Assembly: GCA_017620235.1 (NCBI GenBank) | Contig: JAFZQT010000103.1 | Coordinates: 1 to 41,727 of the forward strand | Reading direction: 5' to 3' | DNA length: 41,727 bases | From: Butyrivibrio sp. | Lineage (GTDB): Bacteria; Bacillota; Clostridia; Lachnospirales; Lachnospiraceae | Part shown: piece by piece, positions 1-41,727 of the stretch | Position numbering within the stretch: the first letter of the stretch is position 1 | Layout of the letters: each line of letters begins with the position of its first letter | The notes under the pieces: model-generated | Told to the model about the DNA's origin: nothing | The model's input: only the letters and a program-made list of their open reading frames with translations | Database searches by the model: none | Position numbers and translations under genes: made by a program

Positions 1-319
1 TAAGCTTCCTGAGTATGATACAGCAATCTATACTCACAAGAAGATGAAGACCAACGAAGAGACTTCTCTTAAGATATTAAAAGAGGTTCTTCCTATCCTT
101 GAAGCTCACGATGATTACACAAATGATTCGTTGTATGCACTTCTTTCAGATTACATCAAGACAAACGAGTACAAGAACGGATTTGTTCTTTGGCCTGTAA
201 GAATTGCAGTTTCAGGAAAAGAGATGACTCCCTGCGGAGCAACAGAGCTCATGGAAGTTATCGGCAAGGAAGAGACAATCAGCAGAATCAAAAAAGGAAT
301 TGAATTACTTGAGAAATAA
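1..319 (+). CDS. gltX: Glutamyl-tRNA synthetase, C-terminal fragment
   Basis: The window opens inside this gene; the frame is open from base 2 and stops with TAA at 317-319. About 105 residues are visible. They match the end of the anticodon-binding region of class I glutamyl-tRNA synthetases: a helical segment, then FVLWPVRIAVSGKEMTPCG and a closing helix with ISRIKKGIELL. The enzyme charges tRNA-Glu in the cytoplasm. The catalytic HIGH and KMSKS motifs lie outside the window, so substrate specificity is inferred from this tail only. The next gene begins inside its last codons, which suggests translational coupling. Confidence 0.85.
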   Translation, partial: KLPEYDTAIYTHKKMKTNEETSLKILKEVLPILEAHDDYTNDSLYALLSDYIKTNEYKNGFVLWPVRIAVSGKEMTPCGATELMEVIGKEETISRIKKGIELLEK

Positions 320-2261
320 TAACGTTTTAACCACTTTGGTTGACGTTAAAGTAAATGCCGCTCAAGAGGAGGCTATAACTCACAAAGACGGCCCCGCAAT
401 GGTACTTGCGGGGCCGGGGAGCGGCAAAACTTTTGTAATAGTGCAGAGGCTCAAATATCTTATCGAGGAATACAAAGTGCCTCCGTCCACGATTCTTGTA
501 ATAACGTTCACCAAAGCAGCTGCGATCGAGATGCAGCAAAGATTTTTAAAGATCACGGATAGTTCTTATCCTGAGGTTTCTTTCGGAACCTTCCATTCAC
601 TTTTTTACAACATATTAAGAGAACACAGTAAGGAAGCCGGCTTTTACAATCGGATTGAGATTGCTGACGAGCTTTTTAAGTACAAGCTGGTAAAAGATAT
701 TCTTATAAATCTCCTTAAAGACAACAGGGAGAATATGAATAAGTTTAAGCTCCTTGATGAGAATGAGATCATAAAAGACATTACATCTGAGATCTCAAGA
801 ATTAAAAACGCCGGGCTTTTTGCGTCGTCAGTTTCTGAATCTATCCCCTATAAAGAGTATTTTGAGGCGATTTTTGAAAGATATAACAACAGTTTAAAGT
901 CATTTGGAAAGATTGATTTTGACGATATGTCTTTAATCTGCGCGCAGCTTTTTGAAGATAGAAATGATATCTCAGAGCAGTACAAGAGCAGATTTAAGTA
1001 TATTCTGATCGATGAGTATCAGGATATAAATGAGATGCAACAAAAGAATATCGAAGCAATATTAAATGACGAAAAGAATCTTTTTGTTGTAGGTGATGAC
1101 GATCAGGCTATATACGGATTTCGAGGCGCCAAGCCGGGCATAATGATGGAATTTGAGAAGCGGATGAACTGCGATGTTCATGTGATAAATCTTTCCGTGA
1201 ATTACAGATGCGGCAAGGTCATCTTGGACAACGCAAGCCTTGTTATATCCGAAAACAAAATGAGATTTAAGAAGAAAATCGTGTCAGGAACAGGGACAAA
1301 CGGCAATGTCATAGCAAGAAGATACAGGACGAGGGTTGAGCAATATGAGGCGATGTGTGTCTTTTTGAGCGGGCAGATCGCGCTAAACGAGATTGGAATC
1401 TTGTGCAGAACAAACTCAGAATGTAAGACAGTTGCCTCATATCTTAAACAAAACGGGATAAAAAGCAATATTGATAACACGGATGATACAACGCTCTACG
1501 ATGATGAAGCTGTTATGCTTTGCGTATATTATCTTTCATTTTCCTGTATAGAAAGCTCGAGAGCGCTTTTCTATAAGATCATGAATAAGCCTCTTCGCTA
1601 TATCTCAAGGGAAAGCGCCATGAAAGAGATAATACGAAAAGAAGACGTTTTGTCTTTTTACAGGGGAAACAGGGAGAGGACCAAAGCGGTAGATAAGTTA
1701 TTTCGGGAAGTCTCGATGATAGCTAAGATGCGACCGGCTCTTTCTGTGAGATTCATTCGAAAAGAGGTCGGGATAGATAAACTTTTTCCAAAAAGCACAA
1801 AAAAGCTTGATCTGTTCGAAGAAAAGGCAAAGAAATTCAATGACAGCAAGGCTTTCATAAAATCTTTTAACGAGGAAAAAGAAAGCTACGCGGCTCAGAA
1901 TAAGAATGATAAAAGGCGAAACAGCAGATCAAAAGATACGGTGAATATCCTTACATTACACGGCTCGAAAGGTCTTGAATACAGATATGTCTGGATACCA
2001 GATCTTAACGAGGGAATAATTCCTTCAAGGAGCGCTGTTTCGGAACCTGAAAAAGAAGAAGAGCGCCGCATGCTCTACGTCGGAATGACCAGGGCAAAAG
2101 AGGCGCTCATAATGTCGTACATATGTGGAACAAAGGAAAATTCGATGCTTCCGTCAAGATTCCTTCGTCCGATCAGAAAACTCTGGGAGAAAGATCAAAG
2201 ATCCTCTGAATCTTCCTCGGGGAGCTCTACGAGCTCGTCAAACTCAACATCGTCGAGATAG
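300..2261 (+). CDS. UvrD/Rep-family (SF1A) ATP-dependent DNA helicase
   Basis: A 3'-5' DNA helicase of the UvrD/PcrA/Rep superfamily, probably acting in repair or replication-fork maintenance. All SF1A motifs are visible: Q-motif region NAAQEEAI (about 19-26), Walker A AGPGSGKT (37-44), motif Ia TFTKAAAIEM (69-78), Walker B DEYQD (238-242), motif III GDDDQAIYGFRGA (about 265-277), motif V HGSKGLEY (about 552) and motif VI YVGMTRAKEAL (about 593). At 653 residues it is somewhat shorter than typical PcrA. The start is a TTG at 300, overlapping the end of gltX by 20 bases with AAAAAGGAA just upstream; a TTG at 336 is possible. The last 20 residues are almost all Ser with some Gly, Thr and Asn, and are encoded opposite the acidic C-terminus of the convergent DUF1292 gene. 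Confidence 0.9.
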   Translation: MNYLRNNNVLTTLVDVKVNAAQEEAITHKDGPAMVLAGPGSGKTFVIVQRLKYLIEEYKVPPSTILVITFTKAAAIEMQQRFLKITDSSYPEVSFGTFHSLFYNILREHSKEAGFYNRIEIADELFKYKLVKDILINLLKDNRENMNKFKLLDENEIIKDITSEISRIKNAGLFASSVSESIPYKEYFEAIFERYNNSLKSFGKIDFDDMSLICAQLFEDRNDISEQYKSRFKYILIDEYQDINEMQQKNIEAILNDEKNLFVVGDDDQAIYGFRGAKPGIMMEFEKRMNCDVHVINLSVNYRCGKVILDNASLVISENKMRFKKKIVSGTGTNGNVIARRYRTRVEQYEAMCVFLSGQIALNEIGILCRTNSECKTVASYLKQNGIKSNIDNTDDTTLYDDEAVMLCVYYLSFSCIESSRALFYKIMNKPLRYISRESAMKEIIRKEDVLSFYRGNRERTKAVDKLFREVSMIAKMRPALSVRFIRKEVGIDKLFPKSTKKLDLFEEKAKKFNDSKAFIKSFNEEKESYAAQNKNDKRRNSRSKDTVNILTLHGSKGLEYRYVWIPDLNEGIIPSRSAVSEPEKEEERRMLYVGMTRAKEALIMSYICGTKENSMLPSRFLRPIRKLWEKDQRSSESSSGSSTSSSNSTSSR

Positions 2262-2554
2262 AGGTTGAATGCCTCTGCAACGGCGTCGTACTCAGCATCG
2301 TCTTCAATATAGCCAAGTTCAGGCTCTTCATCTTCACCTTTGTAAATGAATTCGTAGAACCAAACGCTTCCGTCATTGTTCTGTCCGTTTTTATCAAGCG
2401 GAAGAAGAACGATGTAATCTTTGGAATTAACTGTAAGAACTATGATTATCGCACAAGTAACGATTTTATTGTCATCGAGTTCGATATCGACAGTCATTTG
2501 CTCGTCGTTTTCAATCCTGGTGTTCATGTCTGTTGCTATTTTGGAAAATTCCAT
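2195..2554 (-). CDS. DUF1292 domain protein
   Basis: A 119-residue acidic protein of the DUF1292 family (PF06949), common in Firmicutes and of unknown function. The usual pattern is present: a beta-rich core with DNKIVTCAIIIVLTVNSKDYIVLLPLD, then a glycine/acidic segment (YKGEDEEPELGYIEDDAEYDAV) and an Asp/Glu-rich tail. The ATG at 2554 is chosen because a perfect AGGAGG (complement of 2561-2566) lies 6 bases upstream; the frame extends further but without a ribosome site. It is transcribed toward the helicase gene and overlaps it tail to tail by 67 bases. Confidence 0.85.
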   Translation of the reverse strand: MEFSKIATDMNTRIENDEQMTVDIELDDNKIVTCAIIIVLTVNSKDYIVLLPLDKNGQNNDGSVWFYEFIYKGEDEEPELGYIEDDAEYDAVAEAFNLYLDDVEFDELVELPEEDSEDL

Positions 2555-2592
2555 ATAAAACCTCCTGAAAATCTTTATCATCGGTTGACATG

Positions 2593-2601
2593 ATTATAGC
2601 A
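2593..2601 (-). promoter_or_regulatory. Extended -10 promoter for the DUF1292 gene
   Basis: Read on the minus strand the bases are TGCTATAAT, a perfect TATAAT with the extended TGn element. It lies about 40 bases before the DUF1292 start, with the AGGAGG site between. No good -35 is seen, which is common for extended -10 promoters. Confidence 0.6.
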
Positions 2602-2654
2602 TACTTCGTGCATATATAGACATTATGTGTTAAAATATTATGGCTTATGTTGTT

Positions 2655-2663
2655 TGATACAAT
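2655..2663 (+). promoter_or_regulatory. Probable extended -10 promoter for the GH13-pepT-miaB-mutSL operon
   Basis: TGATACAAT matches an extended -10 element about 37 bases upstream of the ATG at 2700, which has GGAGAG just before it. The -35 region is AT-rich without a clear hexamer. The divergent DUF1292 promoter lies 55 bases away, so the two share one intergenic region. Confidence 0.45.
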
Positions 2664-2699
2664 AGACAGTGACTTTGAACTTTAAGATTCGGAGAGACT

Positions 2700-4673
2700 A
2701 TGACTTCAGGGTACAAGATTGCTGATGAAAAGCCATATCCACTTGGCTGCTATATTGACTACGACAAGAGTCTTGTTGTCAGAGCTGTTTTTGACAGTGG
2801 TACAAAGCGTGGAATAACGCTTTATGACGGTAAAAAAGCAGAGGAAAACAAGCTTGTGATTGAACTTCCTGCGGATTGTAAGCGCGGGAATATTTATTCT
2901 GCGAGAATATCCGGAATAAAGGATGTGGACAGTTATACGCAGTACAACCTATTTGAAGATGATGAGTATTTCTGCGATCCGTATGCAAAGCTTGTCATTG
3001 GACTTGAGAAATTCGGAGAAGAAGTCGAGGATTCCGATATCAGGGCAAAGCTTGACAATAAGTCACTTAGGTCTGATTCATCGACTTGTTTTGACTGGGG
3101 CAAGAGCAAAGCACCCGGTACTTCGTATGAGGACAGCTTTGTGTATCTTATGCATGTAAGAGGCTTTACAAAGAGCCCTTCAAGCGGTCTTCCCGCAGGC
3201 GTAAGAGGCACTTTTACCGGAATCATTGAAAAGCTTGATTATCTAAAAGAGCTCGGAGTTACATGTGTTGAACTTATGCCGATCTACGAGATGAATGAGC
3301 TTCAGAATTCCGAGAAAAGAGGAAGGATTCACAGCGCGATCAAAGGGCCAAAAGAGTTTGAGAGAAGCGATGTGATCTTTTCAAGAAACGGAAGTATCAC
3401 CAACAAAGGCGTTCTCGACCACAAGGTCAATTTCTGGGGATACAAAAAGGGATATTATTTTGCGCCCAGAACTTCATATTGCATGGATCCAGCAAATGCG
3501 GAAGATGAAGTAAAGAGCTTTATTAAGACCATGCATGAGAATGGCATTGAGGTTGTGCTTCAGTTCTATTTTGATGAGGATGAGAGCGAGAGCATTATTA
3601 TCGATGCGCTCAGATACTGGAGATGTACTTACAGAGTTGACGGTTTCCATGTTAAGGGAGCACGTCTTCCTCTCAGAAATATAGCCAAAGATCCGCTTTT
3701 TGCCGATGTAAAGATCTGGCACGAGTGGTTCGACTACGGCGATATATACGGCGGAAAGCCTGTAAAAAAGAGATTCCTTGCGGAATATAACAATTCATTT
3801 TTGTGCTCAACAAGGAAATTTTTAAAAAGTGATGATAATACCGCGGCTGACTTCTTAAAGTCAATGATCGCAAACGGCTGCGACCACGGCATTATAAATT
3901 ATATTTGTAACTACGAAGGATTCAGACTCGCAGATCTTGTTTCTTTTGAACATAAGAGGAACGAAGAGAACGGAGAGAACAACAAGGACGGCACGGATGA
4001 GAACTTTAGCTGGAACTGCGGAATTGAAGGCAGGACCAGAAAAAAAGGAATTCTTGATCTCAGAAACAGACAGATGAAGAATATTCTTTCGATGCTGTTT
4101 TTGGCACAGGGAACTCCGATGATATTCAGCGGCGATGAATTCGGCAATTCGCAGAGCGGAAACAACAATCCGTACTGTCAGGATAACGAGATCGGATGGG
4201 TTGACTGGAAGGCTTATGATAAGAACAAGGACATCTTTGGCTACGTAAGATATCTTGTGAATATGAGAAAATCTCATGTTGTGTTCAGAGAGCCCGCTCC
4301 GTTTAAGCTCATGGATTATATATCCTGTGGCTATCCCGATTTTTCGTGTCACGGACGCGAAGCGTGGAGACCTGATTTCACTGCGCAGAGCCATGTTCTT
4401 GGACTTCTGTATTGTGGCTTTTATGACAAGAAATCGGAAAACGAGCCGTTTTTGTACGTCTGCTACAATATGTGCTGGAACGAGTCGGAGATCGCACTTC
4501 CCAAGCTTCCTGACGGAAAGAGCTGGAAACTTATCTCTGATACGGCAAGTGAAAGCCTTGAAAAAGTGAATGAAGCTTCTGACAAAGTTATCCTTACCGA
4601 GAGATCGGTCAGGATCTATCAGAGCTTTGAAGATAAAAAAGATAATAAAAGGAAAAGTAGTAAAAAGAAATGA
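2700..4673 (+). CDS. GlgX/isoamylase-like GH13 protein with degraded active site (probable pseudoenzyme)
   Basis: A 657-residue protein with the layout of glycogen-debranching enzymes: an N-terminal beta-sandwich (about 1-110), then a GH13 barrel beginning at HVRGFTKSPSSG and RGTFTGIIEKLDYLKELGVT. The late landmarks ENGENNKDGTDENFSWNCG and FSGDEFGNSQSGNNN are well kept. The catalytic motifs are not. Region I reads EVVLQFYF instead of DVVxNH; region II reads DGFHVKGA instead of DGFRFDLA, so the nucleophile Asp is Lys and the Arg is His; region III keeps Glu (FLAEY); region IV reads NYEGF instead of AHDGF. Ordinary hydrolysis is therefore unlikely; a glycogen-binding or regulatory role is inference. 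The tail is Lys/Ser-rich. The stop overlaps the pepT start (ATGA). Confidence 0.8.
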   Translation: MTSGYKIADEKPYPLGCYIDYDKSLVVRAVFDSGTKRGITLYDGKKAEENKLVIELPADCKRGNIYSARISGIKDVDSYTQYNLFEDDEYFCDPYAKLVIGLEKFGEEVEDSDIRAKLDNKSLRSDSSTCFDWGKSKAPGTSYEDSFVYLMHVRGFTKSPSSGLPAGVRGTFTGIIEKLDYLKELGVTCVELMPIYEMNELQNSEKRGRIHSAIKGPKEFERSDVIFSRNGSITNKGVLDHKVNFWGYKKGYYFAPRTSYCMDPANAEDEVKSFIKTMHENGIEVVLQFYFDEDESESIIIDALRYWRCTYRVDGFHVKGARLPLRNIAKDPLFADVKIWHEWFDYGDIYGGKPVKKRFLAEYNNSFLCSTRKFLKSDDNTAADFLKSMIANGCDHGIINYICNYEGFRLADLVSFEHKRNEENGENNKDGTDENFSWNCGIEGRTRKKGILDLRNRQMKNILSMLFLAQGTPMIFSGDEFGNSQSGNNNPYCQDNEIGWVDWKAYDKNKDIFGYVRYLVNMRKSHVVFREPAPFKLMDYISCGYPDFSCHGREAWRPDFTAQSHVLGLLYCGFYDKKSENEPFLYVCYNMCWNESEIALPKLPDGKSWKLISDTASESLEKVNEASDKVILTERSVRIYQSFEDKKDNKRKSSKKK

Positions 4674-5914
4674 ACAAACCGGACGTTATTGAAAAATTTT
4701 TAAAGTATGTAAAGGTGGACACACAGTCTGATCCCGATTCAGGCACATCACCTTCTACAATGAAGCAGCATGATCTTGCAAAGCTCCTTAGGGATGAGCT
4801 TATCGAGATCGGTGCTTCCGACGTATATTATGACGAGGAGCACTGCTATGTGTATGCGTCGATTCCTTCAAATATCGATGACGACAAGAAAAGATACAAG
4901 ATGGGCTTTGTTGCTCACATGGATACTTCCGATGAAGTGAGTGGAAAAGATGTAAAGCCCAGAATTATAGATAACTACGAGGGAAGTGATATCAGTCTTT
5001 CAAAGGACGGAAAGATTGTTCTTTCACCGAAGGATTTTCCCGAACTTTTAAATCATATCGGTGAGGACCTCATCGTAACAGACGGCACAACACTTCTTGG
5101 TGCCGATGACAAAGCCGGCGTCGCAGAGATTATGACAATGGCAGAGACTCTTTTGTCTAATCCAGAGATCAAGCACGGCGAGATAAAGATTGCATTTACT
5201 CCCGATGAAGAGATTGGCGAGGGAACAGCTTATTTTGATATAAAGAGATTTGGCGCAGATTTTGCTTATACCGTTGACGGCGGTAAGCTTGGCGAACTTG
5301 AGTATGAAAACTTCAACGCAGCTGAGGGAACCATCAAGGTTCACGGACGCAGCGTTCATCCCGGCGATGCCAAGAACAAGATGATAAATGCGGCTCTTAT
5401 CTGCTATGAGTTCCATTCAATGCTTCCTGTGTTCCAGAATCCTATGTATACAGAGAAAAGAGAAGGATTCTTCCACCTTACAAATGTAAACGGAGGAACA
5501 GAGAACGCAGAGGCAACCTATATTATCAGAGATCATGACGAGAAGCTTTTTGACAATAAGAAAAAGCTCTTTTACGATGCTGCGGAGTATCTTAACAAGA
5601 AGTACGGCGCAGGAACGGTTGAAGTTAAGATCAGAGATCAGTACTTTAACATGATCGAGAAGATTCGCCCTCACATGCACCTTGTTGATAATGCTAAGAA
5701 GGTTATGGCTGATCTTTCAATCACACCTATCGATTCACCTATCAGAGGCGGAACGGACGGAGCATCTCTTTCATACAAGGGACTTCCTTGCCCTAACCTT
5801 TGCACAGGCGGTTATAACTACCACGGTAAGTACGAGTACGCTTCAATACAGGAAATGCGCAAGGTCGTAGATATTCTTATGGGAATTGTAAAAGCATACG
5901 GAGAAGATTTTTAA
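4670..5914 (+). CDS. pepT: Peptidase T (tripeptide aminopeptidase, M20B)
   Basis: A dinuclear zinc aminopeptidase that releases the N-terminal residue of tripeptides in the cytoplasm. The 414-residue length is standard. Metal and catalytic motifs are intact: AHMDTSDEV (His83, Asp85), TTLLGADDKAG (bridging Asp about 146), TPDEEIGEG (Glu180 base, Glu181 ligand), GRSVHPGDAKNKM in the dimerisation domain, and PIRGGTDGASLS plus GGYNYHGKYEY near the C-terminus. The ATG at 4670 overlaps the previous stop by four bases, and the stop codon overlaps the miaB ATG (TAATG), so all three are probably translated from one mRNA. Confidence 0.95.
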   Translation: MNKPDVIEKFLKYVKVDTQSDPDSGTSPSTMKQHDLAKLLRDELIEIGASDVYYDEEHCYVYASIPSNIDDDKKRYKMGFVAHMDTSDEVSGKDVKPRIIDNYEGSDISLSKDGKIVLSPKDFPELLNHIGEDLIVTDGTTLLGADDKAGVAEIMTMAETLLSNPEIKHGEIKIAFTPDEEIGEGTAYFDIKRFGADFAYTVDGGKLGELEYENFNAAEGTIKVHGRSVHPGDAKNKMINAALICYEFHSMLPVFQNPMYTEKREGFFHLTNVNGGTENAEATYIIRDHDEKLFDNKKKLFYDAAEYLNKKYGAGTVEVKIRDQYFNMIEKIRPHMHLVDNAKKVMADLSITPIDSPIRGGTDGASLSYKGLPCPNLCTGGYNYHGKYEYASIQEMRKVVDILMGIVKAYGEDF

Positions 5915-7383
5915 TGTCTAGTGAAAACGCAAATAATATCAGTATATTGAACGCTAACAGGCAGGACGTTGCCGATGAAGAGAGCGTAAGACAGCTTGAA
6001 TATATCGAGAAAGCTAAAGCACAGGTTTCTTTTATGGAAAAAGAGCTTGGAAGAAAACTTAAAGCCTGTGTTGTAACTTTCGGATGTCAGATGAATGCAA
6101 GGGATTCAGAGAAGCTCCTTGCGACACTTAAACTCGTTGGATACGAGGAGACTGAATCTGAAGATGCGGATTTTGTTATCTACAACACATGTACAGTAAG
6201 AGACAACGCGGATCAGAGAGTTCTTGGAAGACTCGGTCAGTGCAGCAATTTTAAGAAGAATAATCCTTATATGAAGATTGCGATCTGCGGATGTATGATG
6301 CAAGAGAAATCTGCCGTAGATAAGATCAAAAAGAGCTATCGATTCGTTGATCTTATTTTCGGTACGCATAATATATACAAATTTGCAGAGCTTTTATATC
6401 AGTCACTTAACTCTGACAAGATGATAATTGATATCTGGAAAGAGACCGACAAGATTGTCGAGGATCTTCCGGTGCTTCGTAAGTATTCGTTTAAGTCCGG
6501 CGTAAATATTATGTTCGGATGTAATAATTTCTGCACATATTGTATCGTTCCTTACGTGAGAGGACGCGAGAGAAGCAGAAGCCCGAAGGACATCATCAGA
6601 GAGTGTGAGAAACTTGCAAAAGATGGCGTTAAGGAGATCATGCTCCTTGGACAGAACGTCAACTCTTACGGAAATGATTTTGAGGACGGAAATCCGGATA
6701 AGATCTCTTTTGCCCAGCTTATTGACGAAGTCACAAAGGTTGAAGGCATTGAGAGAGTAAGATTTATGACACCTCATCCGAAGGACTTTTCCGATGAGCT
6801 CATAGATGTTATTGCAAATAATAAAAAGATAGCAAGACATATTCATCTTCCTCTTCAATCGGGAAATACCGAGATTTTGAGGAGAATGAACAGAAAATAT
6901 ACAAAGGATGATTTCCTTAATCTTGTAAATAAGATAAGGACAAAGCTTCCTGATGTAGCAATCACAACAGATATCATCGTAGGATTCCCGGGCGAAACCA
7001 AAGAGGATGTCGACGATACGATCGATGTTGTGAAGAAATCAGCTTTTGACAACGCATTTACCTTCATTTATTCGAAGAGATCAGGTACACCTGCTGCAAC
7101 TTTTGAGGATCAGGTGCCTGAAAATGTTGTTAAGGAGAATTTCGACAGACTTCTTAAAGTTGTTCAGGAAACGGCAAAAGAACAGTCTCTTAAATACGAG
7201 GGACAGGTTCAGGAAGTGCTTGTTGAGAGTGTGAATGATCACGATGATTCTCTTATGACGGGAAGAATGTCGAACAATACACTTGTACATTTCCCCGGGG
7301 GCGTAGATCTTATTGGTGAGATGGTCAAAGTGAAGATTACTGAATGTCACGGCTTTTATTTCTTTGGCGAAAAAGTGGAATAA
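5914..7383 (+). CDS. miaB: tRNA-2-methylthio-N6-dimethylallyladenosine synthase MiaB
   Basis: A radical-SAM methylthiotransferase that converts i6A37 to ms2i6A37 in tRNAs reading UNN codons; it acts on the product of MiaA, encoded 6 kb downstream in the same gene run. At 489 residues it carries the N-terminal methylthiotransferase domain with auxiliary-cluster cysteines at about Cys58 (FGCQMN), Cys93 (NTCTVR) and Cys127 (CGCMMQ). The radical-SAM CxxxCxxC is GCNNFCTYC at 202-210, followed by VPYVRGRERSR, and a C-terminal TRAM domain ends at about 486. A roughly 45-residue N-terminal extension precedes the conserved part, as in many clostridial MiaB proteins. It overlaps the pepT stop by one base. 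Confidence 0.96.
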   Translation: MSSENANNISILNANRQDVADEESVRQLEYIEKAKAQVSFMEKELGRKLKACVVTFGCQMNARDSEKLLATLKLVGYEETESEDADFVIYNTCTVRDNADQRVLGRLGQCSNFKKNNPYMKIAICGCMMQEKSAVDKIKKSYRFVDLIFGTHNIYKFAELLYQSLNSDKMIIDIWKETDKIVEDLPVLRKYSFKSGVNIMFGCNNFCTYCIVPYVRGRERSRSPKDIIRECEKLAKDGVKEIMLLGQNVNSYGNDFEDGNPDKISFAQLIDEVTKVEGIERVRFMTPHPKDFSDELIDVIANNKKIARHIHLPLQSGNTEILRRMNRKYTKDDFLNLVNKIRTKLPDVAITTDIIVGFPGETKEDVDDTIDVVKKSAFDNAFTFIYSKRSGTPAATFEDQVPENVVKENFDRLLKVVQETAKEQSLKYEGQVQEVLVESVNDHDDSLMTGRMSNNTLVHFPGGVDLIGEMVKVKITECHGFYFFGEKVE

Positions 7384-7410
7384 AGCTCTTTAACTTAGGA
7401 GGAAGTATAC

Positions 7411-10104
7411 GTGGAGAACACCACGACGTATGAAAATGTAGATATATCAAAAGTATCACCGATGATGCAGCACTATCTTCAGACAAAGAATGAGTACAAA
7501 GACTGCGTCTTGTTTTACAGACTTGGGGACTTTTACGAACTGTTTTTTGATGATGCGAAGACTGTTTCAAAAGAACTTGAACTTACACTTACGGGAAAAG
7601 CGTGCGGACTTGAAGAGCGCGCGCCCATGTGCGGGGTTCCGTTCCATGCGGTAGATACATATCTTACAAGACTTGTTTCAAAGGGATACAAGGTTGCGAT
7701 ATGCGAGCAGACCGAGGATCCGAAACAGGCAAAGGGAATCGTAAAAAGGGACGTGACAAGGATCGTTACTCCCGGAACAAATCTTAATATGCAGGCTCTT
7801 GAGGAAACCAAGAATAACTACCTCATGTGCATATTCTACGATTCAGAATGTATCGGAATCTCTGTTGCAGACGTAACTACCGGTGATTACTATCTTACGG
7901 AAGTATCAACTATCAAGGAAGCGTGCGATGAGATTGGAAAGTATATGCCATCTGAGCTTATCTGCAATGAGGCGTTTACTTTTTCGGGCGTTTCGACAGA
8001 TGACATAAAAAACAGACTTGGCGTTTACATCAATCCTCTCGATGCGAGATATTACGACGAGGAAAGCTGTAAAAAGACGCTTATCACGCACTTTAAAGTG
8101 AAGTCGCTTATTGGTCTCGGACTTGATGATTTTGGAAACGGAATCGTCGCTGCAGGAGCTCTTTTGCAATATCTTATAGACATGCAGAAGACGGAGATAG
8201 CGAATATCACTCATATTTATCCGTATCTTACAAGCAAGTTTATGCTTCTTGATTCTTCGACGAGGCGTAATCTTGAACTTGTTGAGACGATGAGGGATAA
8301 GCAGAAAAGAGGAACACTTCTCTGGGTTCTTGATAAGACCAAGACTGCGATGGGGGCGAGAACACTTCGAAGCTTTATCGAACAGCCTCTTATCGAGAAA
8401 GAGGATATTCTTTTAAGACAGGGCGCGGTTGAAAAGCTTGTAAAGAACGTGGTTACAAGGGAAGAAGTCAGGGAGTACTTAAATCCTGTCTACGACCTTG
8501 AGAGACTTATGTCGAAGATCGTATTTAAGACCGCGAACCCAAGAGACCTTCTTGCGTTCAGAAATTCGATCAAGATGATACCGGCAATCAAGACGGCTCT
8601 TATGGATGTCAAAGACGATACAGAACTTGCGTCTCTTGAAGAAAGACTCGATCCGCTCAGAGACATCTATGACCTTATCGACATGGCTATCGTTGAGGAA
8701 CCTCCGCTTACGATAAAAGAGAGCGGAATCATAAAGGACGGCTTTGACAAAGATATCGATACTTTCAGAGAAGCCGGAACGAACGGAAAAAGCTGGCTTG
8801 CACAGCTTGAGGATGAAGAAAAGGAAAAAACGGGGATCAAAAATCTTAAGATCAAATACAGCAATGTGTTTGGTTATTCCTTTGAAGTTACCAATTCTTT
8901 CAAAGACAAAGTCCCCGATTACTTTATAAGAAAACAGACTCTTACAAACTGCGAGAGATATACAACTCCGAAGCTTAAAGAGTTGGAAGATACAATTTTA
9001 AATGCGCAGGATAAGCTCAATAATCTTGAGTATGAGATGTTCTGCAAGATAAGAGATTCTATCGCACTTGAGATAGACAGGATACAGGAGACGGCAAAGG
9101 CACTTGCATTACTTGATGTATATGCTTCGCTTGCATATGTCGCTGAGAAGAATCATTATGTTAAGCCTTCAATAAATGAAAAGGGCGTGTTTAACATTAA
9201 GAACGGCAGACATCCTGTTGTCGAGCTTATGCTTGATTCGTCCGATATGTTTATTTCAAACGACACATATCTCGACAACAAAAAGCATTGTATCTCAATT
9301 ATCACAGGTCCCAATATGGCGGGTAAATCGACATATATGAGACAGACGGCGCTTATATCACTTATGATGCAGATAGGAAGTTTTGTTCCTGCTGAGAAGG
9401 CTGATATTTGCGTTGTTGACAGGATATTTACAAGAGTCGGTGCTTCCGATGACCTTGGCAGCGGTCAGTCTACATTCATGGTTGAGATGAATGAGGTTGC
9501 AAACATATTGAGGAACGCGACTTCGAATTCTCTTTTGATACTGGATGAGATAGGAAGAGGTACATCGACATATGACGGTCTTGCCATTGCATGGGCTGTT
9601 ACGGAGCATATCAGTAACAGAAAGATACTCGGTGCAAAGACTTTGTTTGCTACACATTATCATGAGCTTACAGAGCTTGAAGGCAAGATGGACAATGTAA
9701 ATAACTACTGTATTGCCGTTAAGGAAAACGGCGATGATATTGTTTTTCTAAGGAAGATCGTTAAGGGCGGTGCCGACAAGAGCTACGGTATTCAGGTGGC
9801 TAAGCTGGCAGGCGTTCCCGATATGGTCATCGACAGGGCTAAGGAGATTGTGGCTGAACTTACGGACAACGATATTACCGAAAAAGTCCAGAGTATCGCC
9901 AAGGACAACAGAAGTGATAAGAAAGTCAAAGTTAAGCATTATGACGACGTTGATATGGATCAGATGTCACTATTTGATACAGTAACCGATGAAGATGTGC
10001 TTAAGAGATTGCAGGAAATTGACATTACAACTCTTACGCCTATGGACGCTCTGAATACCTTGTACAAGCTTCAGAGTGATTTGAAAAACAGGTGGAAAAA
10101 CTAA
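7411..10104 (+). CDS. mutS: DNA mismatch repair protein MutS
   Basis: Recognises base mismatches and small loops and recruits MutL. The 897-residue protein starts at GTG 7411 behind a strong AGGAGG (7398-7403). The mismatch-binding Phe-x-Glu is DFYELF (Phe41, Glu43). The ATPase domain has Walker A GPNMAGKST at 633-641, then GSGQSTFMVEMNE, Walker B LLILDEIGRGTST and TLFATHYHEL. Near the C-terminus QMSLFD (851-856) is a good beta-clamp-binding motif. Its stop codon abuts the mutL ATG with no gap, so the pair is almost certainly co-translated. Confidence 0.97.
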   Translation: MENTTTYENVDISKVSPMMQHYLQTKNEYKDCVLFYRLGDFYELFFDDAKTVSKELELTLTGKACGLEERAPMCGVPFHAVDTYLTRLVSKGYKVAICEQTEDPKQAKGIVKRDVTRIVTPGTNLNMQALEETKNNYLMCIFYDSECIGISVADVTTGDYYLTEVSTIKEACDEIGKYMPSELICNEAFTFSGVSTDDIKNRLGVYINPLDARYYDEESCKKTLITHFKVKSLIGLGLDDFGNGIVAAGALLQYLIDMQKTEIANITHIYPYLTSKFMLLDSSTRRNLELVETMRDKQKRGTLLWVLDKTKTAMGARTLRSFIEQPLIEKEDILLRQGAVEKLVKNVVTREEVREYLNPVYDLERLMSKIVFKTANPRDLLAFRNSIKMIPAIKTALMDVKDDTELASLEERLDPLRDIYDLIDMAIVEEPPLTIKESGIIKDGFDKDIDTFREAGTNGKSWLAQLEDEEKEKTGIKNLKIKYSNVFGYSFEVTNSFKDKVPDYFIRKQTLTNCERYTTPKLKELEDTILNAQDKLNNLEYEMFCKIRDSIALEIDRIQETAKALALLDVYASLAYVAEKNHYVKPSINEKGVFNIKNGRHPVVELMLDSSDMFISNDTYLDNKKHCISIITGPNMAGKSTYMRQTALISLMMQIGSFVPAEKADICVVDRIFTRVGASDDLGSGQSTFMVEMNEVANILRNATSNSLLILDEIGRGTSTYDGLAIAWAVTEHISNRKILGAKTLFATHYHELTELEGKMDNVNNYCIAVKENGDDIVFLRKIVKGGADKSYGIQVAKLAGVPDMVIDRAKEIVAELTDNDITEKVQSIAKDNRSDKKVKVKHYDDVDMDQMSLFDTVTDEDVLKRLQEIDITTLTPMDALNTLYKLQSDLKNRWKN

Positions 10105-12156
10105 ATGGCATTCATTAACGAACTCGACAAAAATACCATAGACCAGATCGCTGCAGGAGAAGTTGTAGAGAGACCTGCGAGTGTTGTAAAGGAATTGGTT
10201 GAAAACGCGATCGATTCAGGCGCTACCGCAATAACCGTTGAGATAAAGGGCGGCGGTATCGACATGATCCGCGTGACCGATAACGGATCCGGAATTGAAA
10301 AAAGCGAGATAAGAAAAGCGTTTAAAAGACATGCCACAAGTAAGCTTAAATCTATCGAGGATCTTTTTACGATCCACTCGCTTGGATTCAGAGGAGAGGC
10401 TCTTTCGAGTATTTCTTCCGTTGCACAGGTCGATCTGATCACTAAAACAAGAGATGATCTTGTGGGCATCAGATACAGCATAAGCGGCGGTGAGGAAGTT
10501 TGCTTTGAAGAGATCGGAGCTCCCGACGGAACATCGCTTATCGTAAGGAATCTGTTTTTTAACACTCCTGCGAGAAAGAAGTTCCTCAAAACTCCTCAGA
10601 CAGAGGCAAGTTACATCGGCGATGTCATGGAGCATCTTGCTCTTGATAATCCGACCATCTCATTCCATTACATAAACAACAGAGATGATAAGTTCAACAC
10701 TTCCGGAAACGGCGACCTCAAAGAGATCATCTACAGGATTTACGGTCGTGACGTTTCGCTCAACCTTGTTCCGATAAATGTCACCGACAGAGGCGTGACA
10801 ATTGAAGGATATCTTGGTGAGCCATCGATAAACAGATCCAACAGGAATTTCGAGATCTTTTTTGTAAACGGAAGATACGTTAAAGATAAGATCATTTCAA
10901 AGGCTCTGGAAGAGGGATACAAGCAGTATCTTATGATGCACAAGTTCCCGTTTGCGGTTCTTCACATCAGAATGGATCCCGCAATGGTCGATGTAAATGT
11001 GCATCCCGCCAAGCTTGAAGTCAGATTCGATAATCAGACTGCGCTCTATGAGTTCATCAGATCAAGCGTTGAGAATACCCTTAGAAATCGTGAAATGATT
11101 CCCGATGCGGTTCTTGATGATAACAAGAAGAAAAAGCCGGAGACTAAAGTTGTCGAGGCTGCAAATATAATAAGAGCTGACAATGAGGTTGCTCCTGAGC
11201 CCAAGAAAGTCGATGTATTTTTCGATGATGAAACGGAAGATAAGGCTAATAAAGCTGATTCTGCCGTAAAAGAGAAAGAACCTCCGAAGAAAAAAACTGC
11301 TCCCGAACCTTTTGAGAAGCAGAGATTTGAGGAGAACATCGTAAAAGAAGATACGCCGGTTTACTCCAAAGATTCAAACGGAGAGACGGTTAAAATAAGC
11401 GATAACAATAAATCTGCCGTATGGACAAGGATTTTTGGCGATCTTGAGGGAAAACAGGCTGAAAAAGCTGAGCATCCTTCGCCGATAATCAAGCCATCCG
11501 AAGCTATTATCGTTGAAAAGCCCGTACAGCTTGATCTTTTTGAAGAGAAAGTTCTTACGAAAGATAATGTAAAAGAGTACGAGATACTCGGGCAGATTTT
11601 TGGAACATACTGGCTGATCGCATACAAGGATAAAATGCTTCTTGTTGACCAGCACGCTGCGCACGAGAAAGTAAACTACGAGCGAATGATAAAGAGATAT
11701 AAGTCGGGTGAACTTCTTTCACAGATGGTAAATCCGCCTGTTATCGTGACTTTGGCATCTGCTGAGGAAGAACTTTTCCTGCGCTACAGACAGTATTTTG
11801 AGAAGATAGGTTTTAACATTGAGAACTTCGGCGGACACGAATATGCTATGAGAGCTATTCCCGTAGATCTTTTTGGATGTTCTGATGAAAAAGATATGTT
11901 CATCAAGATCCTGGATGAATTGTCGCACGAGACCAACCTTGACAGGACTCCTGATGTGATAAATTATAAGATCGCGAGCATGGCATGTAAGGCTTCGGTC
12001 AAGGGCAATACCAAGATGACCAAGGAAGAGATGGAAGCTCTTTTGGATGAGCTTCTTACTCTCGATAATCCTTACAATTGCCCGCACGGAAGACCTACGA
12101 TCATATCGATGACAAAGTACGAGATTGATAAAAAGTTTAAACGAGTTGTGGAATGA
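10105..12156 (+). CDS. mutL: DNA mismatch repair endonuclease MutL
   Basis: Partner of MutS in mismatch repair. The N-terminal GHKL ATPase shows ELVENAIDSGA (catalytic Glu33), DNGSGI, HATSKL and GFRGEALSSI. The C-terminal domain has the metal-binding nuclease motif DQHAAHEKVNYE (515-526), ACKASVKG and a final CPHGRP, so this is the strand-nicking type used by bacteria without MutH. A linker (about 335-450) is rich in Lys, Glu and Pro, and QLDLF at 475-479 is a likely beta-clamp-binding motif. The length is 683 residues. The gene overlaps miaA by four bases (ATGA). Confidence 0.97.
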   Translation: MAFINELDKNTIDQIAAGEVVERPASVVKELVENAIDSGATAITVEIKGGGIDMIRVTDNGSGIEKSEIRKAFKRHATSKLKSIEDLFTIHSLGFRGEALSSISSVAQVDLITKTRDDLVGIRYSISGGEEVCFEEIGAPDGTSLIVRNLFFNTPARKKFLKTPQTEASYIGDVMEHLALDNPTISFHYINNRDDKFNTSGNGDLKEIIYRIYGRDVSLNLVPINVTDRGVTIEGYLGEPSINRSNRNFEIFFVNGRYVKDKIISKALEEGYKQYLMMHKFPFAVLHIRMDPAMVDVNVHPAKLEVRFDNQTALYEFIRSSVENTLRNREMIPDAVLDDNKKKKPETKVVEAANIIRADNEVAPEPKKVDVFFDDETEDKANKADSAVKEKEPPKKKTAPEPFEKQRFEENIVKEDTPVYSKDSNGETVKISDNNKSAVWTRIFGDLEGKQAEKAEHPSPIIKPSEAIIVEKPVQLDLFEEKVLTKDNVKEYEILGQIFGTYWLIAYKDKMLLVDQHAAHEKVNYERMIKRYKSGELLSQMVNPPVIVTLASAEEELFLRYRQYFEKIGFNIENFGGHEYAMRAIPVDLFGCSDEKDMFIKILDELSHETNLDRTPDVINYKIASMACKASVKGNTKMTKEEMEALLDELLTLDNPYNCPHGRPTIISMTKYEIDKKFKRVVE

Positions 12157-13091
12157 ATAAACAAAAGCTGATTGTATTAACGGGACCCACTGCGGTGGGA
12201 AAATCCAAATTATCAATAGAGCTTGCCGGAAAGATAGGCGGAGAGATCATCTCCGCTGATTCTATGCAGGTCTATAAATATATGAATATCGGCACGGACA
12301 AGATTTCAAAAGAGAAAATGGGCGGTATTCCTCATCATCTCATTGATTTTCTTGATCCGAAAGAAGACTTCAATGTTTTTATGTTCCAAAAGCTTGTGAA
12401 AGAGGCGATTGCTGACATTTCATCAAGAGGAAAGATACCGATACTTGTAGGTGGAACAGGCTTTTATATTCAGGCTGTTCTTTACGATATTGATTTCACC
12501 GAGACCGATGAAGACAATACCATAAGGAGCGAACTTGAAGAGAGAGTCCGCAAAGAAGGAACATCGGGCATCTATGAGGAGCTAAAAAGTGTCGATCCCG
12601 AGTCAGCTCTTTTGATCCATGAAAATAATTCAAAGAGGGTTATACGCGCCCTTGAATATTACAAGAAGACCGGAAAGAAAATATCCGAGCACAACAAGGA
12701 ACAGAGCGAGAAGACTTCGCCGTATGACTTTTACTACTTTGTGCTTACGGATGACAGAGAAGTTCTTTATTCAAGGATAGATAAAAGAGTTGATGCCATG
12801 ATAGAGGAAGGTCTTGTGGATGAGGTAAAAGAGCTTATGCAGATGGATATTCCAAAGACTGCAACTTCGATGCAGAGTCTTGGTTATCGTGAGATATTTG
12901 GCTATCTCGACGGAGAATATGATCTGGACAGAGCAATTTATCTAATAAAGAGAAACACAAGGCATTTTGCAAAAAGGCAGCTCACATGGTTCAGACGCGA
13001 AAAGGACGTGCGCTGGATTGATAAATCGGCGTTTGGAAGAGATGATGATCTCGTTTTAAATGAAATATTAAGGATATACGAAAATGAATGA
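12153..13091 (+). CDS. miaA: tRNA dimethylallyltransferase MiaA
   Basis: Transfers dimethylallyl from DMAPP to N6 of A37 in tRNAs reading UNN codons, making the substrate for MiaB. It is 312 residues long, the usual size. The P-loop is GPTAVGKS (11-18), followed by EIISADSMQVYKYMNIGT, GGIPHHLIDFLDP and ILVGGTGFYIQAVLYD, and later the characteristic ATSMQSLGYREI and FAKRQLTWFRR. It overlaps mutL at its start and the next gene by eight bases at its end, consistent with one operon. Confidence 0.97.
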   Translation: MNKQKLIVLTGPTAVGKSKLSIELAGKIGGEIISADSMQVYKYMNIGTDKISKEKMGGIPHHLIDFLDPKEDFNVFMFQKLVKEAIADISSRGKIPILVGGTGFYIQAVLYDIDFTETDEDNTIRSELEERVRKEGTSGIYEELKSVDPESALLIHENNSKRVIRALEYYKKTGKKISEHNKEQSEKTSPYDFYYFVLTDDREVLYSRIDKRVDAMIEEGLVDEVKELMQMDIPKTATSMQSLGYREIFGYLDGEYDLDRAIYLIKRNTRHFAKRQLTWFRREKDVRWIDKSAFGRDDDLVLNEILRIYENE

Positions 13092-14385
13092 ATTAAATCT
13101 AACAACTGACAATATATATAAGGAATTTGGTATCTCTGAGAAGGTGCATAAATTCGGTGAGATAATCATCGAGGAGCTCGCTGAGAGATTTAAGAAGATC
13201 GATGAGACAGCCGAGTACAACCAGCTCAAGGTTTTAAAAGCAATGCAGGACAACAAAGTAAGCGAAGCTTGCCTTATGGGAACAACGGGCTACGGATACA
13301 ACGATATCGGAAGAGAAAAGCTTGAAGCTGTCTATGCTTCAGTTTTTCATACGGAGGATGCGCTTGTTCGTCCGCAGATAACATGCGGAACACATGCGCT
13401 TGCACTTGCTCTTATGAGTAATTTAAGACCGGGTGACATGCTTTTTTCTCCTGTCGGAAAGCCATATGACACTTTGGAAGAAGTTATCGGAATAAGAGAG
13501 TCCAAGGGTTCTCTTGCAGAGTACGGGATCACATATTCACAGGTCGATCTTCTTGAAGACGGAAGTTTTGACTATGAAAATATCAAGAAAGTTCTTGAAG
13601 AAAACGAGAACATTAAGCTCGTTACAATACAGAGATCAAAGGGATACCAGACAAGACCGACTCTTTCCGTTACAAGGATAGGAGAGCTTATATCTTTTAT
13701 CAAGACAATTAAGAGTGACGTTATCTGCATGGTAGACAATTGCTACGGAGAATTCGTTGAGAGAATTGAGCCTACGGATGTCGGCGCCGATATGGTTGTC
13801 GGATCTCTTATCAAAAACCCCGGAGGCGGACTTGCTCCGATCGGAGGATATATCGCAGGTAAAAAAGAGTGCGTTGAGAATGCGGCATTCAGACTTACTT
13901 CACCGGGACTTGGTAAAGAAGTTGGTGCATCGCTCGGAATACTTCCTTCATTCTATCAGGGACTTTTCCTTGCTCCTACAGTAACCGCAAGCGCGTTAAA
14001 GGGAGCAATCTTTGCGGCAAATATTTACGAGAAGTTCGGATTCTCTGTTTGTCCCGACGGAAAAGAAGAAAGACACGACATTATCCAGGCTGTCACATTC
14101 AGTAAGCCTGAAGGAGTTATAGAATTTTGTAAGGGTGTGCAGGCGGCAGCTCCTGTAGATTCATTCGTTACACCCGAGCCGTGGGATATGCCCGGTTATG
14201 ATTCACAGGTAATTATGGCGGCAGGCGCCTTTGTTTCAGGCTCTTCAATAGAGCTTTCCGCAGACGGCCCCATCAAAGAACCTTACTCTGTTTTCTTCCA
14301 GGGAGGTCTTACATGGCCGCATGCTAAGCTTGGCATACTAAAGACTTTGCAAAATCTTGTAGATGCAGGCGTTATCTTGTGCTAA
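13084..14385 (+). CDS. PLP-dependent methionine gamma-lyase-family protein (aluminium resistance protein family)
   Basis: A 433-residue fold-type I PLP enzyme of the Met_gamma_lyase/aluminium-resistance family (PF06838), usually found beside miaA and hfq in Firmicutes. Recognisable segments are GTTGYGYNDIGREKLEAVYA near residue 60, PQITCGTHALALAL, CMVDNCYGEF (the Asp contacting the PLP nitrogen) and GSLIKNPGGGLAPIGGYIAG, where the Lys is the likely Schiff-base residue. The C-terminus has EPYSVFFQGGLTWPHAKLGI. The true substrate of this family is not settled, so the reaction is left open. It starts inside miaA (ATG at 13084) and no hfq follows here. Confidence 0.88.
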   Translation: MNELNLTTDNIYKEFGISEKVHKFGEIIIEELAERFKKIDETAEYNQLKVLKAMQDNKVSEACLMGTTGYGYNDIGREKLEAVYASVFHTEDALVRPQITCGTHALALALMSNLRPGDMLFSPVGKPYDTLEEVIGIRESKGSLAEYGITYSQVDLLEDGSFDYENIKKVLEENENIKLVTIQRSKGYQTRPTLSVTRIGELISFIKTIKSDVICMVDNCYGEFVERIEPTDVGADMVVGSLIKNPGGGLAPIGGYIAGKKECVENAAFRLTSPGLGKEVGASLGILPSFYQGLFLAPTVTASALKGAIFAANIYEKFGFSVCPDGKEERHDIIQAVTFSKPEGVIEFCKGVQAAAPVDSFVTPEPWDMPGYDSQVIMAAGAFVSGSSIELSADGPIKEPYSVFFQGGLTWPHAKLGILKTLQNLVDAGVILC

Positions 14386-14449
14386 ACTAATAGCTGTATG
14401 ATTTTGATTCTTTCTGATCGCCCGGATAGCTTATATCAGGAGGAATCAC

Positions 14450-15163
14450 ATGAAGCAATCAGATATCTCTTTTAAAGAGCACAGAACATATGAGGATCAG
14501 CTTCCCTATGAGCGCTTTTTAAAGTCAGGTCCGGAAAGTCTGACCGATGCAGAGCTTCTTGCGATAATAATCAGAACAGGAAGTAGCAGTGCATCTCCGG
14601 TTGATATAGCAAAAAAAGTTATGGCAATGGGTAGAGGAAAAGAGAAGGGACTAAACAGTCTTTTCTGTGTTTCCGTCGAAGAACTAATGAAGGTTCATGG
14701 CATAGGAGAAGTTAAAGCAGTCAAACTCAAATGTATTGCTGAGCTTGCGAAGAGAATGTCTTGCCAGAAAGCGGATATTGGACTCATGTGCAATGATCCG
14801 TCTATGGTTGCAGATTATTTTATGGAAAAGCTAAGGCATGAAGATTCTGAGAGAGTCTTTTTGCTTTGTCTTAACAACAGATTAAAGCTTGTCCAGGAAG
14901 TTCTTTTGTCCATGGGGACTGTCAATTCAGCCTCATTATCACCGAGAGATGTATTTATTCATGCTCTTAGAACGGGAGCTTCAAATCTGATACTGGTACA
15001 TAATCATCCCGGCGGAGATCCGTCTCCAAGCGGATCGAATGTAATGATAACCAATAAGATCAGAGAATCTGGGGCAATGCTAGATATCAATTTAAGAGAT
15101 CATATAATTATAGGAGATCGCTCATATTACAGCTTCGAAGAAAAGGGGCTGCTATGGCAATAA
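14450..15163 (+). CDS. radC: RadC family JAMM-domain protein
   Basis: A 237-residue RadC/YsxA-type protein. The N-terminal helix-hairpin-helix-like region reads SLTDAELLAIIIRTG and VHGIGEVKAVKLK; the C-terminal JAMM metalloprotease-like domain has HNHPGGDPSPS with His184, His186 and Asp190/192-type ligands, followed by RDHIIIGD. Despite the name, a DNA-repair role is not established; the family typically lies just before mreB in Firmicutes, as here. A strong AGGAGG at 14438-14443 precedes the ATG. Its own stop codon is part of the AAGGAGG that serves mreB. Confidence 0.93.
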   Translation: MKQSDISFKEHRTYEDQLPYERFLKSGPESLTDAELLAIIIRTGSSSASPVDIAKKVMAMGRGKEKGLNSLFCVSVEELMKVHGIGEVKAVKLKCIAELAKRMSCQKADIGLMCNDPSMVADYFMEKLRHEDSERVFLLCLNNRLKLVQEVLLSMGTVNSASLSPRDVFIHALRTGASNLILVHNHPGGDPSPSGSNVMITNKIRESGAMLDINLRDHIIIGDRSYYSFEEKGLLWQ

Positions 15164-15173
15164 GGAGGACGTT

Positions 15174-16178
15174 TTGAGTAACATATTTGGAATCGATCTT
15201 GGAACCAGCAACATTAAGATTTATAACAGAGACGAGGATGGGCTTTTTGTTGAGAAGAACATGATTGCCATCGAAAACAAGACCAGAGTTTTTGCGTATG
15301 GTAATTCTGCATACGACATGTATGAAAAAGCTCCCGACAAGATTCAGATCTCATATCCTTTGAGCAGCGGTGTTATCGCTGATATCGAACATATGGAGGC
15401 TCTCGTAAAGCTGTTTTTGACAGACCAGATGAAAGGTTCTGTTAAGCCTTGTGAAGTTTATATTGCTGTTCCCAAGGATGTTACGGAAGTAGAGAGACGT
15501 GCTTTCCACGATCTTATTAACGATGCGGGCATCAAGGCAAAGAAGATCATGATGGTTAAGAAGCCTCTTGCCGACGGACTCGGAATGAATGTTGACGTTA
15601 TGAATTCACAGGGTGTACTTGTGGTTGACGTTGGATATGACACAACAGAGATCTCAATCCTTTCACTCAGAGGTATCGTTGTCAGCAAGCTAATCAAAGT
15701 CGGCGGAAAGAAATTTGACGAGGCTATCAGAACTGTTATCCGTAAGGAGTTCGGTCTTCTTATCGGCGAAAAAACATCAGAAACTGTAAAAATGTCACTT
15801 AAGGACCTTGAAAAAGAGGGTAAGGATGCCGTTGTTTACGGAAGAGATATTGTAACAGGTCTCCCCGTAGAGAGAATGATCCCGACAGATCTTCTCAATC
15901 AGGCACTTATCGAAAGCTTTGATGCGATCCTTGATAATATTAAAGCTACACTTGAGAGAACTCCTCCGGAGCTCGCTGCCGATATCTTTAAGCACGGTCT
16001 CTATCTTACAGGCGGAGCATCTCAGATTTGCCATCTCGCTCAGAGACTTTCAAACGGTGTCGGTCTTAATGTAAATATCGCAGAGAACCCTGTGGGTTCT
16101 GTTGCGCTTGGTCTTTCCAAGATTATTAAAGACGACCAGTACAAGGTTCTTGCTTACGGAATTGAAGAGGATAAATAA
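15174..16178 (+). CDS. mreB: Rod shape-determining protein MreB (actin-like)
   Basis: An actin homologue that forms membrane-associated filaments and directs lateral wall synthesis with MreC, MreD, PBP2 and RodA, all encoded next. The 334-residue protein starts at TTG 15174, chosen because TAAGGAGG (15161-15168) sits at ideal spacing. Phosphate-1 loop is GIDLGTSNIKIY and the adenosine region is LTGGASQICHLAQRL. The phosphate-2 loop reads VDVGYDTTEIS rather than the usual VDIGGGTTE, a modest divergence. The stop overlaps the mreC ATG by one base. Confidence 0.94.
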   Translation: MSNIFGIDLGTSNIKIYNRDEDGLFVEKNMIAIENKTRVFAYGNSAYDMYEKAPDKIQISYPLSSGVIADIEHMEALVKLFLTDQMKGSVKPCEVYIAVPKDVTEVERRAFHDLINDAGIKAKKIMMVKKPLADGLGMNVDVMNSQGVLVVDVGYDTTEISILSLRGIVVSKLIKVGGKKFDEAIRTVIRKEFGLLIGEKTSETVKMSLKDLEKEGKDAVVYGRDIVTGLPVERMIPTDLLNQALIESFDAILDNIKATLERTPPELAADIFKHGLYLTGGASQICHLAQRLSNGVGLNVNIAENPVGSVALGLSKIIKDDQYKVLAYGIEEDK

Positions 16179-17053
16179 TGAGCCCTGTTATTAGGAGAAA
16201 CGGAGAAGAGTTTACTATTCCAAGTAAATATCTTCTCTCTATTTTAACTGCATTATGTGTTGTTCTTATGCTGATCACATTTAATGCGGATAAGATCGAT
16301 GCAGGTCCGCTTACAGGACCGATAAATACTTTTGCGAGTATTTTTATGACGCCTTTGCAAAGAGGTATCACAACAGTCGGAACTAAGATTAAAAACACCA
16401 CCGACAGATTGGCTGAGATTTCAAGGCTTCTTGATGAAAATGAGAAGCTCAAGACAAAAGTAGATGAACTTACAATTGAAAATACCCGTTTGCAGAGGGA
16501 AAAATACGACTATATAGAATTAAAGAAGCTCTATGAGATTGATTCTTCTTATGAAAACTATAAAATGGTCGGTGCGACAGTCATAGCCAAATCCCAAGGC
16601 AAATGGTATGACTCCTTTACAATCGATAAAGGAGAAGATAACGGACTCAAAATTGATATGAATGTTCTTGCAGACGGAGGACTTGTTGGACGAATTATTG
16701 AAATAGGTCCTGACTTTGCAGTGGTTCAAACCATTATCTCGGATGATAATAATGTAACGGGAACGGTTATGAGTTTGCAAAAGAATCTGAACGTTTCCGG
16801 TAATCTTAAAGAATATGACAGCGGGAATATTTCTTTTTCAAGACTAAAAGCAGATAACGTAAAGATGGGTGATATTGTTGTTACATCAAAAATTAGCGAA
16901 AAATATGTTCCCGACATTTTGATCGGATCGATTTCAGGTATTGAAAATGAGCCTGATAATACCAAAAGGGGAACAATTACACCCGCGGTTGATTTTGAGC
17001 ATTTGAACAGAGTGCTTGTAATTGTTGATCCTGAACCATATAAGAAAAAATAA
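16178..17053 (+). CDS. mreC: Rod shape-determining protein MreC
   Basis: A bitopic scaffold of the elongation complex. The 291-residue protein has a short cytoplasmic N-terminus, one membrane helix at about 15-33 (LLSILTALCVVLMLITF), a coiled coil at about 68-115 (repeated Leu/Glu/Lys heptads), then the paired beta-barrel domains with GATVIAKSQGKWYDSFTIDKG and a closing VDFEHLNRVLVIV, typical of MreC ends. It overlaps mreB by one base and is followed six bases later by mreD. Confidence 0.95.
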   Translation: MSPVIRRNGEEFTIPSKYLLSILTALCVVLMLITFNADKIDAGPLTGPINTFASIFMTPLQRGITTVGTKIKNTTDRLAEISRLLDENEKLKTKVDELTIENTRLQREKYDYIELKKLYEIDSSYENYKMVGATVIAKSQGKWYDSFTIDKGEDNGLKIDMNVLADGGLVGRIIEIGPDFAVVQTIISDDNNVTGTVMSLQKNLNVSGNLKEYDSGNISFSRLKADNVKMGDIVVTSKISEKYVPDILIGSISGIENEPDNTKRGTITPAVDFEHLNRVLVIVDPEPYKKK

Positions 17054-17059
17054 AATTAG

Positions 17060-17584
17060 ATGAGTATAAGACGTATAATAATAAATTTCATACTGGCAAT
17101 TCTAACATTTGTATTGCATACATCAGTCTTTTGCAGAGTATTGGATTTTGGCGGTGTTACCCCGGATCTTATGCTTATTTTTGTTACCTCGGTTGCCTTT
17201 TTAAGAGGCGAAAAACCTGGGCTTTTGAGCGGCTTTTTTGGTGGCTTTTTGATCGATATTTTTTCCGGTAAGCTTGGTTTTTATGCACTTATCTACATGT
17301 ACATTGGTTTTCTTGTAGGCAAACTCAATGAGGTCTTTTATTCTCAGAACATCGCAATTCCTATTACGATCATATCTGTTTCGGATTTTGTTTACAATTT
17401 TGTACTATATGTTTTGCTGTTCTTGTTCAGAAGGCGATTTGATATCGGGTATTATATGATGAACACTATAATACCCAGCGTTGTATACACGGCACTTGTT
17501 GCGATTTTCTATTATCCGTTCATTTTAAAGATACATGAGCGGATTTTTGAGAAGGAACAAAGGAGCGAGAAAAAATTTGTTTGA
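17060..17584 (+). CDS. mreD: Rod shape-determining protein MreD
   Basis: A 174-residue integral membrane protein with five to six hydrophobic segments, the usual MreD size and layout, for example FGGVTPDLMLIFVTSVAFLRG and PGLLSGFFGGFLIDIFSG, the conserved part of the family. It works with MreC and RodA/PBP2 in elongation. There is no convincing ribosome site before the ATG, so translation is probably coupled to mreC. Its 3' end overlaps the PBP2 reading frame. Confidence 0.92.
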   Translation: MSIRRIIINFILAILTFVLHTSVFCRVLDFGGVTPDLMLIFVTSVAFLRGEKPGLLSGFFGGFLIDIFSGKLGFYALIYMYIGFLVGKLNEVFYSQNIAIPITIISVSDFVYNFVLYVLLFLFRRRFDIGYYMMNTIIPSVVYTALVAIFYYPFILKIHERIFEKEQRSEKKFV

Positions 17585-20500
17585 AGAAATTAAAGGGAAG
17601 TTTATAAAATTCATAAGTTCAAGAGCTGTAATGCTTTCCGGTGTTCTTATAATTTTTGCCTGTGTTTTGGTATGTCGTCTGTTTTATCTACAGATAGTGA
17701 TGGGAGACTACTACAGAGAATCTGTTACAAATGAAACACAAAAACCAAAGTATGAGCCTGCTCCCAGAGGAAGTATCTACGACAGGAATAATAACCTTCT
17801 TGCTCATGATGAACGAGTAGATTCCATAACAATAGAAGATGTTTATCCGGATAAAAAAAAGTCTGATAAAAATCTCTTAATCAATGAAACACTTCAGAAA
17901 GCTATTGAGATTATTGAGGCTCATAATGATTCTATCGATATTGATTTTGAGATTACCAGAGATGCTTCCGGTAAGTATATTGATAAGTCGGATACAGAAT
18001 TAGATAAACAAAAATTTAGAAGAGATGTTTACGGTAGAACTTCAATAAAAGAGCTTAAACCTGAAGAAAAAGATGCTACTCCGGAACAGATTATTGACTT
18101 TTTGTGCTATTCATACAGTATCGGAGAATACAGAGATAAAAAAGATAAAAACTCATTCGAATCAATGCGTGGCTATTCGGATGACATGGGATTTAAGATA
18201 CTGGTCATCAGATATAATATGGCTAAAAAGGGGTTCCAGAACTATCTTCCGACTACAATTGCTTCAAACGTTGAGCCTGAAACAGCTGCCGCTATTTTGG
18301 AAAATTCAGATGAACTTAAGGGGGTTTCTGTTGCCAGCAACTATATAAGAATGTATGACGATGATTTTGTCTGTTTTTCTCCAATTCTTGGTTATACAGG
18401 AAAAATATCAACTGCAGAACTGGATAAACTTAACGGAAAAACTGAAGATGATTCCGATAAAAGTAAGTTTAGTCTGCTTTCAGGCACAGATTCCGATGAT
18501 ACCGAAAATAACAGATATGATATGAATGATATTGTCGGAAAAGCCGGAATCGAAAAGTCAATGGAAAGCGAACTTCAAGGAATAAAAGGAAAAGAGATGA
18601 TACATGTTGACAACACCGGTCATGTCCTTGGAGTATCTGACGTTGTAGAACCTATTAAAGGTCATGATGTCTATCTTACGATTGACAAAGAACTTACAAA
18701 AAGTTGCTATAAGATCCTTGAAAAAAACCTTACAACCATTCTTCTTGATAAGCTTAGAAATGAACGATATGATCCCGTTTTTGATGAAAAGCCCAGTGCA
18801 AATCAGATGTGGATTCCTATTTATGATGCATATATCAATCTTTTTGAAAATGGCATCATAGATATAAATAATTTTTCAAAAGAAACGGCACAACCAAATG
18901 AACAGGCTGTATATGCGGCTTTTCTTCAAAAAAAGAAGGACACTGTTGCAACAATAAAGGATGAACTTCTCAATAAAAAAACTCCAAAGAAACAGCTTTC
19001 AAAAGAGTATCAGGAGTATATGGACTATATTGTGTCAGCTCTTTCTGATGAAACTTATCCTATTATTACAGCTGACAAGGAAGATGAGACATACAAGAAA
19101 ATAAAGGAAAAAGCATGGAAGCAAGGCGATATTTCGCTTGCAGACTTTATCGATAAAGCGATAATCAATCAGTGGATTGATGCATCCAAGCTGGATCTTG
19201 AGGATTTATATGCAGATTCAGATGAAACCTATAATGAGATAGTCAACTTCATAGTTGACGGAAAAAAAGGTAAGGGATCAACAAGACAGTACGGTCTTAA
19301 TAACGATCGTGTTTTTGATGCATCTCTTTATAAGTATATGCTTTATTCCGATGAGATAACTCCAAAGCAGGTGTGCAATGTACTTTTGGAGCAGGGAGTA
19401 ATAAAAGAAGACAATATTGAACCCGAAGAGCTCGCAAGATGGAAGAGCGGTGCGGAAACGCCGTATGAATTTATAAGAAATCGTCTGGAAAAGCTTGATA
19501 TAACTCCGGCTCAGCTTGGATTATATCCATGCACAGGATCGATGGTCATTACAGATGTAAAAACAGGTGATATTCTTGCGCTTGTTTCATATCCGGGATA
19601 TGACAATAATCGTATCAGTAATGGTGCCGATGCGGATTATCTGACAAAGCTTTTGACTGATAAATCAAATGCTAAACCAATGTTTAATCATGCCACTATG
19701 GAAAAGACCGCTCCCGGATCTACATTTAAGATGGTAACTGCGACAGCGGGACTTATGGAAAACGTAATAACCACAACACAGACCATAAGTTGCGGAGGTT
19801 CATTCTCAAAAATGGATCCTGCACATCCGGCGAAGTGTTGGAAAAGTGGTGGACATGGTTCGCTAAATGTCGTTGGTGGTATCAGAAACTCCTGTAACGT
19901 ATTTTTCTATGAAGTTGGCTTTAGATTAGGAACAACCGGAAATAAATACGATCCCATCGTGGGATGTGAAAAGCTTAAAAAGTATGCAGGAGAATACGGG
20001 CTTACGGAAAAATCCGGAATTGAGATTGAAGAACTAATGCCCGAAGTTGCAAAAGAAGATGCTGTTCGTGGAGCTATCGGTCAGGATAAGAATAACTATA
20101 CGACAGTCGGTCTTGCAAGATATATCACAACTGTTGCAAACGGCGGAACATGCTATGATCTTACTTTGGTAGATAAGATAGCATTGGATCAGTATGGCAA
20201 TGTAAAGGATAACAGTGCAAAGATCAGAAATAAGATACAGATGCCCAAGGCTTATTTTGATTTTATCCATCTTGGAATGAGACAGGTGGTAATGGATAAG
20301 CCATATTACAGTGAATTATCAAACAAGGGCTGTCCTGTTGCCGGAAAGACGGGAACAGCGGAAGAGGGATGGAAGCCTAACCATTCACTCTTTGTTTGTT
20401 ATGCTCCGTACAGTGATACGGGAGCACTTCCGGAAATTGCAGTAGCTACGAGAGTTGCTAACGGATACACCTCAAGTTATGCTGCTCAGATTACAGAGAA

Positions 20501-20588
20501 AGTCTTGGAATACTATTTTAAATACAAAACTCTTGATGAGATTTTGGACGGCGGCGAACATCTTGTTTCAGGCGGACGCGAAGACTAA
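17535..20588 (+). CDS. mrdA: Penicillin-binding protein 2 (class B elongation transpeptidase), extra-long
   Basis: The cross-linking enzyme of the elongation complex, partner of RodA. A membrane helix lies at about 33-53, followed by the dimerisation segment APRGSIYDRNNNLLA. The transpeptidase motifs are intact: STFK at 729-732, SCN at 786-788 and KTG at 938-940. The protein is 1017 residues, far longer than the 600-700 of most PBP2s. Much of the excess is a charged, helical insert at about residues 400-660, between TIDKELTKSCYKILE and CTGSMVITDVKTGDILALVSYP. The ATG at 17535 overlaps mreD by 50 bases without a ribosome site; a TTG at 17577 preceded by AAAGGAG is a good alternative start (1003 residues). 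Confidence 0.93.
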   Translation: MSGFLRRNKGARKNLFEEIKGKFIKFISSRAVMLSGVLIIFACVLVCRLFYLQIVMGDYYRESVTNETQKPKYEPAPRGSIYDRNNNLLAHDERVDSITIEDVYPDKKKSDKNLLINETLQKAIEIIEAHNDSIDIDFEITRDASGKYIDKSDTELDKQKFRRDVYGRTSIKELKPEEKDATPEQIIDFLCYSYSIGEYRDKKDKNSFESMRGYSDDMGFKILVIRYNMAKKGFQNYLPTTIASNVEPETAAAILENSDELKGVSVASNYIRMYDDDFVCFSPILGYTGKISTAELDKLNGKTEDDSDKSKFSLLSGTDSDDTENNRYDMNDIVGKAGIEKSMESELQGIKGKEMIHVDNTGHVLGVSDVVEPIKGHDVYLTIDKELTKSCYKILEKNLTTILLDKLRNERYDPVFDEKPSANQMWIPIYDAYINLFENGIIDINNFSKETAQPNEQAVYAAFLQKKKDTVATIKDELLNKKTPKKQLSKEYQEYMDYIVSALSDETYPIITADKEDETYKKIKEKAWKQGDISLADFIDKAIINQWIDASKLDLEDLYADSDETYNEIVNFIVDGKKGKGSTRQYGLNNDRVFDASLYKYMLYSDEITPKQVCNVLLEQGVIKEDNIEPEELARWKSGAETPYEFIRNRLEKLDITPAQLGLYPCTGSMVITDVKTGDILALVSYPGYDNNRISNGADADYLTKLLTDKSNAKPMFNHATMEKTAPGSTFKMVTATAGLMENVITTTQTISCGGSFSKMDPAHPAKCWKSGGHGSLNVVGGIRNSCNVFFYEVGFRLGTTGNKYDPIVGCEKLKKYAGEYGLTEKSGIEIEELMPEVAKEDAVRGAIGQDKNNYTTVGLARYITTVANGGTCYDLTLVDKIALDQYGNVKDNSAKIRNKIQMPKAYFDFIHLGMRQVVMDKPYYSELSNKGCPVAGKTGTAEEGWKPNHSLFVCYAPYSDTGALPEIAVATRVANGYTSSYAAQITEKVLEYYFKYKTLDEILDGGEHLVSGGRED

Positions 20589-20602
20589 TATTTGGAGAAA
20601 AC

Positions 20603-21733
20603 ATGCGAGAATATTTAAAGAAATACAAGATAAGTGAATATGATTTTTCTCTTGTGGCAATGATAATAGGTACAAATATTTTTGGTATAATGGCAGTTAC
20701 TTCCGCGTTTGAGATATTAAGAACACAAATGATCGGAGGTATGATCATAGGTGTAGTTATAATGATTTTTTTGTCTGTTGTAGACTATACTTTTATACTT
20801 AAATTCTATTGGTGCTTTTATATTGCAAATCTTGTTCTTTTGACACTGGTTTCTGTGATGGGAAAAACGCTTAATGGTGCAAGACGATGGTTAGAGATTT
20901 CTAAGTTCACGTTCCAGCCTTCGGAGGGCGCTAAAATATTATTGATTTTATTTTTTGCTCAGTTTATTATGAAATATAAAGATAAAGTTAAAGATATACG
21001 CTTTGTTTTTGCTTGTTTGGCTTTGGTGGGCATACCAATTTTATTTATATTTAAACAGCCTGATTTATCAACATGTATTATGATATTTGTAACTTTTGCT
21101 TGCATGTTGTTTGTAGCCGGATTGGACTGGAAGCTTGTTACAATTGCTTTATCAGTATCGGTTCCGACGGTGATATTTGTTCTTATGGATGCGCTAAACG
21201 ATTGGGGAATTATATTTGGTAAAATTTTGGAAGACTATCAGAAAAACAGAATATTGGCATGGTTACATCCTGAAGATTTCACATCTGATGACGCATATCA
21301 GACATTACATTCACTGATGGCTATCGGATCGGGTGGAATCGGCGGAAAAGGATACAATACAGAGGATCTTTCCTCTGTTCTAAATGCCGGATTTATTTCT
21401 GAGCCACAGTCGGATTTTGTATTTGCGGTAATCGGTGAAGAATTTGGTTTTATCGGAGGATGCTTCGTTATTGGAATACTTTTGGTGATCACGATCAAAT
21501 GTTTTATGATCTCACTCAGGGCAAAAGACAAGGCAGGACAGCTTCTTGCAGTAGGAATCGGCTCATGGATCGGTTTTCAGGGATTCGTTAACCTTGCCGT
21601 TGTTACAGGTTTATTCCCTAATACGGGACTTCCGCTTCCGTTTATAAGTGCGGGAACATCATCGCTTTTAAGTATGTATACAGGGGTAGGTATCATACTA
21701 AATGTCAGATTGCAAAGCAACAAGTATATCTAG
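20603..21733 (+). CDS. rodA: Peptidoglycan glycosyltransferase RodA (SEDS family)
   Basis: Polymerises lipid II into glycan strands during elongation, working with the PBP2 encoded just upstream. The 376-residue polytopic protein has about ten membrane segments. SEDS landmarks are GARRWLEISKFTFQPSEGAKI, FKQPDLSTC, the large extracellular loop with YQTLHSLMAIGSGGIGGKGY, ISEPQSDFVFAVIGEEFGFIGG, and TGLFPNTGLPLPFISAGTSSLLS. GGAG at 20593-20596 precedes the ATG. Confidence 0.95.
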   Translation: MREYLKKYKISEYDFSLVAMIIGTNIFGIMAVTSAFEILRTQMIGGMIIGVVIMIFLSVVDYTFILKFYWCFYIANLVLLTLVSVMGKTLNGARRWLEISKFTFQPSEGAKILLILFFAQFIMKYKDKVKDIRFVFACLALVGIPILFIFKQPDLSTCIMIFVTFACMLFVAGLDWKLVTIALSVSVPTVIFVLMDALNDWGIIFGKILEDYQKNRILAWLHPEDFTSDDAYQTLHSLMAIGSGGIGGKGYNTEDLSSVLNAGFISEPQSDFVFAVIGEEFGFIGGCFVIGILLVITIKCFMISLRAKDKAGQLLAVGIGSWIGFQGFVNLAVVTGLFPNTGLPLPFISAGTSSLLSMYTGVGIILNVRLQSNKYI

Positions 21734-21751
21734 GGAGGGTTATAGATAGAA

Positions 21752-22147
21752 ATGAATATTGCGCTTATTGCACATGATGCAAAAAAGAAGCTTATGCAGA
21801 ATTTCTGCATTGCATATAGGGGTATATTGAGCAAAAATGATCTTTTCGCCACAGGTACAACGGGCAGACTTATAGAAGAAGTTACAAACCTTACCATTCA
21901 TAAGTATCTTGCGGGACACTTAGGTGGTGCACAGCAACTTGGAGCAGCTATCGAACATAACGAGATCGATCTTGTTATTTTTTTGAGAGATCCACTTACT
22001 GTTAAATCTCATGAGCCTGACATCAGTAATGTCATGACGCTTTGTGATATGCATAACATCCCGGTTGCAACTAATCTTGCTTCAGCCGAACTGCTTATTA
22101 AATCTTTGGATAGAGGAGATCTTGAGTGGCGTGAAATGTATAAGTAA
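21752..22147 (+). CDS. mgsA: Methylglyoxal synthase
   Basis: Converts dihydroxyacetone phosphate to methylglyoxal and phosphate, a bypass of lower glycolysis used under phosphate limitation or sugar excess. The 131 residues show [12 protein letters not shown], the phosphate-binding [22 protein letters not shown] and [18 protein letters not shown] (catalytic Asp region), and the end [23 protein letters not shown] at 21732-21739 gives a strong ribosome site. It sits at the end of the rodA run, as in many clostridia, and its last codons overlap the next gene. Confidence 0.96.
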
Positions 22148-23102
22148 GCCTTGTTCAATTTTTGTAATTGTGTTGATGCTTTCATCCGTTAGTATTTGCG
22201 GATGTTCTTCGATTCCTTACGAAGCAAAGTATTCCATCGATAAATCAGCAACAAGTAACAGATGCGAACCTTTTGCGGCAGATAAATGTGTTGTTGGTGC
22301 AGAAGGTGCCGTTACTACAGACTCGGGCATGCAGGTTAATGATAAAGCAAGCGCCGGTCTTTTTGACATTAACAAAAAAAGAACCATTTATGCAAAAAAC
22401 GTACATGAAAAGCTTTATCCGGCTAGTCTGACGAAGGTCATGACTGCTTATGTTGCGCTTAAATATTTCGGAGATCAGCTTGATAAGGTATTGGTAGCTG
22501 ACTCATCAGTTTATGCCAATGAGAGCGGGGCCCAGGCTCTTGGTCTTAAAGAAGGCGATTCGATGACTCTGAATGAGGCGCTTCATGCTTTGCTTATCTA
22601 TTCTGCAAACGATGTTGCCAATCTTATTGCAACAGGTCTCGCCGGATCAATCGATAGCTTTGCAGATATGATGAATACTGAAGCCAGAAAACTTGGAGCA
22701 ACACAGTCGAATTTCAAGAATCCGAACGGACTTAATGTTGCGGATCACCTTGTCACTGCATACGATATGTATCTGATATTCAGTGCCGCTATAAAGTATG
22801 ATGTTTTTTCCGAGATCATCAGTATGAATTCATATGATGTAAAATGGACTGATGCAAGCGGTGAAGGGCAATCCAGATCTATAGACAATACAAACGGCTA
22901 TCTTGCCGGTAATGCAACGGCACCAAGTGGTGTGACGGTAATCGGTGGTAAAACCGGTACTACAAATGCAGCCGGTCACTGTCTTATATTACTTGCAAAA
23001 GACGGCAACGGTAATCCTTACATCGCCGTAATTCTGCGCGATACAGACGGTGACTCATTGTACTCTGACATGACTAATATGCTTAATGAAATCGTGAATT
23101 GA
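22131..23102 (+). CDS. Serine-type D-Ala-D-Ala carboxypeptidase, lipoprotein form
   Basis: A class C low-molecular-weight PBP (peptidase S11) that trims pentapeptide stems. The GTG at 22131 is chosen because it gives a complete secretion signal: [17 protein letters not shown], then a likely lipobox ending ICGC, with GAGGAG at 22113-22118 upstream. The catalytic motifs are SLTK (99-102), SAN (158-160) and KTG (274-276). The 323-residue protein stops soon after the KTG domain, so it lacks the C-terminal beta domain and amphipathic anchor of DacA/PBP5; lipid anchoring at the N-terminus would replace them (inference). It overlaps mgsA by 17 bases. Confidence 0.9.
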
Positions 23103-23104
23103 TG

Positions 23105-23133
23105 TTGTCTTTTAGACCCTAATATCCTATAAT
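23105..23133 (+). promoter_or_regulatory. Sigma-A-type promoter for the P-loop gene
   Basis: TTGTCT (23105-23110), a 17-base spacer and a perfect TATAAT (23128-23133) lie about 40 bases before the ATG at 23175. The promoter starts right after the carboxypeptidase stop codon, separating this gene from the mre operon. Confidence 0.65.
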
Positions 23134-23174
23134 TAATATATCGATAAAATACTTACTTGCGGGAGGGTATGCCG

Positions 23175-23594
23175 ATGGTTCAGTTAATTGTTGGGAAAAA
23201 AGGAAAAGGTAAGACCAAATGCTTATTGGACAAGGTGAACACCGAGGTAAAGAATGTTCTCGGTTCTATAGCCTTTCTCGATAAGAGTACCAAGCACATG
23301 TATGAGCTTAACAATAAGATTCGTCTGATTGTTGTATCGGAGTTTATGATAACTAATTCCGATGAATTCATTGGTTTCGTCAGTGGTATAATTTCTCAGG
23401 ACCACGATCTCCAGCAAATGTATTTTGACAGTTTTTTGAAAATCGCATGTCTTGAAGGAAAAGACATTTCTGAGACTATCGACAAGCTTGAAAAGCTCGG
23501 CGATAAGTTTAATATTGATTTTGTACTTAGTCTTTCCATGGATGAGTCAGAACTTCCGGAAAGCGTAAAATCAAAGGTTGTTATTTCACTTTAA
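23175..23594 (+). CDS. Small P-loop protein of unknown function
   Basis: A 139-residue soluble protein beginning MVQLIVGKKGKGKTK, in which GKKGKGKT (7-14) fits Walker A. A plausible strand ending in Asp (IDFVLSLSMDESELP) near the C-terminus could act as Walker B. Similar clostridial proteins are sometimes labelled PilT-like ATPases, but there are no other pilus motifs or neighbours here and I would not use that name. The ATG at 23175 is chosen for its spacing to GGGAGGG (23161-23167); an ATG at 23169 is too close. It has its own promoter and lies before the HlyD-like gene. Confidence 0.8.
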   Translation: MVQLIVGKKGKGKTKCLLDKVNTEVKNVLGSIAFLDKSTKHMYELNNKIRLIVVSEFMITNSDEFIGFVSGIISQDHDLQQMYFDSFLKIACLEGKDISETIDKLEKLGDKFNIDFVLSLSMDESELPESVKSKVVISL

Positions 23595-23610
23595 ATCTAA
23601 AGTAAGATAT

Positions 23611-23636
23611 TTGAGCCGCGGATTACCGCGGCTCAA
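23611..23636. other. Perfect 11-bp hairpin between the P-loop and HlyD-like genes
   Basis: TTGAGCCGCGG, a 4-base loop ATTA, and the exact complement CCGCGGCTCAA. It is GC-rich and very stable but has no T-run on either side, so it is not a standard intrinsic terminator. It ends 21 bases before the ATG at 23658, leaving the ribosome site AGAAGG free. It could protect the upstream mRNA 3' end or modulate translation (inference). Confidence 0.7.
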
Positions 23637-23657
23637 TGTATGAAGAAGGTTACTAAT

Positions 23658-25202
23658 ATGGCCGGCAATAGCCGAAAGATTACAAAATATCCCAAAAACA
23701 TCAATAATCTAAATATCGGAGTGGTTTTCTTTGTAGCAGTGGCAATTTATATAATCATAAGTGTTGCCATTTATCTTGGAAAAGACCGCATAATACCTTA
23801 TCAGGTTTTGGAAGGATCTCTTTCAACAAACAATACTTATGAGGCCATCGCTTTAAGAAGCGAGAAAGTTATTCCGGCAGACCACGCGGGATACGTGTAC
23901 TATTTCGCGGCGGAAGATACCAGAGCTGCAGTTGGCGATCTGGTTTATTTTGTTGATGAATCGGGACAGTTTATTGAATATCTGAAATCACAAGGTTCGG
24001 AAGAAGTGGCACTAAATGACGAGAGTATGATGGAACTTCGCTCGCAGATAGTGAATTTCACTTCATCTTTTGATGAGACAAACTTTCATACTGTCTATGA
24101 TTTCAAAAACGGTATCGACGGAACCGTTCAGAAGCTTTCAAACATTAGTCTTCTTAATGACATGCAGTCTATCAATCTGAATAATTCCATCGCCAAAGTG
24201 ACTTCTCCTGTGTCGGGAATCGTAATTTATTCGACCGACGGATATGAAAATCTCACAACCGATACGATAACGCTTGATAAATTCGATAAGTCGAAGTATG
24301 AGAAGCATCAGCTTGTAAATAATTCACTTGTTAAAAAGGGCGATCCCGTCTATAAGATCTGTGACAGTGAAGACTGGTCCATAGTCATCCATGTTGATGA
24401 TGAGAAGCAGGCTAAAGAGCTTGAAAGTCACCAATATGTCGATGTTAAGTTCATCAAGAATCAGGATGTTTCTTCTGCGAAAGTATCTTCATTTACGAAT
24501 GGAGAGGGCGAAAAGTTTTTTGTTCTTTCTTTTACCAATTCAATGATAACTTTCTGCAGAGACAGATTCCTTCAGGTTGAGATCCTAACTGAGAGCAATA
24601 CGGGACTTAAGATTCCAAATTCTGCAATTGTTGAGAAGACTTTTTATACCATTCCACAGGATTTTGTTTCAAGAAACAATGACAAGACTACCAGTGTTCT
24701 CAGAGATAAATATGATGAACAGGGCAATAAGATTGTTGAAAGGGTCGATCTGTCAATTTATAATGAGAATGAATCTGATTGTTATATCGATACCGATGTG
24801 CTAAGACCGGGAGATGTGCTTAAAAAGCCTGAGTCCAATTCGACGTTTACCGTCGGTAAGACGGATACGCTGGTAGGTGTATATAATTACAATAAGGGCT
24901 ATGCAGATTTCATGCAGATCGAGGTTCTGTATAACAATGAAGAATATTCTATAGTTAAGTCAAAGACGCAGTACGGTCTTCGAGTTTATGATTATATTAT
25001 TCTTGACGCAGAATCGTATGATAAAAATTTGAAATCGCAGAAAGAAAAAGAAGCAGAAGATTCAGAAGAAACAACGGGCGAAGCACCTGCTGTAAACAGT
25101 GCGGAAGAAGCAGAAGAACCCGCCAATTCAACAGATTCTGCAAGTACCGAGAGCACAGAGGAATCTGCAGATTCGGCAAATTCACAGGATTCAGCAAGTT
25201 AG
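23658..25202 (+). CDS. HlyD/membrane-fusion-like protein in the sepF cluster
   Basis: A 514-residue single-pass membrane protein. A Lys/Arg-rich N-terminus is followed by one helix at about 19-41 (IGVVFFVAVAIYIIISVAIYL), then an extracellular beta-rich domain with RSEKVIPADHAGYVYYFAAEDTRAAVGDLVYFVDE and TSPVSGIVIY, which resembles the lipoyl/barrel-sandwich part of HlyD-type adaptor proteins. The C-terminal 60 residues are Glu/Ser/Ala/Asp-rich and probably disordered. Such proteins commonly lie just before ylmE and sepF in clostridia and may act in the envelope near division sites; ylmE is missing here. ATG 23658 is chosen for AGAAGG at 23644-23649; ATG 23640 in the same frame has no site. 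Confidence 0.82.
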   Translation: MAGNSRKITKYPKNINNLNIGVVFFVAVAIYIIISVAIYLGKDRIIPYQVLEGSLSTNNTYEAIALRSEKVIPADHAGYVYYFAAEDTRAAVGDLVYFVDESGQFIEYLKSQGSEEVALNDESMMELRSQIVNFTSSFDETNFHTVYDFKNGIDGTVQKLSNISLLNDMQSINLNNSIAKVTSPVSGIVIYSTDGYENLTTDTITLDKFDKSKYEKHQLVNNSLVKKGDPVYKICDSEDWSIVIHVDDEKQAKELESHQYVDVKFIKNQDVSSAKVSSFTNGEGEKFFVLSFTNSMITFCRDRFLQVEILTESNTGLKIPNSAIVEKTFYTIPQDFVSRNNDKTTSVLRDKYDEQGNKIVERVDLSIYNENESDCYIDTDVLRPGDVLKKPESNSTFTVGKTDTLVGVYNYNKGYADFMQIEVLYNNEEYSIVKSKTQYGLRVYDYIILDAESYDKNLKSQKEKEAEDSEETTGEAPAVNSAEEAEEPANSTDSASTESTEESADSANSQDSAS

Positions 25203-25206
25203 TGAT

Positions 25207-25234
25207 TTGACATACAGTACATAACTACGATAAT
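25207..25234 (+). promoter_or_regulatory. Promoter for sepF
   Basis: A perfect -35 TTGACA (25207-25212), a 16-base spacer and GATAAT (25229-25234), about 50 bases upstream of the sepF ATG. A GAGGAG ribosome site (25264-25275 region) follows. sepF can thus be expressed apart from the HlyD-like gene. Confidence 0.7.
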
Positions 25235-25283
25235 ATTAAAGTAGATTTTTGTTGGGATTATTATTATGAGGAGCATATAGATA

Positions 25284-25811
25284 ATGAGCGTAATGGATAA
25301 GTTTTTAAAAGCAATACAGCTTACGGGAGATGACGAAAGCGGATATTACGATTCTGATGATGTCTACTATGATAGCAGTTCCAAAAACGATATATTTAGC
25401 AATACAACTCCTATAGGGAAAGATGTTCCAAGTATCGATCTTTCCGAAGAAAAGAAAAAGACTACACCAAAAGTTGTTCCTACAAGATCAAGGAAAGCTT
25501 TATCGGCTGCCGGCATGGAAGTATGTGTGATAAAACCTACATCTGTAGAAGATGCAAGAGAAATTACAGAGACTCTTTTGGCAAACAGGACTGTAGTACT
25601 TAATCTGGAAGGTCTTGATGTTGACATAGCACAGAGAATCATCGATTTCACTTCAGGTTCTACATTTGCTATATCAGGTAATCTTCAGAAAATTTCCAGA
25701 TATATATTTATTATTACACCTGCATCTGTTGACATTTCAGGTGATTTCCAGAGTATTTTGAGCGGAACATTCGGTGGTGGGATTACAGAAGGACCACAGC
25801 AGATAGATTAA
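25284..25811 (+). CDS. sepF: Cell division protein SepF
   Basis: Membrane-associated FtsZ-binding protein that bundles or anchors FtsZ at the division septum. The N-terminal helix MSVMDKFLKAIQL is the short amphipathic membrane anchor; an acidic, Tyr/Ser-rich linker (about 15-75) follows. The globular domain spans about 78-160 and contains VCVIKPTSVEDAREI, NRTVVLNLEGLDVDIAQRIIDFTSGSTFAI and GNLQKISRYIFIITP. At 175 residues it is a normal length. A strong hairpin terminator follows nine bases after its stop. Confidence 0.95.
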   Translation: MSVMDKFLKAIQLTGDDESGYYDSDDVYYDSSSKNDIFSNTTPIGKDVPSIDLSEEKKKTTPKVVPTRSRKALSAAGMEVCVIKPTSVEDAREITETLLANRTVVLNLEGLDVDIAQRIIDFTSGSTFAISGNLQKISRYIFIITPASVDISGDFQSILSGTFGGGITEGPQQID

Positions 25812-25819
25812 ATAATCCA

Positions 25820-25857
25820 GACTGTTGACCCTATTATTGCGTCAACAGTCTTTTTTT
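25820..25857 (+). terminator. Intrinsic terminator after sepF
   Basis: A perfect 10-bp stem (GACTGTTGAC 25820-25829 with GTCAACAGTC 25841-25850), an 11-base loop and a run of seven T. The T-run is immediately followed by GAGGAG, the ribosome site of aroB, so there is no room for a promoter between terminator and gene. Confidence 0.92.
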
Positions 25858-25869
25858 GAGGAGAATATT

Positions 25870-26976
25870 ATGGAAAAGTCGTTAAATATATGCTATCAGG
25901 GCGAGCCTTGCTATGACATTGTTTACAGCAAAGACTTCAGTGATCTTGGCGAAGAGATCAAGAAACTCGGTTTTGAAAACAGAAAAATTTGTCTTATCAC
26001 AGATTCTAATGTAGATAAGCTTTACTCTGATGAAGTATGTGATATACTAAATAAAGTTGCAAAAACTGTTATAAAGTGTGTAATTCCCGCGGGAGAGGAA
26101 AACAAGAACCTCGACGAGATAAATAAGATATACGAACAGCTCATTTTAAACCACTATGACAGACATGATCTTATTGTCGCTCTTGGCGGCGGAGTTGTCG
26201 GAGATATGTCAGGTTTTACCGCTGCGACATATTTAAGAGGAATCTCTTTTGTCCAGATTCCAACAACGCTTCTTGCTCAGTCTGACAGCAGTATCGGTGG
26301 TAAGACAGGCGTTGATTTCAAGGGATACAAAAACATGGTCGGAGCTTTTTATATGCCGAGACTTGTTTATATGAATATTTCTACTCTTAAAACACTTGAC
26401 GGAAGACAGTTTGCATCAGGTTTTGCTGAAGTTATGAAGCACGGAATCATCAAGGACAGCGAGTTCTACACCTGGCTTATCGACAATATGTATGAGATCG
26501 ATGACAGGGATGTTGACACTCTTTTGGAGATGGTCTACAGGAGCTGCCTTGTAAAGAAAGCTGTAGTTGAAAAAGATCCCACAGAAAAGGGAGATAGAGC
26601 GCTTCTTAATTTCGGACATACGCTCGGTCATGCAATAGAGAAGTATAAGAACTTTGAGCTTGCGCACGGAGAGTGCGTTGCGCTTGGTATTGTTGCAGCT
26701 GCATTTATCTCATGGAAGAAAAGCATGCTTTCAATGGAAGAGTTTTACGAGATAAGAGATATGCTCGTTCCGTTTAAGCTTCCCATTTCTCTTGACAGCA
26801 TCGACGCAGACGAGGTTATTAAGCTCACTAAGTCTGACAAGAAAGCAGATGCCGACAAGATAAAATTTATTCTTCTCAAGAAGATCGGCAGAGCCGTCAT
26901 CGATACAACAGTCACTGAGGACGAGATGAGGGCTGCGCTTGAGGAAATTGATTGGTCTAAGAAGATCAATGAATAA
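25870..26976 (+). CDS. aroB: 3-dehydroquinate synthase
   Basis: Second enzyme of the shikimate pathway: cyclises DAHP to 3-dehydroquinate using NAD and a divalent metal. The 368-residue protein shows PAGEENKNLDEINKIYEQL, ALGGGVVGDMSGFTAATYLRG, QIPTTLLAQSDSSIGGKTGVD, KNMVGAFYMP, ASGFAEVMKHGII and the metal-binding NFGHTLGHAIE (His250, His254). The ATG at 25870 follows GAGGAG by six bases. Its transcripts must read through the sepF terminator or begin within that region, which suggests attenuation. lspA follows 27 bases later. Confidence 0.96.
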   Translation: MEKSLNICYQGEPCYDIVYSKDFSDLGEEIKKLGFENRKICLITDSNVDKLYSDEVCDILNKVAKTVIKCVIPAGEENKNLDEINKIYEQLILNHYDRHDLIVALGGGVVGDMSGFTAATYLRGISFVQIPTTLLAQSDSSIGGKTGVDFKGYKNMVGAFYMPRLVYMNISTLKTLDGRQFASGFAEVMKHGIIKDSEFYTWLIDNMYEIDDRDVDTLLEMVYRSCLVKKAVVEKDPTEKGDRALLNFGHTLGHAIEKYKNFELAHGECVALGIVAAAFISWKKSMLSMEEFYEIRDMLVPFKLPISLDSIDADEVIKLTKSDKKADADKIKFILLKKIGRAVIDTTVTEDEMRAALEEIDWSKKINE

Positions 26977-27003
26977 TATATATAGGTTTTATAGAGGATT
27001 ATT

Positions 27004-27546
27004 ATGAACACAAATTTATCTAAAAAGAAAAAGCTTTTTTTACTTTCCGATCTTGTACTGATACTTTTACTGGTATTTCTTGATCAGTTCACAAAGCATC
27101 TTGCATTGGTACATCTTCAGGATAAGCCCGCCATCAAGATCATCAATGGCGTTCTTGAGCTCAATTTTTTGAAAAACAGCGGAGCAGCATTTGGAATGTT
27201 GCAGAATCAGAAGGTATTTTTCATACTTATTGCTGCAATAATGCTTGTTGTCATTGCATATGTTCTTTTCAGAATGCCTGACGACAAGAAATACAACATC
27301 ATGCATATTCTGCTTGTTTTGGTCGCAAGCGGCGCGGCAGGAAATATGATCGACAGAATACATAACGACTACGTTATTGACTTCATTTATTTCGTTATCA
27401 TCAATTTCCCTATATTTAATGTGGCAGATATTTATGTTACGGTAGCAACATTTATCTTCGCGTTCCTTCTTCTTTTTTATTACAAGGATAATGATTTCGA
27501 GTTTTTGAGTTTTAAGCAGCAAAAGAAGTTCAAGGAATTTAAATAA
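27004..27546 (+). CDS. lspA: Lipoprotein signal peptidase (signal peptidase II)
   Basis: Cleaves the signal peptide from prolipoproteins at the membrane. The 180-residue protein has four membrane helices. Conserved boxes are FLDQFTK (box I), FLKNSGAAFG (box II), GNMIDRIHNDYVIDFI and FNVADIYV; the catalytic Asp pair is Asp126 and Asp142. The window encodes at least two likely substrates, the carboxypeptidase at 22131 and the lipoprotein at 34895. Its stop overlaps the next ATG by one base (TAATG). Confidence 0.96.
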   Translation: MNTNLSKKKKLFLLSDLVLILLLVFLDQFTKHLALVHLQDKPAIKIINGVLELNFLKNSGAAFGMLQNQKVFFILIAAIMLVVIAYVLFRMPDDKKYNIMHILLVLVASGAAGNMIDRIHNDYVIDFIYFVIINFPIFNVADIYVTVATFIFAFLLLFYYKDNDFEFLSFKQQKKFKEFK

Positions 27547-28472
27547 TGGATGAGAATAATCTGTTTGAATGTGTAGTTACAGATGAATACGAAGGATATA
27601 GAATCGATAAGCTTATAAGTGAACTTATCGATTCTTTTTCACGTTCATATATAAAAAAACTGATAGATGACAAGAAGGTTTTTTGCAACGAAAAGAATGT
27701 AAAGGCAAGCTATGTCGTGTCAGAAAATGATGTGATCAAGATGGAGATTCCGCCTCTTCAGGTGCCGGAAATTGTTCCGCAGGATATTCCGCTTGATATT
27801 ATCTACGAAGACGACGATGTGCTTGTCGTTAATAAGCCAAAAGATATGGTGGTTCATCCGGCTCCCGGACATTACACGGATACGCTTGTAAATGCCGTAA
27901 TGTTTCATTGCAAGAATCTGTCGGGTATTAACGGCGTTCTAAGACCCGGTATCGTGCATAGAATTGATAAGGACACGACGGGTTCTGTTATCATATGCAA
28001 GAACGACGCTTCCCACAGAGAGATTGCGGCTCAGTTAAAAGAACATTCAATTGACCGCATCTATCACGCCATCTGCTATGGGATAATCAAAGAAGATGAG
28101 GGTGATGTTGACGCACCGATCGGAAGGAGCCCTTCTGACAGGAAGAAGATGGCTGTTGTTTCCAAGGGAGGAAAAGAAGCATTTACTCATTATCGCGTTT
28201 TAAAGCGATTTGAGCAGGATAATATGACTTACATCGAGTGTAAGCTCAAAACCGGAAGAACGCACCAGATAAGGGTACATATGGCGCATATCGGGCATCC
28301 TCTTTTGGGAGACGAAGTTTATGCGTCCGGAAGAAAGAGTAAGTTTAAGACAAACGGTCAGTGTCTGCACGCTAAAACTCTGTCTTTTGTTCATCCAAAG
28401 TCGTCTGAATATATTGAGACAGACGCTCCTTTGCCTGCATATTTTCAGCATTTGCTTGATATTCTCAAATAA
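27546..28472 (+). CDS. RluA/RluD-family 23S rRNA pseudouridine synthase
   Basis: Isomerises uridine to pseudouridine in large-subunit rRNA. The N-terminal S4 RNA-binding domain (about 15-75) has RIDKLISELI and IKKLIDDKKVFCN; the catalytic domain has the family signature VHRIDKDTTGSV with the catalytic Asp141, and later LKTGRTHQIRVHMAHIGHPLLGDEVY. The length (308 residues) and order fit RluD, which commonly follows lspA in Firmicutes; the exact target uridines cannot be read from the sequence. Confidence 0.95.
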   Translation: MDENNLFECVVTDEYEGYRIDKLISELIDSFSRSYIKKLIDDKKVFCNEKNVKASYVVSENDVIKMEIPPLQVPEIVPQDIPLDIIYEDDDVLVVNKPKDMVVHPAPGHYTDTLVNAVMFHCKNLSGINGVLRPGIVHRIDKDTTGSVIICKNDASHREIAAQLKEHSIDRIYHAICYGIIKEDEGDVDAPIGRSPSDRKKMAVVSKGGKEAFTHYRVLKRFEQDNMTYIECKLKTGRTHQIRVHMAHIGHPLLGDEVYASGRKSKFKTNGQCLHAKTLSFVHPKSSEYIETDAPLPAYFQHLLDILK

Positions 28473-28517
28473 TGTAAGATATAAGTAGGTAAAGCTATAT
28501 AAAAAGGGGTGATCTGT

Positions 28518-29153
28518 ATGAATACAATAATCACTATCGGTAGACAGTTTGGATCGGGCGGAAGAGAAATCGGAGAGATGGTTGCCGATCATTTTGGTAT
28601 AAAATGTTACGACAAGGAGCTCTTATCAAGAGCGGCTAAAGAAAGCGGATTCTGCGAGGAGATGATCCAGAATCACGATGAAAGACCTACAAATTCTTTT
28701 TTATACAATCTAGTAATGGACACATATTCTTTTGGATATAATTCCTCAAGCTTTGTTGATATGCCGATCAGTCATAAGGTTTTCCTTGCACAGTTCGATA
28801 CGATCAAAAAGATTGCGAAAGAGGAGCCATGCGTTATCGTTGGCAGATGTGCCGATTATGCGCTGAGCGACCTTCCGAATGTCCTTAATCTCTTTATCTA
28901 TGGGGATGAAGAATGTAAGATAAAGAGGATCAGAGAGAGATTTCCTGACATTACTTCCAATGAAAAAGCCAGGGAGATGATGGTAAAGAAGGATAAGCAG
29001 CGTCAGAGCTACTATAACTACTATTCTTCAAAGAAGTGGGGCAGAGCTAACAGCTACGATCTTTGCATCAATTCAAGCATTCTTGGTATCGAAGGTACCG
29101 TGAAGCTTATAATCCAGTACATTGAGGACTATGAAGCCAATAAGAAAGGCTGA
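28518..29153 (+). CDS. Cytidylate kinase-like family protein
   Basis: A 211-residue P-loop kinase of the cytidylate-kinase-like type (PF13189) that is frequent in Lachnospiraceae. It begins with TIGRQFGSGGREIGEMVADHFG, a P-loop close to that of CMP kinase, followed by CVIVGRCADYAL and a lid-like segment with RQSYYNYYSSKKWG. Its real substrate is unknown; housekeeping CMP kinase is normally a different gene. The ATG at 28518 is preferred over a GTG at 28509 because AAGGGG (28504-28509) then has proper spacing. A clear terminator follows. Confidence 0.86.
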   Translation: MNTIITIGRQFGSGGREIGEMVADHFGIKCYDKELLSRAAKESGFCEEMIQNHDERPTNSFLYNLVMDTYSFGYNSSSFVDMPISHKVFLAQFDTIKKIAKEEPCVIVGRCADYALSDLPNVLNLFIYGDEECKIKRIRERFPDITSNEKAREMMVKKDKQRQSYYNYYSSKKWGRANSYDLCINSSILGIEGTVKLIIQYIEDYEANKKG

Positions 29154-29167
29154 AATACCGTAATTTT

Positions 29168-29203
29168 GAGCAAGGTAGAATTTTATTTATCTTGCTCTTT
29201 TTA
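29168..29203 (+). terminator. Intrinsic terminator after the cytidylate-kinase-like gene
   Basis: A 10-bp stem with one G-U pair (GAGCAAGGTA 29168-29177 with TATCTTGCTC 29188-29197), a 10-base A/T loop and then TTTTTAT. It ends the aroB-lspA-pseudouridine synthase-kinase run. Confidence 0.85.
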
Positions 29204-29286
29204 TATTAATATCTTTTTTCTTTAACAAAATATTGTATATTTTGAAAATTTCATAAAACAGCTAAACTAAAAATCGTGTCTTCCGA

Positions 29287-29292
29287 TATACT
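29287..29292 (+). promoter_or_regulatory. Possible -10 element for the 109-residue protein
   Basis: TATACT lies about 27 bases before the ATG at 29319. The region upstream is very A/T-rich and no clear -35 is seen at 16-18 bases, so this is only a plausible site; a promoter is needed because a terminator lies upstream. Confidence 0.3.
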
Positions 29293-29318
29293 ATCTGAGT
29301 GAATAAAAGGAGTCATAT

Positions 29319-29648
29319 ATGGATTTCAATTTTTTAGCATCGGTTGACAGCATTACAAATAAATACCTTAATCAATCGGCAATTTCTTCACTTAGCGAAG
29401 AGGATAAAAAGAAATTCGGAGCTGATTTTGCTGAAGTTTATGAGTCGATGACTTCAATGAAGCTTTTGAGCGCGAATCTTCGTTCAAGTTATGAGCATGC
29501 TCATTCGGATGATCTGAGCGAACACGCTTCAAGACTTGGATATTCAATAGACAACAGAGTTATCAATATGCTTCATGTTCAGATTTCGGATGATATGAAT
29601 TCTAAAGTTAAATCTGCAATGGATAACGCAGTAGAATCTTTACTTTAA
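29319..29648 (+). CDS. Conserved-looking small protein of unknown function
   Basis: A 109-residue acidic, mostly helical soluble protein. It has no signal peptide, membrane helix, Cys pair or recognised motif; there are many Ser, Asp and Met residues and a C-terminal stretch DDMNSKVKSAMDNAVESLL likely to be a helix. The gene is well formed: AAAAGGAG just before the ATG, a terminator 28 bases after the stop and a terminator upstream, so it is a single-gene transcript. I do not recognise the family. Confidence 0.7.
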   Translation: MDFNFLASVDSITNKYLNQSAISSLSEEDKKKFGADFAEVYESMTSMKLLSANLRSSYEHAHSDDLSEHASRLGYSIDNRVINMLHVQISDDMNSKVKSAMDNAVESLL

Positions 29649-29675
29649 TAAATTTTATCAGATGACAATATAAAA

Positions 29676-29703
29676 GTCTGTATCGCATGATACAGGCTTT
29701 TTT
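29676..29703 (+). terminator. Intrinsic terminator after the 109-residue protein gene
   Basis: A 9-bp stem with one G-U pair (GTCTGTATC 29676-29684 with GATACAGGC 29689-29697), loop GCAT and six T. AAAA directly before the stem makes it weakly bidirectional. Confidence 0.9.
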
Positions 29704-29810
29704 ATACGGTTCTGGGGCGCATTCCGACATTTTAAATAAAGATTTTATCCTTTTTTGCTGGAATAATGCATTTTCCAAGAGTAGAATATTTTGGTGAGGA
29801 GCGATGTAAT

Positions 29811-30857
29811 ATGAAGATGAAATTAGAGAAAAAATATGTAGATTACCTGGTAAAGAAAACGGAAGAAATAGTAAATATCGATTCTCCCACAGGTTATACC
29901 GAAAAAGCCGCTTCATTCGTAAAGAAAGAGTTTGAGGCGCTTGGTTTTAATGCATATTATACTGTCAAAGGCGGCGTTATCGTCGAGTTTGGCGGCAAGG
30001 ATAAAGAAAACGGGCTTCTTCTCGAAGCTCATGTTGATACGCTCGGTGGAATGGTCTCCAAGATCAAGTCAAACGGAAGACTGGAGCTTACAAATCTCGG
30101 CGGAATGAATCCCAACAACGCTGAGACAGAGAATGTAAAGGTCATAACCAAATTTGACGGCGAATATGAAGGCACTTTCCAGTTGAACGACGCATCAATC
30201 CATGTAAATGGAAAATACAACGAACAGAAAAGAGACTGGGACAGCTGCGAGGTTGTTCTTGATGAAGATGTAAAAGATGCAGACGATGTAAAGAAACTCG
30301 GAATCTCTATCGGAGATATAGTTTGCTTTGATCCGAATTTTAGAGTGACAAAGAGCGGATATATCAAATCCAGATTTTTGGATGACAAGCTTAGCGTAGG
30401 AATTTTATTTGCTTACGCAAAATATCTTAAAGATAATAAGATTACCCCTGAAAGAGCAATATATGCCCATATTACAGTTTTTGAAGAAGTTGGGCATGGT
30501 GGATGCGGAAGTGTTCCCGAAGGCTGTACAGAGGTAATATCTGTTGATATGGGATGTGTTGGCGAGAATCTCGATTGCAGCGAAAAACAGGTTTCAATCT
30601 GCGCCAAGGACAGCGCCGGACCATACAACTACAATGTTGTAAAAACTCTTATTGAGGCTGCAAAGGATAACGACATAGATTATGCCGTGGATGTTTATCC
30701 GTTCTACGGAAGTGATGCGGAGGCTTCACTTCGCGCCGGCAACGATCTCAGACACGGACTTATCGGTGCGGGAGTTTATGCTTCTCACGGATATGAGCGA
30801 AGCCATAGAGACGGCGCCGAAAACACATTAAAATTATTGATTGCATATACACTTTAA
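29811..30857 (+). CDS. M42 family metallopeptidase (aminopeptidase)
   Basis: A 348-residue cytosolic dinuclear-metal aminopeptidase of family M42 (FrvX/PepA type), forming large tetrahedral assemblies in known members. The motifs are LLEAHVDTLGGMV (His and Asp ligands), KSRFLDDKLSVG (bridging Asp), TVFEEVGHGG (Glu-Glu: catalytic base and ligand), SVDMGC (Asp ligand) and ASHGYERSH (His ligand). The ATG at 29811 is used: GGTGAGGAG at 29793-29801 precedes it, and the frame further upstream has no ribosome site. It likely complements PepT in peptide breakdown. Confidence 0.92.
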   Translation: MKMKLEKKYVDYLVKKTEEIVNIDSPTGYTEKAASFVKKEFEALGFNAYYTVKGGVIVEFGGKDKENGLLLEAHVDTLGGMVSKIKSNGRLELTNLGGMNPNNAETENVKVITKFDGEYEGTFQLNDASIHVNGKYNEQKRDWDSCEVVLDEDVKDADDVKKLGISIGDIVCFDPNFRVTKSGYIKSRFLDDKLSVGILFAYAKYLKDNKITPERAIYAHITVFEEVGHGGCGSVPEGCTEVISVDMGCVGENLDCSEKQVSICAKDSAGPYNYNVVKTLIEAAKDNDIDYAVDVYPFYGSDAEASLRAGNDLRHGLIGAGVYASHGYERSHRDGAENTLKLLIAYTL

Positions 30858-30888
30858 AACTATATTTTTTATGCAGGAAAGGATTGAT

Positions 30889-30915
30889 CCGGGCTTTGAT
30901 TCTGTTAAAGCCCGG
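30889..30915 (+). terminator. Hairpin between the M42 and PHP genes, weak terminator
   Basis: A perfect 9-bp stem (CCGGGCTTT with AAAGCCCGG) and a 9-base loop, followed by TATATTTAAG rather than a solid T-run. It sits 32 bases after the M42 stop and ends 15 bases before the PHP ATG, where no ribosome site is visible. Confidence 0.55.
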
Positions 30916-30930
30916 TATATTTAAGACATT

Positions 30931-31704
30931 ATGAAGTACATTTATGAAACTCACATGCACACCAAGGAAGCGAGCGCTTGTTCAGGAACAGAGGGCCGCG
31001 AGTTTATAAAATATATGTCTGATCTTGGTTACAGCGGAATCATTATTACAGATCACTTTTTTAACGGGAACAGCTGTGTTCCCAAAGATTTTCCATGGGA
31101 GAAGAGGGTAGAGATGTATTGCAGCGGTTACAAACATGCTCTTGAGGAGGCTCGCAATACAAATTCGGATCTCGTGGTCATGTTCGGTATCGAATATAAT
31201 TTCAAAGGTGATGAATTTCTTTTATATGGAGTCGATGAAGAATGGCTCCTTGCAAATCCCGATATTCTTGAAAAAGACAGATATGAAGTCTGCGAATCCG
31301 TACACAACTACGGCGGAATCATGGTACAGGCTCATCCTTACAGGGAAAGAGGCTATCTTAGTGAGATAAACCTTACTCCTTCTGTTTGTGACGGCGTTGA
31401 GGCTTACAATGCATGTAACCCTGATTATCAGAATTCCCTCGGCTACCAGTATGCAGTTGAAAAGGGCTTTAGAATGTCCGCAGGTTCCGATATTCATAAT
31501 CCCGGTCAGCCTGATATGGGTGGAATGAGCTTTGATCATAAGATCAATTCAATTGAAGAATATATCAAAGCCTTTATGAATAACGAGGGAACTCCTGTAT
31601 TTATGAGGGATATCGCAAATGACAGAGTATTCAAAGAGGTTTCAGGCGATAAAGCCCTTACAATTCCTACACAAGGACCTACACTTGAAGTTATCTGGCA
31701 CTGA
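30931..31704 (+). CDS. PHP-domain metal-dependent phosphoesterase
   Basis: A 257-residue protein of the polymerase-and-histidinol-phosphatase (PHP) family. Metal-ligand motifs are present in order: ETHMHT (HxH), ITDHFF, GIEYNF, QAHPYRE and GSDIHN. Members hydrolyse phosphate esters, from histidinol phosphate to nucleoside 3',5'-bisphosphates; the substrate cannot be chosen here. No Shine-Dalgarno sequence is visible before the ATG, unlike nearly every other gene in the window, and a GC hairpin lies 15 bases upstream. Confidence 0.88.
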   Translation: MKYIYETHMHTKEASACSGTEGREFIKYMSDLGYSGIIITDHFFNGNSCVPKDFPWEKRVEMYCSGYKHALEEARNTNSDLVVMFGIEYNFKGDEFLLYGVDEEWLLANPDILEKDRYEVCESVHNYGGIMVQAHPYRERGYLSEINLTPSVCDGVEAYNACNPDYQNSLGYQYAVEKGFRMSAGSDIHNPGQPDMGGMSFDHKINSIEEYIKAFMNNEGTPVFMRDIANDRVFKEVSGDKALTIPTQGPTLEVIWH

Positions 31705-31740
31705 TTACCGGTGTTTTGCAACTTAGGTTGTGTTTTCTAC

Positions 31741-31756
31741 CACTTATGTCTAAGTG
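31741..31756. promoter_or_regulatory. Palindrome upstream of the LytTR gene, possible operator
   Basis: CACTTA, four bases, TAAGTG: a perfect 6-bp inverted repeat, with another ACTTAG at 31721-31726. It lies 60 bases before the LytTR start, where an autoregulatory site would be expected. That it binds this regulator is inference; LytTR proteins more often use direct repeats. Confidence 0.35.
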
Positions 31757-31818
31757 TATTTATCTTTTTCTATTTCTTGATATCATTTAGTCATGTCAAC
31801 AAAAGGAAACGGCTGATA

Positions 31819-32256
31819 ATGAAAGTAATCATAGAACTGATTGATGAATCAAAGGAAGAAGAAATCATTTTACGTGTTCATGAATTATCCAATATAAATG
31901 CTCCTTTATTGGAGCATTTAGGAAATTCTGACAACGAGATCATTACCCAAAAAGATGATGAAATCCATAAGGTAAAGCTCAATGACATATATTACTTTGA
32001 GGTTTTGGAACGGAAAGCTTTTGTATATTCAAAGTCAGATATATACGAAACCAAGCTAAAGTTATATGAATTTGAGAAAAAAACACAGGGAACTCGATTC
32101 TTTCGAGCTTCGAAGTCGATGGTCGTCAACGCTGACAAAATCGATCACGTAAAGCCGTCTTTATCGGGGCGTTTTGAAGTTACTCTTTTAAACGGAGAGA
32201 AGGTCATAGTGTCTCGCCAATACGCATCTTTGCTGAAAAAAGTCATGGAAATATGA
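31819..32256 (+). CDS. LytTR-family DNA-binding regulator
   Basis: A 145-residue one-domain regulator. The N-terminal 45 residues are helical; the LytTR DNA-binding domain follows (about 50-143) with LNDIYYFEVLERKAFVYSK, YELKLYEFEKK-like and FFRASKSMVVNADKIDHVKPSLSGRFEVTLLNGEKVIVSRQYASLLKK. There is no receiver domain. Such free-standing LytTR proteins are usually paired with a DUF3021 membrane protein that restrains them, as here (the next ATG is one base after this stop). AAAAGGA at 31801-31807 precedes the ATG at 31819; the frame extends upstream without a ribosome site. Confidence 0.92.
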   Translation: MKVIIELIDESKEEEIILRVHELSNINAPLLEHLGNSDNEIITQKDDEIHKVKLNDIYYFEVLERKAFVYSKSDIYETKLKLYEFEKKTQGTRFFRASKSMVVNADKIDHVKPSLSGRFEVTLLNGEKVIVSRQYASLLKKVMEI

Positions 32257-32257
32257 G

Positions 32258-32716
32258 ATGAAAAATATGGATAGGATAATTACAGAAATTAAATATGCTT
32301 TAAGAGATTTTGTTTTGGCATACGGACTTGCAGTTATAGCAACGCTTTTTTTTAGATGGTTGTATCATGTCGATTCTCCAATAACGCTTGATACACTTCG
32401 GAAATTAATGTTTCTTTCTTTTTCAGGAGTACTCCCAAGACTGGTTTATTATTCATCACATGAACTTAACGAAAAAGAGTGGATCATTAGAGATATTCTT
32501 CATAAATTGATACTTGCCGTTGTAATAATGGTTATCGCCCGATTTATGGATATATGGGAATCTGTTATAGACGGAATAATTGTTTTGGCTGTTTTGTTTT
32601 TTATTGATTTCGCGATCAATCTTCTTGCATACAGTAAAAACGCAACTGTTGCAGCCAAGATTAATCAAAAGCTTAAAGAGCGCAGGAAAGAACATGCTGA
32701 AGAATTCGACACATAA
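32258..32716 (+). CDS. DUF3021 membrane protein, LytTR partner
   Basis: A 152-residue protein with four predicted membrane helices (about 18-34, 48-62, 84-102 and 108-124) and a Lys/Arg/Glu-rich cytoplasmic tail. Size, topology and position directly after a LytTR gene fit DUF3021, known as the membrane-bound inhibitor in LytTR regulatory systems. An ATG nine bases further in (32267) is also possible. It is followed by an ABC exporter, the expected target or co-operonic output. Confidence 0.85.
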   Translation: MKNMDRIITEIKYALRDFVLAYGLAVIATLFFRWLYHVDSPITLDTLRKLMFLSFSGVLPRLVYYSSHELNEKEWIIRDILHKLILAVVIMVIARFMDIWESVIDGIIVLAVLFFIDFAINLLAYSKNATVAAKINQKLKERRKEHAEEFDT

Positions 32717-32730
32717 TTGAGGTATATGCA

Positions 32731-33645
32731 ATGGAGAATGTAATCAGGGTATCTTGTTTGAAAAAGTATTTTCGAGATATAAAAGCGGTTGATGATATTT
32801 CTTTTGTTGTAAAAAGAGGTGAATTATTCGGATTTCTCGGTGTAAACGGAGCAGGAAAATCGACAACAATAAATATATTATGCACGCTTCTAAAACAGAC
32901 AGAGGGTGCTGTAGAAATATGTGGATTTGATGCTGCAAAAGACAGTAACGAGATCAGGAAAAGAATCGGTGTTGTTTTTCAGGAAAACACTTTGGATAAC
33001 CTCCTGACAGTAAGAGAAAATCTGGAGCTAAGAGGATCTCTCTACGAAAAAGATAAGAAAAAAATCTTTAATAAACTTGAAGAAGTTTCAAATATACTTG
33101 GTATAGATGACTTATTATCAAGACAATTCAGATTGCTGTCCGGAGGTCAGAAAAGACGCTGCGAGATTGCAAAGTCTCTTATGAATACTCCGGAAATTCT
33201 ATTTTTGGACGAACCTACTACAGGCTTGGATCCGCAGACAAGAAACAGTGTCTGGGAATGTATCGAAAAACTTAGAATTGAAAATAATATGACAGTTTTT
33301 CTGACTACACATTACATGGAAGAGGCTTCAAAAGCCGGATATCTATGCATTATGGACAGCGGAAAGATCATTGCAGAAGATACACCTTCTAAGTTAAAAA
33401 TGAAATATGCTACAGATGTACTTAAATTATATTCAAGAAATATTGATGTATTAGCACAGGAATCAGAACAGCTTGGTTTTTCTTATAATAGGATGTCAAA
33501 CGGTATAGCCATAAATCTTACCGATACAAAAGATGCATTTAATATTTTATCAAGATTTAGATCTGAATACGATTCATTAGAGGTGGTTCAAGGCAATATG
33601 GATGACGTTTTTATAAATGTCACAGGAAAGAAGATAGGTGCGTAA
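32731..33645 (+). CDS. ABC transporter ATP-binding protein (DrrA-like)
   Basis: A 304-residue ATPase with Walker A GVNGAGKS (37-44), Q-loop VVFQENTLDNLLTVREN, signature LSGGQKRR, Walker B ILFLDEPTTGLDP and H-loop TTHYMEEA. The roughly 70-residue C-terminal extension ending GNMDDVFINVTG is typical of DrrA/ABC-2 drug or antibiotic exporters. It works with the permease that begins one base after its stop. The exported substrate is not known. Confidence 0.95.
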   Translation: MENVIRVSCLKKYFRDIKAVDDISFVVKRGELFGFLGVNGAGKSTTINILCTLLKQTEGAVEICGFDAAKDSNEIRKRIGVVFQENTLDNLLTVRENLELRGSLYEKDKKKIFNKLEEVSNILGIDDLLSRQFRLLSGGQKRRCEIAKSLMNTPEILFLDEPTTGLDPQTRNSVWECIEKLRIENNMTVFLTTHYMEEASKAGYLCIMDSGKIIAEDTPSKLKMKYATDVLKLYSRNIDVLAQESEQLGFSYNRMSNGIAINLTDTKDAFNILSRFRSEYDSLEVVQGNMDDVFINVTGKKIGA

Positions 33646-33646
33646 T

Positions 33647-34537
33647 ATGGTCCTTATACGTTTTATAAAGAGAAATATACTAATGTATTTCAGGGACAGC
33701 ATCAGTGTTTTCTTTTCACTTCTTACAACAATCATCATCTTGATTCTAATGATTGCTTTTCTTGGTGAGTCAAATATAAATTCAACTCTAAATGTACTTG
33801 GAATCGGGGCGGATAATGAAAGACTCCACGCTCTATGTCTTGTTACTACATGGACTATTTCTGGGATAATTGTAGTTAATGCTGTGACAATATCCATGAC
33901 AATGGTTGGATTTATGATCAGGGATGAAGAATCACACAATCTCTCGGCATTTCTAGTTGCTCCAGTCAAAAGATGTATCTATGTTGCCGGATATATAATT
34001 GCCGCCTCATTTGTTTCTTTTATAATGTGCATTTTTACATTTGTATTAGGAGAGATGTACATCGGCGTAATTGGAGGTATTACTACTTCTTTTGAAGAAA
34101 TAGCAGTAGTAGCAGTTATCATATTTTCGATAATCTTTTCTTCTGCATCATTTGTCTTCCTATGCGCAAGTTTAGTTCGTACAAACAGCGCATATGCAGG
34201 CATTACATCTGTTATAAGTAGTATCATAGGATTTCTTGCAGCAATTTACATCCCATATGGAGCAATGCCCGGATGGCTTAGAAACACGATACGCTTTATA
34301 CCAGCATTTCAAGGTTCATCGGCTCTCAGAGAAGTTCTTTTATCAAAAGATGTTCAATGGTTTGGGTGCGAGAACATGTATAAAGAGGAATTTTCTGAGT
34401 ATATGGGGCTAATTATACGTATAAACAACATTACGTTTCCGGTTGTTGGAAAAATTATATATATGATTCTGGTTGGATTAGCGTTGATGTGCATAGCTAC
34501 ATACGTTATGGCACACAGAAATTTAGCTGACAGATAG
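33647..34537 (+). CDS. ABC-2 type transporter permease
   Basis: A 296-residue permease with six predicted membrane helices, beginning with a short cytoplasmic RFIKRNILMYFRD amphipathic segment and containing the ABC-2 landmark IYIPYGAMPGWLRNTIRFIPAFQGSSALREVLL between helices 5 and 6. The ATG at 33647 is preferred, with AGGTG six bases before it; a GTG at 33638 would overlap the ATPase gene. The -35 of the next gene's promoter lies within its last codons. Confidence 0.92.
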   Translation: MVLIRFIKRNILMYFRDSISVFFSLLTTIIILILMIAFLGESNINSTLNVLGIGADNERLHALCLVTTWTISGIIVVNAVTISMTMVGFMIRDEESHNLSAFLVAPVKRCIYVAGYIIAASFVSFIMCIFTFVLGEMYIGVIGGITTSFEEIAVVAVIIFSIIFSSASFVFLCASLVRTNSAYAGITSVISSIIGFLAAIYIPYGAMPGWLRNTIRFIPAFQGSSALREVLLSKDVQWFGCENMYKEEFSEYMGLIIRINNITFPVVGKIIYMILVGLALMCIATYVMAHRNLADR

Positions 34538-34554
34538 TATTATTCTGATATAAT
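34527..34554 (+). promoter_or_regulatory. Strong extended -10 promoter for the 72-residue protein
   Basis: -35 CTGACA (34527-34532), a 16-base spacer, then TGATATAAT (34546-34554), a perfect extended -10. It overlaps the end of the permease gene. AAGGAGGG at 34577-34584 follows, so both transcription and translation signals are near consensus. Confidence 0.75.
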
Positions 34555-34591
34555 GATAAAAAAGTGTTGTTATTGAAGGAGGGTATTGAAA

Positions 34592-34810
34592 ATGGCAGAT
34601 ATTACAAGTATTATCAAGCAAATTTCAGGAAACAAAGATCTTTTAAAGCAACTTTCATCAGCTGATCTTTCTCAGGCAAAGGACCTTCTCGCAAAAGCAA
34701 ACATCAATATCGAAGAGGCAGACGTCAAAAAGGTTCAATCAGCGCTTTCAGACGGCAAGTTTGATCTCGGAGATATCAAGAACATCGCAGGTGGCTTATT
34801 TAAGAAATAA
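34592..34810 (+). CDS. 72-residue helical protein ending in a double-glycine-like motif
   Basis: A small, Cys-free, helical protein. Its last 17 residues read SDGKFDLGDIKNIAGGLFKK when taken with the preceding Ser: a Gly-Gly pair with hydrophobic residues at -4 (Ile), -7 (Ile) and -12 (Phe), the spacing seen in double-glycine leader peptides of bacteriocins and signalling peptides. Only four residues (LFKK) would remain after the Gly-Gly. It has its own strong promoter and AAGGAGGG and follows an ABC exporter and LytTR regulator, though no C39 peptidase domain is seen. An alternative is a plain small cytosolic protein. Confidence 0.75.
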   Translation: MADITSIIKQISGNKDLLKQLSSADLSQAKDLLAKANINIEEADVKKVQSALSDGKFDLGDIKNIAGGLFKK

Positions 34811-34827
34811 GTGATCTGTCGGTCCCT

Positions 34828-34877
34828 CCAACTAAAAATGATAATATGGTATAGTATAAAAGAATAATTTTAGTTGG
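34828..34877. promoter_or_regulatory. Inverted repeat enclosing the lipoprotein promoter
   Basis: CCAACTAAAA (34828-34837) and its exact complement TTTTAGTTGG (34868-34877) are separated by 30 bases that contain TGGTATAGT (34847-34855), an extended -10. The arms sit at about -25 and +10 of the likely start site, which suits a dimeric repressor or looped operator (inference). A hairpin role in ending the upstream small-gene mRNA is less likely with so long a loop. Confidence 0.5.
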
Positions 34878-34894
34878 AAAGGGAAAATGGGGAA

Positions 34895-35422
34895 ATGAAA
34901 AAAAGACATCTTATTGCATTATTGATGGCTTTAGGGATTGTTTTTACCGGTTGCAATTCAAATACTGTAGAAGAAATTAATAATGCTCTTAAAGAGAAAG
35001 AACAACAAGCCGGTACATCTGCTTCAACAGAAGCGATAAGCGAAGAAAGTGCGACCGAAAGCGAGAGTGTATCAGAGAGCACTAGTAGTGCATCAGGTAG
35101 TATAGAGGAATCTACAAATACCGAAAAGCCTTCAGGTACATATGTATATACGTATGTACAGGACTATGTAGATGGCGAAGTCACCTGTGAAGACATATAC
35201 ACTTTTAATGATGACGGTACAGGTACAGCCGAAGGTCAAGATATGGTGCCTATCACATGGGATGATAAATATATTTATATGAATAATGAACCTTATGCAG
35301 AATATAAACTTGAAGGCGATATTTTGAAAGAACATAAACTTAATAGCGATACCTGGACTGACTACAAAAAATCTACAGATGGTAGTACTGACTTGAATGA
35401 AAAAGTTAACGCAACCTTTTGA
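34895..35422 (+). CDS. Ser/Glu-rich lipoprotein of unknown function
   Basis: A 175-residue secreted lipoprotein: MKKRHLIALLMALGIVFTGC is a standard signal with lipobox FTGC. A low-complexity Ser/Thr/Glu spacer (about 40-85) leads to a compact beta-rich domain with YTFNDDGTGTAEGQDMVPITWDDKYIYMNNEPYAEYKLEGD, resembling lipocalin-like or DUF5640-type repeats often found in Lachnospiraceae lipoproteins (uncertain). AAAGGG at 34878-34883 precedes the ATG. The final codons (KVNATF and stop) lie within the 21-bp sequence that recurs at 41519, so the gene end may have been remade by insertion of the downstream island. Confidence 0.85.
   Translation: MKKRHLIALLMALGIVFTGCNSNTVEEINNALKEKEQQAGTSASTEAISEESATESESVSESTSSASGSIEESTNTEKPSGTYVYTYVQDYVDGEVTCEDIYTFNDDGTGTAEGQDMVPITWDDKYIYMNNEPYAEYKLEGDILKEHKLNSDTWTDYKKSTDGSTDLNEKVNATF
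35398..35420 (+). repeat. Repeat site A, left copy of the 21-bp direct repeat (candidate att)
   Basis: Contains GTTAACGCAAC at 35405-35415, followed after 15 bases by TCACGA (35431-35436). Identical over 21 bases to 41519-41539. It supplies the last codons and stop of the lipoprotein gene. Confidence 0.75.
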
Positions 35423-35435
35423 CATGTATATCACG

Positions 35436-35474
35436 AAATGACCTGAAGAAAGTTATCTTTGGGTCATTTTTATT
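35436..35474 (+). terminator. Intrinsic terminator after the lipoprotein gene
   Basis: Stem AAATGACC (35436-35443) with GGTCATTT (35462-35469), an inner AAAG/CTTT stem with loop TTAT, and a T-rich tail. It begins 14 bases after the lipoprotein stop, on the island side of the left repeat. Confidence 0.8.
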
Positions 35475-35517
35475 GATTAAAAATGCCTAAAAATGGGCAA
35501 TTTTACAATATGACATT

Positions 35518-35531
35518 GTTAAGTCCGCAAC
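35518..35531 (+). repeat. Repeat site A', diverged copy of the core
   Basis: GTTAAGTCCGCAAC, the GTTA...CGCAAC core with three inserted bases, followed after 13 bases by TCACGA (35545-35550). Weaker than the other copies and recognised mainly by the shared downstream TCACGA. Confidence 0.4.
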
Positions 35532-35556
35532 TTAAGAAGACGACTCACGATAAGTT

Positions 35557-35575
35557 TGAAAAAGTTATCGCAACC
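35557..35575 (+). repeat. Repeat site B, near-identical copy of site A
   Basis: TGAAAAAGTTATCGCAACC differs from site A at one of 19 positions and is followed after 9 bases from the core by TCACGA (35584-35589). It lies just before the IS30 left end. Confidence 0.7.
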
Positions 35576-35596
35576 CATATGTATCACGATTTATAG

Positions 35597-35622
35597 AATT
35601 CATAGGGGGGATTTCTGCTCAA
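35597..35622 (+). repeat. IS30 left terminal inverted repeat
   Basis: Reads AATTCATAGGGGGG and then ATTTCTGCTCAA; pairs with the complement of 36967-36990 with a two-base gap and a few mismatches. Confidence 0.65.
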
Positions 35623-35643
35623 ATACGTGCTCAATAGTAAAAA

Positions 35644-36954
35644 TTACTTATTCAGAAGCTCTTTTGTGAGATTAACTTCATCAGCGGGAACTTTCTTAAG
35701 ATCAAGAAGTTTCATCAGCCTGTGCATATCTTCGTCATCTTCCGGAACCATCTCATATGGGGAAAGATTATTTAGTCCCGGTCTTTTGGTGCTGTTGATG
35801 TGGTTTACAAGAAGCGTGATATCTTCCTGGTTATAAGGAGCTAAAGAAGTCCCTTTAGGAATGACGTATCGGATGTATTCATGATTTTTTTCAAGGCGTC
35901 CCTTCTGACCGGACTGCATTGGATCACAGAAATAAACGTAAGTCCTCTTCATGCCGTCTAACTCAACTGATTGTTCCAGTTTATTAACGACCTTAAATTC
36001 GCTTCCGTTATCAGTCAGGCAGATTCCGAATAGTCTTGTGAAGCAATCTTTTCCCAATCCTTTTTCAAGGAAATCGAATCGGTCGATAACGGATTCGGCG
36101 GTGCAATCTGGTATTAAAAATACTATCATTACGCTATTTCTGCGCAAAAGCATTGTTAATAGGACTTTTTTCTGGTTTTTCTTTCCTTTAACTGTATCCA
36201 TCTCAAACACATCTTTCTCAGATCTGTTTTCCATAAGTGCTGTGAAGTCAGCGTATGTGCGATTTTGCCTAAATTTTTGCGTCAGGATGCCTGAATTACA
36301 TTTCTTTTTCTTTTTTCTTTTGTAACCCGATTGTCTGCGTAGGTCTATATTTCTAACATCAAGAAGCCCACCATTTATATATATGTATGCGGTGCGGCTC
36401 GTGATTGGAATTTCCTGCTCATGTACGGCGAATATATGAGCAAGTGGTTGTCCCTTCTTTATTCCTGTAGAAAGAATACTGTTTACACTTTTTAATTCTT
36501 CATCAGTAAGATGGATTCCTTCTCTTGAGGTCTTTCTAGTCTCGATTGATTTTTTGTCAGCAATCTTTGCGTCATAAAAGTATCTGTCATCATTGCAGTA
36601 GCGTCTTTTATCACAGCTGTTACAGACATATGGTGGTTTCTCGTAGTCCTTGCATTTTGTACTGTAGTAGTCGCTACAGTACTTATGGCAGTCTTTGATG
36701 CATGAATAACAGTACATGGGACAGGATGCATCCCCGCATACATGTCTTTTGGCGCAACCATTTGCTCCAATGCAATCATTCCCGGCAAAGTAACTTCCCT
36801 GTACAAAGATTCGATGTTTCTTTATTTCTCTTGCAATTGAAGCTACATGGCGATTTAGCAATGTAGCAATTTGTATCAGCGGAAGTTTTCTGGCTACTCC
36901 AATCTCGATAGTTTCCCTGTCATCAAATTTCATCTTGGATATCTTTTCAGACAT
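35644..36954 (-). CDS. IS30-family transposase
   Basis: A 436-residue DDE transposase. The N-terminal helix-turn-helix is KFDDRETIEIGVARKLPLIQIATLLNR plus REIKKHR. A Cys-rich segment (about 61-120, some 14 Cys) with PPYVCNSCDKRRYC follows, as in many IS30 proteins of Firmicutes. The catalytic triad is Asp253 (FEMDTVKGKK), Asp315 (LTDNGSEF) and Glu355 (GRLEKNHEYIR), ending with HINSTKRPGLNNLSPYE. The frame is intact, with GAAGGGGG just before the ATG, so the element may still be active. Confidence 0.93.
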   Translation of the reverse strand: MSEKISKMKFDDRETIEIGVARKLPLIQIATLLNRHVASIAREIKKHRIFVQGSYFAGNDCIGANGCAKRHVCGDASCPMYCYSCIKDCHKYCSDYYSTKCKDYEKPPYVCNSCDKRRYCNDDRYFYDAKIADKKSIETRKTSREGIHLTDEELKSVNSILSTGIKKGQPLAHIFAVHEQEIPITSRTAYIYINGGLLDVRNIDLRRQSGYKRKKKKKCNSGILTQKFRQNRTYADFTALMENRSEKDVFEMDTVKGKKNQKKVLLTMLLRRNSVMIVFLIPDCTAESVIDRFDFLEKGLGKDCFTRLFGICLTDNGSEFKVVNKLEQSVELDGMKRTYVYFCDPMQSGQKGRLEKNHEYIRYVIPKGTSLAPYNQEDITLLVNHINSTKRPGLNNLSPYEMVPEDDEDMHRLMKLLDLKKVPADEVNLTKELLNK

Positions 36955-36966
36955 AATTCCCCCTTC

Positions 36967-36990
36967 TTGAGCAGTTTCCCCATAAGAATT
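36967..36990 (-). repeat. IS30 right terminal inverted repeat
   Basis: On the minus strand AATTCTTATGGGG then AAACTGCTCAA, matching the left end. It overlaps the leader of the transposase gene. Confidence 0.65.
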
Positions 36991-37028
36991 ATTCTAAATG
37001 TTTTTGTTTTAATAACCCTAAAATCAAC

Positions 37029-37057
37029 TTGATATGAGATATGTGAAATGTTATTAT
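37029..37057 (+). promoter_or_regulatory. Promoter of the toxin-immunity operon
   Basis: TTGATA (37029-37034), a 17-base spacer and TATTAT (37052-37057), about 60 bases before the first ATG. An inverted repeat GTGAA (37043-37047) / TTCAC (37070-37074) with inner TTATTA/TAATAA arms overlaps the -10, a plausible operator (inference). Confidence 0.6.
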
Positions 37058-37116
37058 CTTAATAATAAATTCACATTATTTAAGAATTGAATAACCAAGG
37101 GAGCTTTTAAATATAT

Positions 37117-37431
37117 ATGGCTAACGAGAATAGTGTATTTATGGATACTGGCGTATTTACCGGTATTGTAGATGATATAGGCGGCGCTGCGTCTGCCTGT
37201 GTCCTTTCGGATGAACCTCTTGCAAACGTCGATTTTTTGGATGACTCAGACGTTGGCAAAGAACTGCATGTTCTTTTAAAAGAAGCATATAAAATGACAG
37301 AGCTTCATAGAACGGAAACGTCGGAGTCTTTACCGAGAGGGCTTTTAAAGCTTCGTGACAGTATGACTGCTGTGGATGATGCACTAAGTAAGAGTCTTGT
37401 AGTAGAATCGCCGGGAGGAAAGCAAAAGTAA
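37117..37431 (+). CDS. Small helical T7SS-effector partner-like protein
   Basis: A 104-residue protein, first gene of a four-gene operon that ends in a toxin and immunity pair. The C-terminal half (about 45-95) is helical with a pattern of small WXG100-like secretion partners: LHVLLKEAYKMTELHRTETSESLPRGLLKLRDSMTAVDDALSKSL. The N-terminal 40 residues are Gly/Ala/Asp-rich. Position and size match the small partner genes that usually precede LXG toxins (Lap1/YwqI-like); the assignment rests on context, not on a clear motif. It ends two bases before the next ATG. Confidence 0.7.
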   Translation: MANENSVFMDTGVFTGIVDDIGGAASACVLSDEPLANVDFLDDSDVGKELHVLLKEAYKMTELHRTETSESLPRGLLKLRDSMTAVDDALSKSLVVESPGGKQK

Positions 37432-37433
37432 GT

Positions 37434-37793
37434 ATGGTTGATCATGGGAGAATATCGGATCTTAGGCATGAGATAAGAGAGTATGAGGAATACATCTCTG
37501 AACTTGAAGAAGCGTGTGCCTTTATAGACAGAACACGAGTAGAAATGAGAGATGATAATGAAGAACCATTGATGCGTTTTGACATTTCATCCGCCGGAGC
37601 TTGGGAAGGAGTGCTTGAGAACGATGCTGAAAATGAAAAAAGTGAGATTATCTGCGGCATTTCCACAAGTCTGAGTCGGGCTTCAGAATTTATATCAGAT
37701 GCACAAAGAATAATTGAGACGTTGCATGAAAGAATTTCAGATTGTGAAAGAGAGATAGAAAGCCTGGAATCGGCGCAAGATAGTTATTATTGA
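37434..37793 (+). CDS. Coiled-coil T7SS-effector partner-like protein
   Basis: A 119-residue, strongly acidic protein with two long coiled-coil helices (about 6-35 and 75-115, the latter RASEFISDAQRIIETLHERISDCEREIESLESAQ) joined by a short middle segment. This helical-hairpin build, and its place as second small gene before an LXG-like toxin, fit the Lap2/YwqH-type chaperone or targeting partner. No family motif is certain. It is encoded two bases after the preceding stop and 21 bases before the toxin. Confidence 0.7.
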   Translation: MVDHGRISDLRHEIREYEEYISELEEACAFIDRTRVEMRDDNEEPLMRFDISSAGAWEGVLENDAENEKSEIICGISTSLSRASEFISDAQRIIETLHERISDCEREIESLESAQDSYY

Positions 37794-37814
37794 TAAAAGG
37801 TAGAGAAAAAGTAT

Positions 37815-39308
37815 ATGGGGAAAAAATACGACGCACAGAAGATGACCGAACTATGTGATGCTTTGGATTATGCGGTCAAAAGATACACTTCAGAAGCTGC
37901 GATGCTCGAAAACGAGTATGAAAAATATAACAGTAACAACACTTATAGAGGTGAAGCAGCTGATGCTTCAAAAGAGTTTGTATATAAAGGACAGGGAAAA
38001 CTTCTTAAAGAACAGCTCCGAGTTTTGAACAGACTGAATAAAAAGTTTAGGGAAACACAAGATGCATTCAGTTCTTTGGTTGATTCATCGCCAAATGCCA
38101 AGATAGATACAGATGTCATCGAATACAACAAAAGATATCTCGAGCAGCAAAAAGAAAGCTTCGAGGAAAAAGCGTGGCAGATGGAACGTGTAACGCGGGA
38201 AATGGCTGATAAGTTTGAGCGTTTTGGGTTCCTGACAAGGGTAAACTGTGACAGGGCAAGATACGGTTTTGAAAATATGTGCGGTTACAACGGCTTATTA
38301 AATAAAAGCTTAAGGAAGTTTGAGGAATTTGACGAAGAAATGACTGCGCACTTAAAACAAACCGGACTTGAAAGGTATATGTATGATCTTGAGACCGATA
38401 CCAAAGCCACGATGAATGCTCTTGATGGGATGACGGTTTATAACCCGGATGTCAAAAAGATAACTGTGACTCCGGTAGCACAGATGGCTGCCAAGATGAT
38501 GGCTGTAGCTAGTGCCCAATCCTTGGCAAATAAACAAAACAGCTCGAAGATTAAGCTTACAGCATTAAATGCTGCAATGCCTTATGAAGAGCTTAATCAT
38601 GAAGTATTACGCGGAATAGAAACAATTATTTATGATATACTTATGGCAGGCGGATATGCGATTGACCAAATAAAAGAGGTGGCAAAACAAATACCTGCTT
38701 TATTGGCTTTTTGTTTAAGCGATGGTCCTTCGCCGGCATTTGATATAATTTCTATTGGCGTAGTAGCTATTGAGACGATTCTTATAATCATACGCGTATC
38801 AGAATACCTATGGGACAATCATTGCTTAAGAGAATCACGAAAAGACTCAAAATCCGATACAAAAGTTAAAAATAAGGGTTCGTCAAAAGATAAGCAAAAA
38901 GAAAAAGCAAAACAGGATCCACCTTCTAAAGGCGAATCATCTGAAAATCAAGATAGCAAAACAAAGAGCAAGCCAAACTCGGCAAAACTCAGAAGAAATA
39001 TGGTAAATTCAGGAATGCCGGAACCTGATTATCCACATGCAGCTCATCATATAGTTGCAGGTGGCGCCGCTGCAGCTCAGCGTGCAAGAGAAATTTTAGA
39101 AAAGTATAACATAGATATCAATGATCCTAACAACGGAGTTTTTCTCCCAACTGTTAGAGGCGTAAGTGAAGCAACATATCATCGAGCAATGCATACCGCA
39201 GAATACTATAAAAAAGTAGAACTGTTACTCAGAGAAGCAACATCTCGAGAAGATTGTATTGCAATTTTAAGAAGCATAGCTAGAAGACTAATGAATGGGA
39301 ATTTTTAA
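37815..39308 (+). CDS. LXG-like polymorphic toxin with C-terminal AHH nuclease domain
   Basis: A 497-residue modular toxin. The N-terminal 200 residues are all helical and coiled, with YRGEAADASKEFV at 44-56 standing where LXG proteins have their LxG turn; this is the presumed type VII secretion domain. A hydrophobic region at about 295-332 (IPALLAFCLS, then IISIGVVAIETILIIIRV) is followed by a Lys/Ser/Asp-rich linker (about 340-385). The C-terminal 110 residues carry AAHHIVAGG with the AHH motif at 410-412, NNGVFLP and HRAMHTAEYYKKV, the pattern of AHH nucleases of the HNH/endonuclease VII group (PF14412). It therefore probably cleaves nucleic acid in rival cells. An Imm11-type gene follows at once. 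No secretion machinery is in the window. Confidence 0.85.
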   Translation: MGKKYDAQKMTELCDALDYAVKRYTSEAAMLENEYEKYNSNNTYRGEAADASKEFVYKGQGKLLKEQLRVLNRLNKKFRETQDAFSSLVDSSPNAKIDTDVIEYNKRYLEQQKESFEEKAWQMERVTREMADKFERFGFLTRVNCDRARYGFENMCGYNGLLNKSLRKFEEFDEEMTAHLKQTGLERYMYDLETDTKATMNALDGMTVYNPDVKKITVTPVAQMAAKMMAVASAQSLANKQNSSKIKLTALNAAMPYEELNHEVLRGIETIIYDILMAGGYAIDQIKEVAKQIPALLAFCLSDGPSPAFDIISIGVVAIETILIIIRVSEYLWDNHCLRESRKDSKSDTKVKNKGSSKDKQKEKAKQDPPSKGESSENQDSKTKSKPNSAKLRRNMVNSGMPEPDYPHAAHHIVAGGAAAAQRAREILEKYNIDINDPNNGVFLPTVRGVSEATYHRAMHTAEYYKKVELLLREATSREDCIAILRSIARRLMNGNF

Positions 39309-39327
39309 TTGCAGGAGAGTTTAAAGG

Positions 39328-39876
39328 ATGAAGATTTGGAAATTAACTGCTGATGTGAATAATTATGACAGTATTATGGCTGAAGATTCTAATTATGATT
39401 ACACCGAAAATACGCTTGACGGTCAATCAAGGATAATTGGATGGGAACCAGTAAAATTAAGACGTATGTATGGTGATGGATTGCAACTTAGTGATTTTCC
39501 GCATTATTATGGTGATCCTATAATGAGTGAAAAAGCTATCAATATTTTGAAACCTCTTATAAAAGATTCCGTAGAATATTTGCCAATGATATTTGATGAA
39601 AAAAACTATACTATGATTAATGTAATCAAAGTTGTGAATGTGATTGATTACGAAAAATCAGAGTATGAAACTTTTCCTGATGGCAAAAGAATACTAATGT
39701 TTGACAAATATTGCTTTCGTATGTGTGATGAATTACTAGAAAATAATATATTTAAACTGATTGATGAGCCAAGAAGAGCACCTTTTGTTTCAGATCGCTT
39801 TAAAGAATGTGTTGAAGAAAATAATTTGACCGGTTTTGAATTTGAGCTTGTCTGGGATAGCGAAGCAGAAATTTAA
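39328..39876 (+). CDS. Imm11 (DUF1629) family immunity protein
   Basis: A 182-residue acidic cytosolic protein directly after the toxin gene, with AGGAG at 39313-39317 before the ATG. The C-terminal pattern APFVSDRFKECVEENNLTGFEFELVW is characteristic of DUF1629/Imm11 immunity proteins, and GEPI-like YGDPIMSEKAINIL sits mid-protein. It is expected to bind and block the AHH domain encoded upstream. The gene is more A/T-rich than the housekeeping genes. A strong terminator ends the operon. Confidence 0.85.
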   Translation: MKIWKLTADVNNYDSIMAEDSNYDYTENTLDGQSRIIGWEPVKLRRMYGDGLQLSDFPHYYGDPIMSEKAINILKPLIKDSVEYLPMIFDEKNYTMINVIKVVNVIDYEKSEYETFPDGKRILMFDKYCFRMCDELLENNIFKLIDEPRRAPFVSDRFKECVEENNLTGFEFELVWDSEAEI

Positions 39877-39912
39877 TAAGTTTTGCGAGCGTCATATTAA
39901 GCATGTTTTTTT

Positions 39913-39942
39913 AATCGGTGGTTATTTTGACCACCGATTTTT
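39913..39942 (+). terminator. Intrinsic terminator of the toxin-immunity operon
   Basis: A perfect 10-bp stem (AATCGGTGGT 39913-39922 with ACCACCGATT 39930-39939), loop TATTTTG and a run of five T. On the minus strand no T-run follows, so it serves the plus-strand operon. Confidence 0.92.
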
Positions 39943-39965
39943 ACTGTAGTATTATTGTCAGAAAT

Positions 39966-40355
39966 TTATGTAAAGGGTAGTTCTGCATCGATTTTTTCAA
40001 GAAGCGCTTTATCTATAATATAGCCCATTTCATCCGATATCGGCGCTGATTCTGCAGAAAGATCGTCATCCCAGCCATAATAAGCCAAGGCAAATTTTTT
40101 TCGTTCTTTGGGTGTCATTCCTTTTGTATGAGATCTTATGTACTCTTCATCACGCCATACCGTTAGGAATTCAACAGGGATACCACCATCATACCAGCCA
40201 CCGGAATTATTCTCGTAAACACTGTGACCATCCTTTACCCATTCTCGAACAGCGCGTTGCTCCTTTTTGGACATCGGCGTATGCTTTATGTAATCCTTAT
40301 ATTGTTCTTCAAGTAATTTCCTTTTGGCTTCGGGTAGATATCTATTAAACTTCAT
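39966..40355 (-). CDS. 129-residue protein of unknown function
   Basis: A charged soluble protein with no signal or membrane segment. The N-terminal half is basic (RYLPEAKRKLLEEQYKDYIKHTPMSKKEQRAVREWVKDG), followed by an aromatic/Gly patch (NNSGGWYDGGIPVEFLTVWRDEEYI) and an acidic C-terminus. AAAAGGAG lies eight bases before the ATG, so it is a real gene. It is convergent with the toxin-immunity operon and co-directional with the recombinase 68 bases upstream. I do not recognise the family; as the remaining cargo of the island it could be a second antitoxin-like or element-maintenance protein, but nothing in the sequence shows this. Confidence 0.7.
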   Translation of the reverse strand: MKFNRYLPEAKRKLLEEQYKDYIKHTPMSKKEQRAVREWVKDGHSVYENNSGGWYDGGIPVEFLTVWRDEEYIRSHTKGMTPKERKKFALAYYGWDDDLSAESAPISDEMGYIIDKALLEKIDAELPFT

Positions 40356-40410
40356 GAGTGTGCTCCTTTTTATGAGTTTGATATTTCAGCCAGAATCATG
40401 TTATTAGCTA

Positions 40411-40416
40411 ATTATA
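40411..40416 (-). promoter_or_regulatory. Possible -10 for the 129-residue protein gene
   Basis: A perfect TATAAT on the minus strand, 55 bases before the ATG, in the gap after the recombinase gene. No clear -35; read-through from the recombinase gene is an alternative. Confidence 0.3.
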
Positions 40417-40423
40417 TATCAGT

Positions 40424-41479
40424 TTAGGTAGTGGGATTAAAGGAAATACCTTTTTTACCTTCAAACTGCTCCAGATAAGGCAGATAGTACTTTAATAATG
40501 ATTCAGGAGTCATGCCATTGATAGCTGCAGCATTGTACAGATTTTCTGTTTGTTCAAATGAGTTGAATCTGAATGCATTTTTTAGGTCGCGAGGCGTAAT
40601 ACTACGTCCATCACTAAATAGAAGAGTGGAATACTTTTTCAAAACATACTCAAGAGACCTTAATTCAAGCCGTTTCATCTGAGACGAAAGGAACAGTGCA
40701 TTGTCATGACCGTATACTGGAATCATTTTAAGACGATCATTTAAATAGTTGCTCAGTATTTCAGCCATGTACTTTGAAAAATATATTTCATTTGGAAACT
40801 TGCGGGTTTTTATAGCTATTTTATTGTGTTCCAAGTCGATATCGCTAATATCTAATGCAACACATTCTGAAGATTTTATTCCTGTACTCATCATAAGTGC
40901 AATCATAGCTGCATCACGATTTCTTAGTTTTTCTTGACGTTTCCCTGCTTTATTAGGAAGATTTCTTAGTTTTTCTTGACGTTTCCCTGCTTTATTAGGA
41001 AGATGCCCATTTAATACAAAATCAAGCAAATTCAAGTTTTCGATAAAATCAGAACCTTTTCCTGCACCAACAGGAACATGAGGTCTGTTTATTTTTGAAA
41101 GAGGATTATATGGGATAAAATCCATTTGGGCATAGTAATCAAAGAAAGATGAAAGTATGCATATTTTGCGGCGTTCAGTTCTATCAGAGATAACCTTCTT
41201 ACCATTTTTATATGGTAACGTTCTTGTGTTTGCAATATATTCTTCAATTACATCTGTTGTTATCTTCGAAAGATCAGACAATTTCATATTTGGGAATCGA
41301 TCATTATCCTTAAGATAGTCAAAGAAATATGCAATATCAATAGCATAAATGTAGTATGAGCTTGGCTTAAGGATATCTTTTTTATATTTAAAGAATCTTT
41401 TGGCAAACTCTGGCATACGTTCCCGTATATACATTTCAGCTTTGTTATAAACGATTTCATCCTTTGATAATTTATCCAT
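40424..41479 (-). CDS. Tyrosine-recombinase family protein with atypical active site
   Basis: A 351-residue integrase-like protein. The N-terminal SAM-like DNA-binding half includes RKICILSSFFDYYAQMDFIPYNPLSKI; the catalytic-domain scaffold follows with AAMIALMMSTGIKSSECVALDISDIDLEHN. The residues usually essential are changed: the first Arg (normally GLRxSE) is Lys (codon 40874-40876), and the HxLRH box reads PRDLKNA, so His becomes Arg and the second Arg becomes Lys. The Tyr region KYYLPYLEQ remains. A 14-residue segment is duplicated in tandem (LPNKAGKRQEKLRN twice). ATG 41479 is chosen because the protein family start fits; the frame is open to an ATG at 41578, which would encode a hydrophobic leader across the repeat sites. 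No ribosome site is seen. Confidence 0.82.
   Translation of the reverse strand: MDKLSKDEIVYNKAEMYIRERMPEFAKRFFKYKKDILKPSSYYIYAIDIAYFFDYLKDNDRFPNMKLSDLSKITTDVIEEYIANTRTLPYKNGKKVISDRTERRKICILSSFFDYYAQMDFIPYNPLSKINRPHVPVGAGKGSDFIENLNLLDFVLNGHLPNKAGKRQEKLRNLPNKAGKRQEKLRNRDAAMIALMMSTGIKSSECVALDISDIDLEHNKIAIKTRKFPNEIYFSKYMAEILSNYLNDRLKMIPVYGHDNALFLSSQMKRLELRSLEYVLKKYSTLLFSDGRSITPRDLKNAFRFNSFEQTENLYNAAAINGMTPESLLKYYLPYLEQFEGKKGISFNPTT
40919..41002. repeat. Perfect 42-bp tandem duplication inside the recombinase gene
   Basis: Two exact, adjacent 42-bp units (40919-40960 and 40961-41002), each starting ATTTCTTAG and ending TTAGGAAG. The length is a multiple of three, so the frame is kept and 14 residues are doubled. 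Exact identity implies a recent slippage event or a polymorphic site. Confidence 0.95.
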
Positions 41480-41485
41480 AGATAA

Positions 41486-41491
41486 ATTATA
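41486..41491 (-). promoter_or_regulatory. Possible -10 of the recombinase gene, between repeat sites
   Basis: TATAAT on the minus strand ends only six bases before the ATG at 41479, so a transcript from it would be nearly leaderless. A second candidate, TATAGT at 41499-41504 with TTAACT at 41523-41528 as -35 (18-base spacer), would put the -35 inside repeat site D. In either case recombinase expression would be sensitive to proteins bound at the repeats. Confidence 0.35.
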
Positions 41492-41511
41492 GAACGCAAC
41501 TATAATCACGA
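41491..41511 (+). repeat. Repeat site C, partial core with TCACGA
   Basis: AACGCAAC (41493-41500), five bases, then TCACGA (41506-41511). The shortest-spaced member of the family, immediately next to site D. Confidence 0.5.
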
Positions 41512-41515
41512 ACAG

Positions 41516-41540
41516 TGAAAAAGTTAACGCAACCTTTTTG
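41516..41540 (+). repeat. Repeat site D, right copy of the 21-bp direct repeat (candidate att)
   Basis: Identical to the left copy over 41519-41539; it differs only by one extra A and one extra T in the flanking homopolymer runs. The core GTTAACGCAAC is at 41524-41534. It has no TCACGA downstream, unlike sites A, A', B and C. Confidence 0.75.
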
Positions 41541-41560
41541 AGGTATATTAATACACAAAG

Positions 41561-41571
41561 TTGCGATAACA
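41561..41571 (-). repeat. Repeat site E, inverted core copy
   Basis: On the minus strand GTTATCGCAAC, identical to the core of site B. It faces site D across 26 bases, forming an inverted pair like the two half-sites of a recombinase target. Confidence 0.6.
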
Positions 41572-41642
41572 ACTTCATTTTAGGGATGGTAGCGTCAAAT
41601 TTTTAGGTAAATGCAAAATTACATGAAACTATTAGGAATACA

Positions 41643-41671
41643 GAGGTTATTGCAAAATAGCCTCTTTTTTT
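41643..41671 (+). terminator. Intrinsic terminator without a gene in front of it
   Basis: A 9-bp stem with one wobble pair (GAGGTTATT 41643-41651 with AATAGCCTC 41656-41664), loop GCAA and seven T. The nearest plus-strand gene ends at 39876 and has its own terminator, so this one has no obvious client; it may have served a gene interrupted or displaced by the island. Confidence 0.8.
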
Positions 41672-41727
41672 ATGCTGGTTTTACAGTGGTTTTATGCCTA
41701 TTTTTTTATTTTTTGGCATCAAAAATA

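What the first reader, a model, noticed from the sequence alone, without database searches (positions are those of the whole stretch)
35400..41539. Toxin-immunity island bounded by 21-bp direct repeats and carrying its own recombinase
The 21-bp sequence at 35400-35420 (core AAAGTTAACGCAACC) recurs exactly at 41519-41539. The right copy sits directly upstream of a tyrosine-recombinase-like gene and the left copy at the end of a lipoprotein gene. The 6.1 kb between holds an IS30 element, an LXG-like AHH toxin with its Imm11 immunity protein, and an unknown. That is the layout of an integrated element that moves interbacterial toxins. The repeats and gene order are seen directly; mobility is inferred.
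Basis: partly seen in the sequence, partly recalled or inferred. Interest (0 to 1): 0.78.

Follow-up and report, generated by a model that had tools for sequence, protein, structure and literature searches.

The report
Toxin-carrying transposon parked beside dif
A jumping gene in a rumen bacterium carries a toxin and its antidote, and it and several relatives sit at a fixed distance from dif, the spot where bacteria separate joined chromosomes, with a broken copy of the enzyme that normally works there on board.

Summary
The repeat is real but does not border the island. The thing is a 6.2-kb transposon (35391-41584) with terminal inverted repeats and an IS30-type DDE transposase; siblings in other Butyrivibrio genomes share its ends. 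The four insertions readable on both sides have exact 13-bp target duplications (for the window, between its left flank and contig C77 of the same genome).

The target is dif, the chromosome-dimer resolution site. The duplication ends 17-18 nt before TTCG of dif in the window (through C77) and in four other right ends; a sixth case rests on an orthologous site. Of 11 readable right ends, six do not fit: two eroded ones at 35-38 nt, one beside a sibling, three without dif there.

The 'tyrosine recombinase' is one of eight element-borne Xer homologues, all without both catalytic His. I propose a domesticated, non-cutting target selector for dif; this is inferred, and two kinds of plain IS30 element reach dif without an Xer gene.

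The LXG-AHH toxin/Imm11 cargo was seen only in this copy. dif-hunting insertion sequences and inactivated-recombinase selectors are each published; this combination appeared in no paper I searched.

The parts
34874..35422 (+). Lipoprotein gene into whose 3' end the element is inserted; the left end supplies its last codons and stop
   Evidence: Joining the flank to C77 gives ...KKSTDGSTEG*; with the element ...KKSTDGSTDLNEKVNATF*
35378..35390 (+). Left 13-bp target-site duplication GATGGTAGTACTG
   Evidence: Identical 13-mer near the start of own-genome contig C77, 17 nt before TTCG of a dif palindrome
35391..41584 (.). The transposon, 6.2 kb (each terminus uncertain by one base)
   Evidence: Homology of relatives starts and stops at these points; termini compared
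35392..35416 (+).
   Evidence: CTTGAATGAAAAAGTTAACGCAACC, identical in G006, G008, G050, G059, one mismatch in G049
35557..35579 (+). Internal copy of the end motif, 159 bp inside the left one
   Evidence: same 159-bp spacing in G006, G008, G049, G059
35644..36954 (-). IS30-type DDE transposase, 436 aa
   Evidence: NCBIfam transpos_IS30 113.9 bits against cut-off 80; D253, D315, E355 invariant in 9 of 9 aligned (read as the DDE triad by me)
37117..37431 (+). Small protein of the toxin operon, 104 aa
   Evidence: ORF; no family match
37434..37793 (+). YwqH-like protein, 119 aa, probable LXG partner (role recalled)
   Evidence: PF16888 35.7 bits, cut-off 33.7
37815..39308 (+). LXG protein with AHH nuclease domain, probable toxin, 497 aa
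   Evidence: PF04740 36.3 (cut-off 26.5) and PF14412 63.2 bits (cut-off 22.3)
39328..39876 (+). Imm11 immunity protein, 182 aa
   Evidence: PF07791 38.8 bits, cut-off 22.1
39966..40355 (-). Accessory protein, 129 aa, beside the Xer homologue
   Evidence: Homologues (26-28% aa) in the same place in G006, G008 and L190; others next to Mutator-family and IS21-type transposition genes
40424..41479 (-). Catalytically dead Xer (tyrosine recombinase) homologue, about 351 aa; start at 41479 chosen by me, the longest ORF runs to 41578
   Evidence: PF00589 41.4 bits; Arg I is Lys and both catalytic His absent
41516..41538 (+).
   Evidence: the right-end motif around it was found in 9 of 79 genus genomes, up to 3 mismatches
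41560..41583 (-). Right terminal inverted repeat
   Evidence: Right-end homology stops at 41583-41586 in G006, G008, G050
41585..41592 (+). First 8 bases of the right target-site duplication, cut by a later insertion (E2)
   Evidence: GATGGTAG in register with the left copy; TTTTAGGGATGGTAG lies on both sides of E2
41593..41727 (+). Left end of a second element (E2) inserted between this one and dif; the contig ends inside it
   Evidence: Inverted repeat with the start of contig C77 and a 15-bp duplication (alignment by eye); weak 32-nt match to IS30 element Y of G042, E 0.002; no transposase of E2 seen

Best explanation
A transposon that homes to dif. Shown by sequence: a unit with inverted-repeat ends and an IS30-type DDE transposase makes 13-bp target duplications, and six insertions of the family stand with the right end facing dif so that the duplication is followed by 17-18 nt and then TTCG of the dif palindrome. 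This copy carries an LXG-AHH toxin/Imm11 operon as cargo and landed in the last codons of a lipoprotein gene next to dif. That the transposase does the cutting and joining follows from the duplications shared with plain IS30 elements. Inferred (about 50%): the element-borne Xer homologue, which should not be able to recombine, still binds dif or pairs with XerS there and so guides the transposase; the element gains a conserved, harmless, once-per-chromosome landing place.
For: TSDs: 4 of 4 elements readable on both sides have exact 13-bp duplications, different in each (window/C77, G006, G050, G049). dif spacing 17-18 nt in 5 of 11 readable right ends (window via C77, G006, G050, G049a, G054) and in G059 via the orthologous G042 site. 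dif: pattern in 33 of 79 genus genomes, up to 3 mismatches; in 24 of these 33 a hit lies within 20 kb of an xerS-like match on the same contig (my comparison), and it lies 48-51% of the chromosome away from dnaA in the three genomes compared. Plain IS30 elements of the genus have 13-bp TSDs, some with like termini. Xer homologue: 8 of 8 lack both catalytic His, 7 of 8 lack Arg I; 44 of 44 chromosomal relatives keep Arg I, His II and Arg II; the element proteins form one group, 100/100; dN 0.012, dS 0.113 in the one unsaturated pair.
Against: Plain IS30 elements X and Y of G042 lie 19-22 nt (terminus to dif arm; 26-27 in this family) from dif with no Xer gene, so an Xer protein on board is not required in general. 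Of 11 right ends with readable flank, two have dif at 35-38 nt (G039, G101, eroded), one (G049b) abuts a sibling, and three show none at the standard place (G057 and L195 none seen; L190 a dif-like palindrome about 300 bp away). Dropped from that count: G008 (contig stops at the terminus), G040 and G105 (end eroded, though near dif). In the window dif is on another contig, linked by the 13-bp and 15-bp duplications, not by continuous sequence; the window's own two flanks match in only 8 of 13. No biochemical evidence of binding.
Confidence: 0.72

Rival explanations
1. The transposase itself reads dif or host XerS bound to dif (as proposed for ISAjo2 and XerC); the dead Xer is only an end-binding, regulatory or dif-shielding protein.
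For: X and Y in G042, IS30 elements without an Xer gene, sit at dif, Y on both chromosome and second replicon, X on the second replicon; promoter-side IS30 elements with no extra protein show the same 13+13 nt geometry.
Against: X and Y use another spacing and distant transposases (37% aa); the dead Xer gene is kept open, is under purifying selection in the one testable pair, and sits at the end facing dif.
Confidence: 0.4
2. Site-specific integrative element: the tyrosine recombinase integrates at the 21-bp repeats.
For: Two exact repeats, recombinase-fold gene beside one of them.
Against: Recombinase lacks catalytic residues; homology runs 45 bp past the right repeat; the duplications flanking the elements differ between insertions.
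Confidence: 0.02
3. An element that uses host Xer recombination at dif (IMEX-like).
For: Adjacency to dif and an Xer-like gene.
Against: dif was found on the right-end side only; a dif regular expression found none in the window or in the five left-end loci L021-L024 and L026; target-derived 13-bp duplications at the ends.
Confidence: 0.02
4. No targeting: insertions survive near dif because the region is a tolerant hot spot.
For: The region between the cytidylate kinase gene and dif varies in gene content.
Against: 17-18 nt spacing with the right end facing dif in six insertions, one of them by orthology.
Confidence: 0.04

Closest known systems
ISAjo2-type dif/pdif-hunting insertion sequences (IS1202 family), PMC10132070 (abstract and passages seen)
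   Same: DDE transposase, inverted repeats with an extra internal binding motif, fixed orientation and distance from dif; transposase suggested to touch a Xer protein
   Different: There 1.5-kb IS with 5-bp TSD 5 bp from the XerC site and no further proteins; here IS30-type transposase, 13-bp TSD, dif beside an xerS-like gene, dead Xer homologue and toxin cargo
TnsF of Tn6022 (Tn7-like), PMC10293859 (summary and passages seen)
   Same: Inactivated tyrosine recombinase carried by a DDE transposon; shown there to select the target
   Different: TnsF works with TniQ and TnsABC, has N-terminal zinc fingers and targets comM; here no such genes and the site is dif
IS30 of Escherichia coli, PMC9333248 (abstract and passages seen)
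   Same: Transposase family; preference for nearly palindromic hot spots and for its own inverted repeats, in line with the tandem arrays
   Different: 2-bp target duplication there, 13 bp here; a simple IS there
res-site hunters (Tn5053 family), PMC7765201 (search listing only)
   Same: Transposon seeking a recombinase site
   Different: Other transposase family and serine-resolvase sites (recalled)

Membership tests
IS30 family transposase | Match to the family model above cut-off | tested here: met
   NF033563 113.9 bits, cut-off 80
IS30 family transposase | DDE residues | tested here: met
   D253, D315, E355 invariant in 9 of 9; assignment as the triad by me
IS30 family transposase | 2-bp target duplication as in the E. 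coli element | tested here: not met
   13 bp in 4 of 4 elements and in plain genus relatives; so filed as a 13-bp branch by protein, not as a canonical IS30
Active tyrosine recombinase / integrase | R-K-H-R-H/W-Y active site | tested here: not met
   Window: Arg I is K, both His absent, Arg II is K, Tyr present
Tyrosine recombinase fold | Sequence homology | tested here: met
   PF00589; XerA, XerC-like, XerD, XerH chains in PDB; no structure predicted
IMEX (element using Xer/dif) | dif copies at both ends | tested here: not met
   No dif by regular expression in the window or five left-end loci
IS1202 family dif hunters | 5-bp TSD, 5 bp from the XerC site | tested here: not met
   13-bp TSD, 17-18 nt from it to TTCG
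IS1202 family dif hunters | IS1202-type transposase | tested here: inconclusive
   Scores as IS30, but no IS1202 profile was run
TnsF target selector | Inactivated tyrosine recombinase on a DDE transposon | tested here: met
TnsF target selector | TniQ partner and zinc fingers | tested here: not met
   No TniQ match among the window element's proteins; the complete 3.6-kb G008 element has room only for four ORFs, none of that kind by size and comparison
TnsF target selector | Binds the target and is needed for targeting | not testable with these tools
   Needs biochemistry

The most novel reading that the evidence does not exclude
An IS30-type transposon has domesticated a Xer recombinase as a non-cutting target selector for dif. 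More widely, this 13-bp-TSD IS30 branch inserts a fixed 13 nt from protein-bound sites, with dif in one lineage and sigma-70 -35 boxes in another, so the site reader is an exchangeable part.
Probability: 0.4. Interest if true: 0.85.

Novelty: new variant of a known kind. Interest (0 to 1): 0.72.

Why it matters
It shows toxin-immunity cargo carried to a once-per-chromosome landing site that nearly all bacteria have, and offers a candidate, outside Tn7, in which a dead tyrosine recombinase has become a target selector. It makes a testable question of how simple DDE transposases choose protein-marked sites.

Tried and rejected
Attachment-site reading of the 21-bp repeats: rejected by homology limits and TSDs. 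A dif inside the window's own 143-bp right flank: looked for, none; the hairpin at about 41641-41662 reads as a terminator (my reading). Reading the window's 8-of-13 duplication as decay: dropped once C77 showed the full 13-mer and E2's insertion. G000:C31 (another IS30 of the genome) as the body of E2: not supported, no match to the flanks. G008 and G059 right junctions by predicted TSD pattern: one chance-like 2-mismatch match in G008, none in G059. G008 dif: not identified. Distant family: at E up to 1e-42, 89 of 397 family genomes match; besides the window itself all listed matches are at most 34% identical, and the 19 of them that I aligned keep R, H, R and H. The search for related loci with the single protein found nothing; with the alignment 6 loci, 2 of them new (L190, L195). 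padloc gave nothing on five proteins, phrogs nothing on the two unknown proteins. Paper searches for IS30 with dif, dif hunters, dead Xer on transposons, IS30 in Butyrivibrio, LXG on transposons and IS30 target choice listed no report of this system; subscription papers are not held and long lists were seen in part.
Full report
Observation. The repeat is exact over 23 bp (35398-35420, 41516-41538), far beyond chance, and its only other close direct copy found in the genome assembly is at 35557. An inverted copy lies at 41560. The window is the whole of contig C127 of a 2.70-Mb, 144-contig, 86%-complete assembly.

What it is. In 99 genomes searched (the window's included) 8 carry the motif at up to 1 mismatch, all of one genus; one of these, G020, looks like a chance match. 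Comparing loci shows a conserved left end (end motif, 159 bp, second motif, IS30 gene) in G006, G008, G049 and G059 at 75-77% nucleotide identity, while the sequence upstream of CTTGAATG differs each time. Right end plus Xer-like gene recur in G006, G008 and twice in G049; G040 has the gene with an eroded end; G050's contig holds the right end only. Two more genes came from named records, L190 and L195. The G008 contig of 3608 bp begins and ends at the two termini and holds only IS30, an 82-aa ORF, the 129-aa protein and the Xer homologue: the minimal element. The other members have other contents; the toxin operon was seen only in the window copy, but G006, G049b, G050 and G059 are cut by contig ends. 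Named records among the relatives are Butyrivibrio sp. AE2015, SIG344, SIG348 and RUI266; G060 matches B. proteoclasticus B316 by coordinates.

How it moves. Thirteen bases before the left terminus and thirteen after the right terminus (beyond one variable base) are identical in G006, G050, G049 and, between C127 and C77, in the window; they differ between genomes. In G006, G050 and the window the two sides lie on different contigs, so the pairing rests on these duplications and, for G006, on the gene order of its relative G022. A script that looked for 13-bp duplications only found exact ones with inverted-repeat ends at plain IS30 genes in 9 of 29 loci scanned, from G011, G012, G028, G033, G103 and the window's own C31 (L086 and L162 are one site; many of the other loci are cut by contig ends). 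Some have like termini (GATTGAATGAATAGTTAA; CCTTGAGTGAAAAAC). The transposase keeps its DDE residues. So the IS30-type enzyme most likely moves the unit.

Where it goes. Right flanks of G006 and G050 carry AACTATTCGCAAAAC....GTTTWACGAATAGTT. With up to 3 mismatches this pattern occurs in 33 of 79 genomes; in 24 of those 33 a hit is within 20 kb of an xerS-like match on the same contig (my comparison; in the other 9 it is on another contig or there is no such match). It lies at 50.5% (G042, 3-mismatch copy), 49.6% (G060) and about 48% (G054, a variant palindrome) of the chromosome from dnaA. I therefore call it dif. From the end of the 13-bp duplication to TTCG of dif there are 18 nt in G006, G050 and G049a, 17 in G054 and in the window through C77, and 18 in the G042 sequence orthologous to G059's site. 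The other six of the 11 readable right ends: G101 38 nt and G039 35 nt (eroded remnants), G049b abutting its sibling, G057 and L195 none, L190 a dif-like palindrome about 300 bp off. Not counted: G040 and G105, eroded ends near dif, and G008, whose contig stops at the terminus. G022 shows the region of G006 without the element: DHH, XerS, carboxypeptidase, dif, Dak1; the intergenic DNA itself differs, so this empty site is at gene level.

The window's own site. Contig C77 starts in another element's end, then TTTTAGGGATGGTAGTACTG, 17 nt, a dif palindrome, an XerS-type gene with its active-site residues and a carboxypeptidase gene. The window's right flank after GATGGTAG looks like the other end of that second element (E2): the two ends are inverted repeats and TTTTAGGGATGGTAG lies on both sides. 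No transposase of E2 was seen. The insertion replaced the lipoprotein's last two codons and stop (EG-stop) by a 10-residue tail.

The dead Xer. All 8 element proteins lack both catalytic His; 7 of 8 have Lys for the first Arg (L190 keeps Arg); Arg II is kept in 5 of 8; the nucleophile column holds Tyr in 7 of 8. In 44 chromosomal Xers from genus and family the R, H, R are intact (44 of 44) and the second His in 43, with one gap; five more chromosomal Xers were in the tree but outside these counts, four of which show R, K, H, R, H. The element proteins form one group at 100/100, on a long branch. Purifying selection: dN 0.012, dS 0.113 for G049b/G040; the other two pairs have saturated dS. It is thus a maintained, non-catalytic Xer.

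Mechanism. I favour a dif-docking role: an Xer that binds without cutting marks the target 13 nt beyond the staggered cut made by the transposase. The precedent is TnsF (PMC10293859, passages). The main counter-evidence is IS30 elements X and Y of G042, which have no Xer gene: Y stands 20-22 nt from the dif arm on the chromosome and on a 243-kb replicon, X 19 nt from it on the replicon (distances by eye; Y on the replicon shows no duplication). So host XerS at dif may suffice, as suggested for ISAjo2 (PMC10132070). The geometry argument is general: IS30 elements of G012 and G103 stand so that a -35-like box starts exactly 13 nt after the 13-bp duplication in 4 of 4 distinct sites (promoter reading by eye).

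Novelty. dif hunters (IS1202 family) and inactivated recombinase selectors (TnsF) are published; the IS30-type dif transposon with its own dead Xer and toxin cargo was not found in the papers searched. Hence a new variant of a known kind.

Noticed in passing
L085, L161, L162, L163 (G012, G103): Plain 1922-bp IS30 elements with 13-bp TSDs stand exactly 13 nt upstream of a sigma-70-like -35 box in 4 of 4 distinct sites: apparent promoter hunters (promoters read by eye).
   Followed up: partly
L076 (G011): Another IS30 with 13-bp TSD lies beside two LexA-box-like palindromes (motif recalled).
   Followed up: no
window 39966-40355; L097, L101: The 129-aa protein has homologues beside a Mutator-family transposase (L097) and an IS21-type istB gene (L101): an accessory protein shared by unrelated transposons.
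   Followed up: partly
L152, L153 (G042): Two kinds of plain IS30 element sit next to dif or next to each other there, on the chromosome and on a 243-kb replicon.
   Followed up: yes
L061, L152, window/C77, possibly L195: Tandem arrays: later elements inserted into or beside the duplication of an earlier one at dif.
   Followed up: partly
window 40918-41001: A perfect 42-bp tandem duplication adds 14 residues in frame to the Xer homologue of this copy.
   Followed up: no
G008:C45/C46, G050:C7/C40: Contigs end about 76-77 bp past the element termini, as if the assembly forks there; this could mean several copies, circles or mixed occupancy.
   Followed up: no
G000:C77, G049, L190 against G006, G059: Two distant kinds of Xer occupy the dif-side locus in this genus, with somewhat different dif arms.
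   Followed up: no
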